The notes under the pieces were generated by a model, which had not been told where the DNA came from, searched no databases, and worked only from the letters and a program-made list of their open reading frames with translations. The position numbers and the translations under genes are program-made. This document shows, piece by piece, positions 1 to 55,341 of a stretch of DNA of 55,341 nt. The stretch is from the NCBI GenBank assembly GCA_027364845.1, contig DAHXOO010000015.1, positions 1 to 55,341 on the forward strand. The letters run 5' to 3'. Every line of letters starts with the position of its first letter. The first letter of the stretch is position 1. This DNA is from Pseudomonadota bacterium. Lineage in GTDB: Bacteria; Pseudomonadota; Gammaproteobacteria; Acidiferrobacterales; UBA6901.

Positions 1-908
1 CCTTCACGTAATGCTCCATCGGCGACCTGCATGCGCTTGATGCCAAGCATTTTGCATACGGCGAGGAGGATGGCGACTCCCCCAGGGAACACCGATGCAC
101 GGTCGGCGCCCAGCCCGGGTAGCCTGAGGCGCTCGAGGCGCCGGGCTGCGATCAGTGCGGCGCGCAGACGGCCGAGCGCGGCGGGCGTGATTGTGCCGTC
201 CGTCCAGCCGTGCGCGCGCAGTACCACGCGCACGGCACGTATCGTCCCGGAGGTGCCTATCGCCGTCTCCCAACCCTGACGAAACTGGGCCTGTACCGGT
301 CGCAATTCGAGGCGCGCCGCGGTTTCGGCACGGCTCATGGCCTTTTCGCTCAGCACGCCGTCGCCGAAGTAGGCATCGCTCAGACCAACACAACCCATGT
401 ACAGGCTCTCCATGGTGATCGCGTCAAGTCCCTGGCCGATGATGATCTCGGTGCTGCCGCCTCCGATATCAACGACGAGCCTGGGCCGGCCGTCGTCCGG
501 CCAACCATGCGCCATGCCCTGGTAAATCAGGCGCGCCTCTTCGCGTCCGCCGATAATCTCGATCGAATGACCGAGCACACGCTCCGCGGAGGCCAGGAAA
601 TCGCCGGCGTTGTACATGCGCCGCAACGTGTTAGTTCCGACCACGCGCACGCTGCCAGGCGGAAAGCCACGCAGACGCTGGCCGAAACGCGCAAGACAGG
701 CAAGCGCCCGGGCGCGGGCTGCGGGCATGAGGCGGTCGCGCGCATCAAGGCCGCCGGCGAGCCGGACCATTTCCTGCAGCCTATCAAGCACGTGCAAGCG
801 TCCGTCCTTCACATGCGCAACGATCATGTGAAAGCTATTCGAGCCGAGATCCAGGGCCGCGAAGGAATTCAGGGGACCCTTTCGTTGACTGCGGGGCGAT
901 GGGCGCAC
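1..908 (-). CDS. ppx: Ppx/GppA family exopolyphosphatase (3' end outside window)
   Basis: Phosphatase of the ASKHA fold that removes terminal phosphate from polyphosphate or pppGpp. The reading frame is open from 908 to the window edge, so about 300 residues are visible and the C-terminus is missing. The N-terminal phosphate-binding motif ALDLGSNSFHMIVAH is clear, followed by VVGTNTLRR, the VVDIGGGSTEI motif and, near the edge, VADGALREG, all typical of the family. The chosen start is a GTG at 908, 17 codons before ALDLG; no strong ribosome binding site supports it and no in-frame ATG lies before the motif. It is downstream of, and on the same strand as, a CHAD protein and a SixA-like phosphatase, which supports a polyphosphate role over GppA. 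The Ppx versus GppA choice is inference. Confidence 0.9.
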   Translation of the reverse strand, partial: MRPSPRSQRKGPLNSFAALDLGSNSFHMIVAHVKDGRLHVLDRLQEMVRLAGGLDARDRLMPAARARALACLARFGQRLRGFPPGSVRVVGTNTLRRMYNAGDFLASAERVLGHSIEIIGGREEARLIYQGMAHGWPDDGRPRLVVDIGGGSTEIIIGQGLDAITMESLYMGCVGLSDAYFGDGVLSEKAMSRAETAARLELRPVQAQFRQGWETAIGTSGTIRAVRVVLRAHGWTDGTITPAALGRLRAALIAARRLERLRLPGLGADRASVFPGGVAILLAVCKMLGIKRMQVADGALRE

Positions 909-1187
909 GCGGGCATGACGGGTTGAAGGAAGATCTTGTCGTTTCAATGAACTCTCCCGCCACTAGGGCGCTGATGCGGTTATGTACGGAGTTTCCGTCC
1001 TCACAACCGACAATTCCTGGCTCCGCGCCCCGGCACCATGCCGTTTCCAGACGGACCACCTACGATGGTCCCGGTCGAGATGCGCCATTCCTTAAAATAA
1101 AATCTTTTTAAGACGGCATCGTCGACGTGATGACTATAGTGCCGTTGCTACCGAACCAGACTCAGTGTCTGCCGTTTTTATACAACC

Positions 1188-2141
1188 TCATGCACGCGAT
1201 GCCGGATGAACACCGCGTGCCGCGAGCTGCCGGGCGAAATCCCGCAACGGCCGCAAGAGCGCTGGCGTGCGTCCGCCGAGATAGCTGCGGGCAATGTCTT
1301 CATACAGGCCATTGGCTTCCTGGTGGTTCCGTAGCGCGAGCATGCTCAGACCGGGAAGCAGCTCGCATCGCGTGTCATGAGGCACCCCACTTCTCAGCGC
1401 CCTTGCCAGATCTCGCGCCAGCACATGACGGTCGTGCAGGCCCCCCAGACTTTCCTGAAGCGCTTTTAGGGACTTGAGCAGGGCAGTCGCCCTCTTCCCT
1501 CGTGCCAGCGGCTCGACCAGATAGCGCAGATGCTTGGCCGCGATACGCGCCGCGTGCACCTCCGCCTCGTCTTCGACCGATCCGATGTCGCCCAGGTCCG
1601 CGGACAGAATCGCAGCATACTCGCGCAGTTGCCGCGCTGCTGCCTGCGCGAACCGGGCACGACTCACCGGTGGCTTTCTGGAGGGTACGACCGGCTTGGC
1701 CTCCAAGGTGCGCCGCAACCGGCGGGCAATTCGGTCGAACTCCGGCAACGCTTCACGGCGGACAGTGCGATAGGCCATTTTTCGCTGCGACACCAAATAT
1801 TCCCGCATCCACCTCCTACCCGGCCGCTCGGCTGCCCGTGCCTTGCGTCCAGACGAATCCAGCCATTCGAGCTGGACCTCGGCGTCACGCGCGGCATTGG
1901 TTAGTCGTGCCAGGGCACGCAGGCGTTTGCTAAGCTTGGCGGGAATGACGCTGGCAACATAGGGTGCATAGGCACGCAGGCTACCGCGCAGCCGCCGCAG
2001 CGCTACGCGCAGGTCGTGCAAGGCCCTAGGATCCTCGCCACGCATGATCCGTGCCCGCGCCGCAGCAGCCGCATCCAGGTAGCCGCGCGCAAGCTTATGT
2101 GCGGCTTGATCGGTGGGCAGGTCAAGAATGTCCCTGCTCAT
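1188..2141 (-). CDS. CHAD domain protein
   Basis: A 317-residue all-helical CHAD (conserved histidine alpha-helical domain) protein. CHAD proteins bind polyphosphate through a basic pore lined by conserved His, Arg and Lys. The sequence is very Arg/His rich, with the hallmark start ALHDLRVALRRLRGSLRAY near residue 40, a second RxxxK/H repeat (AARIAAKHLRYLVEPLARG) near 200, and LGGLHDRHVLARDL near 235. It starts with ATG only 3 bp after the SixA-like stop, so the two are probably cotranscribed, with ppx 280 bp further on. No enzymatic domain such as CYTH is fused. The polyphosphate link rests on family knowledge and the ppx neighbour; the exact role in this organism is unknown. Confidence 0.88.
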   Translation of the reverse strand: MSRDILDLPTDQAAHKLARGYLDAAAAARARIMRGEDPRALHDLRVALRRLRGSLRAYAPYVASVIPAKLSKRLRALARLTNAARDAEVQLEWLDSSGRKARAAERPGRRWMREYLVSQRKMAYRTVRREALPEFDRIARRLRRTLEAKPVVPSRKPPVSRARFAQAAARQLREYAAILSADLGDIGSVEDEAEVHAARIAAKHLRYLVEPLARGKRATALLKSLKALQESLGGLHDRHVLARDLARALRSGVPHDTRCELLPGLSMLALRNHQEANGLYEDIARSYLGGRTPALLRPLRDFARQLAARGVHPASRA

Positions 2142-2144
2142 GAC

Positions 2145-2639
2145 TCAATTCCCGAGTTGACGCAGCACCGCAGGCGTCAACAACCAGATGAGCGTCCCTG
2201 TCCCAGGCGCCGGCGTCTCGGCAAATTCGATCAAACAGGCGGCGCCCTTCTTGAATGGAAGAAACGACTGCCGGCGGCGTGCGAGCAGCCAGCTCGCCAG
2301 GATTCCAAGATCGGGTTCGTGTCCAACCACAGCCAAGGTCGCATCGGGTGCCTGCCGCCTGAGCCAGGAAAGTACTGAACTCGGGGGGTTTCCAGACGAA
2401 AGTGCCGGCAGGATGACGGACTCAAGTGCACCGTACTGGGCAACCACGATTTCCGCGGTCTGACGTGCCCGCACCATCGGGCTTGTAGCAATCAGCCGGA
2501 CATCGGGCATCAGTGCCTTCAGCCCCTTTGCCGCCGCACGCATGCGCCGGCGTCCCTGAGCCGTGAGCCGCCGCTCATGATCGCACCCAGCAGGCGAGCG
2601 CTCTTCAGCCACAGCATGGCGAATCAGGACGAGCCTCAT
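2145..2639 (-). CDS. sixA: SixA-like phosphohistidine phosphatase
   Basis: Histidine phosphatase superfamily (phosphoglycerate mutase fold), small SixA-like branch, about 164 residues. The RHA signature is at the very N-terminus (MRLVLIRHAVAEE), followed by ERRLTAQGRRRM, then TSPMVRARQTAEIV and the second catalytic histidine in VVGHEPDLG. SixA dephosphorylates phosphohistidine on HPt domains or on the nitrogen PTS; the substrate here cannot be read from sequence. I use the ATG at 2639 rather than a longer frame from 2696, because RHA motifs normally sit within the first ten residues. It is followed after 3 bp by the CHAD gene, and this pairing suggests a link with polyphosphate metabolism. 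Confidence 0.87.
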   Translation of the reverse strand: MRLVLIRHAVAEERSPAGCDHERRLTAQGRRRMRAAAKGLKALMPDVRLIATSPMVRARQTAEIVVAQYGALESVILPALSSGNPPSSVLSWLRRQAPDATLAVVGHEPDLGILASWLLARRRQSFLPFKKGAACLIEFAETPAPGTGTLIWLLTPAVLRQLGN

Positions 2640-2806
2640 CACGGCCAGTATATCGGAATCAGATTGCCACAGACGAGACCGGCGGCTCTGACGCACCTCG
2701 TTTGGCTAGTGACCCCGACATGATCACAGCTCGAAAGCTTCTGACAGAAAGTCTTCTAGCCGGGCAAGACTCCGCCTGCGCGGCAGTGCGGAATCAGGAC
2801 TGTACC

Positions 2807-3928
<1,122 letters not shown>

Positions 3929-4840
3929 TTACTTTTTCTTCCTGGCCTTAGAAGCCTTCTTCGCCGCCTTCTTGGGCGCCTTCTTCGCCGCCTTCTTGGG
4001 CGCCGCCTTCTTTACGGCTTTCTTCTTGGTCACCGTCTTCGCCGCCTTCTTGGGCGCCGCCTTCTTTACGGCTTTCTTTGGTGCCACCTTGGCTACCGGA
4101 GCCACGGCCTTGGCCTTGGCCTTGGCTGCCGCCTTCGCCGGGGTGGCCGGTTTCGCCACACCCACACCGACGCCTACTGCCGCCAGCGGACGCATTTGAG
4201 CCTCAATAATATCGCTGATCGACTTGAAAATGTCGTTGATGCTTCCAACACCACGGGCCGTACGCAGCTTGCCTTGGGCCTTGTAATAGGATACCAATGG
4301 CGCTGTCTGCTCCTCGTAAACCCTGAGACGGTTGCGGACGGTCGTTTCATTGTCATCCGAACGGTGCTGCAGTGCGCCCCCACATTTGTCGCACTTGCCC
4401 GCTATCTTGGGTGATGTGTAATAAATGTTGTAAATTGCCCCGCATGAGCCGCAGGTACGGCGGCCCGTAAGGCGCTTCATCAAAACCTCGATATCCACAT
4501 CCACCAGCAGAGCGAGCTGCAACGGCTGTCCCGCCCGGGCCAACATCGCGTCCAGCGCCTGCGCCTGCGGGATATTCCGCGGAAAACCATCAAGAATGAA
4601 TCCGGCCTTGGCATCGGGTGATGCCAGCCGTTCTTGAATCATTCCCAGAACCACGTCGTCCGACACCAACTGCCCGGCATCCATGGCGGCTTTCGCCTTT
4701 TTTCCGAGATCGGTACCCGCCGCCACCGCCGCGCGTAAAAGATCGCCGGTAGACATCTGGGGAATTTTATACTTTTCAACCAACAGCTTAGCTTGGGTTC
4801 CTTTACCGGAACCTGGCGCTCCCAGTAGCACAATTCGCAT
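3929..4840 (-). CDS. adk: adenylate kinase with Lys/Ala-rich histone-H1-like C-terminal tail
   Basis: Interconverts ATP+AMP and 2 ADP. Residues 1 to about 217 form a complete adenylate kinase: P-loop GAPGSGKGTQ at the N-terminus, DGFPRN near residue 85, and a zinc-binding LID with CGSCG and CDKCGG pairs. The family normally ends near residue 215. Here about 85 further residues follow, almost only K, A, P and V, built of KKAAPKKAAKK-type units and ending in KARKKK. Such tails resemble histone H1-like or AlgP-type DNA-binding extensions. The tail is in frame with no break and is followed by a terminator, so it is part of the gene. The core assignment is certain; nucleic-acid or polyphosphate binding by the tail is inference. 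Confidence 0.95.
   Translation of the reverse strand: MRIVLLGAPGSGKGTQAKLLVEKYKIPQMSTGDLLRAAVAAGTDLGKKAKAAMDAGQLVSDDVVLGMIQERLASPDAKAGFILDGFPRNIPQAQALDAMLARAGQPLQLALLVDVDIEVLMKRLTGRRTCGSCGAIYNIYYTSPKIAGKCDKCGGALQHRSDDNETTVRNRLRVYEEQTAPLVSYYKAQGKLRTARGVGSINDIFKSISDIIEAQMRPLAAVGVGVGVAKPATPAKAAAKAKAKAVAPVAKVAPKKAVKKAAPKKAAKTVTKKKAVKKAAPKKAAKKAPKKAAKKASKARKKK
3983..4078. repeat. 54-bp-period direct repeat coding the adk tail
   Basis: Two identical 42-bp copies (3983-4024 and 4037-4078) encode the APKKAAK/KKAVKKAAPKK units of the adenylate kinase tail. Shorter, imperfect copies of the same CTTCTT-GGCGCC pattern flank them at about 3950-3985. Identity at DNA level suggests expansion by slippage or recombination. 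Confidence 0.85.
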
Positions 4841-5100
4841 GGTTTATTCTCGCTTTAGGTTCTTGGGTGCGAACCCACCTTTATGATCCTTCCCCACACG
4901 GGGTCCAGTGCCCCGGTAAACTACCTTCTGGTTATGCTGTCGTCAATGCTTTTGGCGCCATAAATTGCACCTATCGGTGGATACAATCTTTGCCGTGTTC
5001 CACTTTGGGATTTCGGTTAATCTAGCCTCCCACGTCAGCCGGGCGAATCGCAAGTCGATCCACCGACCCGACCGGCGAAGGGAACCAACTCAATGCGGCC

Positions 5101-5469
5101 ATGAACCAGATACCGGATTTCAGCGAGACCGAGCTGTGGGTAATCCGCTCGGCCGTGAACCAACGTTATGGCAAGACTGTCGAGCTTCAGCTCGCGGACA
5201 GCGAGCTGAAGCTCGATCCAGCCGCTCCGATTCTGTCGACCTGCCCTACGGTGTTCTGGGCCGAGCGAGGGGCCAGCTTCGTCGTCTGTAAGATCGGCGA
5301 AGAACGCTATCGCAGCCAGTTCTTCTACAGCAATCGCGACCAGTACGGCACCGGTCGCGAGGTCTACGACGACCTCGCCGAATGCGTCACGATTCTTTTG
5401 CAGGTCCAGTCGGACCACGAACGCGATAAAGGGCTCAGCTCCGAATCCGGCCATTCAGGCGCCGGCTAG
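5101..5469 (+). CDS. small conserved-looking protein of unknown function
   Basis: A 122-residue soluble protein with balanced composition and no signal peptide or membrane segment. I do not recognise the family. Visible features are an N-terminal helix-like stretch (DFSETELWVIRSAVNQRYG), a central beta-rich part (VFWAERGASFVVCKIGEERYRSQFFY) and an acidic helix GREVYDDLAECVTILLQVQ, after which the tail looks disordered. It sits 54 bp before the PPi-phosphofructokinase gene on the same strand and could share its transcript. An antisense frame of similar length on the other strand has low-complexity codon use and is treated as a shadow. Confidence that it is a gene is fair; function is unknown. 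Confidence 0.65.
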   Translation: MNQIPDFSETELWVIRSAVNQRYGKTVELQLADSELKLDPAAPILSTCPTVFWAERGASFVVCKIGEERYRSQFFYSNRDQYGTGREVYDDLAECVTILLQVQSDHERDKGLSSESGHSGAG

Positions 5470-5523
5470 TCAGCTAGAATACCGACACATACCTAAATAA
5501 ATAACGGGGGAAAGGAACACAAT

Positions 5524-6795
5524 ATGGCAAAAAATTCGCCGAAAAACGCCTTTTACGCCCAGTCCGGCGGTGTAACCGCCGTCATCAACGCTTCGGCCTG
5601 CGGCCTGATCGAGACCGCCCGCAAGCACCGTAACAAAATCGCGAAGGTCTATGCGGGGCGCAACGGCATTATCGGCGCACTGACCGAAGACCTTATCGAT
5701 ACCAGCAAAGAGTCGGTCGCTGCCGTTCGGGCGCTGCGCCACACTCCGTCGGGTGCTTTTGGCTCCTGCCGCTACAAACTCAAGAGTCTGGAGCAAAACC
5801 GGCGAGAGTACGAACGTCTCATCGAGGTATTCAAAGCGCACAACATAGGCTTCTTCTTCTACAATGGGGGCGGTGACTCAGCGGACACCTGCCTCAAGAT
5901 TTCGCAGCTCTCCGAAACGATGGGCTACCCGATCGTAGCGGTGCACATCCCCAAGACAGTGGATAACGATCTTCCGATCACCGACAACTGTCCGGGCTTC
6001 GGCTCGGTCGCCAAATATATCGCCGTGTCCACACGCGAAGCGAGTTTCGACGTGGCCTCGATGGCCAAGACGTCGACCAAGGTATTCATTCTGGAAGTGA
6101 TGGGCCGGCACGCCGGCTGGATCGCGGCCGCGGGAGGACTTGCGTCCACCCGGGATACCGAGATCCCGATAGTGATCCTGTTCCCCGAGGTAACGTTCGA
6201 CCGGGACAAATTTCTCGCCAAGGTGGACGCAAACGTCAAACAGTTCGGCTATTGCACGGTGGTGGTATCGGAAGGTGTCAAGAGTGCTGACGGCAAGTTT
6301 CTCGCCGATCAGGGCCTGCGTGACGCTTTCGGCCATGCCCAGCTTGGTGGCGTAGCACCAGTGGTGGCCTCGATCATCAAAGAGGGGTTGGGGCTCAAGT
6401 ACCACTGGGGCGTAGCGGACTACTTGCAGCGCGCGGCACGGCACATCGCTTCAAAGAGCGACGTGGATCAGGCCTATGCCATGGGCAAGGCCGCGGTCGA
6501 ACTCGCCATCCGTGGCAATAACTCGGTGATGCCGACAATCCTACGCAAGTCCAACAAACCCTATAAGTGGACCGTCGGCGTGACGCCATTGAGCAAGGTC
6601 GCGAATGTCGAAAAGATGATGCCGGGCGATTACATCACGGCAGACGGATTTGGAATTACGGCCAAGTGCCGCACCTATCTCGAGCCACTAATAAAAGGCG
6701 AGGACTATCCTCCATACAAGGACGGCATGCCACAGTACGTGCGTCTCAAGAATGCGCCGGTGAAGAAGCGCCTTGAGGGCGAGTTCAGAATATGA
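5524..6795 (+). CDS. pfp: pyrophosphate-dependent 6-phosphofructokinase
   Basis: Reversibly phosphorylates fructose 6-phosphate using PPi instead of ATP. 423 residues. The donor-site motif reads GGGDSADT near residue 114 and the substrate motif is PKTVDNDLP near 142; the Lys in PKT, where ATP-PFKs have Gly, together with the changed GGDG motif indicates PPi use. MGRHAGW lies near residue 195. A good ribosome site (GGGGGAAAGGAAC) precedes the ATG. It is followed by a small gene and then by hppA. In Methylococcus a pfp gene is known to be cotranscribed with a H+-PPase gene, and the same arrangement here supports a PPi-recycling module. In an autotroph such enzymes may also act on sedoheptulose bisphosphate; that is inference. 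Confidence 0.95.
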   Translation: MAKNSPKNAFYAQSGGVTAVINASACGLIETARKHRNKIAKVYAGRNGIIGALTEDLIDTSKESVAAVRALRHTPSGAFGSCRYKLKSLEQNRREYERLIEVFKAHNIGFFFYNGGGDSADTCLKISQLSETMGYPIVAVHIPKTVDNDLPITDNCPGFGSVAKYIAVSTREASFDVASMAKTSTKVFILEVMGRHAGWIAAAGGLASTRDTEIPIVILFPEVTFDRDKFLAKVDANVKQFGYCTVVVSEGVKSADGKFLADQGLRDAFGHAQLGGVAPVVASIIKEGLGLKYHWGVADYLQRAARHIASKSDVDQAYAMGKAAVELAIRGNNSVMPTILRKSNKPYKWTVGVTPLSKVANVEKMMPGDYITADGFGITAKCRTYLEPLIKGEDYPPYKDGMPQYVRLKNAPVKKRLEGEFRI

Positions 6796-6900
6796 CCATG
6801 GATGTGGGGCGTACCGGTTCCGGGAAAGTGAACGCCCGGCCGGTGCTCATCATTTGCCACGGTCGCCATGCTGCGGGCAATTCCCACAAGCAAGATCCGC

Positions 6901-7122
6901 ATGACGCTTGACAGGGCAAGAGAGCTACTGCAAGTCCAGGCCGATTTCGGCGGGTTCTACAACGGCAATTCCGCCAAGCTGATCCTGTCGGAAGTCAGCC
7001 GCGAACACGGTCAAGAGGCCGTCGATCGCATGATCCGCGAACTGCATCTCGATCAGATCTTTGGCTTCGTGCCTGGCACGCACTTCAAGGGTGGGCTCGC
7101 GGTCAAGGACAAGAACTCCTGA
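6901..7122 (+). CDS. small protein of unknown function between pfp and hppA
   Basis: 73 residues if started at the ATG at 6901; the same frame extends to an ATG at 6868, but those 11 residues look non-coding. The protein is soluble, rich in charged residues and predicted helical, with QVQADFGGFYNGNSAKLIL followed by GQEAVDRMIRELHLDQIFG and a short FVPGTHFKGG tail. I do not recognise the family. It lies between two PPi enzymes on the same strand, which suggests a related role or at least coexpression. No domain, metal motif or signal sequence is seen. Confidence 0.6.
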   Translation: MTLDRARELLQVQADFGGFYNGNSAKLILSEVSREHGQEAVDRMIRELHLDQIFGFVPGTHFKGGLAVKDKNS

Positions 7123-7139
7123 TCGCACATCTAGTTACA

Positions 7140-7153
7140 TTGACCAGGATCAA
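7140..7153 (+). promoter_or_regulatory. FNR/DNR-type box upstream of hppA
   Basis: TTGAC-CAGG-ATCAA, nine of ten positions of the FNR consensus TTGAT-N4-ATCAA, within a longer dyad ACATTGA/TCAATGT. Its centre is about 115 bp before the hppA ATG. No convincing -10 hexamer was seen at class II spacing, so activation versus another role is open. Confidence 0.65.
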
Positions 7154-7261
7154 TGTGCCAGTGGCCTGTACATGGCATTTTCGCTGCTTTTGTTGCGCAG
7201 TGCCTTGCTGCTGTCCCCGATAAGCGGTTATTGAGATTCAATAAACATTTGGAGGAACAAC

Positions 7262-9280
7262 ATGTCGGAAAGTCTGATCTTCGCGTTTGCATGCGCGGCC
7301 GCGGCCCTGATCTATGGGGTCATTTCCATCAGGTGGATCCTGCAAAAATCTGCGGGCAACGATCGCATGCGGGAGATTGCATTGGCGATTCAGCAGGGCG
7401 CCTCCGCCTATCTCAAGCGCCAATACGCCACCATCGGGGTCGTCGGCATCATCCTGTTCGCCGTCATCTTTTTTGCACTGAACAAGCTGACCGCATACGG
7501 TTTCGCCATTGGCGCGGTGTGTTCCGGCTTGGCGGGAATCCTGGGAATGAATATCTCGGTAAGATCTAACGTGCGTACTGCCGAGGCCGCGAAGGGCGGA
7601 CTCAATGCAGCGCTGAGGGTCGCGTTCCGCGGCGGCGCCATCACCGGCATGCTGGTGGTAGGCCTGGGGCTGCTGGGCGTCACCGGTTACTACACAGTGC
7701 TGCGCTTCCTTACACCCGCGGGCGAGAGCGTCAACCTTTCGCCGCTGGTCGGACTGGCTTTCGGCGCATCATTGATTTCGATCTTCGCGCGCTTGGGCGG
7801 CGGCATTTTCACCAAAGGCGCGGATGTCGGCGCGGACCTGGTGGGCAAGGTCGAAGCCGGTATTCCGGAGGACGACCCGCGCAATCCGGCAGTCATCGCC
7901 GACAATGTCGGTGACAACGTAGGTGACTGCGCCGGCATGGCGGCAGATCTTTTCGAAACCTACGCCGTCACGATCGTTGCCAGCATGCTGCTCGGCAGTC
8001 TCGTGATCAAGGGGTTTAATAATGCGGTGCTGTTTCCGCTGGTTTTGGGCGGAGTATCTATCTTGGCATCCATCGTGGGCACGTACTTCGTCAATGCACG
8101 CGAAGGCGGGAAGATCATGAACGCACTGTACCGTGGTCTGATCGTGGCCGGCGCGCTCTCAGCAATCGCGTTTTATTTTGTGACCGAGAAACTAATGGCC
8201 GGCAATGGCGTCTATGACTGGCATTTGATCTACTACAGCGCGCTGATCGGACTGGCGGTGACCGCCGCGCTGGTGCTGATCACCGAATACTACACTGCCA
8301 CGGAGTTCAAGCCGGTACGCTACATCGCCGAGGCCTCCACCACCGGTCATGGCACCAACGTCATAGCCGGGCTTGCAGTGTCTATGAAGTCGACGGCTGC
8401 CCCGGTGCTGGTGATCTGCGCCGGAATCTGGGGTGCCTACGCGCTTGCCGGTCTCTACGGTATCGCCATTGCCGCCACCGCCATGCTGTCGATGACCGGC
8501 ATCATCGTGGCGCTTGATGCCTACGGTCCAATCACGGACAACGCCGGCGGCATCGCAGAGATGGCCAACCTGCCAGCCGAGATACGCGCTATCACTGACC
8601 CGTTGGACGCTGTTGGCAACACGACCAAGGCGGTGACCAAGGGCTACGCGATCGGATCAGCCGGCCTTGCTGCACTGGTGTTGTTTGCTGACTACACACA
8701 CGACCTCGCCGCCCACGGAAAGGTGTTGGCATTCGATCTTTCTGACCACCGCGTAATCATAGGGTTGTTCATCGGTGGGCTCGTACCATACCTGTTCGGC
8801 GCCATGGCCATGGAAGCAGTCGGCCGTGCGGCAGGTTCCGTGGTTGTCGAAGTACGCCGTCAGTTCAAGGAGATCAAGGGAATCATGGAGGGCACGGCCA
8901 AGCCAGATTATTCCAAGGCCGTCGACATGCTGACCCGAGCCGCGATCAAAGAGATGATCATCCCGTCGCTGCTGCCAATTCTGGTTCCAATCGTCGTAGG
9001 CTTGGTGCTCGGACCGCAGGCCCTGGGTGGAGTGCTGGTCGGATCGATTGTGACCGGACTGTTCGTCGCGATCTCCATGACCACCGGCGGAGGTGCCTGG
9101 GACAATGCCAAGAAGTACATTGAATCGGGCCAGTTCGGCGGCAAGGGCTCCGATGCCCACAAGGCTGCGGTTACCGGCGACACTGTTGGCGACCCCTACA
9201 AGGACACTGCCGGACCTGCGATTAACCCGCTGATCAAAATCATGAACATCGTCGCATTACTTATCGTAGCGATGCTGTAG
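7262..9280 (+). CDS. hppA: membrane-bound H+-translocating pyrophosphatase, K+-independent type
   Basis: Couples PPi hydrolysis to proton transport across the cytoplasmic membrane, or runs in reverse. 672 residues with about 16 membrane segments. The PPi/Mg site is clear near residue 185 ([14 protein letters not shown], then [11 protein letters not shown]) and a second acidic site lies near the C-terminus ([19 protein letters not shown]). The diagnostic residue lies in GNTTKA near residue 450: Lys here marks the K+-independent class, while Ala (GNTTAA) marks K+-dependent enzymes. The ribosome site GGAGG is 7 nt before the ATG. An FNR-type box lies upstream and a hairpin follows the stop. With pfp it forms a PPi energy module. 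Confidence 0.96.
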
Positions 9281-9754
9281 CGGTTGCCCTGCCCGACTGG
9301 GCGGCGACGGTATCGATGTTGCGGTGCAGAGGCCTGCAATCGCCGGCCTCTGCTTGGTTCATGTACAATGGACGCAACAAACAGCCCCGACCGAGGTCGG
9401 AAACCCATCGTGAACCGTGGCAACTGCATACCACGCTCCCCACATCAGGCAGATTCATCGTACCTCCCGGCAAATCCTGGGAAGACGTGCATGCCGACCG
9501 TTTACTGCTAGCGTGCGTCCACACTGTCAGATAATGCGTGAGGCACAAGCCGTGTTTGCCCCAGGTCGAGGGTCCCGGAAAACTCGGTATTCAGGGAAAG
9601 GGCGTCTCGCCTGCCCCAGTCGTGCCCCCAGGCCCGGCCGTCAATTTGGTGGGCGAGATTCCGAGACAGGAAAACAGGAGAACGAGTCGAATGCCCGCTG
9701 CAGCCATAAACCTGGCCTGCTGTACAAGCCTGCCATTCCCCCTGCGAGCAGCCT
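9281..9754. other. intergenic region hppA-phosphodiesterase
   Basis: About 470 bp without a convincing gene. It holds the hairpin at 9326-9353. The short frames here have no recognisable product and poor starts. A promoter for the Ara4N operon is expected here, but no clear sigma-70 pair was identified. Confidence 0.5.
9326..9353 (+). terminator. hairpin after hppA
   Basis: A perfect 9-bp stem GCAGAGGCC/GGCCTCTGC with a 10-nt loop lies 45 bp past the hppA stop, followed by TTGGTTC instead of a proper T-run. It is a possible weak or factor-assisted terminator. Confidence 0.4.
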
Positions 9755-10309
9755 ATGAAGATTTGCATCGTCTCGGACAGTCACGACAACCGCCAACGCC
9801 TGGCCGCAGCGGTCCGGGATGCCAAGCACCACGGGGCCGAGGCAGTGCTGCATTGCGGTGATGTCGTTGCCCCAAGCACCCTGCACGCCATCATCCCGTT
9901 CGGCCTGCCGACGCACGTCATTCATGGCAACAACACGGGTGACACATACCATATGAGCCGCCTGGCGTACGATCCAGACAGCCGGGTACATTACTACGGC
10001 CAGGACGCAAGCATCACTCTGCACGGTCGCCGCATCTTCCTGGTGCATTTTCCTCATTATGCCAAGGCACTGGCCGTAACCGGAGACTATGAACTGGTCT
10101 GCAGCGGCCACGAGCACCGCGCCCACGTGGATCGCGTCAAGACTGTGCGTGGCACCGAAACCCTATGGATCAATCCCGGCACGGTCGGCGGCGTCGGTGC
10201 CCCGGCAACCTATATTTTTGGCAATCTGGCAACCATGGAGTTCGTCATTCGCAAGGTGCCCGAAGACGAGATGGTCGCCGGCTTGCCCAAGGCGGCTTCC
10301 GGCACGTAA
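9755..10309 (+). CDS. YfcE/MJ0936-family metallophosphoesterase
   Basis: A 184-residue calcineurin-like phosphodiesterase. Metal-binding motifs are in order: VSDSHDN at the start, HCGDV near residue 35, HGNNTGD near 55, and SGHEHRAH with NPGTVGG in the last third. Family members such as YfcE hydrolyse artificial phosphodiesters and some cyclic nucleotides; the physiological substrate is not known. It is the first gene before the Ara4N operon on the same strand, 73 bp before arnT. No function in lipid A modification is established, so cotranscription is the only link. It starts with ATG and a weak ribosome site. Confidence 0.88.
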   Translation: MKICIVSDSHDNRQRLAAAVRDAKHHGAEAVLHCGDVVAPSTLHAIIPFGLPTHVIHGNNTGDTYHMSRLAYDPDSRVHYYGQDASITLHGRRIFLVHFPHYAKALAVTGDYELVCSGHEHRAHVDRVKTVRGTETLWINPGTVGGVGAPATYIFGNLATMEFVIRKVPEDEMVAGLPKAASGT

Positions 10310-10382
10310 CCGCATTGCGCGAACCATCACCCGACAGCAAACAACCGGCTCCAGCCGTCCTCAGCCAGCATCCCCATATCCC

Positions 10383-12080
10383 ATGCAAGCCGAAAAAATA
10401 GACATGCACGCATCGTGGATCAAGGACGTCTTGATCCTGAGCTTTGTAATCGGCCTGTTGTTCAGTTTCATGTTGGGCAGCCGTGCCTTCTGGGAGCCTG
10501 ACGAAGGCCGCTATGTTGAGATTCCGCGAGAGATGGTCGCTACCGGCAACTACGTCACCCCGCGTCTGGACGGCGTCATTTACCTCGAGAAACCAGTCCT
10601 TTTCTACTGGCTTGAAAGCGCGTCGATCAGGCTTTTTGGCCTCAATGAATGGAGCATGCGCCTGTGGCCAGCGCTGCTTGGGCTGGTCGGCTGCATTGCC
10701 GTGTACCTTGCCGGCCGCCAAATGTACGGCCGCTCGGCCGGCCTCATTGCCGCGACCGTGCTGTCGACTAATGTTCTCTACTACGCGCTTGCGCGCATTA
10801 TTACCATCGATATGCCGATCACAGCGCTGCTCAGCGTATCGATGCTCGCCTTTCTGCTCGGCACCAAGGAGCCCGAAGGCACCCGGCGTCGCTTTCTCAT
10901 GTGGACTTTTTATGCGTTCGCCGCACTCGCAATACTGGCCAAAGGCCTGATAGGCATCGTATTTCCAGGCATGGTGATCGGCGCCTGGATCCTAATCCGC
11001 AATGACTGGCGGCTGCTGCGTTCCATGTACCTGCCGAGCGGTCTCGTGCTGCTGCTCGCCATCGCCGCCCCCTGGCATATCCTGGTCGCACATGCTAATC
11101 CGACATTCCTGCACTATTACTTCATCCGCCAGCATTTTGAGCGTTACCTGACTCCGGTCGCGCACCGCTATCAGCCGGCGTGGTTCTTTATCCCAATAGC
11201 CCTCGCCGGGCTGTTTCCGTGGACAGCGTTCCTGTTCCAGGCATTGCGACGCAGCCTGCCGGCATCATGGTCAGGCCTAGAGAAGGAGCGCGATGCACTG
11301 TATCTGATACTGTGGGCAGGCCTGATTCTGGCGTTTTTCTCGTTTTCCGACTCAAAACTGATCCCCTACATCCTGCCGATATTTCCGCCATTAGCGATTT
11401 TAGTCGGGCGCTATCTGTCGCCCGCCTGGTACGGGGACAAAGTGCCAGGGTTGCGCACGGGCCTGTGGACACTGCTAGCGGCAAGCGTGGCAATCGCGGT
11501 ACTGCTGATTGCCGCTCCCCAGCTTACCGCCACGGATCCCAAAATCGGGACTTATACCACCATGCTCAGCCCGTACCTGTACGCCATGGCGGCGACCGTA
11601 GTAGCCGGGAGCATCGCCGCACTCGTCTTGGCATATCGCGGCCGGCCTTTACGATCGCTGGCAGTCATCGCCGTTATGGGTGCCCTTTTCCTCAGCATCC
11701 TGGCGAGCGGCCTGCCGCTAATGGACAGCAAGAATTCCGTCAAGGCACTCGCGCTGGATCTCAAGCCGCTTCTCGAACCACACACTGAGGTCATGAATTA
11801 CCACGCGTACTACCAGGACCTGCCGGCCTACATCGGGCGCAGGGTGACCATCGTCGGCTTCAAGGGTGAACTTGCGTACGGAACGACCCTTGAGAACGAC
11901 AGCGCCTGGATCATCGGCGACCACACCTTCTGGCGGCGCTGGCAAAGTCCCAGAACCATCTATATGCTTACAACCCGCAAGCTTTACGCCCAGCTTCGCG
12001 CCAGCGGGCAAGGAAGGTTCTACCTCCTGGCCAGAAGTGGCGACAATGTCCTGCTCACCAATACCGAGACCCGAGGATGA
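10383..12080 (+). CDS. arnT: ArnT-like lipid A glycosyltransferase (GT83)
   Basis: Transfers 4-amino-4-deoxy-L-arabinose from undecaprenyl phosphate to lipid A at the periplasmic side of the inner membrane. About 565 residues from the ATG at 10383, with 558 from a second in-frame ATG at 10404. The GT-C catalytic loop WEPDEGRYVEIPREM follows the first membrane segment, then LEKPVLFYWL and about a dozen further hydrophobic helices, with a soluble C-terminal part. The longer frame reaching back to 10089 overlaps the phosphodiesterase gene and is rejected. It overlaps the next gene by ATGA. Its position as first arn gene differs from enterobacteria, where arnT follows arnD. Confidence 0.92.
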   Translation: MQAEKIDMHASWIKDVLILSFVIGLLFSFMLGSRAFWEPDEGRYVEIPREMVATGNYVTPRLDGVIYLEKPVLFYWLESASIRLFGLNEWSMRLWPALLGLVGCIAVYLAGRQMYGRSAGLIAATVLSTNVLYYALARIITIDMPITALLSVSMLAFLLGTKEPEGTRRRFLMWTFYAFAALAILAKGLIGIVFPGMVIGAWILIRNDWRLLRSMYLPSGLVLLLAIAAPWHILVAHANPTFLHYYFIRQHFERYLTPVAHRYQPAWFFIPIALAGLFPWTAFLFQALRRSLPASWSGLEKERDALYLILWAGLILAFFSFSDSKLIPYILPIFPPLAILVGRYLSPAWYGDKVPGLRTGLWTLLAASVAIAVLLIAAPQLTATDPKIGTYTTMLSPYLYAMAATVVAGSIAALVLAYRGRPLRSLAVIAVMGALFLSILASGLPLMDSKNSVKALALDLKPLLEPHTEVMNYHAYYQDLPAYIGRRVTIVGFKGELAYGTTLENDSAWIIGDHTFWRRWQSPRTIYMLTTRKLYAQLRASGQGRFYLLARSGDNVLLTNTETRG

Positions 12081-12442
12081 CTTATCTTCCGCTGATCCTG
12101 CTAGGCGTGCTGCTAAACGCCGCCGCCCAGCTGCTACTGAAGGAGGGAATGCGCCGCATCGGGCACTTTGCTTTTTCCTGGGCGAACGTGATTCCGATAG
12201 GCATGCAAGTGGCAGTCAGCCCATTTGTCCTGGCTGGCCTGTTCAGCTACGTCGTCAGCGTAGTGGTGTGGATTCTCGTGCTGTCGCGCGTTCAGGTAAG
12301 CTTCGCCTATCCGATGCTCAGTATCGGCTATATCGTCAATGCCGTCGCGGCCTATTACCTGTTCAACGAGAATTTTTCGCCGACGCGCGCTGCCGGGATT
12401 CTGGTCATCGTGTGTGGCGTCTATCTCGTAACCCGCAGCTGA
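12077..12442 (+). CDS. arnE: SMR-type membrane protein, ArnE-like flippase subunit
   Basis: 121 residues with four membrane helices, of the small multidrug resistance/EmrE fold. In enterobacteria two such proteins, ArnE and ArnF, form the flippase for undecaprenyl-phosphate-Ara4N. Only one is present here, so it may act as a homo-oligomer or have a partner elsewhere. Features are an N-terminal LLLKEGMRRIG loop, the SFAYPMLSIGYIVNAVAA segment corresponding to the conserved third helix, and a last helix AAGILVIVCGVYLVTRS. The start codon overlaps the arnT stop (ATGA), which indicates translational coupling. The function is assigned mainly from the operon. Confidence 0.82.
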   Translation: MTYLPLILLGVLLNAAAQLLLKEGMRRIGHFAFSWANVIPIGMQVAVSPFVLAGLFSYVVSVVVWILVLSRVQVSFAYPMLSIGYIVNAVAAYYLFNENFSPTRAAGILVIVCGVYLVTRS

Positions 12443-12454
12443 AGCGGTGCTCCC

Positions 12455-13612
12455 ATGACTGAAGAATTTCTGCCCTTCTCCCGCCCGACAATCAGCCGCG
12501 AAGCGATTGAGGAGGTCGTTGCCTGCCTGCAGTCGGGCTGGATCACCACCGGACCGCGCGTAAAGAAGTTCGAGGATGCACTTTCTGCCTATGTCGGCGC
12601 ACCCCGGGTGCTGGCGCTGTCCTCGGCGACTGCCGGGCTGCATCTGGCGCTGGCGGCGCTGTCGCTACAGCCCGGCGACGAGGTGATTACGACACCCATG
12701 ACCTTCGCGGCAACCCTAAACACCATCGTCCTCGCCGGCGGCAAGCCGGTTCTGGTTGACGTTGAGCCCTCCACCTACAACATGGACGTAAACCAGCTGG
12801 CCGACGCGATTACCGGGCACACCCGCGCCATCATGCCCGTGCACTTTGCCGGGCTGCCCGTCGATATGGATCCGCTGTATGCGCTGGCGGCAAAACATGG
12901 CCTGCGCGTGATCGAGGACGCTGCCCACGCGATCGGCACGGAATACCGGGGCCGGCGCATCGGAAGCTTCGGCGACACCCAGGTATTCAGCTTCCATCCG
13001 AACAAGAATATAACGACCGGCGAGGGCGGCGCAGTCACGACGCGCGATGCAAAGCTAGCCGACAGCATTGCCCTTCTGCGCTTCCACGGCATGGACCGGG
13101 AAGCTTGGAACCGCTTCGGCAAAACCGGGAATCAGCACTATGAGATCGTCATCCCCGGGTTCAAGTACAACATGATGGACATGCAGGCCGCGCTTGGCCT
13201 GCATCAGCTGCCGGCGCTCGAGGGGTTCATCCAGCGCCGTACTGAGATCGCACGGCGTTACCAGGCGCTTCTCGCGGATTGGCCACAGTGGGTCCTGCCT
13301 GGAACGCCGACCTACCCGCATCGCCACGCCTGGCACCTGTATACACCGCTCATCAATCCGGCGGCTGCCAACATGGACCGCGACACGTTCATGCAGGAGA
13401 TGAAGGAACGCAACATCGGCACCGGTCTGCACTACCACGCGGTGCACCTGTATCCCTATTACCGCGACCACTTCGGCTTCAAGCGCGGCGATTTTCCAAA
13501 TGCCGAAAGTATCTCGGATCGAATCGTCAGCCTGCCGCTGTTCCCGTCAATGAGCGATTCGGACCAGGAGCGCGTGATTGCAGCTATGGCCGATTTGTTT
13601 CAACGGGACTGA
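12455..13612 (+). CDS. arnB: UDP-4-amino-4-deoxy-L-arabinose aminotransferase (DegT/DnrJ family)
   Basis: PLP-dependent aminotransferase that converts UDP-4-keto-arabinose to UDP-Ara4N. 385 residues, the usual length. GWITTGPRVKKFE is near the N-terminus, VIEDAAHAIGTEY near residue 150, and the PLP lysine lies in SFHPNKNITTGEGG near 185. The C-terminal part carries GTGLHYHAVHLYPYY. It lies 12 bp after arnE and 3 bp before arnC, inside the arn operon, which makes ArnB more likely than other DegT-family sugar aminotransferases. Confidence 0.92.
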   Translation: MTEEFLPFSRPTISREAIEEVVACLQSGWITTGPRVKKFEDALSAYVGAPRVLALSSATAGLHLALAALSLQPGDEVITTPMTFAATLNTIVLAGGKPVLVDVEPSTYNMDVNQLADAITGHTRAIMPVHFAGLPVDMDPLYALAAKHGLRVIEDAAHAIGTEYRGRRIGSFGDTQVFSFHPNKNITTGEGGAVTTRDAKLADSIALLRFHGMDREAWNRFGKTGNQHYEIVIPGFKYNMMDMQAALGLHQLPALEGFIQRRTEIARRYQALLADWPQWVLPGTPTYPHRHAWHLYTPLINPAAANMDRDTFMQEMKERNIGTGLHYHAVHLYPYYRDHFGFKRGDFPNAESISDRIVSLPLFPSMSDSDQERVIAAMADLFQRD

Positions 13613-13615
13613 GCC

Positions 13616-14611
13616 ATGACATATCCTTACCTCAGCGTCGTCGTCCCTATCTACAACGAGGAGGCCAATCTGGAAACCCTCTTCGCACGTCTTACCGCCG
13701 TATTGGATGCGACCGGGAAGCCGTACGAGATGGTGTTCACCAACGACGGTAGCCGCGACCGCTCGGCGGCGCTGCTTGAGCAATTTTACCGCAGGCGCCC
13801 GGAGCAGGTGTGTGTGGTCGAGTTCAACGGCAATTTCGGCCAGCACATGGCAATCATGGCGGCCTTCGAGCATGTGCGCGGCGATGTGATCGTGACTCTG
13901 GATGCAGATTTGCAAAATCCGCCGGAGGAGATCCCGAAGTTGCTGGCCGAGATTGAGGCCGGTCATGACGTAGTCGGCGGCTACCGCAAGGATCGCCACG
14001 ACACGCTGTTCCGCCGCCTCGCCTCCAGGGTCATCAATTCGTTGCGCGCACGCATCACCCACATTCGCATGCGCGACCAGGGCTGCATGCTGCGTGCGTA
14101 CCGGCGCGAGGTCGTGGACAACATCAATGCGAGTAATGAGACATCGACGTTCATACCGGCGCTCGCCTACAGTTTTGCGGCCAACCCTTCGGAGATCGAG
14201 GTGGAGCATCACGCGCGCGTAGCCGGCAAGTCCAAATACCGGCTGTATGACCTGATCCGCCTGAATTTCGATCTGATGACCGGGTTTTCGGTCGTTCCAC
14301 TCCAGATGTTCACTATGTTCGGGATGTTAGTTTCCATCCTGAGTACCCTGTTCGTCATATACCTGTTCATCCGCCGAATCGTGGTCGGGCCCGAGGTACA
14401 GGGCGTGTTCACCCTGTTCGCCATACTTTATTTTCTGGTGGGTGTGGGCATCATGGGACTGGGAATCATCGGTGAGTATGTGGGACGCATATATCAGGAG
14501 GTGCGGCGCCGGCCGCGCTTTGTTATAAAACGGATCCTGCAGCCTGACAATTCGCCGGCAGCCACCGAACATGGTGAAACGCGCACGCATAGGGCTCGCG
14601 GCGGTGACTAG
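13616..14611 (+). CDS. arnC: undecaprenyl-phosphate Ara4FN transferase
   Basis: Family 2 glycosyltransferase that moves 4-deoxy-4-formamido-arabinose from UDP to undecaprenyl phosphate at the cytoplasmic face. 331 residues. The GT2 core shows VVVPIYNEEANLETL at the start, FTNDGSRDRS near 40, VTLDADLQNPPEE near 95 and a QGCMLRAYRR acceptor motif near 160. Two C-terminal membrane helices (about residues 235-255 and 270-295) are typical for ArnC/DPM1-like enzymes. The end of the gene overlaps the start of the ArnA formyltransferase-like gene by a few bases. Confidence 0.92.
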   Translation: MTYPYLSVVVPIYNEEANLETLFARLTAVLDATGKPYEMVFTNDGSRDRSAALLEQFYRRRPEQVCVVEFNGNFGQHMAIMAAFEHVRGDVIVTLDADLQNPPEEIPKLLAEIEAGHDVVGGYRKDRHDTLFRRLASRVINSLRARITHIRMRDQGCMLRAYRREVVDNINASNETSTFIPALAYSFAANPSEIEVEHHARVAGKSKYRLYDLIRLNFDLMTGFSVVPLQMFTMFGMLVSILSTLFVIYLFIRRIVVGPEVQGVFTLFAILYFLVGVGIMGLGIIGEYVGRIYQEVRRRPRFVIKRILQPDNSPAATEHGETRTHRARGGD

Positions 14612-15557
14612 ACCGTCGATAGCAGTCTTCGCCTACCACGACGTGGGTTATGAGTGTCTCCAGGCCTTGATCGGGCGCAAATCACGCATCGTGGCGGTAT
14701 TCACGCACAATGACGACCCCAGGGAAAAAATATGGTTCAAGTCGGTTGCTGCACTCGCACGCCAACACGGCATTCCGGTGTATGCCCCGGATTCGGTCAA
14801 CACCGCGGATTGGATTGAGCGCATTCGCGCGTTGCGGCCGGAGATTCTGTTCTCGTTCTACTACCGGAACCTGATTTGCCAGGAAATTCTCGATATCCCG
14901 ACGCTAGGCGCATTCAATATGCACGGTTCACTGCTCCCGCGATACCGCGGACGGGTGCCGGTGAACTGGGCCGTGCTGAACGGCGAGACGCGCACCGGTG
15001 CGACCCTGCATTTCATGGTGAAGCGGCCGGACGCAGGTGATATCGTCGATCAGGAGGAAGCGCCCATCGGACCGCTCGATTCAGCGCAGCAGGTCTTTGT
15101 CCGGGTTACCGCAGCTGCACGACACGTACTCGAACGGCAGATCGATGCGATCGAGGCCGGAAACGCACCGCGCCGACCCCAGGACGAAGCGGCGGCCAGC
15201 TACTTCGGTGCACGCAAACCGCAGGACGGCCACATCGACTGGACGCTGCCGGCGCAACGCATATTCAATCTGGTGCGCGCCGTCACGCGACCCTACCCGG
15301 GCGCATTCACTGAACTGGGCAGCCGCCAACTTTTTATATGGTGGGCGCTGCCGCGCCTGGAAGACCACAGTGCGCCGGGCGAGATTCTGTCGACACAGCC
15401 GCTGACGGTGGGCACCGGCCGGGGCAACCTCGAAATCGTCACCCTGCAATGGCAGGACGGCGAAGAGCAAGTGGCAGCGGCCGGCACCCATGGCCTGCGC
15501 CGGGGGTTGCGGTTGGGCGCGACGCAGGCGTCGCCGCGCCCTGACACAGTGATTTGA
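14604..15557 (+). CDS. arnA: ArnA formyltransferase half as a separate gene
   Basis: Corresponds to the N-terminal domain of ArnA, which formylates UDP-Ara4N with 10-formyltetrahydrofolate. About 317 residues from the GTG at 14604; a longer start at 14571 would overlap arnC more. Family motifs: VFAYHDVGYECLQAL at the start, then the catalytic FNMHGSLLPRYRGRVPVNW with Asn-x-His, and DAGDIVDQE carrying the catalytic Asp. The C-terminal OB-like domain follows. In E. coli this domain is fused to the decarboxylase; here the two are separate genes 21 bp apart with their own start and stop, and there is no sign of a recent frameshift. It is not methionyl-tRNA formyltransferase, judged by operon context. 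Confidence 0.88.
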   Translation: MTRPSIAVFAYHDVGYECLQALIGRKSRIVAVFTHNDDPREKIWFKSVAALARQHGIPVYAPDSVNTADWIERIRALRPEILFSFYYRNLICQEILDIPTLGAFNMHGSLLPRYRGRVPVNWAVLNGETRTGATLHFMVKRPDAGDIVDQEEAPIGPLDSAQQVFVRVTAAARHVLERQIDAIEAGNAPRRPQDEAAASYFGARKPQDGHIDWTLPAQRIFNLVRAVTRPYPGAFTELGSRQLFIWWALPRLEDHSAPGEILSTQPLTVGTGRGNLEIVTLQWQDGEEQVAAAGTHGLRRGLRLGATQASPRPDTVI

Positions 15558-15578
15558 CATCTTCAACGGAGACATTAC

Positions 15579-16619
15579 ATGAGTCTTAAGGTCCTTATTT
15601 TTGGCGTCAACGGCTTCATCGGCAACAGCCTGACCCAGCACATTCTCGAGCACAAGGATTGGGAGGTTTACGGGATGGACATGAGCGCCGACAAGCTCGG
15701 CGAATGTCTGCGTGACAAGCGTTTCCATTTCGTGGAAGGTGATATTACCATCAACCGCGAATGGATTGAGTATCACGTGAAGAAATGCGACGTGGTGCTT
15801 CCACTGGTTGCCATCGCTACCCCTGCCACCTATGTGACCGACCCGCTGCGGGTATTCGAGCTGGATTTCGAGGCCAATCTGCACATTGTGCGTATGTGCG
15901 TTCGTTACGGAAAGCGCGTGCTCTTTCCATCAACGTCCGAAGTTTATGGAATGAGCCCGGACGCCGAGTTCGACGAGGAGAACACCAATCTCGTGCTGGG
16001 CCCGATACACAAACAGCGCTGGATATACTCATGCTCGAAGCAGCTCATGGACCGCGTGATCTTCGCATATGGAGCCAAGGAAGGCCTGCGGTTCACCCTG
16101 TTTCGGCCATTCAACTGGATTGGCCCGAAGCTCGATAATATTTTCGAGCCCAAGGAAGGCAGTTCGCGAGTGCTGACACAGTTCATTGGTAATATTCTGC
16201 GCGGCAATGACATCCGCCTCGTCGACGGCGGCGAGCAGCGGCGCAGTTTTACCTACATAGACGATGGGGTAGACGCACTACTGCGCATCATTGAAAACAA
16301 GGACGGCTGCGCCGATAGCCGCATCTTTAACATCGGCAACCCAAAGAATGACATGTCGATCCGCCAACTGGCGGAAACCCTGGTGGCTCTTATCAAGACC
16401 TACCCAAAATACGCCAAGCTTGCCGAGAACGTAAAACTCGTGACCACCAGCTCGAACGAGTACTACGGCAAGGGATATCAGGACATCCTGACGCGCGTGC
16501 CATCGATCAAGAATGCGCAGAAATTTCTTGGCTGGAGCCCGACCACGGACCTCAAGACAGCGCTGCACAAGACACTGGACTACCACCTAGGCCGGCCGAC
16601 ACAGGAGCTGGAAAGTTGA
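15579..16619 (+). CDS. arnA: ArnA decarboxylase half (UDP-glucuronate oxidative decarboxylase)
   Basis: Short-chain dehydrogenase/reductase-type enzyme that oxidises and decarboxylates UDP-glucuronate to UDP-4-keto-arabinose, the first committed step of Ara4N synthesis. 346 residues. The NAD-binding motif GVNGFIGNSL is at the N-terminus, the catalytic YxxxK is in WIYSCSKQLMDRVI near residue 150, followed by FRPFNWIGP and the substrate-binding RRSFTYIDDGVDAL. It equals the C-terminal half of enterobacterial ArnA. It starts 21 bp after the formyltransferase gene with a GGAG ribosome site and ends 11 bp before arnD. Confidence 0.9.
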   Translation: MSLKVLIFGVNGFIGNSLTQHILEHKDWEVYGMDMSADKLGECLRDKRFHFVEGDITINREWIEYHVKKCDVVLPLVAIATPATYVTDPLRVFELDFEANLHIVRMCVRYGKRVLFPSTSEVYGMSPDAEFDEENTNLVLGPIHKQRWIYSCSKQLMDRVIFAYGAKEGLRFTLFRPFNWIGPKLDNIFEPKEGSSRVLTQFIGNILRGNDIRLVDGGEQRRSFTYIDDGVDALLRIIENKDGCADSRIFNIGNPKNDMSIRQLAETLVALIKTYPKYAKLAENVKLVTTSSNEYYGKGYQDILTRVPSIKNAQKFLGWSPTTDLKTALHKTLDYHLGRPTQELES

Positions 16620-16630
16620 CGGTATAAGCC

Positions 16631-17539
16631 ATGTCCGAAATCGTGCTCTCCGTAAAGGTTGACGTCGACACCGATCGGGGCACACGTACCGGTGTGCCGA
16701 ATCTTCTGGCGCTGTTTCAAGAGCTTGGAGTACATGCGACCTTTTTGTTTTCGCTTGGCCCGGACAACACCGGGCGTGCCATAAAACGCGTCTTCCGTCC
16801 AGGGTTTTTCAGTAAGGTTGCGCGCACCAACGTCGTCGGAATGTACGGCATCCGTACGCTGCTCAACGGCGTTCTCCTGCCGGCGCCTCATATCGGACGC
16901 CGCAACGAGATGGTCATGCGCACAGCACGATCTCAGGGCCACGAAGTCGGCATCCACTGCTACGACCATATACGCTGGCAGGACGGGCTCGGAAAGATGC
17001 GCGAGACGGAGGTAGCAGCAGAGTTCGGCAAGGCACGGAACGAATTCCTACGGATTTTCGGCGAATCCGCAGCTACCGCTGGAGCCGCGGGCTGGCAGGC
17101 TAATGCCTATAGCCTGGCGGCCTACGATTGCGCGGGACTGCGTTACGCGAGTGACACGCGCGGATCCCGTCCATTCCTGCCCCGCGTGGCGGATCGGGTA
17201 TTTAAAACTTTGCAGATCCCGACAACGCTTCCTACTTTGGACGAACTGCTCGGCCGCCCCGGGTATAGCGAGATGCAGATCGTGGAGTTCTACCTGTCAC
17301 GCTTGCGCGCGGGGGGGCTGCATGTCCTGACCGCGCATGCCGAGATCGAGGGCATGAGCAAGCTTCCCTTGTTCCGCGATCTGCTGGTGCGCGCGCAGGC
17401 TCTGCCCGCGCGCCTGCGCCGGCTTTGCGATATCGCAGAGGAGCTACTGCGTACGCCTCTGGCCATCCCGGTATGCGAGCTCGTGCAAGACGAGGTGGAG
17501 GGCCGCTCTGGCACACTCGCGGTGCAACGCTGCACCTGA
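16631..17539 (+). CDS. arnD: Ara4FN-undecaprenyl phosphate deformylase
   Basis: Polysaccharide-deacetylase-fold enzyme that removes the formyl group from undecaprenyl-phosphate-Ara4FN before flipping. 302 residues. The NodB-type metal site shows VDVDTDRGTRTGVPNLL at the start, then GHEVGIHCYDHIRWQD near residue 100, and a later LHVLTAHAEIEG with a catalytic His. It is the last gene of the arn run, ending 16 bp before the convergent bioB stop. With this gene all steps from UDP-GlcA to modified lipid A are encoded in one operon. Confidence 0.92.
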   Translation: MSEIVLSVKVDVDTDRGTRTGVPNLLALFQELGVHATFLFSLGPDNTGRAIKRVFRPGFFSKVARTNVVGMYGIRTLLNGVLLPAPHIGRRNEMVMRTARSQGHEVGIHCYDHIRWQDGLGKMRETEVAAEFGKARNEFLRIFGESAATAGAAGWQANAYSLAAYDCAGLRYASDTRGSRPFLPRVADRVFKTLQIPTTLPTLDELLGRPGYSEMQIVEFYLSRLRAGGLHVLTAHAEIEGMSKLPLFRDLLVRAQALPARLRRLCDIAEELLRTPLAIPVCELVQDEVEGRSGTLAVQRCT

Positions 17540-17555
17540 GTTACCTGAGCTGCGA

Positions 17556-18536
17556 TCAGCTGCCGGTCTTATCGAGCCCGACTTCCGGCACAGTCGCATG
17601 GGGCACCATGGGATGAAGGCCAAGCTTTTCGAACAGCGCACGATCCTGATCGGTGTTTGGATTGGGAGTGGTAAGCAGACGGTCGCCGTAAAAAATCGAA
17701 TTGGCACCAGCGAAGAAGCATAGCGCCTGCAGCTCCTCCGGCATCTCGCGGCGGCCAGCGGACAGGCGTATGACGCTGCGCACCAGCGCCAGCCGCGTAA
17801 CGGCGACTGTCCGCACGAATTCTATGGGATCGAGCGCCGGCGTATCGCCGAGGGGGGTTCCCGGAATTCGCACCAGCAGGTTGATAGGCACGCTTTCCGG
17901 TTGGGGATCCAGCGCCGCGAGCTGTGCAATCAGTCCGGCGCGATCGATGCGCGCCTCCCCCATGCCGACAATGCCGCCACTACAGACCTTGATGCCGGCA
18001 TGGCGCACAAGGTTCAGCGTATCGAGCCGGTCCTGCCAGTGGTGCGTATGGATCACCTCTTTGTAGAAATCCGGTGCTGAATCGATATTGTGGTTATAGT
18101 AGTCCAGCCCGGCCTCAGCCAATTGTCGCGCCTGATCGTCACGCAGCATCCCCAAGGTGACACAGGTTTCCAGCCCCAGGTCGCGCACCGCGCGGATCAT
18201 GTCCAGCACCGGCTCGAGGTCCCGCTGCTTCGGGCCACGCCACGCAGCCCCCATGCAGAAGCGGGTCGCGCCGCGCGCCTTGGCGGCACGTGCCGACTCG
18301 GCCACCTCTTCAAGCGACATGAGCGGCTGGCTTTCGACACCCGTGTGGTAGCGCGCGGCCTGCGAGCAATAACCGCAGTCTTCCGAGCAGCCGCCCGTCT
18401 TGATGGACAACAGCGTGCTCACCTGGACTGCGTTAGGATCGAAATTCTCTCGGTGTGCAGTATGCGCACGATACAGCAGGTCATTGAACGGCAGGCCAAA
18501 CAGGGCATTGGCCTGGTCGACGGTCATGGCGGACAT
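17556..18536 (-). CDS. bioB: biotin synthase
   Basis: Radical SAM enzyme that inserts sulfur into dethiobiotin. 326 residues, typical length. The SAM cluster motif is [11 protein letters not shown] (C-x3-C-x2-C) near residue 50, and the auxiliary [2Fe-2S] ligands fall in ETCVTLGML and [24 protein letters not shown] is also characteristic. The start ATG at 18536 lies 55 bp downstream of a candidate BirA-type operator. It is not clustered with other bio genes in this window and follows fnr on the same strand, but the 150-bp gap with its own operator argues for an independent promoter. Confidence 0.96.
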
Positions 18537-18590
18537 AGACGGGCGCTCGTGGCTTGAACAAGCCCGCGAAGCTAGGCGAAGCCGCGGTCG

Positions 18591-18623
18591 TTGTCAACCC
18601 TCGCCACCTACCGGAGTTGACGG
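18591..18623 (-). promoter_or_regulatory. candidate BirA-type biotin operator
   Basis: TTGTCAACC-N15-AGTTGACGG, an interrupted palindrome with the architecture of the known BirA box (TTGTAAACC-N14/15-GGTTTACAA), located 55-87 bp before bioB. The left half matches 8 of 9 and the right half is weaker. The regulator is outside the window. Confidence 0.45.
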
Positions 18624-18687
18624 AAAGCCCGCTCTGATTAATCCGTTCTGCGCTATGGCAGCAGCTAACGTGCTACCAGCCACAGAT

Positions 18688-19434
18688 CTAGCCCAGACGC
18701 GTGTGAATTGTCTCGAGATTGGTCAGATGCACGTACTTGCCTCGGACAGTGAGCAAACCCTCCTCCTGGAAACGTGAGAACAGACGGCTCACTGTCTCCA
18801 GGGCGAGCCCCAGGTAGTCACCCAGGTCCTGGCGGGACATGTGAAGCTTGATGTCGGTGGGGGACAGCCCGAGCCGCGTCTGGCGTTGCGAGAAATTGTA
18901 GAGGCATGCGAGCAGGCGTTCATCGGCGCTCATTTTGCCGATCATGAGCAGCAACTGGCCCTCGCGCCCGATCTCACCGCTCATCAGGCGTAGCAGCTGA
19001 TGCTGTAGTCCGCCGATGCGCTGCGCCAGTTCCTCGAGCTTTACCCAGGGGATCTCGCAGACTTCCGAAATTTCGAGCGCCTCGGCATTGCAGCGATGCC
19101 GATCCCCATCGATCGCATCAATGCCAAGAATCTCGCCGGGCAGCTGGAAGCCGGTGACTTGGATGCGTCCGTCGCCGAGCAGCTCCGAAGTCTTCATGGC
19201 ACCGGAACGTATTGCATAGAGTAGTTGCAGCGGATCCCCCATGCGATACAGGTGCTCGCCCTTGCGTACAATGCGCCGGCGTTTGACAGTCTGATCCAGC
19301 GCCATCAATTCGCGATCATCCAGTCCCCGCGGCAGACACAATTCCCGCAACGAACAGTCCTTGCAGGCTGCCTTGATACTGGCGAAGCTGATCACCGCAG
19401 CGCCTCTCTTGTTGCTGATGGATGCATCAGACAT
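18688..19434 (-). CDS. fnr: FNR/ANR oxygen-sensing transcription regulator
   Basis: CRP-family regulator whose [4Fe-4S] cluster is lost on contact with O2. 248 residues from the ATG at 19434, preceded by GGGAGGA at good distance; a TTG three codons upstream is too close to that site. Cluster ligands are all present: C24, C27 and C33 in ACKDCSLRELC, and C115 in HRCNAE. The cyclic-nucleotide-like beta-roll covers residues 45-150, and the HTH recognition helix LALETVSRLFSRF carries the E-x2-S-R residues that read TTGAT half-sites. Six matching boxes occur in the window. It lies between hemN and bioB, all on the minus strand. Confidence 0.96.
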   Translation of the reverse strand: MSDASISNKRGAAVISFASIKAACKDCSLRELCLPRGLDDRELMALDQTVKRRRIVRKGEHLYRMGDPLQLLYAIRSGAMKTSELLGDGRIQVTGFQLPGEILGIDAIDGDRHRCNAEALEISEVCEIPWVKLEELAQRIGGLQHQLLRLMSGEIGREGQLLLMIGKMSADERLLACLYNFSQRQTRLGLSPTDIKLHMSRQDLGDYLGLALETVSRLFSRFQEEGLLTVRGKYVHLTNLETIHTRLG

Positions 19435-19443
19435 GACCCGCAA

Positions 19444-19935
19444 TCCTCCCTTTTTTTGTAGGAACCTCAGTTTCGCGGGAAATCACCTTTATAAATTGGC
19501 GTAGTTTTAACCCATCATGGATGCGCCTGACTCTACCCTGGCGCAGCCCTTACAAGCCTGCATGCCTGTCGACTATATAGCTGTTTACACCTGAAGCCAA
19601 CGGAAAACACGGCACACGTGCCAGCGGTTGTCGCAACGACGTTTTGCCAGCCATCGATTGTATGGCTCCAGTCATGACTCCAGCCCCGGCCATACCCAGA
19701 ATGATTGTCGGTCACAGAACCTTCATTTTGCGCGGGCCGGGTCGGATAAATCGATGGCCATGTCGGCTGGTTGCCGATAATCAGGGCCACGACGCCGGGT
19801 CGGTAGGGCTATTTTCGGAGGCAGTCAATAGCGCAGACCACAATGCGCGGCGGCCAAAGCCGGCGATCGCGGCGACGCTGCGGCTGCTGCAACGCCAACG
19901 ATTGGAACGAACCACCACGGCCGGCGCCTGTGCGC
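19444..19935. other. intergenic region fnr-hemN
   Basis: About 490 bp with no supported gene; it should hold the fnr promoter. An AT-richer stretch (TTTATAAATTGG near 19489) is the likeliest promoter part. No FNR box was seen, so autoregulation is not supported. Confidence 0.45.
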
Positions 19936-21324
19936 TCAGATCACTTTGGAGAAGCGCTGTTCCTTCTGCGCGCGCAGGTAGCGGTCGAAGATCATACAGA
20001 TGTTCCTGATAAGCAGCTTGCCAGAAGGCGAGACACGAATGGAATGCGGATCAATCACCAGCAGGCCATCGTGCTGCATGGACTGGAGCTCCGCCAGCTC
20101 AAGCGCGAAGTAGTCCAGAAAGCGGATGGCAAACCGCTCGCTGAGCGCATCTAAGTCGAGCTCGAAGTGACAGATCAGCCTGGTAATGACCTCCCGCCGC
20201 AGCAGGTCATCCTGGCTCAGTTCCGTGCCACGCATCACGGGAAGTCGCTCTGCGTCGAGCCGGGAATAGTAATCGTCCAGCGTGCGCACGTTCTGGCTGT
20301 AGCTTCCCCCGATCTTTCCAATCGCGCTGACTCCCAGGCCTACGAGATCGCAATCAGCATGAGTGGAGTAGCCCTGGAAGTTGCGATAGAGAGTGCCATT
20401 GCGCTGGGCGATCGCGAGTTCGTCATCCGGGCGTGCGAAATGATCCATGCCTATGTACACGTAGCCAGCCGCACCCAGCGTGTCGATGGTGAGCTGCAGA
20501 ATATCGAGTTTTACTGCTGCGCTTGGCAGCTCCCCGACGTTGATGCGCCGCTGCGGCTTAAATAGTTCCGGAAGATGGGCGTAGTTGAACACCGACAAGC
20601 GTTCCGGACCAACAGCAATGACCCGATCGAGCGTACGGGCAAAGCTCTCTGTGCTTTGATGTGGAAGCCCGTATATCAGGTCGATGTTGACCGAACGAAA
20701 TCCGTGCTGCCGTGCGGCATCCAGTACAGCGACCGTCTCCTGCTCGGACTGTACACGGTTGACCGCCTTCTGCACCACCGGGTCGAAATCCTGCACCCCG
20801 AGGCTGATACGATTGAAACCAAGTTCGCGCAGCATGCGAATCGTTGGCTCACCGGCGGTACGCGGGTCGATCTCGATCGAATACTCTCCGCCATCATCGG
20901 TGCGCAGGCTGAAACATTCGCCCAGTGACGCCATGAGCGCGCGCATTTCGGTATGCGATATGAACGTCGGGGTGCCACCACCCCAGTGAAGCTGGTCCAC
21001 CCGCCGGGAGCGGTCGAACAATGCACCCTGGAGAGCGGTCTCGCGGAACAACCGCTGGAGATAAGGTGCCGCCCGCGAATGGTCCTTGGTGACCACCTTG
21101 TTGCACGCGCAGTAATAGCACACCGTGTCACAGAAAGGCAGGTGGACATAGAGTGACAGGGGCGACGCTGGATTGCCGGCATTGCTTCGTTCAGCCCAGG
21201 CGCGGTACTCCACCTCGCCGAACCCGCTATGGAATTGGACTGCCGTCGGATACGAGGTGTAGCGCGGCCCGGCCTTGTCGTAGCGGCGCAGCAGTTCGGG
21301 TTCAAATTTCAGAGAATGGTTCAT
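19936..21324 (-). CDS. hemN: oxygen-independent coproporphyrinogen III dehydrogenase
   Basis: Radical SAM enzyme that makes protoporphyrinogen IX without oxygen. 462 residues, the length of true HemN rather than the shorter HemW. The cluster motif is LPFCDTVCYYCACNK (C-x3-C-x2-C-x-C), which is diagnostic for HemN because of the extra Cys. GGGTPTFI, SIEIDPRTAGE and RISLGVQDFDPVVQKAVNR follow in order, and the C-terminal part contains QGYSTHADCDLVGLGVSAIG. It fits the anaerobic theme with fnr and ubiTUV. A TTGAT half-site near 21388 lacks a proper second half, so FNR control of this gene is not shown. Confidence 0.95.
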   Translation of the reverse strand: MNHSLKFEPELLRRYDKAGPRYTSYPTAVQFHSGFGEVEYRAWAERSNAGNPASPLSLYVHLPFCDTVCYYCACNKVVTKDHSRAAPYLQRLFRETALQGALFDRSRRVDQLHWGGGTPTFISHTEMRALMASLGECFSLRTDDGGEYSIEIDPRTAGEPTIRMLRELGFNRISLGVQDFDPVVQKAVNRVQSEQETVAVLDAARQHGFRSVNIDLIYGLPHQSTESFARTLDRVIAVGPERLSVFNYAHLPELFKPQRRINVGELPSAAVKLDILQLTIDTLGAAGYVYIGMDHFARPDDELAIAQRNGTLYRNFQGYSTHADCDLVGLGVSAIGKIGGSYSQNVRTLDDYYSRLDAERLPVMRGTELSQDDLLRREVITRLICHFELDLDALSERFAIRFLDYFALELAELQSMQHDGLLVIDPHSIRVSPSGKLLIRNICMIFDRYLRAQKEQRFSKVI

Positions 21325-21905
21325 AAAATGGCCTTCGGGGAACCGGCATTGCGGTCAAGCCCATGGCGGTCGATCCATGCATGCCAAAACTTGATTTCTA
21401 TGACATCCTCCCTTTTCCTGCAGCGAGGAGATTCCTGCGCACTGCTCACGACCTTGCGCGGAGCATCCGCCGGGTCCCGCCATGCGGTCCCCACCGCGGC
21501 ACAGTGCGGCAGAGAAGACTGGTTGAGAGTATATCAGTCCGCAAACGCGGCGCTATCCTTCCCGACCCGCCACGGCTGGACAAAAAGCACGCTATGAACA
21601 AGTCCACCATCCCTTATGAAAGACGAGGCAACGCCTGGAATCTATATAACAAGTTGAATATATTACATATTGTCATCGCGTGCTGCCGATCATGCGCATT
21701 CCAGCTTGGCCCATCCTAAAGAGACCGACGGCAGCAGCTCTTGCGCCCGCGCCATGCAACCCGGGCGGCCCGATCGCTACCAGGCAACACAGCTAAAGAG
21801 GCTGTCCGGTCGACTTCCGCCTCTAGGCGCCCCGATTTGCCGGACGGGGCGAAACGGGACCGCGTGGACCACGAATCATGGGCGGCGGCGCGATCCTTGG
21901 TTTCG
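21325..21905. other. intergenic region between divergent hemN and ubiT
   Basis: About 580 bp without a supported gene. It contains an AT-rich island at 21640-21680 and a half FNR site (TTGAT) at about 21388. The hemN promoter is expected here. Confidence 0.4.
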
Positions 21906-21919
21906 TTGACGCCGATCAA
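21906..21919 (+). promoter_or_regulatory. FNR/DNR-type box upstream of ubiT
   Basis: TTGAC-GCCG-ATCAA. A -10-like TATCAT lies at 21942-21947, so a start site near 21954 would put the box centre at -41.5, exactly class II geometry. The ubiT ATG is at 21987. Confidence 0.75.
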
Positions 21920-21986
21920 TCGTGCATCTGCCATTCCCAGGTATCATCGCATAAGCGACTGTTACGTAACCGTCAGGAATTCTCTT

Positions 21987-22490
21987 ATGCGTCTTCCAGT
22001 TCAACCCATCCTGTTCGGTCTGCGCCTGATGCCCGAAGCGATCCATGCGCAGGTCGTCGCACGAATTCTCACCCGGCTGTTGCGAGGCCAGGGGATCGAG
22101 CGGCGGTTGCCCGAGCTCACGGGGAAACGCGTCGACATCGAGATCTCCGACGTTCCCTGCACACTGAGACTGCGCGTGGCCGGGTCCCAGATCCATGCCG
22201 CTGCGCAACAGCACTCCGCCTGCGACGTACGCATACGGGGAACGCTTGCGGACTACTGGAAACTTGCCACCCGCGCCGAAGATCCGGACACGCTGTTCTT
22301 TGCTCGCCGCCTGTGCCTGGAAGGAGACACGGAAACCGCCCTCTACATCAAGAACCTGCTGGACGCGCTGGAATTCGACTGGCAGGCCCATGCGGTCTCT
22401 GTTCTGGGTCCACGCGCGGGACTGGCAATGAGCAGCTTGGTCCGCAATTTCACGGCCTCTGGCTCGGTAGCTACGCGCAAGCCCAGGTAA
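21987..22490 (+). CDS. ubiT: UbiT, SCP2-domain lipid carrier for O2-independent ubiquinone synthesis
   Basis: 167 residues with a sterol-carrier-protein-2 fold that binds polyprenyl intermediates; in E. coli UbiT with UbiU and UbiV replaces the O2-dependent hydroxylases. Visible: an N-terminal hydrophobic helix region PILFGLRLMPEAIHAQVVA, then RLPELTGKRVDIEISDV, the DVRIRGTLADYWKLATR segment and the characteristic EGDTETALYIKNLLDALEFDW. The ATG at 21987 follows AGGAA; the upstream extension of the frame looks non-coding and would cross the FNR box. It converges with the operon that holds ubiU and ubiV, stops facing each other 88 bp apart. Confidence 0.92.
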   Translation: MRLPVQPILFGLRLMPEAIHAQVVARILTRLLRGQGIERRLPELTGKRVDIEISDVPCTLRLRVAGSQIHAAAQQHSACDVRIRGTLADYWKLATRAEDPDTLFFARRLCLEGDTETALYIKNLLDALEFDWQAHAVSVLGPRAGLAMSSLVRNFTASGSVATRKPR

Positions 22491-22578
22491 CGGCAGAATT
22501 CCTGGACACGCCGGATACCGCCTGCGGGGACAGCAAATCGGCCATACGACCAGATCTGGTGCAGTCGCCGGGTTGGGA

Positions 22579-24135
22579 TCAGGACTTTCTGCTTTTGGGT
22601 GACGGTATCCGGGCCGTCACCTTTCGCACCAGTTCGATATTCAGCTGCGACTGCGCCTGGAAGGTTCCGGCGTACGCAAGACCCTCCTGACGCAACTCGT
22701 AACAGTTCGATCCACTGATGTCCATCAGAACTGCCGGGATGCCGGCTTCGTCAAAAGCCACACGGCGCTTAAGATAGAAATTTCCGCAGCACATGCCTAT
22801 ATAGGCTGCCGTGCGTTCGTCACGCATGCGATCCAATGTCTGGCACAGGTGTTCGTAATTGTTGATCGAAATCACCTGCATCCCGCGCTCGCGCGCTAAC
22901 CGGTATGCCTCGCCGACTTCGCAGCGGCCGCACTCAGTGCACCCGTCACGGTTGCGCCATTTGCACCACAGCGGTTTGGCGCAATACGGAACCAACATGA
23001 CCGTGGCTTGCGACAGGATATCGTCCAGTCCCTGGTCGCGTCTCGGGCTATGCACCATGAGCATATTGGCTGCGGCGGTCTCCACTCCAAGGTCCGCTTG
23101 CTCGCGCTGGCGGTTAACCGCCAGCTGCAGTACGTAGCCGAGATCCTGGGCGGTCGCCCCGACGATCTCCCAGTCCAACCCCTGGAGAAATTGCTCCAGG
23201 CGGCTGTTGAGCTGCCCAGTATTCTGTGCTGTAAGAGTGCGCTCAAGCCGATGGAGAAGATCCGGCGGACGCATGTGGATGCTTCCTGAAATATGTACAT
23301 TTTTAATCACCGCGCCATTACTGCCCAAAGTAACTGCCGCATGCAAAACTCCACCGGCGGTGCAATGGAACGCGCGAAACGTGTCGATCGGCATCGACCA
23401 CTCCATGACATCCGGGCATACGGGATGATTGGTATCCCTGACTGGCGCCACACTCGACGAAGGCACAAGGCTAACGCCTAGCATCACGCCCAGCGCGTGT
23501 GCGATGCGGGACTCAATCTCTTCGAGCATCGGAATCTTCCCGAGCTGTTCACGCAGCGTAGTAAAACGCTCGCGCGCGCTGCGCATGCCTTTGGCGGAAA
23601 GCTTTTCGGTTGGCACCCGTAGCGCTTTGAGCATCGTCTCGACATCCACGTCGAGCAGCAGGCTCCCTTGGAACAACAGGCCTTGGCCGTCATCAGCGAG
23701 GAAACCGCAAGCGATCTTGCGGCCGCCGACTTCGATGTCATTGAAAGCTTTGAATACCGCCTCTATGCCCAGACCGCGCAGGGTCTTCACCAGCGTACTG
23801 CAAAACCGCTCCAGCGCTGCCTGCAGGGTTTCTCCAGCGTCGCGGCCACATGCCGACGGCATAGTCAGGCTCCAGCACAGCTGGCCATTGTCCAGATACA
23901 ACGCGCTACCGCCGGTCAGACGTCTATCGACTTCGATTCCGCGCTGGGCACAATATTCAAGCCGCACGACGCGTTCGACGTCCTCGTGCGCACCCATGAT
24001 CACGCTTGGCGTAAATCGGTAAAACCGCAGCTGCCCAACCGCTGCGGCGGCGGCATAGGCATAACGGTCCAAGCTGCGGTTGGCGCGACCGGACAGGATC
24101 CCACTGTCCTGCCATGTCCATTCCGCGGTGGTCAC
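22579..24135 (-). CDS. lipoate-protein ligase-like domain fused to DUF116
   Basis: 518 residues. Residues about 25-230 form an LplA-type ligase: TPSVIMGAHE, RRLTGGSALYLDNGQLCWSL and the lysine loop GGRKIACGF with GLLFQGSLLLDVD. A short accessory domain follows (about 255-345). The last 150 residues match DUF116, with a cysteine-rich motif (YCAKPLWC then CTECGRC, residues about 385-405), MCCGNFY and SNCYEL, likely metal or Fe-S ligands. The GTG start at 24135 overlaps the ubiV stop (GTGA), so translation is coupled. Known ligases attach lipoate or octanoate to carrier proteins; the substrate of this fusion and the role of DUF116 are unknown. Its place at the end of an FNR-box operon with ubiUV is the main clue. 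Confidence 0.87.
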   Translation of the reverse strand: MTTAEWTWQDSGILSGRANRSLDRYAYAAAAAVGQLRFYRFTPSVIMGAHEDVERVVRLEYCAQRGIEVDRRLTGGSALYLDNGQLCWSLTMPSACGRDAGETLQAALERFCSTLVKTLRGLGIEAVFKAFNDIEVGGRKIACGFLADDGQGLLFQGSLLLDVDVETMLKALRVPTEKLSAKGMRSARERFTTLREQLGKIPMLEEIESRIAHALGVMLGVSLVPSSSVAPVRDTNHPVCPDVMEWSMPIDTFRAFHCTAGGVLHAAVTLGSNGAVIKNVHISGSIHMRPPDLLHRLERTLTAQNTGQLNSRLEQFLQGLDWEIVGATAQDLGYVLQLAVNRQREQADLGVETAAANMLMVHSPRRDQGLDDILSQATVMLVPYCAKPLWCKWRNRDGCTECGRCEVGEAYRLARERGMQVISINNYEHLCQTLDRMRDERTAAYIGMCCGNFYLKRRVAFDEAGIPAVLMDISGSNCYELRQEGLAYAGTFQAQSQLNIELVRKVTARIPSPKSRKS

Positions 24136-25031
24136 GGGTCGAATTCTGTCAGCCAGTCCATTCCAGCCACACCGTGCCAGTAGCCATTGCACGGACCTGT
24201 CGACGCTGAGGCTTCGAGCGCACGCGCGGCCTCATCCGGATCGACCCGTCCGTCTATTGCGCGCCGAAACCAGTCGATTACGGTTTCCATGCCACGTGAC
24301 TGAGGCGAAAGGCGCAGCACGTCGACTTCAATCGCCCGCAGCGTCGGGAGTTCGCGCACGAGATTGGCTGTGGAGCCTGACTGCACTTGTATGCCGTTCA
24401 ATGCAAGAAACTGTAGCCCGTCGCGGGTTTCCAGTTCCATTCCATCGGGGTAGTCGGCGCAGCGGAACTGGCAGTCGTCCTTCGGCAGACCATGGGCACG
24501 TGCGGTGAAACAGCGCGCGGAAAAGGCAAGCGGCAAGCGACCGAACGCAAACACCTCAGTCTCCATGCCTTTCGGGCGCATGGCCTGCAGTTCCGTCACC
24601 GCCTCACGACCGAGCTCAAGTGGCGGCACCCAGCGACAGGCCCCCAGGTCAGAAAACAGCCGCAGCGTTTCACCGTTGTAAATATTGATGTGTGGACCGA
24701 CCACAAAACGCTCGCGGCCGCAAAGCATGTTTACCGCCGCCATATCGTTGGCCTCGACCCGGTAGCGGCCATTTTCCACAATATGCCGCATGCGGCTGAG
24801 CTCGGAAGCTGCCTCGACCAGTACCAGCGTCGATAGCACCACCTCCTTGCCGCAAGCGGCAAGACGGCCGGCGATATCCAGCCAATCTGTCGCATTCAAG
24901 GCACGGCGCTTGGCGCAAACCACCTCTCCTAGATATACGATGTCTACAGGCGCCACGGCAATACGCGCATAGAACTGCATCACGGTGTCCCGGTCCCAGA
25001 AGTACTGAATTGGCCCTAACGACAGTTTCAC
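24132..25031 (-). CDS. ubiV: UbiV, U32-family partner of UbiU
   Basis: 299 residues. With UbiU it forms a [4Fe-4S] complex that hydroxylates the ubiquinone ring without O2. The four expected cluster cysteines are visible: GEVVCAKRR near residue 38, then ARCFTARAHG, and DDCQFRC (C-x3-C). Other family features are the start KLSLGPIQYFW and FVVGPHINIYN. The start is the GTG at 25031; longer versions of the frame back to 25406 overlap ubiU and are low-complexity. The gap to ubiU is 59 bp and the stop overlaps the lipoate-ligase start. Confidence 0.94.
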   Translation of the reverse strand: MKLSLGPIQYFWDRDTVMQFYARIAVAPVDIVYLGEVVCAKRRALNATDWLDIAGRLAACGKEVVLSTLVLVEAASELSRMRHIVENGRYRVEANDMAAVNMLCGRERFVVGPHINIYNGETLRLFSDLGACRWVPPLELGREAVTELQAMRPKGMETEVFAFGRLPLAFSARCFTARAHGLPKDDCQFRCADYPDGMELETRDGLQFLALNGIQVQSGSTANLVRELPTLRAIEVDVLRLSPQSRGMETVIDWFRRAIDGRVDPDEAARALEASASTGPCNGYWHGVAGMDWLTEFDP

Positions 25032-25090
25032 AGAACCCCCGCGGTGTCGCCGACCGGTGCGGATAATGGCAGCGCTGTCACGGTTGGCGG

Positions 25091-26110
25091 CTACTGCCAC
25101 GCACGATCGATGGCGCCTAGCGTATGCTGTCGGCCCTCGGCGAGGCGGTCCAGTTCGGCGACCCATTCCGGGCGCGGCACATAGCCCGAAGGATCGCGCA
25201 TGCACGCATCCAGCGCCGCACGTAACACACGCGTGACCTGGGCTACGTAGGCCGGGCTGCGCTGACGCCCCTCGACCTTGACTGCTGAGATGCCGGATCG
25301 CAGCAGATCCGGCAGGATCCCGAGGACGTTCAGACTGGTGGGTTCCTCCAAGGCATAGGCAGGCGACACATCCGGCACCCCCCGGACTATGAACCGGCCT
25401 TTGCACAAAGTCGGGTAACCGGCGCTCTCGCCCGGGGCATAGACGTCGATGAGCACGCCGTTCAATCGCGACTGACGGCTACTTCCAGATTCCTCCCAGC
25501 GCACTGCCTTCGCCGGTGAGCAGACACCACAAGTATTGGGCGACTCGCCGGTAACATAGGACGACAGGGCACAGCGTCCCTCGACCATAACGCACAGGCT
25601 TCCGAACCCAAAGACTTCGACCTCCACCGGCGTATTGCTGATCACATATCGCACTTGGTTGAGCGACAGTACGCGTGGCAGAACGACGCGCTGCACGCCA
25701 AACTGGCGCGCATAGAAACTGATGGCTTCTGGGTTGGTAGCTGACCCCTGAACCGACAAGTGAAGCCGCAGCGCCGGGTGCCGCTCGCGGCAATAATGCA
25801 TCAATCCCGGATCAGCGAGGATTACCGCGTCTACACCTAGATCCGCTGCAGCGTCCGCCGCACGCGTCCAGTCGCTCCACTGGCCGACGCGTGCGTAGGT
25901 ATTTAGCGCAAGAAACACGCGTGCGCCACGTTCATGCGCATACTGAATGCCGCGGCGCATCTCGCTGTCGTCAAAATTCAGCCCGGGGAAGTTACGCGCA
26001 TTGGTGGCATTGCGGAACCCGAGATACACGGCATCGGCACCGTGATCGACCGCTACCTTCAGGGCCGGCAGGCTGCCGGCGGGACAGACAAGCTCGATCC
26101 TGCGGTTCAA
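25091..26110 (-). CDS. ubiU: UbiU, U32-family ubiquinone hydroxylation protein
   Basis: 339 residues. U32 peptidase-like [4Fe-4S] protein of the O2-independent ubiquinone pathway. ELVCPAGSLPALKVAVDHGADAVYLG is the family N-terminus (here shown across residues 6-31), TNARNFPGLNF follows, and the cluster cysteines fall in SLCVMVEGRC, NTCGVC and TLCKGRF. I choose the TTG at 26110: it overlaps the yhcC stop (TTGA) and has GGAGG at proper spacing, and it gives the usual N-terminus; a GTG at 26134 is the alternative. It is the third gene of the minus-strand operon. Confidence 0.94.
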   Translation of the reverse strand: MNRRIELVCPAGSLPALKVAVDHGADAVYLGFRNATNARNFPGLNFDDSEMRRGIQYAHERGARVFLALNTYARVGQWSDWTRAADAAADLGVDAVILADPGLMHYCRERHPALRLHLSVQGSATNPEAISFYARQFGVQRVVLPRVLSLNQVRYVISNTPVEVEVFGFGSLCVMVEGRCALSSYVTGESPNTCGVCSPAKAVRWEESGSSRQSRLNGVLIDVYAPGESAGYPTLCKGRFIVRGVPDVSPAYALEEPTSLNVLGILPDLLRSGISAVKVEGRQRSPAYVAQVTRVLRAALDACMRDPSGYVPRPEWVAELDRLAEGRQHTLGAIDRAWQ

Positions 26111-27063
26111 TTCACCAAACCTCCGGCGACGCACTCGAGCGCAGAGTGGCGGAGCGTGCTACCTTGCGAGGAACCACGGCGCCTTAATGTCGCCTCGATG
26201 CCGTTCAACACCCGCCATTTGTGACCGCACCAGGAAGGCGCAAGCAGGATACCCGGTGCGGCCGTGCCTGTGACACGGTGAAATATCACGTCCACCGGCG
26301 TCATCTCGATTAGGTCGGCGGCAAGCTCTATGTATTCGTCCTCGGCAAGCGGACGGTATTCACCGCGGCGCCAGTCATTGGCAAGCTGTGTGCCCTTCAC
26401 CACATGCAGCGGATGCAGTTTCAACCCATCCACACCCTGATCCAGGACGCGCGCAAGCGTCGTTCTGTTGTGGGCAGCGTTCTCGCCCGGCAGACCCAGA
26501 ATCAGATGGGTGCAAACCGGCATACCGCGCGAACGTGCTGCATGGACAGCAGCACGGTACTCGGAATAACCATGGCCACGATTCACGCGCCGCAGAGTTG
26601 CGTCGAAACTCGACTGCAACCCCAGCTCCAGCCACACCTCGAAACCGGCGTCGCGGTAACTTTGCAGCAGGTCAAGCACCTCATCTGACACACAGTCCGG
26701 TCGCGTCCCGACAGACATCCCTATCACTCCAGGCTGCGCCAGCGCTTCGTCATAAAGCGCCCGCAACCGGCTGATGCCGGCATAAGTATTGGTATATGCC
26801 TGGAAATAGGCGAGGACATGCCGTGCCCCGGTGCGGCGCGCGACAACGGCACGGCCGGCCGCGATCTGCCGAGCGATCGATACCGGCTGGCGCCCATTCG
26901 GACTGAAGGATACGTTGTTGCAGAAGGTGCACCCGCCACGACCGATACTGTCGTCGCGGTTGGGACAGGTAAAGCCCGCGTCGAGTGCAATCTTGTGCAC
27001 GCGCTCGCCATAGCGGCGCATCATGACCTGCCCGAAGGTTGTGATGTAATCCGACAAGGCCAT
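26107..27063 (-). CDS. yhcC: YhcC-like radical SAM protein (TIGR01212 family)
   Basis: 318 residues. Radical SAM motif CPNRDDSIGRGGCTFCNN (the C-x12-C-x2-C pattern of this family) near residue 33, then YFQAYTNTYAG near 100, GTRPDCVSDEVLDLL, EVWLELGLQSSFDATLRRVNRGH and HLILGLPGE. The biochemical function of YhcC is not established. It precedes ubiU with an overlapping stop/start and follows another radical SAM gene by 11 bp. Being locked into the same operon as ubiUV suggests an anaerobic role; that is inference. Confidence 0.88.
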   Translation of the reverse strand: MALSDYITTFGQVMMRRYGERVHKIALDAGFTCPNRDDSIGRGGCTFCNNVSFSPNGRQPVSIARQIAAGRAVVARRTGARHVLAYFQAYTNTYAGISRLRALYDEALAQPGVIGMSVGTRPDCVSDEVLDLLQSYRDAGFEVWLELGLQSSFDATLRRVNRGHGYSEYRAAVHAARSRGMPVCTHLILGLPGENAAHNRTTLARVLDQGVDGLKLHPLHVVKGTQLANDWRRGEYRPLAEDEYIELAADLIEMTPVDVIFHRVTGTAAPGILLAPSWCGHKWRVLNGIEATLRRRGSSQGSTLRHSALECVAGGLVN

Positions 27064-27074
27064 ACCGTCTGGAA

Positions 27075-27662
27075 CTATCCAACCTCGTCGAGAACGCGGC
27101 GACGGAACTTGACCCCGATGCCGGCCGCAATACTCGCGCAGGCATCGATGTCGACGCCCGGCAGCCCATCAATCGCGGTAAGCGTGACATCCGGCACGAA
27201 ATCATAGGCGCGCCGCGCGAAATCGAGCAGGGAATGGTAGGCCCCGGCGAGTTTTGGGCGGCAATAGCGGTTGTACAAGATCTCGTTTTGGGCGTTGAGC
27301 GATATCGACAGTGCGTCGATATTGTCTTCCAGGTCCGGGGTGACGTCTCTGCCATAGACCATGTTGGCAAGACCGTCGGTATTGATGCGGACGCGCCCGC
27401 CGCGTGCTCGCAGGCGCGATGCGATTTCCAGCGACGTGTAAAGACGCAAGGTTGGTTCCCCAAGGCCGCAAAACACGATTTCGCGATAACTTCGAGGGTC
27501 CCCTACCGCATCCAGTATCTCGTCCGCGGTTGGCTCGCGCCGCAGGCGCAGGGCATTGCCCTGGACGTCCCAGGCACCATTGAACTTGGGACAAAAACTG
27601 CACCGCAAGGTGCAGCGGTTGGTGATGTTGAGGTAACAGTTGCCGTGGAGGATATACGACAC
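27075..27662 (-). CDS. small radical SAM protein (TatD-associated type)
   Basis: About 195 residues from a GTG at 27662. It has the short layout of the TatD-associated radical SAM family: NCYLNITNRCTLRCSFCPKF (C-x3-C-x2-C) near residue 10, VFCGLGEPTLRLYTSLEIA and VRINTDGLANMVYGRDVTP. Substrate unknown. The open frame continues to 27833, but a FNR box (27742-27755) and a -10-like TAGATT (27713-27718, minus) imply transcription starts near 27707, so a start at 27662, with GAGG upstream, fits best; an ATG at 27707 would be leaderless. First gene of the operon with yhcC, ubiU, ubiV and the ligase fusion. Confidence 0.82.
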   Translation of the reverse strand: MSYILHGNCYLNITNRCTLRCSFCPKFNGAWDVQGNALRLRREPTADEILDAVGDPRSYREIVFCGLGEPTLRLYTSLEIASRLRARGGRVRINTDGLANMVYGRDVTPDLEDNIDALSISLNAQNEILYNRYCRPKLAGAYHSLLDFARRAYDFVPDVTLTAIDGLPGVDIDACASIAAGIGVKFRRRVLDEVG

Positions 27663-27741
27663 CACGCCGCCCGGAACCTCGAGACAAGATGAACGCTGGA
27701 TGCTCATACCGAAATCTAAAGGCAAACGGTAGTCGCCAGCC

Positions 27742-27755
27742 TTGACATACGTCAA
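27742..27755 (-). promoter_or_regulatory. FNR/DNR-type box upstream of the radical SAM-ubiUV operon
   Basis: TTGAC-ATAC-GTCAA, a perfect palindrome. On the minus strand a TAGATT hexamer at 27718-27713 and a start near 27707 would put the box centre at -41.5. Confidence 0.75.
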
Positions 27756-28231
27756 TGAAAGACGCTGGTCGAAGACTGGCGCGGCGAGCACACTGCACAA
27801 GCGCCGGCCGAGGGGTCGGCTGGCCGCCAACACCGGGGCTGGGGCGGCTGGATACCTTAAACCGCGACCGTCGCGCTCCGGATGGGATGATGCCCAAGGG
27901 TCACGGCAGATATGCCCAGAACCACTTCGCCGGGAAACCGGGCGGCCTTACCCCCGAAGCGCCCCAGCCGACCCGAGCCTTGCCGACAGGAACAGGCGTA
28001 ATTTCGGTTCAGGAATCAGCCTTCCGGCTCCTCCTTCAAGGCGCAAGGAAGCGCGGCCCCAGGGCCGCGGCAAGTGTTCGCACACTCACCCGACGTCCGT
28101 GCGGGCCAATACGTTCTTGCCCGCAGTCGGGGCGTGACAGGGCATGCCACCAGCATCGGGGCACATCCTGGCGAACCGATGATTAGCACGCGGACGATTA
28201 CAAAACGGCCAGGAATGGCGACACCGGGTCC
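27756..28231. other. intergenic region between the radical SAM operon and the dsrC-like gene
   Basis: About 475 bp with no supported gene. It holds a GC-rich palindrome at 28052-28069 (CGCGGCC/GGCCGCG) without a T-run. Both flanking genes are on the minus strand, so this is 3' of the dsrC-like gene and 5' of the operon. Confidence 0.4.
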
Positions 28232-28561
28232 TTAACCCGTACTCCATGCGCGCGGCCGTCGCATACCAGCAACTTTGCATGCCTGCTGCATGTATCCGTA
28301 GGGGAACAATCGGTAGAGTCGGTCTCGGCCTGACCCGCTGCCATATTTCTCATTGAGGAACTTGATCACAAAGCGCGCGTCGGCCGCAATATGGTGCTGC
28401 GTGAAGTACTCGCGCATGAAATTGAGCACCTCCCAGTGCTCCGATCCGAGGTTGATGTTTTCCCTTTTGGCTAGCTCCTCAGCGACGACGTCGTTCCAAT
28501 CGTCGGGATCAACGAGAAAGCCATCGTTGTCTGTAACAAGCTTAGTCGTCTGCACCTGCAT
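28232..28561 (-). CDS. DsrC/TusE-family sulfur-carrier-like protein, CysA-less
   Basis: 109 residues with the DsrC fold signature: DNDGFLVDPDDWN, HWEVLNFMREYF, RLYRLFPYGYMQQACKVAGM. In canonical DsrC two cysteines on the C-terminal arm (CysB in ACK and the penultimate CysA eleven residues later) carry the trisulfide. Here CysB is present, but the CysA position is Trp, in a tail ending RPRAWSTG. It therefore cannot make the canonical trisulfide and may act as a regulator or a single-Cys carrier (inference). It is divergent from nsrR and has AGGAG before its ATG. Confidence 0.88.
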   Translation of the reverse strand: MQVQTTKLVTDNDGFLVDPDDWNDVVAEELAKRENINLGSEHWEVLNFMREYFTQHHIAADARFVIKFLNEKYGSGSGRDRLYRLFPYGYMQQACKVAGMRRPRAWSTG

Positions 28562-28682
28562 AGCGGTCGTGTCTCCTCAAAGAAGTAGCCTGATAATTGC
28601 CCCACAGCCGTTACCACGGCAAGCGGGACAGGCCCCGACGCACCTTATCGGTACGCCACAACGGACAGATTTAAAGATATAT

Positions 28683-28755
28683 ATATGTACATATTTCATT
28701 TAACATGGCACCATATCATAATCAATATCTCTGATGCCTCTTTAATATCTCTGAT
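28683..28755 (+). promoter_or_regulatory. candidate operator/promoter region of nsrR
   Basis: Contains the palindrome ATATGTACATAT (28683-28694) and two identical copies of AATATCTCTGAT at 28724-28735 and 28744-28755, exactly 20 bp apart (two helical turns), ending 13 bp before the nsrR start. The repeats could be binding sites for NsrR or another regulator. Confidence 0.45.
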
Positions 28756-28768
28756 ATCCCGTACACCT

Positions 28769-29251
28769 ATGCGCCTTACCGTATTTTCCGACTACAGCTT
28801 GCGCGTTTTGCTCTATCTTGGCGTGCACCGTGAGGGCTTGGCGACGATCGGTGAGATCGCCGATGTCTATGGAATCTCGAAGAACCACCTGATGAAGGTG
28901 GTCCATGCCCTTGGCAAACGCGGATATCTCGAGACCGTGCGTGGCAAGGGCGGCGGCATACGTCTGCGGCTCGCGCCTGAGGCCATCAATGTTGGTGCCG
29001 TAGTGCGCATCACCGAGGCTGATACCGCGCTGGTCGAATGTTTCGACCGCTCGCAAAACCGCTGTCCGATCGTCTCGGCGTGTTTGCTACGCGGCGTACT
29101 TGCTGATGCGCTTGAGGCATTCTTCAGTACGCTCGACCGCACCACACTTGCTGACCTGCTCAAGACGGAGCAGCGACTCGTACCGCTGATGGTCATTGCG
29201 GCACAGCGCCGCCGCAGAATCGTCGGCCTAGCGGCCAGTGGTCAACCGTAA
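28769..29251 (+). CDS. nsrR: Rrf2-family nitric-oxide-sensing repressor NsrR
   Basis: 160 residues. Winged-helix Rrf2 regulator; NsrR senses NO with an Fe-S cluster. The N-terminus MRLTVFSDYSLRVLLYLGV, the recognition-helix part YGISKNHLMKVVHALGKRGY and the wing GKGGGIRLR are typical. Cluster cysteines are in ECFDRSQNRCPIVSACLL (C-x7-C-x5-C), the NsrR spacing rather than that of IscR. The ATG at 28769 is used because the family starts at MRLT; the longer frame from 28685 adds an unlikely 28 residues. Likely targets are the nnrS/hemerythrin genes about 20 kb away, but no NsrR consensus was recognised there. Confidence 0.9.
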   Translation: MRLTVFSDYSLRVLLYLGVHREGLATIGEIADVYGISKNHLMKVVHALGKRGYLETVRGKGGGIRLRLAPEAINVGAVVRITEADTALVECFDRSQNRCPIVSACLLRGVLADALEAFFSTLDRTTLADLLKTEQRLVPLMVIAAQRRRRIVGLAASGQP

Positions 29252-29903
29252 TCGGCGACGATCGTGACAGCTGCATTTGCGGAGGAGCCAGACCGGATGG
29301 GCCTGCGACAAAATACCACGTAACAATGTCGCAAGCCGGGCGTGAACACCCCGTGGGACGCGTGTGGACCTCGATTAGACATACCAGTACCGGCTTTTGT
29401 CCGTGGTCATCGACAAAAAGATGATGCGTAAAATGCCGACCGCGCTCAGACGTGATGTCAGAAAGGTCTGAACGTAGCGCTCCTAGAGCAAAATCAAGTC
29501 AGGTTCGTGTACGCACTCGGACGATTGCCTAAGCATCACCTCGCCTCCGGCAGGCACCCTTTTCGTCCACAAGAGTTTCGATCGACCTCCTGAGTTCCGC
29601 GCGCATGTGGTCGGGCAAACGGACGATAAATTATATATAGGCATGCTGTTCACGCCTTGGCTGCCTGCGACCGACGCATGAACACCATGGGGCGCACGTC
29701 GAGTCCCTCGAATCTGCACAACGGCGTGGTCTGTCACGTTAAATTCGCGCGTGTCAGCCTTACCCTATACGTGTGCCTGACGGCTGGTACCCGTATAAAT
29801 CGTTCAGGCGAATGAATGCACTCCCATTCGGTAACTTCTCACTCACCGTTAGCAGGTCGGCGAGCGAGCACACCGGCCGGCTCGCACATCCAGTAGCGTA
29901 CGA
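29252..29903. other. gene-poor decayed region after nsrR
   Basis: About 650 bp without a supported gene. A 33-codon minus-strand stretch around 29540-29640 reads like the end of a ribbon-helix-helix protein (RLPDHMRAELRRSIE) but has no start. Together with the pseudogene that follows, it looks like eroded sequence. Confidence 0.4.
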
Positions 29904-30411
29904 ATGAACACTGGGCCGCGTCAGACCACGCTGGTCATTGACGGCCACTCCTTGTTCCGGAATGACGATTCGCAGCTTCTCGTCACGGACAAGGTTTTCG
30001 AAAGCAGCGAGGAGGCGACTTTCAGCGTAAGAGGTTATCAACCTGCCGTAACAATGCAGCCCAATATGGGTCCGCCTAGCCTCAACATGAAGGACATGAA
30101 CGGCGTCGAAACTCTGAAGGCGACCAATGCGGCTGGCTTGGATTCTCGGGTCATTGCTTTGAAAAAATGCGGCAGCGAGAAAATTTGGCGAGCGAGCTAT
30201 GTGCCAGAACCGAATGCTATTTGCTCGCTGACACGGGCAGAAGATCCGCTGGCCAACCATGAATATGGCAGCCCAGGAACGCTGGTGCTCGATGACTGAC
30301 TCATCGACACAATCTGGCCCATGCTCTGCGTTACAACATTCGCGCGGCTATGTCCGAAAGCGTCAATCTGTCCGTGCGTCAGCCAGTCATCACGGGTTGC
30401 GCGAATCCCAG
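29904..30411 (+). pseudogene. decayed NarL-type response regulator
   Basis: The frame from 29904 reads like a NarL/FixJ receiver domain: TLVIDGHSLFR (normally VDDHPLFR), QLLVTDKVF, SLNMKDMNGVETLKA and AGLDSRVIAL, then EDPLAN and GTLVLDD. The acidic pair is damaged (DG for DD) and the phospho-acceptor Asp is replaced by Ser. A stop follows at 30297; after a frameshift near 30295 the similarity continues (LTHRHNLAHALR, then SESVNLSVR), matching the NarL linker, and then fades with the LuxR-type HTH missing. The 3' end runs into the WYL-like gene on the other strand. The assignment is by recognised motif similarity and needs an alignment. Confidence 0.7.
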
Positions 30412-30854
30412 TCCCGATCCGACAGCACACGGTCGATGGCCGAACCCACCCCGCACAGCCAACCGCGCGCCTGATACCACAGCATGTTGGGCGATCTGCT
30501 ACCACGGCTGATGCGTGAGGATGCACCGACGGTCGTAACCATTGCGATGAGACCGCGATCGAATTCTGGGCTTTCCGGATCGAACCCATGGGCAATTCGA
30601 GCCTTGAATTCGATGTCGAGCAGAAACACCGATTCAATCGTGCGCAGCTGGAATAGCTGCCACGATAGAGAATGCGCACCGGCGTTACCAGGTCCCCGCG
30701 TCTGGAAACAACCGACCACTACGGTACCGTCCTGGTCGGTGTAGATCACATGCGGCTCAACGACACGGATCTGCTGCTGGCCATCGTAGCGTAGGACCGC
30801 ACAGCGTTTTTCTTTGATAGACAGTCTGAGCCGTTTCAGAATATCCGGAGTCAT
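30390..30854 (-). CDS. WYL-like domain protein
   Basis: 154 residues. The first 65 resemble a WYL-type small-ligand domain: LRLSIKEKRCAVLRYDGQQQIRVVEPHVIYTDQDG, shown here in two pieces of the same strand-turn pattern (residues 7-20 and 21-41), then VVVGCFQTRGPGN and LFQLRTIESVFLLDIEF. No HTH is present, so it is not a standard WYL regulator. The ATG at 30854 has AAAGGAAAT upstream and is preferred to the longer frame from 31049. The C-terminal 40 residues are Arg/Ser-rich and of unclear order. Function unknown. Confidence 0.68.
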   Translation of the reverse strand: MTPDILKRLRLSIKEKRCAVLRYDGQQQIRVVEPHVIYTDQDGTVVVGCFQTRGPGNAGAHSLSWQLFQLRTIESVFLLDIEFKARIAHGFDPESPEFDRGLIAMVTTVGASSRISRGSRSPNMLWYQARGWLCGVGSAIDRVLSDRDWDSRNP

Positions 30855-31199
30855 GGCGGTATTTCCTTTAGCCAGGTGCCCAAAAGAGAGTTCATTGATT
30901 ATAGGTGCTGGGTTGGGCGTACGGGCTCCATTCTCTGACAAGTGCGATATTCGCTTTGAAAACCCGGACGAGTGGATGCATCGCAATGGCCCCGTACCAA
31001 TTCCAAGCGGGGATGACTCGCGGGCCGCCGTCACTTTCTCGAATCGCAAACCTCATCCTGGCACAATGATTGCCCGGGCGACGGCCTAGGCGTGCAGTCT
31101 GTTTAGCGCTGGCCGCAGTGAGCAGGCGGGCAACCGGGTACCGGAGCAGCAGGTTTTGGACCCCGTCTAAAAGTGGAATTGCGTAGGGTTACGACGACA

Positions 31200-31778
31200 A
31201 TGTTCATCTACCTTCATGGCTTCAACAGTGGCGGTAATTCGACCAAGGCGGCGGTCCTGCGCGAGCTGCTGGACCCGATTCCGGTGCTGGCACCTACGTA
31301 TCCGGCTCACCGTGCTTCAGTGGCGATACGATTCCTGCGCGACTACATCGCGGACAACAGGCGGCCGCACAATTCTCGCCTGGTCCTGATCGGAAGCTCG
31401 CTCGGCGGCTATTATGCGCGTTACCTCGCCCGCCCGCTGGGCGCCGCGATGGTTCTGATTAATCCGGCGATGACACCCGAAACGGATCTGCTAGTACGCG
31501 TTGGGCGCAATCGCAATCTGGCGACCGGAGAAAAATATACGCTGAGCGCGGCGGACGTGCGGGCGTTCGGGTCGTTCCAGTTGGACCAGTGCGACCCCAC
31601 AGTGCCGACGCTAGTGCTTCTGGACGAGGGCGATGAGCTCCTCGACTATCGCGTCGCTTCCAGTTTCTTCTCCGACTGCGCCAGAGTAATTGTCTACCCC
31701 GGAGGCAGCCACCGTTTCGACCATCTGCCCCAAGCCGCCGGCGAAATCCGCCAGCTGCACGAGTCAAGCGGAATCTGA
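31200..31778 (+). CDS. YqiA/YcfP-family alpha/beta-hydrolase
   Basis: 192 residues from the ATG at 31200 (an in-frame GTG at 31173 is the alternative). Small esterase-like fold with FIYLHGFNSGGNSTKA at the N-terminus, the nucleophile motif LIGSSLGGYYARYLA, a probable catalytic Asp in LLDEGDELLDY and His in GGSHRFDHL. YqiA of E. coli has esterase activity on short substrates; the natural substrate is unknown. No close operon partner: the dsrC-like gene follows after about 250 bp. Confidence 0.85.
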   Translation: MFIYLHGFNSGGNSTKAAVLRELLDPIPVLAPTYPAHRASVAIRFLRDYIADNRRPHNSRLVLIGSSLGGYYARYLARPLGAAMVLINPAMTPETDLLVRVGRNRNLATGEKYTLSAADVRAFGSFQLDQCDPTVPTLVLLDEGDELLDYRVASSFFSDCARVIVYPGGSHRFDHLPQAAGEIRQLHESSGI

Positions 31779-32025
31779 TACACGATCTAGGGTCGGTCGC
31801 ACCGCAATCCGCGATTTTCCAATGTACCCAGCAACGATAGAACCGGCCGGATGCCGGGCCATATCCCTTTTGGGTAGTAAACAAACAGCGCGCGACCCAT
31901 ATACTTGCTGCTAGCCTTTCCGCCGAAGCTCGGATCGCTAGTCCGGCGGACTCACCGCTGGAAACAACGTGGGCCGAATGAGCCAGTGCATATGCTGCGT
32001 CGGTGCTACCAGAAGAGGTCGGAGA

Positions 32026-32367
32026 ATGGGGCTGGATGTGAACGGCAAGGTGTTTGAAACTGACGAGGAAGGCTTTCTGCTCGATCCTTCCCTTTGGGAC
32101 CGGACGATCGCGGAACACATCGCACGCGACGAAGCGCTGGAAATGACACATCAGCGCTGGGAAGTAGTCAATTTCGTACGGGAATATTTTGAGGAGCGCC
32201 AATCGGTGCCCGAGGCACGTGTGCTGCTTAAGGCAATGGGCGAGAAGATAGGCAAGGACAAGGCGACCCGTAGGTACCTATACCAGCTATTTCCTTATGG
32301 TTATGGCCAGCAGGCCTGCAAGATCGCCGGCATGACCAAGCCGCGGAAGCTGATGTTGGACGTGTGA
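32026..32367 (+). CDS. second DsrC/TusE-family protein, CysA-less
   Basis: 113 residues. Family features: ETDEEGFLLDPSLWD, QRWEVVNFVREYFEE and YLYQLFPYGYGQQACKIAGM. As in the paralogue about 4 kb upstream, the CysB-equivalent Cys is kept, but the CysA position eleven residues later is Leu and the tail ends KLMLDV. The ATG at 32026 has a GGAG just upstream; the frame extends to a GTG at 31969 through a poorly conserved Cys-rich stretch. The two proteins share PYGY-x-QQACK-x-AGM, so they are closer to each other than to canonical DsrC. Partner and cargo unknown. Confidence 0.87.
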   Translation: MGLDVNGKVFETDEEGFLLDPSLWDRTIAEHIARDEALEMTHQRWEVVNFVREYFEERQSVPEARVLLKAMGEKIGKDKATRRYLYQLFPYGYGQQACKIAGMTKPRKLMLDV

Positions 32368-32423
32368 CCGGTTGCCGCAGACGCGCTGCGTCGCACGAGC
32401 GCCGGAACGTACCCTCCGGCGCT

Positions 32424-32466
32424 AGCCCCGTTCCCTAAAGCCTGAAGGCGAACGGGCTTTTCTTTT
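32424..32466 (+). terminator. probable terminator after the dsrC-like gene
   Basis: AGCC(C)CGTTC and GAACGGGCT (32424-32433 and 32450-32458) can pair with one bulge and a 16-nt loop, followed by TTTTCTTTT. Confidence 0.6.
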
Positions 32467-32551
32467 GAACTGCCACGATGCTCGCCGCACTTTGATGCAG
32501 CGGCGCCACAATTTTATTTAACGCAAATGAACTGGCCCGCAACGGCGTTTC

Positions 32552-33076
32552 ATGCTCGTTTCTTTTAGATCCGCGTGGACGGCACTGTCGTTACGTGCCA
32601 CAGTCGCGTACCTGGGCGCGGTAGTCGGCTATCTCGTATTGTTCAGTCTACTGCGCCTGCGGCTCGCACTGTTTTCCCTGGTGGTATTTCCGGGTACGTT
32701 TTTTCACGAACTGTCGCATTGGGCAGCAGGCGTGCTGTTTGGCGGCCACCCTAAAGGTCTCAGGCTATTGCCAAAGCGCAGTGGCACGCAGATGGTGCTT
32801 GGCAGCGTCGAATGCACGAACCTGCGCTGGTACAACGGCGTTTTCATCGGCTTGGCGCCGCTGTCATTGCTCCCAATTGCCTTGGCACTCATGGTCTGGC
32901 GACTCGGTCTGGCGCCGGGGCTACATGCAGCCGAAGCTGGGTGGGCCTATCTTGTTGCGTGTCTTGCGTATGCAGCTATACCTTCGCGACAGGATCTGCA
33001 GATCGTGGCAATATCGCGCTGGATGCTGATCGGTATCGTTGTCTTGACTGGCTTGGCCTGGTTCTGGCTCCGCTGA
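32552..33076 (+). CDS. M50-like membrane metalloprotease
   Basis: 174 residues with about five hydrophobic helices. HELSH within FPGTFFHELSHWAAG (residues about 48-62) is a HExxH zinc motif at the start of a membrane segment, as in site-2-type proteases; FIGLAPLSLLPIALA follows in the position of the family's second conserved loop. A clear LDG-type third ligand was not seen, so catalytic activity is uncertain. It is followed 41 bp later by a second membrane protease of another class on the same strand. Confidence 0.72.
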   Translation: MLVSFRSAWTALSLRATVAYLGAVVGYLVLFSLLRLRLALFSLVVFPGTFFHELSHWAAGVLFGGHPKGLRLLPKRSGTQMVLGSVECTNLRWYNGVFIGLAPLSLLPIALALMVWRLGLAPGLHAAEAGWAYLVACLAYAAIPSRQDLQIVAISRWMLIGIVVLTGLAWFWLR

Positions 33077-33117
33077 TCAGCACTTCAACTGCCGGGCACA
33101 CTCACCTGAGAGTTGAC

Positions 33118-33879
33118 ATGATGATTTGGCAGCGGCCATCACTGCGCCACCAGCCCGTTGTCTGGGGACTGTGGACCACACTGGCCTTCGGGGCCGCGAT
33201 CGCCGTGGTGTTCATGCTGACTCAACTCGGAATCGTGTTCGCCTATGCCTTTTACGAAGCCACCCGCGGTTCACAAGTTTCACTGCATGCGGTCGCAGTC
33301 AGGTTCAGCGCTGATGGTCTGTACTTTGCGCTTGTTACCAGCGCCAGCGCCGGCGTCTGCTCGGTTTTGACGTGGTGGGCAGCACGCCTGCGCAAGGGTA
33401 TCAGTCCGATGGACTATCTGGGCTTGCGTCGCGTCAAAGTGCGCGTTCTGTTGGCCTGGATGACCGTCACCGCGGTGTTGATGTTTGTGTCCGATTTGGC
33501 CGAACCATTGCTAAAACATCCGCGTGGTTCGGAATTTACGCTTGCGATATACCGATCCGCGACCTTTGTCCCGCTGCTCTGGTTTGCCATAGTGATTGCT
33601 GCACCGGTATTCGAGGAGCTGTTTTTTCGCGGATTTTTGTTGCAAGGGCTACGATACTCGAAGCTGGGACCAGCTGTCGCGGTGGTGCTGACAGCACTGG
33701 GCTGGGCCATCAGCCACTCCCAGTACAGCGACGCCGAGATCACAGAGATATTCATATTCGGGCTTGTTTTGGGCACAGCACGCCTGCGCACGGAATCGGT
33801 TTTTACGCCGATCGCGATGCATGCTTTTGTGAACCTGGTGACACTGTTTCAGGCAGCACTCATAATTGGTGGCCACTAA
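33118..33879 (+). CDS. CPBP-family intramembrane protease (CAAX-like)
   Basis: 253 residues, about eight membrane helices. The three CPBP motifs are all present: APVFEELFFRGFLLQ (EExxxR), GWAISHSQY (His) and AMHAFVNLVTL (HxxxN). Bacterial members act as immunity or processing proteases; the substrate here is unknown. The ATG at 33118 is followed directly by a second ATG. The longer frame from 32812 runs antiparallel in register through the previous gene and is rejected. Probably cotranscribed with the M50-like gene. Confidence 0.85.
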   Translation: MMIWQRPSLRHQPVVWGLWTTLAFGAAIAVVFMLTQLGIVFAYAFYEATRGSQVSLHAVAVRFSADGLYFALVTSASAGVCSVLTWWAARLRKGISPMDYLGLRRVKVRVLLAWMTVTAVLMFVSDLAEPLLKHPRGSEFTLAIYRSATFVPLLWFAIVIAAPVFEELFFRGFLLQGLRYSKLGPAVAVVLTALGWAISHSQYSDAEITEIFIFGLVLGTARLRTESVFTPIAMHAFVNLVTLFQAALIIGGH

Positions 33880-34138
33880 CTGATTTTTGCTGTCCGCAAT
33901 CGCGTTGGCTCCCCTAGGGGGTTTGTTCGATGCGTTGCCGATGGCCTTCCCTGACGGAAAGTATTGGCGGGCTTCTGGTCCCGGGGGAGGTCTCCAGGAA
34001 GGCAGGGCTGAATATTCGCGGCGACTTCCGTCGCACATCCCACGCAGGTAGCACTGCGATGCCGTCGACCGACGTAATGACGGAATCGGCATCAACCCAC
34101 ATTGAGTCCGCGTCATTCGGTCAGACGCTGACGGCAAC
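33880..34138. other. intergenic region after the CPBP gene
   Basis: About 260 bp with no gene, running into the exported-protein remnant and then the ddl leader; the gap between intact genes is 33880-34496. Confidence 0.4.
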
Positions 34139-34312
34139 CGAAAGCGTCTCCGGAATCTTGTCGTTGCGGCTATGAGCGGAGCAGTCGCCGCCAGATCTGT
34201 ATGGGCTGACAACCCGGCAACCTCTTTCACTATCGGGGTCACGCCGGCGTACTACCAGGACGACTACGGCGCTGGCACGACCACTGCGGCAGGATTCGAT
34301 TTGTCGCCCTAG
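34139..34312 (+). pseudogene. possible remnant of an exported outer-membrane protein
   Basis: One frame reads KRLRNLVVAAMSGAVAA, then a signal-peptidase-like SVWA|DN site, NPATSFTIGVTPAYYQDDYG and a stop at 34310. The charged, hydrophobic and AxA-like parts resemble a signal peptide, and the following strand pattern resembles the start of a beta-barrel protein. There is no proper start codon upstream (a stop precedes at 34103) and the rest of the protein is missing, so this is probably a truncated relic. Confidence 0.4.
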
Positions 34313-34340
34313 CGAAGGTCTGGGCCTTGTCGCAGGGTGA

Positions 34341-35516
<1,176 letters not shown>

Positions 35517-35918
35517 ACCGGGCGCTGCGATAAATACTGGAAACTGCACGCATTTCTGGATGCCAGGAGCAGGCGTGCACACACGGTAGTGATAAGCAGT
35601 TTCCGCCACCCTCGGCCGCGGCGATTCCCCTTTGCGTTAGCTTTAACGTAGCGAATGCCGGATCACGTCGCACTGAGACCGCGCTTCAAAATGGAACGCA
35701 TCTAGACATTGACCGATTTTTTTAGCGTTTTGACCAACATGCATTTTCCAACAGCGGCCTGGGCAACAAGTTCGGACCTAGGCTGATCGCACCCATCTCC
35801 CTGAAAGGGTAGACGTTAGGGATTCCGGTTCTCGCTCTTGCGCAAGGCAGTATTTTGCTTCGTGTACTCGGAATTGTTATTGTGGACACGGTTTCTATAA
35901 GAGGAGTTTTGCTCAACA
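35517..35918. other. intergenic region after ddl
   Basis: About 400 bp with no convincing gene. It should contain the promoter of the next gene; TTGTTATTGTGG near 35874 is AT-rich, but no firm -35/-10 pair was assigned. Confidence 0.4.
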
Positions 35919-36326
35919 ATGAACACCATCATTCAGCTTTACGGAAAGCCAGTGCGCGTGGAACTGAGTGCAGGTGCCGAGCGCGCACTAGCGAAGCGTA
36001 GTACGCCATTGTTCGTCGAGGTACAACTGATCTTCGGCTGCATGATTGCCAAGCGCGTGTGGTTTCGCGACGAAGCGAATAATGATGCGGTCCCAGTCAA
36101 TTCAAAGCTTAATGTTTGGTTTCGGCCAGCGCGCTATGATAAAGCATGCAGTTTCGACGATATCGATGGCGGTGCCGTTGCTAGTGACTACCCGATGGTT
36201 GCCGGGCGTAAAAGCTTCGTACCGGATGTGGTGCGCATCGATTACCAGGCTGGAAAGTGGGTCGGTGATTTTACCTATTCAATGGATGTTTTTCGGGCAC
36301 AAGGCGCGCTGCTGGATCAGGCGTAG
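35919..36326 (+). CDS. conserved-looking protein of unknown function
   Basis: 135 residues, soluble, no signal peptide. I do not recognise the family. The sequence is beta-rich (PLFVEVQLIFGCMIAKRVWF, KLNVWFRP) with SYSD-like acidic loops and an aromatic C-terminal part DYQAGKWVGDFTYSMDVF. GAGGAG upstream of the ATG gives a good start. Isolated on the plus strand with 400-bp gaps on both sides, so probably monocistronic. Confidence 0.65.
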   Translation: MNTIIQLYGKPVRVELSAGAERALAKRSTPLFVEVQLIFGCMIAKRVWFRDEANNDAVPVNSKLNVWFRPARYDKACSFDDIDGGAVASDYPMVAGRKSFVPDVVRIDYQAGKWVGDFTYSMDVFRAQGALLDQA

Positions 36327-36725
36327 CCTGTTTGCAATGAAACACCTGGGGTTGGAAAGTAGTGAAACGATGGTTGCGCTTGAGGCGCGACTGAAGTCGG
36401 CATCAGAAACAGCCTAAGGCGCTTTCAACAGAGCCGGATACTTAGCCATTCCGTTTCAATAATATCTATTAAAAAACAGTGGGTTCGGAACTTTTCGGGT
36501 TCCGGAAGTTTTCGTGGGCCGAGCGATATTTTCAATATTTCGCCATCCAATTCACGGCAAAACATCAGCCACGATCCTCATTGCATACGGCAATCCTTGA
36601 ATGGAAAATCATCCGCAAGTTTCAGCATTAATTCGCGTTTCACGCTCTGCAGGGACGTAAACCCGTATAGGCTGTTGCAAGAGGGACTGCACTAGAAAGC
36701 GGGCTGTGGGCCCGGGAGGACAGCC
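36327..36725. other. intergenic region
   Basis: About 400 bp. A 26-codon ATG frame at 36338-36417 and a small hairpin at 36486-36504 (CGGAAC/GTTCCG, followed by GAAGTTTT, possible weak terminator) are the only items seen. Confidence 0.4.
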
Positions 36726-37334
36726 ATGGCCAAGGCGATCGACAATCTGGTCAGCGTGCAATCGGTGCTGATGTCTGGCGTGGCCGGTGTCGCCATCATG
36801 ATGATCACTAACACGCTGTGGGTGGCATACCTGCTGCCACCTCGCTGGATCGCGCTTGCCCTCAGTTTCCTGATGGGGTCGGTGGCATTCGTTGCGTTCA
36901 AGCAGACTCTGGGACAGCGCATCCTTTATTACCTTTGCAGCTCGAGCATCATCTTTCTCGTCGCAGTTGGCAGCAATCGGGCTGGGTTGATCCTGATGGG
37001 GTTAACCCAACCTGCTGCACAGTGGACTGGAGCGCCCCGGATTAGCGGGAATTCCAATAGCCAGGGGCGCGTGCTACAGCATCTGGACATGAGCGCGCGA
37101 ACCCGGAACAGCGGAACCGGTCGTCTGCGGCCTAGGGTCACGGACCAAATCGCGGGCGACGGTATCGGTCATCTCACCCGCCAGTCTGAAGCGACCAGAT
37201 CCGCACAGGGTTCAGCCGTCCGGCACCGAGAACCGACATTGCCCTCACCATCAGCCGCTGGACAACAAAGATCGGCGCAAAAACGCTCCACAGTCGCGCC
37301 TGCGCAGAAACCACAGTTCTTCACTCGCTGGTAA
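36726..37334 (+). CDS. membrane-anchored protein of unknown function with disordered tail
   Basis: 202 residues. The N-terminal 100 residues contain three hydrophobic segments (about 13-35, 40-58 and 65-90, e.g. ILYYLCSSSIIFLVAVG). The remaining half is polar, rich in Ser, Arg, Gln, Thr and Pro, and predicted disordered. I do not recognise the family. A GGGAGGA ribosome site before the ATG supports expression. No operon partners are evident. Confidence 0.6.
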   Translation: MAKAIDNLVSVQSVLMSGVAGVAIMMITNTLWVAYLLPPRWIALALSFLMGSVAFVAFKQTLGQRILYYLCSSSIIFLVAVGSNRAGLILMGLTQPAAQWTGAPRISGNSNSQGRVLQHLDMSARTRNSGTGRLRPRVTDQIAGDGIGHLTRQSEATRSAQGSAVRHREPTLPSPSAAGQQRSAQKRSTVAPAQKPQFFTRW

Positions 37335-37566
37335 ACCCTGGGTTTGCGGCCATACGGTCTTCCCGCGCCATCACGCGGTCCGCTCCACTTCCTGTATGAC
37401 GGAGACTGAATCGGCGAACACGGTACGACACGAAGGCGGGTCATTTGCGGGCGTACAGCCGACTCCATCCCGCTACCGCAGTCCGCGAAAAATCGGCGCC
37501 ACTAACTGTCCGGAAATCGGCAGGGCACCTCTTCCCGTGCTGCGCTCAGTCGTTTTCTGCATAGCC

Positions 37567-39594
37567 TCAATTGGGCCTGTGCAGATAACCCTTCGAGTAG
37601 CCGTGTTCCGAAATCATGGATGAAATCTGCTCTGCGGGCACTGGCCGGCTGAACAAGAATCCCTGGGCCTCCTCGCATCCGTGGTGCCGCAGAAATTCCA
37701 TGTGCTGCAACTCTTCCACTCCCTCGGCCACCAGTCCCATCTTGAGACTGCGGGCAAGGTTGGATATTGCAACCGTTATCGCCATGTCCTTTTCGCTGGC
37801 TGTAAGATCTTTGATGAAAGCCCGGTCAAGCTTTAGATAATCTACTGGAAACTGGCGCAGATAGCTCAGCGACGAGTAACCAGTTCCGAAATCATCCAGC
37901 GAAATGGCGACCCCGAGATCCTTGATCTGAAGCATCATGTCGATAGCGGCATCGGTATTCTCGATGAGCAGACTTTCGGTCAGCTCTAGCTCGAGCCATT
38001 TCGGTGAGAGGCCGGTTTCCTGAAGCACGCTGCTCAGCGTTCGGACCAGACTGCCATTGCGGAACTGGCGCGACGAGATGTTCACGGAAACCCGGATCGG
38101 CGGCAGACCCTGAGCCTGCCAAGCAGCGTTTTGGAGGCAGGCCGTGCGCAACACCCAGGTACCGACCGGCACTATCAACCCCGACTCCTCGAGGACCGGC
38201 AGAAATTTGTCCGGCGCCAAAATACCCGACTGCGGGTGATTCCAGCGCAGCAGCGCCTCGGTGCCGACTATTTTCCCGGTAGCGAGAAGCACACGTGGCT
38301 GATAGAAGAGTATGAACTCTTCATTTCTCAGGGCACGCTGAAGCGCCGTTTCCAGTCCCAGACGCTCCATCGCCCGCAAATTCATGTCTTTGGTGAAGAA
38401 CTCGTAGCGGTTTCTGCCAGATTCCTTGGCCCGGTACATTGCGGCATCCGCATCCTTGATGAGATGCTCGGCGGTTTTCCCGTCCTTCGGATATATAGCG
38501 ATACCTATGCTGGCGCCAGCAGTGATCTCATGGCCCCCGATCAGCACGGCTTCGCCGAGCTGATCGATGATGCGCTGGGCCAGCCGCGCAGCATCTTCTA
38601 CCCGTTCGAGGCCGTCCATCAGGACAGCAAATTCGTCGCCGCCCATGCGGAAGATCGGGTCGCTTTCCCGCACGCTGCGACGGATGCGGACCACCGCCTC
38701 GAGTAGCAGCTTGTCCCCAGCTTCGTGGCCCAAACTGTCATTGACCACCTTGAATCGGTCAAGATCAATCAGCATGATACAGAACATCCTGGAGCTTCGG
38801 CCGCAGCGGGTCGCAGTCTCGCGCACATGCGCGGTGAAGCTCGCACGGTTCGGTAAGCCGGTAAGCGGATCCTGGTATATCTGGTAATGCGCGCTGTTCA
38901 CATGGGACAACCGATCCGGCTGCTGCCTCCTGACGACACGATTAGCGCGTCGCGCGAGAAGCACGACAACGAAGTACAGAGCAGACAGCGTCGCTAGCGC
39001 TGTGAGCAATACTTGCAGTTGCGCTTTGTCAATGCGCCTGACGAGACCGGTAACCGTGGAATGAACTTCGATCACCCCCTGAACAGGACCGAAGGCGCTT
39101 GAGCGTACCGGCAGGAATGACAGCACCCGGCTCGGCTCCGGCATGATGCGCGCCAGCAAGGAGCGCTGGTTATCAAGGTCGATGATGCTCGTTGCATGGC
39201 CGGCGCGCGCATCGGAAAACTGGGCAGGGTGGGAAACCATCGCGCCGATCCCGGACTGGCCGGAGGAAAAAACGGTGAGCCCGTTCAGTGTGTATAGCTT
39301 CACATCGGTGATATCGAGTCCGCGGATGAGGGAGCGGACCTCGCGCTTCAGGCGTCCATTGCGCCGCCCCAATGGCGGCCGTGCAGCAGGCCCGCGCGTC
39401 GCATCGTGCAAGATCCCTTGGGAACTGGTCCCAAGGCTGTTGACCAGGACCCTTGCAACGGCGAAGTTGGCATGCGTTGCCTGCTCTTCGGCCATGCTGA
39501 CAACGCCGTGACGATAGATGGCGGACAGACAAACTGCCGCCATCGCAATGGCCAGGACGCCCGCTATCGGCACATAGCGAAAGGGATTAAACAT
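37567..39594 (-). CDS. membrane GGDEF-EAL cyclic-di-GMP protein
   Basis: 675 residues. An N-terminal membrane helix (about 9-28), a periplasmic sensor region to about 200 and a second helix (about 195-215), then a GGDEF domain with intact RMGGDEFAVL and an inhibitory I-site RESD five residues before it, then an EAL domain with intact EALLRW, DDFGTGYSSLSYL and DYLKLDRAFI. Both catalytic signatures look functional, so it may make and break c-di-GMP depending on the signal; most such hybrids have one dominant activity. The ligand of the sensor part is unknown. A PilZ effector gene lies 3 kb away. Confidence 0.93.
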   Translation of the reverse strand: MFNPFRYVPIAGVLAIAMAAVCLSAIYRHGVVSMAEEQATHANFAVARVLVNSLGTSSQGILHDATRGPAARPPLGRRNGRLKREVRSLIRGLDITDVKLYTLNGLTVFSSGQSGIGAMVSHPAQFSDARAGHATSIIDLDNQRSLLARIMPEPSRVLSFLPVRSSAFGPVQGVIEVHSTVTGLVRRIDKAQLQVLLTALATLSALYFVVVLLARRANRVVRRQQPDRLSHVNSAHYQIYQDPLTGLPNRASFTAHVRETATRCGRSSRMFCIMLIDLDRFKVVNDSLGHEAGDKLLLEAVVRIRRSVRESDPIFRMGGDEFAVLMDGLERVEDAARLAQRIIDQLGEAVLIGGHEITAGASIGIAIYPKDGKTAEHLIKDADAAMYRAKESGRNRYEFFTKDMNLRAMERLGLETALQRALRNEEFILFYQPRVLLATGKIVGTEALLRWNHPQSGILAPDKFLPVLEESGLIVPVGTWVLRTACLQNAAWQAQGLPPIRVSVNISSRQFRNGSLVRTLSSVLQETGLSPKWLELELTESLLIENTDAAIDMMLQIKDLGVAISLDDFGTGYSSLSYLRQFPVDYLKLDRAFIKDLTASEKDMAITVAISNLARSLKMGLVAEGVEELQHMEFLRHHGCEEAQGFLFSRPVPAEQISSMISEHGYSKGYLHRPN

Positions 39595-40494
39595 TATTTA
39601 TCTCTTTCCAAAATTATAATCCGCCTCCGTGCGAACCAGCGGGCGCCGCAGAACACCCTTGTAGCCATATCGGCCGAAGAATGCAGAAACTTTAGGTGAA
39701 GCGGCCGTTAAGCCGGCGACCGGATCCAGGCCGGAATGAATAGTGGTTATCCTGCAGAAACAGCCTGTTGCGGATACAACGTGCGGATTTCTGGCGATCC
39801 ATGAGACACCGGAGGAAGCAGCTCGACCACTGGGGATCGATTCAAGATGTCCGCCGCTCAGGCGGTGTCGCGCGACACTCGAACACCACTATCCGGTCCC
39901 GGTGTGTTGGTCGTACCGCCCGTGGGCTGGCGGAAGCAAACCCTACGCCCGCATGTTGATCAAGCCTAAGACCTGAGATCAAAAATTCTTTGGCTGGACA
40001 CGCGGCATACTGCATGATCGTGCCGGTTTAAAGATGCTGTTGGCGAAATGTGCCCACCGTGAGCACACTAACCCGGCCAATGTCTCCCAATTGTGCCCGA
40101 AGCGGATTCAGGTATGCGAGGCATCATAACCTGGACAGCCTCTTTGTCTGCACTGCAAATGCGGAGATCATCCAAGCCGCGTCGCCACACTAAATCATTG
40201 CAGCAGATGTGGGTGATGGCGAGACGACGCGGCACACGCCGCAGCGCGCCATCAAGACCCGCTCCACCGCCGCCAGGAAGCCGAGTGCGCGGTCCGGCTT
40301 GATGCGGCTGCACCGGTCCGATGCCCGATACCGCAACGACTGCGCATCGACCGAAGGCAACGGCCTTGCAAAGCGACGTGCCGCGGGATCGACAGCATCG
40401 CTCAATTTCCGGCGGTCGCTCGTAAAACGAAACAACAGCAAACAGGGCACCGTGAATACGGTTGATGATGGTTTATGAAACAGAAAACGGGGTG
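39595..40494. other. 900-bp region without a supported gene
   Basis: Several overlapping short frames on both strands are low-complexity and unrecognised. It lies upstream of the GGDEF-EAL gene (its promoter side) and downstream of DUF1820. No repeat, hairpin with T-run or known regulatory box was noticed. Confidence 0.45.
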
Positions 40495-40848
40495 TTATTC
40501 CGGTTTTCCTTTGGGCGGCGCTTCTGCGAACGGTCCAATCTGACGCACAAAGGAGGAGACATCCTCAGCCTTGCCACTCAACGGCACAATCTTGGCAATA
40601 CCTTGCTTTGCCACCTCGTCGATGCGGATGATGGCGTGTACCGGAATGCGCGCAACCTGCACCCCGTCGAATTCGGCTTTCAGGCGCTCCTCGCCCGGAT
40701 CGATCACTACGGAGGATTTCTCCCCGAATGTGATACCTTCGACCGCGACGAAGCCATACAGATCACCCTGGCTCACTCTTTTGGCGTAGAGCTCGTAGAC
40801 CTTACCCTGATTGAGAAACGTCACCCGATACAAGCACTTCTTCGCCAT
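40495..40848 (-). CDS. DUF1820 family protein
   Basis: 117 residues. Short cytosolic protein of the DUF1820 family common in gammaproteobacteria: YRVTFLNQGKVYELYAKRV at the start, LYGFVAVEGITFGEKSSVVIDP, RLKAEFDGVQVARIPVHAIIRIDEV, shown here across residues 55-79, then a polar Pro/Lys tail. The function is unknown. It is divergent from the phosphoribulokinase gene with about 230 bp between. Confidence 0.82.
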   Translation of the reverse strand: MAKKCLYRVTFLNQGKVYELYAKRVSQGDLYGFVAVEGITFGEKSSVVIDPGEERLKAEFDGVQVARIPVHAIIRIDEVAKQGIAKIVPLSGKAEDVSSFVRQIGPFAEAPPKGKPE

Positions 40849-41076
40849 CTGCGTCGCCTCACGTTACCATTGCATAGCATAGCACCGCATGACCTACCGG
40901 TCATGGATGCTGGCCATCGGATGATCACCACCGGCCCGGAGTTTGACAAGCCCAGGACACGCGCTTCAATATGAGGGTGCAACGTCGCCGCCAGCATGGA
41001 GGCAGGGGTCGATACCTCCTCCTCGGGCAGCCGCGGCGATCCACCCGGCTATCACCGGTATGGCGGACGGCTTCCC

Positions 41077-42006
41077 ATGTCGAAAGCACATCCCATCGTT
41101 GCGGTTACAGGATCTGCCGGCTCAGGCACGACCACGATCAGGCACGCCTTCAGCGACATATTCCGCCGCCAGGGGATCCGTGCCGCATTTGTCGAGGGCG
41201 ACAGCTTTCAGCGCTACGACCGCGAAACCATGGCGCAGGTGATCGCCCAAGCGCAGGTGGCGGGACTGGCCCTGAGCCATTTCGGGCCGGACGTCAATCT
41301 GTTCGAACGGCTTGAGGCGCTGTTTGCGGAATACGCCCGCAATGGCGGCGGACAGACCAGGCTTTGTATCACCGAGGACAATTGCCAGAAGCTCAGCCAG
41401 GAACCCGGAACCTTTACGCCCTGGGAACCGCTGCCCGCTGGGACAGACCTGCTTTTCTACGAAGGTCTGCACGGCGGCGTCGTGGCGCGCACCTGGACGC
41501 GCCGGCAGATGAGCCCGTCACATAATCCTACCGTGATCGAGCGCCGTTCGCGCGACAGCGGCAATGGCGTGGATGTCGCCCAGCACGTCGACCTGCTCCT
41601 CGGCGTGGTTCCAGTCGTCAATCTCGAGTGGATCCAGAAAATACACCGCGATACCCGCACCAGGGGCTACTCCGCGGAGGCGGTAACCGATACGATACTG
41701 CGGCGCATGCGCGATTACGTGAATTTCATCGTGCCACAGTTCTCCGTCACTGACATCAATTTCCAGCGCGTCCCGGTAGTGGACACCTCCAATCCGTTTG
41801 TCGCGCGCGATGTGCCGATCGACAGCGAAAGCGTCGTGGTCATTCGCTTTCGCGAGCCTTACAGCTTCAACTTCCCGGAATTGCTGCGTAAGATTCATGG
41901 TTCGTTCATGTCGCGTCCCAATACCCTCGTGATACCCGGAGGCTATATCGGGCATGCACTCGAGGTCATCTGCGCACCGCTCATATACCAGTTGTGCGAA
42001 AAATGA
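41077..42006 (+). CDS. prk: phosphoribulokinase
   Basis: Phosphorylates ribulose 5-phosphate to ribulose 1,5-bisphosphate in the Calvin-Benson-Bassham cycle. 309 residues, proteobacterial class I type. P-loop VTGSAGSGTTTIRHAF at the N-terminus, FVEGDSFQRYDRETM, then HFGPDVNLFERLEALF, FYEGLHGGV near residue 130 and IQKIHRDTRTRGYS near 190. The ATG at 41077 is chosen because the family starts just before the P-loop; the frame opens earlier at 40996. RuBisCO is not in this window. This gene is the firmest sign of autotrophy. Confidence 0.95.
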   Translation: MSKAHPIVAVTGSAGSGTTTIRHAFSDIFRRQGIRAAFVEGDSFQRYDRETMAQVIAQAQVAGLALSHFGPDVNLFERLEALFAEYARNGGGQTRLCITEDNCQKLSQEPGTFTPWEPLPAGTDLLFYEGLHGGVVARTWTRRQMSPSHNPTVIERRSRDSGNGVDVAQHVDLLLGVVPVVNLEWIQKIHRDTRTRGYSAEAVTDTILRRMRDYVNFIVPQFSVTDINFQRVPVVDTSNPFVARDVPIDSESVVVIRFREPYSFNFPELLRKIHGSFMSRPNTLVIPGGYIGHALEVICAPLIYQLCEK

Positions 42007-42026
42007 CTGATCGGCCATGCGTCGGG

Positions 42027-42047
42027 GTGGCGCCACTCACGCGCCAC
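42027..42047. terminator. hairpin between convergent prk and pilZ genes
   Basis: A 7-bp stem GTGGCGC/GCGCCAC with a 7-nt loop in the 45-bp gap between convergent stops. There is no T-run on either side, so it is only a possible bidirectional terminator. Confidence 0.35.
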
Positions 42048-42051
42048 GAGG

Positions 42052-42456
42052 CTACATCGGGTGCAGCAGCTTCATAAGGTCGGCGTAGACCACTTGGCCG
42101 TACCTGCCGAAATTGAGCGCTATCCCATCCGATTCCACCCGGACAACACGCGCCGGCACGTAACGCATGACCGGCACGCCTTTGAGCGTATAGCGGAAGG
42201 CAACGTCCAGGAGCGTGCCGACCGGTATCGGCTCCTGGGCTCCCTCCAGGAATGCGCCCTGCAAGCTGAGATTACGGATCGGCCATTCTCCGAAGGAGGT
42301 CAGACACTGGCCAAGGGTGACTTTCATGTAGATGGGTTTGCGTGGGCAGCGGCGCTGATCCGGCCCGCTCGCCTCTCTGGCGACGATACGCGTCAACCCA
42401 CTGTTCTCGCCATCGTTGTACTTACTGAACCGCTCGTAGCTTGCGCTCTTTCTCAT
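42052..42456 (-). CDS. PilZ domain protein
   Basis: 134 residues from the ATG at 42456. c-di-GMP-binding signature: RRCPRKPIYMKV (RxxxR) near residue 35 and IRNLSLQGAFLEG (N-x-S-x-x-G) near 60, the latter followed by the beta-barrel. The start is fixed by GGAGGTGATC 3 nt before the ATG, a ten-base match to the 16S anti-Shine-Dalgarno end. Longer frames to 42534 cross this site. It could be the effector of the nearby GGDEF-EAL protein (inference). Confidence 0.88.
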   Translation of the reverse strand: MRKSASYERFSKYNDGENSGLTRIVAREASGPDQRRCPRKPIYMKVTLGQCLTSFGEWPIRNLSLQGAFLEGAQEPIPVGTLLDVAFRYTLKGVPVMRYVPARVVRVESDGIALNFGRYGQVVYADLMKLLHPM

Positions 42457-42765
42457 CAGGATCACCTCCATGCGCTTTAATGTTAACTGCCGTTCGCACG
42501 ACACGAGCGACACATTGAAGCCTGTATCCAGCAACTCGCACCCCGGTAAGGAATTGACCGCCCGCAGGCATGGGTACTCCAGCTTGCGCGGCCCCCGTTC
42601 AAGGGCGATTTTATGGGAGTTTGAGGATACGTGGGGTCAGGAGTTTCACCATTCGGCGCCGGTTTTCGCAGCTTCGTCGCCGTGGTAATAGACGCCCGGC
42701 GCAAGCGGGTGCCCACACACGCAATCGCAGGTCCTTGAGACGGCATCCCGGCATGACAGTCGGCT
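42457..42765. other. intergenic region pilZ-dsrB terminator
   Basis: About 310 bp with no supported gene. The pilZ promoter should lie here. No clear boxes were recognised. Confidence 0.4.
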
Positions 42766-42792
42766 AAAAAAAACGGTGCATCCTTGCACCGT
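42766..42792 (-). terminator. Rho-independent terminator of dsrAB
   Basis: A perfect 8-bp stem ACGGTGCA/TGCACCGT (42773-42780, 42785-42792) with a 4-nt loop, followed on the minus strand by eight T. It lies 240 bp after the dsrB stop, with no supported gene between. Confidence 0.88.
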
Positions 42793-43030
42793 ACGCACAG
42801 GAAACCTCACCTTAGGGGCTGTGACCATTCAGCCACTCATCGTGGCTACACCCGGCTCCAAAGCCAACAGCAGCGTCCATTGCGGGAAAATCCGGCGGAA
42901 CTACCGCGAATGGTCTCGATTACCGGCCGCTCCGACCCGATGTTCACCAACTCCGGAGCGGTGCAGAATGCGCCCACCCCACGCCCTGAGGGATGCACAA
43001 CACGACCCAGGGCGCCAGGCGGCGTCTTCA

Positions 43031-44125
43031 CTAGAAGCGGATATGGGTGGACGCATTCAGGCTTGCACGCGATCCACGCCAGTTATCGATATGGAACTTC
43101 GTGAACGGCAGGCCGGTCAGTTCGAAGAAGCGCGGCCAGCCGATGCGCTCGACCCACTCGCCGACGCGCTCCCAATCCTTGGCATCTTCCTTGTAGACAC
43201 GCAGGATGTTCTTCACGATCGCCGCTACCTCAGGCCAACGCGGTGGGTTGTTGGGGATACCCGCCGCCACAAGCTTGTGGAACATCGGCTTGGAGCGGGC
43301 ATTGGAGTTCTTGCCACCCACCCAGATCGCGAACTTGGAATGCTCAGGGTCGTTGATCTGCATCGGCGGGCAGGGCGGATAGCAGGCCCCACAGCAGATA
43401 CACTTCTTCTCATCGACTTCGAGTGAGGGCTTGCCGTTGACCATCGCTGGGCGGATGGCCGCCACCGGACAGCGTGCCACCACCGAGGGCCGTTCGCAGA
43501 TGTTGGCCACGAGATCGTGGTTGATCTTGGGCGGCTTGGTGTGCTGGATGTTGATGGCGATGTCGCCCTGGCCGCCGCAGTTGATCTGGCAGCACGAGGT
43601 CGTGATACGCACACGGTTCGGCATCTCCTCACGGATAAACTCCTGGTGCAGCTCATCCATCAGCGACTTGACTGCACCCGAGGCATCGGAGGCCGGAATG
43701 TCGCAGTGCAGCCAGCCCTGGGTGTGGGAAATCATCGAAACCGAGTTCCCCGTTCCACCTACAGGAAAACCTTCCTGCCCAAGCTTGTCGATGAGGCGCT
43801 GCGCTTTCTCGAAGGAACTCACCATGAACTCGATGTTGCTGCGGATAGTGAAGCGCACATGGCCTTCAGCGTACTTGTCGGCGATGTCGCAGAGCTTGCG
43901 TATCGTGTGCACATCCATCTGGCGCTGGGTGCCGGCGCGCACTGTCCAGATCTCGTCACCGCTGTGCGCCACGTGATGCAACACACCGGGACGCGGCCGG
44001 TCGTGCCAGGCCCATTGCCCGTAGTTGCGGCGCATGAGGGGGTGCATGTACTGGAAGTGGTCAGGTACGCCACTCTCTATGGCCATGCGCTGCTTGCTGC
44101 CACCCGTTGTCTGGGCTGTAGTCAT
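43031..44125 (-). CDS. dsrB: dissimilatory sulfite reductase beta subunit
   Basis: 364 residues. Partner of DsrA in the sirohaem enzyme, which in sulfur oxidisers works in reverse, from sulfide level to sulfite. Sirohaem-cluster cysteines: C141, C178, C179 and C183 (TTSCCQINCGG), and the ferredoxin domain C242, C245, C248, C252 (CICCGACYPPC). Length and motifs are normal. It starts 43 bp after the dsrA stop with an AGGAGA ribosome site and is the last gene before the terminator. The reverse direction is inferred from context; the dsr electron-transfer and sulfur-relay genes that usually follow are not present. Confidence 0.95.
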   Translation of the reverse strand: MTTAQTTGGSKQRMAIESGVPDHFQYMHPLMRRNYGQWAWHDRPRPGVLHHVAHSGDEIWTVRAGTQRQMDVHTIRKLCDIADKYAEGHVRFTIRSNIEFMVSSFEKAQRLIDKLGQEGFPVGGTGNSVSMISHTQGWLHCDIPASDASGAVKSLMDELHQEFIREEMPNRVRITTSCCQINCGGQGDIAINIQHTKPPKINHDLVANICERPSVVARCPVAAIRPAMVNGKPSLEVDEKKCICCGACYPPCPPMQINDPEHSKFAIWVGGKNSNARSKPMFHKLVAAGIPNNPPRWPEVAAIVKNILRVYKEDAKDWERVGEWVERIGWPRFFELTGLPFTKFHIDNWRGSRASLNASTHIRF

Positions 44126-44168
44126 TGCTGTCTCCTAACTGGGATTCGCGGATGATCCAAATCGGCCG

Positions 44169-45404
44169 TCATTGTTTGGCGCCAGCTCTGCGCTCAATCC
44201 ACCGCTCCGCCTCTTCTTGCCATGTGTCGGTGCGAATGAATGGGTTGCTGCGCGGATGCGCCAGCATGGCGGGTTCGGGCTCGATGCCGATGCCCTCCAG
44301 AAAATTGGACAGGCCGATGCGCTCGATCATTTCCCCACAGCGCTCGTGCTCCAGGCCGTTCTCGGCCCAGAAATCGATGGTGTTCTTGCCGAGATCGACG
44401 AGCTTCTCGAAATCCTCGTCGGTATCGAGTTTCATGAATGGCACGATGACGGTGCCCATGAGGTCGCCGATTTTGAGCGTGCGCTTGCCGCCCATGAGGA
44501 TGGTGACGCCACGGTCCTTACCTGGTGACAGCGCCTTGGTCATAACGTTGATGCAGTGCATACACCTAACGCAGTTGCGGTTGTCGATTTCGAGTGTGTC
44601 GTCCGTCTTGAGCCTCAGCGACCGGGTCGGGCAGCGGGTTATAACGTTATCGATCACATACTCGCGGCCTTTGGCGGTAACGAACTTCTTTACCTCTTCC
44701 TGCTTTACCTGGATGTCATCGCGCCAGGTGCCGATAACAGCCATGTCTGAACGCTGGATCGAGTTCATGCAGTCATTGCCACACCCCGAGAACTTGAACT
44801 TGAACTTGTAGGGCAGCGCCGGGCGGTGAAGGTCGTCGGTAAAAGTGTTCATCACGGTGCGATGCGCACGACCCTCGTCGAAGCAGGAGTGCTCGCAACG
44901 CGCATGTCCGACGCAGGACATCGAAGTGCGCACCGACGGGCCAGCTCCACCCATGTCGAACCCGAGCTCGTTGATCTCATCGAATGCGGCCTGGACATTT
45001 TCAGTGGAGCAACCCTGAAACATAATATCTCCACTCTGGCCGTGCAGCGCTATGAGCCCGGAGCCATGCTTCTCCCAAATGTCACAGAATTTGCGCAGTA
45101 TGCTGGTATCGTAGTGCATGCCCGGCGAGGGCATGATGCGCAGCGTATGAAACTCGGCCGACTCTGGGAATTTGTCGGCCACTTCGGAGAATCGGGGAAT
45201 CACGCCGCCGCCGTAGCCGATGACACTTGCCGTGCCGCCCTTCCAGTATCCTTTGCGTGTTTCGTAGGAGTGTTCCAGCTGTCCCAGCAGGTCCACCATC
45301 ATGTCCTTGTCTTTCGCGAGCCGCTTGAGCCCGGTCACAAAGCTCGGCCACGGACCGGTCTCCAGTTGATCGAGCATTGGTGTTTCAAACATCTTCTTTG
45401 TCAC
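44169..45404 (-). CDS. dsrA: dissimilatory sulfite reductase alpha subunit
   Basis: 411 residues. Sirohaem-[4Fe-4S] ligands: C164 and C170 (SMSCVGHARC, C-x5-C) and C208, C212 (SGCGNDC, C-x3-C). A ferredoxin domain follows with C278, C281, C284 (NCVRCMHC). WKGGTASVIGYGGGVIPRF near residue 55 is a typical DsrA segment. The GTG at 45404 has AAGGAG 7 nt before it, while an in-frame ATG at 45392 is the alternative. An FNR-type box lies 141 bp upstream. A stand-alone dsrAB pair without dsrEFH, dsrC or dsrMKJOP is unusual for sulfur oxidisers. Confidence 0.95.
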   Translation of the reverse strand: MTKKMFETPMLDQLETGPWPSFVTGLKRLAKDKDMMVDLLGQLEHSYETRKGYWKGGTASVIGYGGGVIPRFSEVADKFPESAEFHTLRIMPSPGMHYDTSILRKFCDIWEKHGSGLIALHGQSGDIMFQGCSTENVQAAFDEINELGFDMGGAGPSVRTSMSCVGHARCEHSCFDEGRAHRTVMNTFTDDLHRPALPYKFKFKFSGCGNDCMNSIQRSDMAVIGTWRDDIQVKQEEVKKFVTAKGREYVIDNVITRCPTRSLRLKTDDTLEIDNRNCVRCMHCINVMTKALSPGKDRGVTILMGGKRTLKIGDLMGTVIVPFMKLDTDEDFEKLVDLGKNTIDFWAENGLEHERCGEMIERIGLSNFLEGIGIEPEPAMLAHPRSNPFIRTDTWQEEAERWIERRAGAKQ

Positions 45405-45538
45405 GGCGGTTCTCCTTACGTTGATCGGCTACGACCAGGCGCGTCCGACAATGTGACGACAACGCCGTTACGGCCATATCGGACGGGCAATGGTCATGCG
45501 TCGGGTGCAAACGGTAACCAACCGGTCAGGGCGAATGA

Positions 45539-45552
45539 TTGACCCAGATCAA
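45539..45552 (-). promoter_or_regulatory. FNR/DNR-type box upstream of dsrAB
   Basis: TTGAC-CCAG-ATCAA. A TACCGT hexamer on the minus strand at 45516-45511 would give a start near 45504, again a -41.5 spacing, although that -10 is only a 3 of 6 match. Confidence 0.65.
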
Positions 45553-46083
45553 GTTAACCGCAGAACGTTGGATATCATTGGGATAGATACAAACATCTCT
45601 TTTGGGATAGAAGAAAGATTGTTCAACTGCCCTGGAAATTTTGTAAGATATTGTATTAAAATGATAAATATATTCATATCGGTACTTTTTACATCATTCC
45701 GGAACGGACAGACTCGGATCGGTTTCAAATACGTGCGACGTCGATCCGGCGCAAGCAGGCTTTGCGTCCAGTCAGAAGTCGCTCGTGCCGACAGTCATGA
45801 TGGCACCCCAGTCTGTTGCGGTAGAAATGCTTGGCACACAGCGCACAACCCCGGTGCCGGACTATCTGAGCGATGATTGAGCTCCCGGCTACCACCGCGC
45901 CGCACACGCAACTTGAGAGGCGGCGTACCGACCGCGACCAAGCAACGGTGGCATTGAGGATCACACCGCAATAGATTTCCAGCGCTGATGGACCACCGAA
46001 CTTCCCTTCGGCAACCCCCTCAAAGCCAGTGTTGTCGCTGCGGAGCAATCATGTCAGTCTTTCTAGACCTAGGAGATTTGTGA
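45553..46083. other. AT-rich intergenic region between dsrA and the SCO1 gene
   Basis: About 530 bp between divergent genes. The part 45580-45700 is strongly AT-rich (for example TAAAATGATAAATATATTC), unlike the surrounding GC-rich DNA, and may be a bent promoter or nucleoid-protein site. No gene was seen. Confidence 0.5.
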
Positions 46084-46713
46084 ATGAAACGCAATACGGC
46101 CGTAGCCTTGACCCTTTCGGTGGTTATCGCCCTGGTGCTGGGCGCAGCCATCGCGCGGTTCACACACCGCGGCTGGCACATCCCCTTTTTGGCCTCGAGC
46201 GGCGGAGGCATAACTACACTGCATCCGCCGCGGGCGCTTACTGCCTTCACACTGTACGATACGCACGATCGGGCATTTGGTTTGCCGCAGCTGCGCGGAC
46301 ACTGGAGTTTTGTATATTTCGGCTACACCCACTGTGACGATACCTGCCCGGCGACACTTACTACTTTTAAGCGGCTGCACCACCTCGTCGGCGGAAAGGC
46401 GCAGGATATACAGTATGTTTTTGTGTCGGTAGACCCAAAACGCGACACCGCGCCCGTATTGGCACGCTACCTGAACCAGTTCCATCCCGGATTTGTAGGC
46501 ATCACTGGTGACAACCAGGCGCTGGACACACTCGCCCGGCAGATGGGGGTCTATTACAGACCCAACCGGCATGATGGCGCGAGCTACGAAGTGGGCCACA
46601 GCGATGAGATTTATCTGGTCGATCCCGAGGCCCGCCTGAGCGCGGTGTTCTCGGCACCCGCACGCGCCAGAACTTTGGCACGTGGCTTACGCGCGCTGCG
46701 CTCTAACGGATAG
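46084..46713 (+). CDS. SCO1/SenC copper chaperone
   Basis: 209 residues. Thioredoxin-fold protein that delivers copper to the CuA site of cytochrome c oxidase; anchored by an N-terminal helix (about 8-24) facing the periplasm. The copper ligands are visible: THCDDTCPATL (C-x3-C near residue 83) and the distal His in EVGHSDEIYLVDP. VSVDPKRDT and YRPN support the family. AGGAG lies 8 nt before the ATG. It is followed by haem A synthase after 310 bp, a common pairing of aa3-oxidase assembly genes. Confidence 0.92.
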   Translation: MKRNTAVALTLSVVIALVLGAAIARFTHRGWHIPFLASSGGGITTLHPPRALTAFTLYDTHDRAFGLPQLRGHWSFVYFGYTHCDDTCPATLTTFKRLHHLVGGKAQDIQYVFVSVDPKRDTAPVLARYLNQFHPGFVGITGDNQALDTLARQMGVYYRPNRHDGASYEVGHSDEIYLVDPEARLSAVFSAPARARTLARGLRALRSNG

Positions 46714-47025
46714 CGCGCAGCGATCCGTAGCTCCCCTGTGTGGTATCCCAGCACTCCAGAGGTGCCGACCCGAGCGCACAGCATGCCCAATCGGCTGGCG
46801 GGCCGGACGCGGCAAACCGCGGCTGGATCATTTATAATACCGCTCCGGTCTGCGGTCCGGTCAGGGGATTTCCGGCACGCAATGCCCGCTTTCATAAACA
46901 CTGTCGTAATCCGCCACGCGGGTCGCGCCTTGAATCCCAGGGACCTACGCCCCGGTGCGGTGTATGCGCACCGCACGCCGTCGGACCCCCGGAATACCAT
47001 CCATTTCGCTACGGAACTCTGACCC
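46714..47025. other. intergenic region SCO1-ctaA
   Basis: About 310 bp with no supported gene or clear motif. Confidence 0.4.
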
Positions 47026-48111
47026 ATGACAGACCTCGTACTTGCTCAGCAGACCCAGCCCGGGAAAATCGCGTCAAAAGTGCGCTCCCGGCGGGCTATT
47101 GCTGTGTGGCTACTGCTCTGCTGTGCCATGATCTTCGCGATGGTGATCGTCGGTGGCATCACCCGCCTCACACATTCGGGCCTTTCGATCGTGCAGTGGG
47201 ACCCGATCATCGGTGCGATCCCGCCGCTTGATACCGCACAGTGGGACAAGACCTTTCACCTGTACCAGCAGACGCCGGAATTCCGGGACGTGAATTCGAA
47301 CATGGACCTCGCCCAGTTCAAGTCCATTTTCTGGATGGAATACGCCCACCGGCTGCTCGGCCGCAGCATCGGCTTGGTTTTTCTGCTGCCGTTTCTCTAT
47401 TTCCTCGCGCGTGGCTGGATCGAGAAGCGGCTCGTACCGAAGCTAATCGCCATGTTCGTGCTTGGGGCGCTGCAAGGCGCACTCGGCTGGTACATGGTCA
47501 GCAGCGGCCTGATCAACAATCCGCACGTGAGCCAGTACCGGTTGACCGCCCATCTGTCGCTGGCGTTTCTTATCTACGCTTTTATTCTGTGGGTGGCGCT
47601 AGACCTGCTTGGTCCGACCGTGCCGGTTCCGGCGCCGGAATTCGTTCGCCTGCGGCGTTTTTCATACGGCGTCACCGCGCTCGTGTTCCTGATGGTCATC
47701 GCCGGCGGGTTCGTGGCCGGCCTCAGGGCGGGGTTCATCTACAACACGTTCCCGACGATGAATGGACGCTGGCTTCCACTCGGCATGTTTGCGCTGCACC
47801 CGCTGTGGCGCAACTTTTTCGCAAACATGGGTACGGTCCAGTTCGACCACCGCATAATCGCCTACCTGCTGGTCATAGTCATTTCGTCGTTCTGGTTCAT
47901 GGCACGGCGCACGCCGATGCCAAGGCGTCCACGTATCGCGATCCATCTGCTGCTTGCGATGCTGGCGGTCCAGATTGCTCTGGGCATCACCACGCTGCTG
48001 CTGGTGGTGCCCACGCCACTCGCAGCCACGCACCAGGCGGGGGCGCTGACTCTATTCACCATCGCTGTGTTCGTGAGCCACGCAATGCGCAACGCACGGC
48101 CTGCCGCCTGA
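47026..48111 (+). CDS. ctaA: haem A synthase (COX15/CtaA)
   Basis: Oxidises haem O to haem A for aa3-type oxidase in the inner membrane. 361 residues, about eight helices. GGITRLTHSGLSIVQW, then the haem-ligand EYAHRLLGRSIG, QYRLTAHLSLAFLIY and HQAGALTLF histidines are in order. The sequence belongs to the longer COX15 type with the extended first loop rather than the short CtaA type. No ctaB/cyoE or oxidase subunit follows before nnrS, so the rest of the assembly set is elsewhere. Confidence 0.93.
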   Translation: MTDLVLAQQTQPGKIASKVRSRRAIAVWLLLCCAMIFAMVIVGGITRLTHSGLSIVQWDPIIGAIPPLDTAQWDKTFHLYQQTPEFRDVNSNMDLAQFKSIFWMEYAHRLLGRSIGLVFLLPFLYFLARGWIEKRLVPKLIAMFVLGALQGALGWYMVSSGLINNPHVSQYRLTAHLSLAFLIYAFILWVALDLLGPTVPVPAPEFVRLRRFSYGVTALVFLMVIAGGFVAGLRAGFIYNTFPTMNGRWLPLGMFALHPLWRNFFANMGTVQFDHRIIAYLLVIVISSFWFMARRTPMPRRPRIAIHLLLAMLAVQIALGITTLLLVVPTPLAATHQAGALTLFTIAVFVSHAMRNARPAA

Positions 48112-48666
48112 CCTCATCGGCAACACTTGCAGAGATACCTGATCATTCCAGCGGCAGACAGCAGCCGTTGCCGCACCGAATTCGAGTTGCGCGCCGGTCT
48201 TCACGCATTTTCCCACTACTTTTTTATGCAATGGCCGCATCTTGCCGGTACTGGTCGAGAATTTGCCGCTTCATCGGCGTCGGTCTGAGTGTCGTCCATG
48301 AAGAAGTAGTCGAAAGGGTTGGCGCAATCGGAGATGGCTCGGATCGCTGAGCGAGGAGTAGCCAGATCTGAAGTCGTTGACCGTCAGGTGTCTGCTTGCG
48401 CGTATTGAGCGCCTCCAGCGCAGGACCGTCTACAGCAGTCGGCGCACAAGCGCGATCTTTAGCTCGAACAGTGTTGGGTCGCAGGTAGCGCCCGTAACGC
48501 GCAGTCGACGACTGTGGCGAGGCGGGATGGCGGCCATTGGCACAGCATGCTGGCAGGTGGCGCGTATTAGGCGTTCGCCAGCATCCGGGATGACGTGGTC
48601 TGTTCCGGCGACGGCACCGATTCAGCCCGCAGCCTTCCGGATGTGCGGTAAAACGCGCCCCGGCGT
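48112..48666. other. intergenic region ctaA-nnrS
   Basis: About 555 bp with no supported gene. Short frames on both strands are unrecognised. It ends in the FNR-type box of nnrS. Confidence 0.45.
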
Positions 48667-48680
48667 TTGACCTATGTCAA
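48667..48680 (+). promoter_or_regulatory. FNR/DNR-type box upstream of nnrS
   Basis: TTGAC-CTAT-GTCAA, perfect palindrome. A GATAAG hexamer at 48703-48708 would give a start near 48715, box centre at -41.5; the ATG is at 48737. Confidence 0.75.
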
Positions 48681-48736
48681 AGACAGTGGCTAGGGCAATG
48701 GGGATAAGTGGATGCTAACATCAGGACCCGAATCTA

Positions 48737-49993
48737 ATGACCCTGCCCGGGGGGGAAAAAAACGTCGCGGCGCGCGGCGCGTCAACTTGGCGCGTCTTCA
48801 GTGCGGCGCCCCATCGGATGTTTTTCCTGGCGGGGAGCGCGCAAATCATCTTCATCATGGCATGGTGGGCAATCTCTCTTTGCGGCCGTTATGGAGTGCT
48901 TCCTGCCGGCACAACACACCTGGATCCAGTGTGGGCGCATGCCTTTCTCATGATCTATGGCTTGTTCCCATTTTTCATATTTGGCTTTCTCACCACGGTC
49001 TATCCCCGCTGGATGAACACCCCGGCGCTCCCGCGCAGCGCTTACCTGGGAGCATCGCTGCTCATGACAAGCGGCGCGGCGCTGTTTTATGTGGGGCTGT
49101 ATGCCGGCACCTGGATGGTGGCACTTGCGACTGCCGTGTTCCTGTGCGGCTGGCTGATGGCACTAAGAGAGCTGTTGCGCGTCTATTGGCTGGCGAACCG
49201 GCGCGGCCCGCACGAACGCGCGCTTAACCTGGCACTCTCGGCCGGAGCGCTCGGCATCGCGAGCTTCGCCGTAGCGGCGGTCAGCGGAAAGGCCGCATGG
49301 TTCGCCGCCGCGCGAGAGATCGGATTGTGGATGTTCCTCGTCCCTGTGGTGTTCGGCGTCAGTCACCGCATGATCCCGTTCTTCGGCAGCAGCGTGTTGA
49401 AGAACTACCGCGTAGTGCGCCCTAGCTGGAGCCTGCCGCTGGTGCTGGTATGCACCACTGGTCATGCTGTGCTCGAACTTTCGGGCCTGCGCCGTTGGCT
49501 CTTCCTGTGCGACCTGCCGCTCATGCTGATCGGCCTCTACCATACGGTCGCCTGGGGCTTTCGCCGCAGCTTCGAGGAACGCCTGCTGGCCATGCTCCAT
49601 ATTGCGTTTCTCTGGTTCACGCTGGCGATGGCGCTGTACAGCGTTCAGAGTATTGTGCTGCTCAGCAGCGGACGCCTGCTGTTCGGACGTGCGCCACTGC
49701 ACGCCCTCGGACTCGGTTTCGTGCTGGGCATGGTGGTGGCTATGGTTTCGCGCGTGAGCCTCGGACACTCAGGCAGAGCGCTCGCCGCCAACCGCCTCAC
49801 CTGGAACACGCTTATCGGAGTAAATGTAACCGCACTGCTGCGCGTCGCCGCGGCATTGAGCGCGCCGGTTTTTGTCCACGCCTATTTCTTCAATCTAGCT
49901 GCTGCCGGTGCCTGGCTCGTCTGGCTTTCGCCTTGGGTATGGCACTATGCGCCGATGTACCTGCAGCCGCGCATCGATGGTCGCGCCGACTAA
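48737..49993 (+). CDS. nnrS: NnrS family haem-copper membrane protein
   Basis: 418 residues with about twelve membrane helices. NnrS proteins contain haem and copper and protect against nitrosative stress; the gene is usually controlled by NO/anaerobic regulators. Conserved His-containing segments: MFFLAGSAQIIFIMAWW near the start, HAFLMIYGLFPFFIFGFL, GVSHRMIPFFGSSVL and LHALGLGFVLGMVVAMVSRV. It has an FNR/DNR-type box and a -10 in class II position. It is followed by a hemerythrin gene with its own box, and then a second membrane protein of similar layout. Confidence 0.9.
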   Translation: MTLPGGEKNVAARGASTWRVFSAAPHRMFFLAGSAQIIFIMAWWAISLCGRYGVLPAGTTHLDPVWAHAFLMIYGLFPFFIFGFLTTVYPRWMNTPALPRSAYLGASLLMTSGAALFYVGLYAGTWMVALATAVFLCGWLMALRELLRVYWLANRRGPHERALNLALSAGALGIASFAVAAVSGKAAWFAAAREIGLWMFLVPVVFGVSHRMIPFFGSSVLKNYRVVRPSWSLPLVLVCTTGHAVLELSGLRRWLFLCDLPLMLIGLYHTVAWGFRRSFEERLLAMLHIAFLWFTLAMALYSVQSIVLLSSGRLLFGRAPLHALGLGFVLGMVVAMVSRVSLGHSGRALAANRLTWNTLIGVNVTALLRVAAALSAPVFVHAYFFNLAAAGAWLVWLSPWVWHYAPMYLQPRIDGRAD

Positions 49994-50009
49994 GCCTGGC
50001 CTGGCGGTC

Positions 50010-50023
50010 TTGACCTGAATCAA
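50010..50023 (+). promoter_or_regulatory. FNR/DNR-type box upstream of the hemerythrin gene
   Basis: TTGAC-CTGA-ATCAA, 17 bp after the nnrS stop and 63 bp before the next ATG. No good -10 was found at the expected spacing. Confidence 0.6.
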
Positions 50024-50085
50024 GGCATGCGCTTGGCACCTGCGCCAAAGTTTGCAGCGACGACATACGCAAGCAGGATGACCTT

Positions 50086-50538
50086 ATGGCAGATTCCATC
50101 TATATCGAGCTCAGCATGGATCACCGGCGCTGCGACGAGCTGTTCAGCGCAGCCGAAAACCAGGTCCACCGCGGCGACTGGATCGACGCGGAGAAGAGCC
50201 TGCGGGATTTCCTCGATGCCACGTTGCGTCATTTCGAAGTCGAGGAGACATTCCTTTTCCCGGCGTTCGAAGCGCGCACCGGGCAGGCCATGGGACCGAC
50301 GCGAATCATGCACCTGGAACATCAGCAGATGCGCGTGCTGTTCAAAGACCTGGGACAGGATATTGAAAGGCGGGACCGCGGGCACTACCTGGGGTCGTCG
50401 GAAACCCTGCTTACCCTGCTGCAGCAGCACAACCTCAAGGAGGAGCAGGTCCTGTACCCGCTGTCCGACCGGGCGCTTGCCGGCGAGGTCCCAGAACTTC
50501 TGCAACGCATGCGTGCCGGTGGGCCGCCCAGGCCGTGA
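50086..50538 (+). CDS. hemerythrin HHE domain protein
   Basis: 150 residues, four-helix di-iron fold. Likely iron ligands: His in MDHRRCDELF near residue 10, His/Glu in LRHFEVEETFLFPAFE near 50, H in LEHQQMRVLF near 83 and HNLKEEQVLYPL near 115. Such domains bind O2 or NO or repair damaged Fe-S clusters. Its stop overlaps the start of the next gene (GTGA), so it begins a translationally coupled set of four genes. Context points to NO or redox stress handling. Confidence 0.88.
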   Translation: MADSIYIELSMDHRRCDELFSAAENQVHRGDWIDAEKSLRDFLDATLRHFEVEETFLFPAFEARTGQAMGPTRIMHLEHQQMRVLFKDLGQDIERRDRGHYLGSSETLLTLLQQHNLKEEQVLYPLSDRALAGEVPELLQRMRAGGPPRP

Positions 50539-51899
50539 AGCCGGATCAGCGGCAAAAGCCGCTGCGAGGTGCCAGTTCGCAGGGTTCTGCCAGCCACATG
50601 GCCACTGCCGCGCTGTCCCTGGAGCAGGCGCCACCCATCTCAGTTCCGCTGCGTTTCTTTCTGACCGCTCCATTGTTCGGGATCACCGCAGCGCTTGTTT
50701 TGCTGGCACTCGGGACAGGGGCCTGGACAACGCGCTGGTCGGCCGGAGCGTTGGCGGTGACACATCTGATGACTCTCGGCTTTCTTGCCATGGTCATGAT
50801 AGGCGCCCTGATGCAGATGCTGCCGGTTGTTGCCGGCGCGCCGGTCGCGCGGGTACGCGCCGTAAGCCGCGTGGTACACGTCCTTCTTAGTCTCGGAACG
50901 CTAGCGCTGGCAGGCGGCTTTCTTTCCGGAAAAGTTCCAGTGCTGCGACTGGCCCTGGTGCTGCTCGCGCTGGCCTTTATCGTATTCATAGGCGCTGCCG
51001 CGGGAAGTCTGGTGCGCGCCCGCGCTGCCGCAGTTACAGTGCGGGGCATGCGTTATTCCGTCACCGCACTTGCGGTAACGGTGTGTATGGGCCTGCTACT
51101 CGGGAGCGGACTCGCCTGGCATTGGCCGCTGGCCGTGCCAGAACTCACTGCCTTGCACCTGTTCTGGGGTCTGCTCGGCTGGGTCGGCCTGCTGGTCATC
51201 GGTGTCGGCTTCCAGGTCGTGCCCATGTTTCAGACAACACCCCCCTACCCACGCATCATGACCTCCCATCTCACGCGGCTGATTTTCGTTACATTGCTGC
51301 TTTGGTCCCCGGCCAAGTGGTTCGCCGGACATTCACTTCTGGTGCATGATTCAGCTGCGACGCTTGCATCCCTGCTGGGGCTGGGCTATGCGCTGTTTGC
51401 GGCTGCAACGCTTGCGCTCCAGCGACGACGACGACGTGAGATGCCCGACATCACGGTCCGATTCTGGCGCATCGGCATGGCCAGCCTGCTTGCCGGTGCG
51501 GTGCTCGGATGGGCGGGCTTGTGGGAGTCCAAGGCAGCTTCGACGTCGCTGGAGTTTACCTGGGGCATACTCGCGATTTTTGGTTTTGGCGTGTCAGTGA
51601 TCAACGGCATGCTTTACAAGATCGTACCCTTTCTCGTCTGGGTACACCTGCAGGCGAATCCGGGCGGGCGCGGTAAGCTGCCCAACATGAAGGAGATCGT
51701 CCCCGACCGGCGCGCCGGTATCCAGTTCTGGCTGCACCTCTCCGCCCTGCTGCTTCTGGCCGGCGCGGCCTGGATGCCTCGCTTGCTGGCCTATCCGGCG
51801 GCAGTAGCGCTCGGATCGTCGAACCTGTTTCTGTGGGCGAATCTGACCGGCGCATACCGGCTGTATGCGAGGATTCTGGCCAGCGGGATTTCCCGATGA
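50535..51899 (+). CDS. polytopic membrane protein, NnrS/haem-copper-oxidase-like
   Basis: 454 residues with about twelve hydrophobic helices. Conserved-looking His and Met/Gln elements in helices: VTHLMTLGFLAMVMIGALMQ, LTALHLFWGLLGWVGL and INGMLYKIVPFLVWVHL. The pattern His-x3-Leu-Gly-Phe followed by MxxGA is reminiscent of NnrS and oxidase subunit I, so haem binding is possible, but I cannot name the family. The GTG at 50535 overlaps the hemerythrin stop; an ATG at 50598 is the alternative start. It overlaps the SirB gene by ATGA. Confidence 0.75.
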   Translation: MKPDQRQKPLRGASSQGSASHMATAALSLEQAPPISVPLRFFLTAPLFGITAALVLLALGTGAWTTRWSAGALAVTHLMTLGFLAMVMIGALMQMLPVVAGAPVARVRAVSRVVHVLLSLGTLALAGGFLSGKVPVLRLALVLLALAFIVFIGAAAGSLVRARAAAVTVRGMRYSVTALAVTVCMGLLLGSGLAWHWPLAVPELTALHLFWGLLGWVGLLVIGVGFQVVPMFQTTPPYPRIMTSHLTRLIFVTLLLWSPAKWFAGHSLLVHDSAATLASLLGLGYALFAAATLALQRRRRREMPDITVRFWRIGMASLLAGAVLGWAGLWESKAASTSLEFTWGILAIFGFGVSVINGMLYKIVPFLVWVHLQANPGGRGKLPNMKEIVPDRRAGIQFWLHLSALLLLAGAAWMPRLLAYPAAVALGSSNLFLWANLTGAYRLYARILASGISR

Positions 51900-52411
51900 A
51901 CGTCGTTTTGCTGGTACACATCTCGTGCGTGATTCTGACCATCACGGGATTTGTCGTGCGGGGGTTCTGGATGCTAACGGGTTCGCCGCTGCTCAAAGCC
52001 CGATGGGTCCGGATCGCACCTCATGTCGTCGATACGCTGCTGCTCGCCGCCGGCGCCACACTCGCCGTACAGATCCGCCAATACCCCTTCGTCAATGGCT
52101 GGCTAACTGCGAAGACCCTCGGAGTCATCGTCTATATCGGATTGGGCACGATCGCGCTCAAGCGCGGGAAAACCCAACGTGTGCGCGTAGCCGCTTGGTT
52201 CGCGGCGCTGCTGGTATTGGGCTATATCGTCGCCGTGGCATTGACGCGCAATCCGCTGCCGCTTGGACGGGAATCCGTCACGCCTGCTACGAATACGCAG
52301 GGGCGGATGCCGGCGACGATCGGACCCGTCGATCGCGAAAGGTTTTGGCCTGGTGGCCGCCGGCCAGGCCTTGGCACGCGCCGGATTCGCTCGCATCAGG
52401 TGCCGACATGA
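51896..52411 (+). CDS. SirB family membrane protein
   Basis: 171 residues, four hydrophobic helices in the first 120. LLVHISCVILTITGFVVRGFW at the start (helix 1), then HVVDTLLLAAGATLAVQ and WLTAKTLGVIVYIGLGTIALKRGK match the SirB family, whose function is not well defined. The last 40 residues are polar and Arg/Pro-rich and probably disordered. It begins inside the stop codon of the previous gene (ATGA), so it is coupled to it. Confidence 0.82.
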   Translation: MNVVLLVHISCVILTITGFVVRGFWMLTGSPLLKARWVRIAPHVVDTLLLAAGATLAVQIRQYPFVNGWLTAKTLGVIVYIGLGTIALKRGKTQRVRVAAWFAALLVLGYIVAVALTRNPLPLGRESVTPATNTQGRMPATIGPVDRERFWPGGRRPGLGTRRIRSHQVPT

Positions 52412-52415
52412 CGCC

Positions 52416-53141
52416 ATGAACTCGAAGACGCGCTATCTCGATTTGCGCTCCAGCCCGGCGGGCATGCAGGTACATACCTACGCGTTCTATGCGCTCAGGG
52501 ACCTGGAGCCGGGTGCGGAGGTGGTCCTGATTTCCGCCGAGGATCCGGCACTGCTGCTCAAACAGCTGCAGCTGCAGCTTCGCAACCGTCTGTGGTGGCA
52601 GAGCGTGCGCGAGCAGCAGGTATGGAGAGTGTCCATACGCAGGCGCGAGGACACCGAGGCATCAACGCTTCAGGATCTCCTCAGCCGCGATCATGAACGG
52701 CTGGATGCATTGTTGGTCCGGGCGCTGGCGCAATTGCGCGCCTGCAGCGCTTCCGCTGCAACACCTGAGGTGATGGAATTTTTGCAAGAGCTTCGTCGCC
52801 ACATCGAGGTGGAGAACGGCCTGCTCGCGCCGGCCTTCCCGACCCTGTATGGACCGGAAGAGGACAATCCGGTCGCCACGATGCTGCGCGAGCACGAAGA
52901 CATCGTCAAGCAGACGAAAATTATCGAGGAGCTGTTTCATGAGGCAGCTCCGGATCCGGCCGAGGCGGAAATCTGGTTCGGTCTGCTGGCGGCGGCTCTG
53001 TCCAAACATGAGTATCGCGAGGAGACTCGGCTTTTCCCGCTGTGGGATACCCTACTCAGCCGAAATCCCGATGCGGACACCCTGATTCAGCAAGTCAGGG
53101 CTGGCCTCGCCCCACGCGCGAGCGGTGCGCCCGTTACATAG
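52416..53141 (+). CDS. DUF2249-hemerythrin fusion protein
   Basis: 241 residues. Residues 1-75 form a DUF2249 domain (YLDLRSS, then EVVLISAEDPALLLKQLQ). Residues about 90-235 form a hemerythrin HHE domain with likely iron ligands in SRDHERLDAL, RRHIEVENGLLAPAF, REHEDIVKQTK and SKHEYREETRLFPL. DUF2249 is often found with hemerythrin and NO-related genes. The ATG at 52416 follows the SirB stop by 4 bp; the longer frame from 52263 overlaps SirB. Last gene before the insertion sequence relic. Confidence 0.86.
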   Translation: MNSKTRYLDLRSSPAGMQVHTYAFYALRDLEPGAEVVLISAEDPALLLKQLQLQLRNRLWWQSVREQQVWRVSIRRREDTEASTLQDLLSRDHERLDALLVRALAQLRACSASAATPEVMEFLQELRRHIEVENGLLAPAFPTLYGPEEDNPVATMLREHEDIVKQTKIIEELFHEAAPDPAEAEIWFGLLAAALSKHEYREETRLFPLWDTLLSRNPDADTLIQQVRAGLAPRASGAPVT

Positions 53142-53251
53142 ACCTAGCAGCCTGTCTGGCTTCCCCACTTAAAAAAACTGCAAGAAACCAACAAATTATC
53201 ATTGCATAATGGTATAATTGCAATTATTAATCAATAGGTTGAGCTCATTCC

Positions 53252-54442
53252 ATGAGCCGATTCAAGCCCATCAAACGGGACATGAACTACCTGTTCCCAC
53301 CATCGATGAATGACTGGCTGCCGGAACAGCACTTGGCGCGCTTATTGTTGAAATCGTCGAGCAGCTGGACTTGAAACCCATGGAACGCGCCTACGGCACC
53401 AGCGGAAGTGATCCGTTTCATCCCGCATTACTGCTGTCTATTCTGGTGTACAGTTATGCCCCCTACGACTCAGTGGCATTTCGCTTTGTGGCCGCAGACG
53501 AACACCCCGATCACAACACGCTGAGCACCTTTCGCAAACGCTTCCTGAGAGAGATCGAGGGACTGATGGTGCAAGTCCTGATGATCGCCCGCACCCTGGG
53601 CGTGCTCAATCTCGGCAACATCGCGCTGGATGGCAGCAAGTTCAAAGCCAGCGCATCCAGACACAGCGCCATGAGTTATGGGCACATCAAGAAGCTGGAA
53701 GAGCAACTGAAGGGCGAAGTAAGGAAACTCACAGAGTTGGCCGAAGCGGCGGACAACGAGAAGATACCGGATGGCATAAACCTGCCCGACGAGATCGCCC
53801 GTCGTGAAGACTGCCTCAAGGCGATTGCCACCGCTAAAGCCAAGATTGAAGAACATGCCAAAGAACGCCACGAGCAGGAACAGGCCAAATACGAGGCCAG
53901 GCTTGCCAAGCGTGAGGCAAAATCAAAAGAAAGCGGCAAGCCCCCTCGCGACAAAACACCTGTTCCACCTGTAGGGGCACCCAGGACAAAGGCCAGATTA
54001 AACTCACCGATGAAGAATCCCGCATCATGAAAGTATCGGATGGCGGATTTGACCAATGCTACAACGGCCAGATTGCGGTGGACATGGACAGCCTGCTGAT
54101 GGTGACGACCAACACCGTTCAGGCGTGCAACGACAAACAACAAGTCGAACCGATACTCGATAAACTCAAGGCATTGCCGGTTGAACTGGGCAAGCCTGAC
54201 AACCTGGTCGCGGATACGGGTTATTTCTCGGAAGCCAACGTCCATGCCTGTGGTGAACAGAAAATCACCCCGTTGATTGCGGTGCGCCGCGAAGCACACC
54301 ACCTGACCCGATGGCGCGTTTTATGGAGCCGCCACCGCTGAACGCAGATGCCACGGAGGTGGAGAAGATGCGCCATTTGCTGCTGACGATGGCGGGACGG
54401 GCGCTCTATGCACAACGCAAATGCACGGTGGAACCGGTGTTT
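53252..54442 (+). mobile_element. degenerate IS1182-family transposase relic
   Basis: The pieces align in order with an IS1182-type DDE transposase but change frame three times. 53252-53374 reads MSRFKPIKRDMNYLFPPSMN to HLAR and a stop; a one-base loss near 53342 shifts to the 53371-54030 frame (AYGTSGSDPFHPALLL, DSVAFRFVAADEHPDHNTLS, ALDGSKFKAS). A shift near 53975 leads to the 54027-54341 frame (VSDGGFDQCYNGQIAVDMDS, VADTGYFSEANV), and another near 54303 leads to MARFMEPPPLNADATEVEKM and ALYAQRKCTVEPVF. There it stops abruptly at about 54442, where the next element begins. The AT-rich 53190-53250 stretch with palindrome ATAATTGCAATTAT is probably its left end. Non-functional. Confidence 0.88.
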
Positions 54443-55341
54443 AGGATCTGTCCATAAATAACCTAGACATTATTCATCTTGGCCGAATGGTGTAATTCCA
54501 CTCCCCGTGAAACGCATGGGGTTGGATGTTGAGTTGGTTCATTTCCTCGGCCGAGACGGTAATGCCCGTGAGGTAGTGACGTCGGTCGAGGCGCGCCTTC
54601 ACGGTCAGTCCCGTGTCGGTGGTGGTCGCGGCAATGAGTTCAACCACGGTGCAGTAATCGGTGAGCGGGCGAGCACGCCAGTTCATCGTGATATAGGAGA
54701 ACAGCCGATGTTCGACCTTGTTCCATTTGCGGGTGCCGGGCGGAAAGTGACAGACGGTCAGGGCGAGGCGCGTCTGATCGGCCAGGCGCTGCAGTTCCCG
54801 CTTCCATAAATGGCAGCGGTAACCATTGCTCCCGCCGCTGTCGACACAGATCAAGAGCACCTTGGCCTTCGGGTAGCGGCTCTTCCCCATACGCCGCCAC
54901 CACCAGCGTAGGCTCTCCACCGAGAATTCGGCGGTATCGGCACTCATCCCGACATTGACCCAGCCGGCATTATCGGTCAGATCATAGACGCCGTAGGGAA
55001 CGGCCTTAGGCATCTTCGGGTCCGGGAAGTCGTGTGTCAGCACCGGCAGGCGCTTACCCTCCGCCTGCCACTCGCGACCGGCGTTTTTATAGGGGCCAAT
55101 CAGCTCCTTCTTCTTGGTGTCGGCCGAGATAATGGGCGCGCCGCGCCGGCGAAAGGCCTTGGCCTGCTCGTTGATGTAGTGAAACTGGGCATTGCGGTCG
55201 GGATGACTGTTTGCACCGTCCAGGCTCTTGCGATTGCCCACCAGACGGTAGTCGCGCTCGCTCAGGAGGTTCGCAACACTCTGCCGCCCGATGGTGTAGC
55301 CCTGCTTCGCTAACGCCTCGTTTAAGTTTCGCACGCTCTTG
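54443..55341 (-). mobile_element. ISAzo13-family element, one end in window
   Basis: Begins at about 54443 (AGGATCTGTCCATAAATAAC) directly after the truncated IS1182 coding sequence and continues past the window edge. The boundary is set by the loss of IS1182 similarity; terminal inverted repeats cannot be checked because the other end is missing. Confidence 0.75.
54474..55341 (-). CDS. ISAzo13-family transposase (N-terminus outside window)
   Basis: About 288 C-terminal residues of a DDE transposase of the ISAzo13 type; the frame is open to the edge, so the N-terminal HTH part is missing. Typical segments: GRQSVANLLSERDYRLVGNR, ANSHPDRNAQFHYIN, ISADTKKKELIGPYKN (first Asp), VLLICVDSGGSNGYR (second Asp) and HFPPGTRKWNKVEHRLFSYI (Glu). 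No frameshift or stop is seen, so this copy may be active. It is inserted in antisense to the IS1182 relic. Confidence 0.9.
   Translation of the reverse strand, partial: KSVRNLNEALAKQGYTIGRQSVANLLSERDYRLVGNRKSLDGANSHPDRNAQFHYINEQAKAFRRRGAPIISADTKKKELIGPYKNAGREWQAEGKRLPVLTHDFPDPKMPKAVPYGVYDLTDNAGWVNVGMSADTAEFSVESLRWWWRRMGKSRYPKAKVLLICVDSGGSNGYRCHLWKRELQRLADQTRLALTVCHFPPGTRKWNKVEHRLFSYITMNWRARPLTDYCTVVELIAATTTDTGLTVKARLDRRHYLTGITVSAEEMNQLNIQPHAFHGEWNYTIRPR

Follow-up and report, generated by a model that had tools for sequence, protein, structure and literature searches.

A lipoate:protein ligase–DUF116 fusion related to sLpl recurs beside ubiV in operons for oxygen-independent ubiquinone synthesis

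The window analyzed here, a stretch of 55,341 nucleotides, contains five minus-strand genes that encode a TatD-associated radical SAM protein, a second radical SAM protein of the YhcC family (MnmL/YtqA type), UbiU, UbiV, and a fusion of a lipoate:protein ligase (LplA) with a DUF116 domain. The fusion was assigned by Pfam domains above the gathering score and the other four genes by matches that exceed the curated cut-offs for equivalogs or subfamilies. The ubiT gene converges on this operon, and hemN lies beyond ubiT as a conserved neighbor. The features are as follows.

27742..27755, minus strand, FNR/Anr-type box upstream of the operon (TTGACATACGTCAA; minus-strand reading TTGACGTATGTCAA), which fits TTGAN6TCAA
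27713..27718, minus strand, putative −10-like element TAGATT
27075..27665, minus strand, TatD-associated radical SAM gene (TIGR04038, 238 bits against a cut-off of 130)
26107..27063, minus strand, mnmL, MnmL/YtqA-type radical SAM protein of the YhcC family (TIGR01212, 358 bits against an equivalog cut-off of 180)
25091..26110, minus strand, ubiU (NF047963, 537 bits against 440)
24132..25031, minus strand, ubiV (NF047965, 404 bits against 275)
22579..24135, minus strand, LplA-DUF116 fusion gene, 518 aa (PF21948 and PF01976)
22621..23043, minus strand, DUF116 domain of the fusion (PF01976, 31.9 bits against a gathering cut-off of 25)
21987..22490, plus strand, ubiT with an SCP2 domain (NF047962, 129 bits against 47)
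21906..21919, plus strand, FNR/Anr-type box upstream of ubiT (TTGACGCCGATCAA), which fits TTGAN6TCAA
19936..21324, minus strand, hemN, oxygen-independent coproporphyrinogen III oxidase (604 bits)

As read from the sequence, 11 bp separate the first radical SAM gene from mnmL, the TTG start of ubiU overlaps the mnmL stop (TTGA), 59 bp lie between ubiU and ubiV, and the GTG start of the fusion overlaps the ubiV stop (GTGA). Gene order, families, and spacing thus all match a preliminary description of the locus, which had reported five packed genes with such overlaps and gaps of 11–59 bp. The likely start of the fusion is GTG 24135, giving 518 residues, in place of the longest-ORF start at 24192. 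For the first radical SAM gene, the GTG near 27665 is likelier than the alternative ATG 27707, because distant homologs begin at about residue 13–16 of the longer reading and because translation from ATG 27707 would begin right at the predicted start of the transcript. The same description held that the three proteins other than UbiU and UbiV have no settled role. This holds for the fusion, which is undescribed in the literature searched, and not for MnmL, for which the NCBIfam name of the TIGR01212 family suggests a role in tRNA modification.

The preliminary description had further placed an FNR-type box with a −10 element at class II distance before the operon and a separate box before the convergent ubiT. 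All of these were found at their sites, the putative −10-like element roughly at class II spacing from the operon box. Across the 55-kb window there are six exact matches to the TTGAN6TCAA core. Of 47 related loci whose upstream DNA was long enough for a box scan, 19 have the exact core ahead of the operon, where chance would give about 0.03 per locus. These 19 include all loci of the window's order that were scanned, in which the core lies 39–86 bp from the first gene, and it also precedes ubiT in most of these loci. In the same scan the exact core was not seen upstream in Ectothiorhodospira or in most betaproteobacterial loci, and FNR control is therefore proposed for the window's order only, where regulation of the operon in vivo is predicted from the box. 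In Escherichia coli, ubiUV and ubiT are known to be under Fnr control (PMC10470549), and the UbiT-UbiU-UbiV pathway there consists of orthologous proteins whose genes, like those of the window, have FNR-type boxes ahead of ubiUV and of ubiT (PMC6747719, PMC10470549). This part of the locus is known biology. What the window operon adds to the E. coli arrangement is two radical SAM genes and the ligase fusion.

The ligase half of the fusion is matched by the LplA-B_cat family (PF21948) at 121 bits against a cut-off of 27, followed by a weak, below-cut-off match to LplB at residues 287–358. Its AlphaFold model has a mean pLDDT of 92.8, and in a Foldseek search the model matched full-length LplA structures over 350–370 columns, one of them with bound lipoyl-AMP (E = 3.5e-21). 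The RRx[ST]GGG and NDxxxxGRK motifs are kept among the fusions, with a lysine at the catalytic position in 71 of 75, while the window's own copy reads RRLTGGS at the first motif. The fusion therefore shows the RRxxGGG and NDxxxxGxK motifs and the accessory domain that characterize a two-domain LplA. Because the model shows the LplA fold and both the lipoate and the catalytic motifs are conserved, the fusion is very probably an active ligase. The window protein is 33–36% identical to the sLpl ligases of sulfur oxidizers, and in a tree with sLpls as the sole outgroup the fusions are sister to them. The sLpl(AB) proteins of shdr-lbpA-lip clusters, like the fusion, combine an LplA catalytic domain with an LplB-type accessory domain (PMC6067878, PMC10332631), and among the genomes searched they appear to be the unfused proteins nearest to it. 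The fusion is probably an sLpl-related ligase with a catalytic LplA and an LplB-like accessory domain. It is filed as related to sLpl and not as sLpl, because its gene in the window belongs to the ubi operon and not to a shdr-lbpA-lip cluster. It differs from sLpl(AB) in its C-terminal eight-cysteine DUF116 domain and in its setting in a ubiUV operon with an FNR-type box, and a plain sLpl is encoded elsewhere in the genome.

The DUF116 domain has eight cysteines that are essentially invariant in 75 fusions (385, 391, 399, 402, 405, 449, 450, and 478 in the 518-residue numbering). It most likely binds one or two Fe–S clusters, a prediction made from the cysteines, since the sequence search gave no solved relative: against the PDB the domain sequence found chance ribosomal matches only. 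Modeled alone, the domain is Rossmann-like (pLDDT 91.7). The best Foldseek match, the precorrin methylmutase CbiC (E = 7e-4, TM 0.27), and the best VIA-align match, a designed Rossmann protein (Z = 8.1, among many tied rows), reflect a common α/β arrangement and were rejected as relatives. An HdrA-type chain, 8rvy_A (Z = 6.4), shared its rank with unrelated entries and was set aside. DUF116 (PF01976) is also the domain that the fusion has in common with proteins of methanogens, which served as control matches, and it is absent from E. coli, a control in the class search. The domain may contribute Fe–S or electron supply, or oxygen gating.

When 84,980 species genomes were scanned with a fusion profile, 80 loci were recovered. 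In 52 of them, in gamma- and betaproteobacteria, ubiV lies within 5 kb of the fusion, and the stop/start regions of the two genes mostly overlap. Recurrence beside ubiUV, set as a test beforehand, was thus observed. Within 5 kb at these 52 loci are also found mnmL (34/52), ubiT (31/52), nrdD (24/52), and the radical SAM gene (20/52). The full order tatDrSAM-mnmL-ubiU-ubiV-fusion is kept in relatives of the same genus, most of which have ubiT and hemN beyond it. Because ubiV is near the fusion so often and the box core is enriched upstream, the arrangement is not due to chance, and the claim of a recurring module with an undescribed ligase fusion under an anaerobic FNR-type box is supported. 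The further claim that all five genes form one functional module is too strong: the pairing of ubiV and the fusion recurs, but mnmL and the radical SAM gene are inconstant and nrdD is a comparable neighbor. The theme common to the operon genes is anaerobic life, not a single pathway. The named hosts are mostly sulfur oxidizers (Ectothiorhodospira, Thioalkalivibrio, Acidithiobacillus, Sulfuricella, Gallionellaceae, and Acidiferrobacter), and many other hosts are MAGs. A DUF116-type domain was found in 3 of 398 genomes of a phylum-wide sample; the fusion is therefore rare. In the open literature searched, no paper was found that mentions DUF116 together with lipoate, no mention of PF01976 was found, and none of the papers that name UbiU/UbiV also names a lipoate-protein ligase. 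An LplA-DUF116 fusion in a ubi operon is thus undescribed in that literature.

Co-occurrence was examined in a class sample of 229 evenly drawn genomes, 63 of which have UbiV above the cut-off. The fusion is present in seven of the 229, from seven genera and six families. Since PF01976 alone scores the DUF116 domains of the fusions weakly, the count was repeated with a domain profile, which confirmed the same seven genomes and dropped G156, a weak PF01976 match. LipS1, counted at 184 bits or more (family cut-off 230; next match only 60 bits), is present in 16 of the 229. G000 was scored as positive for LipS1, since its lip cluster runs into the end of a contig. All seven fusion genomes have UbiV (p = 9e-5) and, counting G000, six have the lip pathway (p = 4e-7, or 2e-5 if G000 is not counted among the LipS1-positive genomes); these tests do not correct for shared descent. 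The fusion occurs in 6/8 genomes with both LipS1 and UbiV, in 0/9 with LipS1 and without UbiV, and in 1 of about 55 with UbiV and without LipS1, so that among UbiV-positive genomes it tracks LipS1 (p = 3e-6, again ignoring shared descent). The genome with the fusion and UbiV and no LipS1 match is G177. We interpret this distribution to mean that the fusion goes with lipoate assembly for sulfur oxidation and that, within genomes of this kind, it sits with UbiUV where O2-independent ubiquinone synthesis is possible as well.

The LipS1/LipS2/LipT lipoate pathway is established (PMC10332631), and sLpl is the LbpA-specific ligase, which modifies LbpA but not the lipoyl domain of E. coli (PMC6067878). 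Nine of the 80 loci, found in Thioalkalivibrio MAGs and in two MAGs of Alphaproteobacteria, have the fusion adjoining lipS1-sLpl-lipT-lipS2 in divergent orientation. In G283 (L162), DUF116 is on an sLpl within the complete cluster shdrC1-B1-A-hyp-..-B2-lbpA-lbpA-lipS1-[sLpl::DUF116]-lipT-lipS2, the proteins of which are of the Fer4, CCG, and FAD types matching sHdr subunit types, together with GcvH-type LbpA. The Lpl half of this protein is 49–54% identical to four gammaproteobacterial lip-cluster sLpls and 42–43% identical to two alphaproteobacterial ones, and its DUF116 half is 52–58% identical to the DUF116 of the fusions. With sLpls as outgroup it forms a basal branch between these and the other fusions; it may be an ancestral stage or a separate, second DUF116-sLpl fusion. 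UbiV is below the cut-off in G283, G668 (L106), and G669 (L119), with a trace match only in G669, and in all three genomes the fusion lies inside or beside LipS1/LipS2/LipT lipoate genes. At L119, LipS1, LipS2, and the ligase are the best NCBIfam matches, all below curated cut-offs, and LipT is by match a geranylgeranyl-reductase-family flavoprotein. In the 80-locus survey no lipoyl acceptor or lip gene was found within 5 kb of the ubi-type fusions. A shdr-lbpA-lip cluster of the same kind with a plain sLpl is present in the window's genus. In the window genome, sLpl-lipT-lipS2 lies where a contig ends (L146), and besides canonical GcvH and LipA/LipB this genome encodes a GcvH/LbpA-like protein.

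These findings suggest, as the probable explanation, that the fusion is an sLpl-derived lipoate:protein ligase with a likely Fe–S domain, through which an FNR-type operon would let lipoate assembly, probably on LbpA, continue without O2. The UbiU-UbiV core makes ubiquinone without O2 together with UbiT, as is known from other organisms. The fusion would convert ATP and lipoate or octanoate to the acyl-AMP and transfer the acyl group to a lysine of a lipoyl acceptor. The likeliest acceptor is the LbpA protein(s) serving sulfur oxidation by the sHdr pathway. If octanoate is the group attached, sulfur insertion by LipS1/LipS2 would follow. The DUF116 cluster might pass Fe–S or electrons to the sulfur-insertion step or, alternatively, might restrict the ligase to working with intact clusters, that is, without O2. 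We infer the acceptor, the metal cluster, and the direction of Fe–S or electron flow. By its position behind ubiUV, the ligase would be made when sulfur oxidation runs on anaerobic electron acceptors through ubiquinone, having moved from an sLpl origin into the anaerobic operon. An independent link between anaerobic ubiquinone synthesis and sHdr/LbpA comes from Hyphomicrobium denitrificans, in which ubiXDTUV is reported as co-regulated with sHdr sulfur oxidation via sHdrR/SoxR; that link is regulatory, and no ligase fusion is mentioned in the part of the paper drawn on here (PMC12423496). Against LbpA as the target stands the sLpl already present in the lip cluster of the window genome, because of which the fusion is not needed as the sole LbpA ligase. 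The 16 of 80 loci whose flanking DNA holds neither ubiV nor a lip context, a count that sets aside L073, L096, and L117 as Thioalkalivibrio-type, and G177 without a LipS1 match also speak against the explanation, as do the absence of lipoyl acceptors and lip genes near the ubi-type fusions, the lack of a solved DUF116 relative for the proposed Fe–S cluster, and the chance that the G283 gene arose as a second fusion and is no ancestor.

The preliminary description had proposed that the ligase either works with the hydroxylation system or lipoylates a target needed anaerobically. The second option fits better, because G283, G668, and G669 keep the fusion in or beside the LipS1/LipS2/LipT cluster without UbiV and because G283 carries DUF116 on the sulfur-oxidation sLpl itself; a direct role in hydroxylation is less likely. 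In such a role the fusion, or DUF116, would supply electrons, clusters, or a lipoyl-type carrier to UbiU-UbiV for O2-independent hydroxylation, and this has in its favor the pairing with ubiV in 52/80 loci, mostly with overlapping stop/start regions, UbiV in 7/7 fusion genomes, and the dependence of anaerobic ubiquinone synthesis on Fe–S assembly (PMC10470549). We consider it quite unlikely, however: the fusion is nearly absent from genomes with UbiV and without LipS1, it tracks LipS1 among those with UbiV, three genomes hold it in a lipoate setting without UbiV above the cut-off, and E. coli makes ubiquinone anaerobically with UbiTUV and without DUF116 (PMC10470549).

The full LplA architecture, together with canonical GcvH and LipA/LipB in the window genome, would also suit a general anaerobic ligase for 2-oxoacid dehydrogenases or GcvH instead of LbpA. 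Such a general activity appears unlikely, as the lip-cluster relatives are sLpls, which are reported to modify LbpA specifically and to show no activity with the lipoyl domain of E. coli (PMC6067878), and as the distribution tracks LipS1/S2, whereas lipoyl enzymes are general. That the five genes are merely co-regulated by FNR, with the ligase there by chance or linkage and with no anoxia-specific function, is in keeping with the recurrent neighbors nrdD/nrdG, hemN, ubiD, and mnmL, which are largely genes of anaerobic life without a common pathway. It is nevertheless improbable, since the overlapping ubiV-fusion pair recurs in many gamma- and betaproteobacterial lineages, beyond what drift would keep. 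In a further reading, one we hold to be speculative, DUF116 could be an Fe–S or sulfur donor that rebuilds, at the acceptor, the auxiliary cluster consumed by lipoyl synthase, so that one protein would combine ligation and resupply and would let sulfur oxidizers assemble lipoate without oxygen.

The operon ties O2-independent ubiquinone synthesis to the LipS1/S2 lipoate route of sulfur oxidizers, both of which were found recently, and gives the uncharacterized DUF116 its first testable context. It leads to the prediction that lipoate assembly for sulfur oxidation has an anaerobic form of its own.

At two other loci, the TatD-associated radical SAM gene lies close to the ubi operon and is divergent from nrdD-nrdG (locus L156, 12859-16674; locus L161, 2337-6050), and this arrangement suggests that the family is tied to anaerobic ribonucleotide reduction. 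Acidiferrobacter-type genomes (L053, L054, L057, L058) have a second LplA-DUF116 paralogue located apart from ubiUV, near which none of the neighbour genes sought was found. The ubiV-fusion pair in a Candidatus Micrarchaeota MAG (L122) is close kin of Acidithiobacillus-type pairs and most likely represents contamination of this archaeal bin.

One further gene is situated directly upstream of the operon:

28232-28561, minus strand, DsrC/TusE-family gene

It is kept next to the operon within the genus (83-91% identity). The protein ends in ...RAWSTG, and the cysteine normally found at the C-terminus seems to be absent.

Exact TTGAN6TCAA cores, the FNR-type motif, were also matched elsewhere in the window:

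7140-7153, exact core, sequence match
45539-45552, exact core, sequence match
48667-48680, exact core, sequence match
50010-50023, exact core, sequence match

The core at 7140-7153 is ~110 bp before the membrane pyrophosphatase gene (7262-9280). Together with the genes for PPi-dependent phosphofructokinase and phosphoribulokinase it lies in the stretches 5524-9280 and 40996-42006, and the set is consistent with an autotrophic host.
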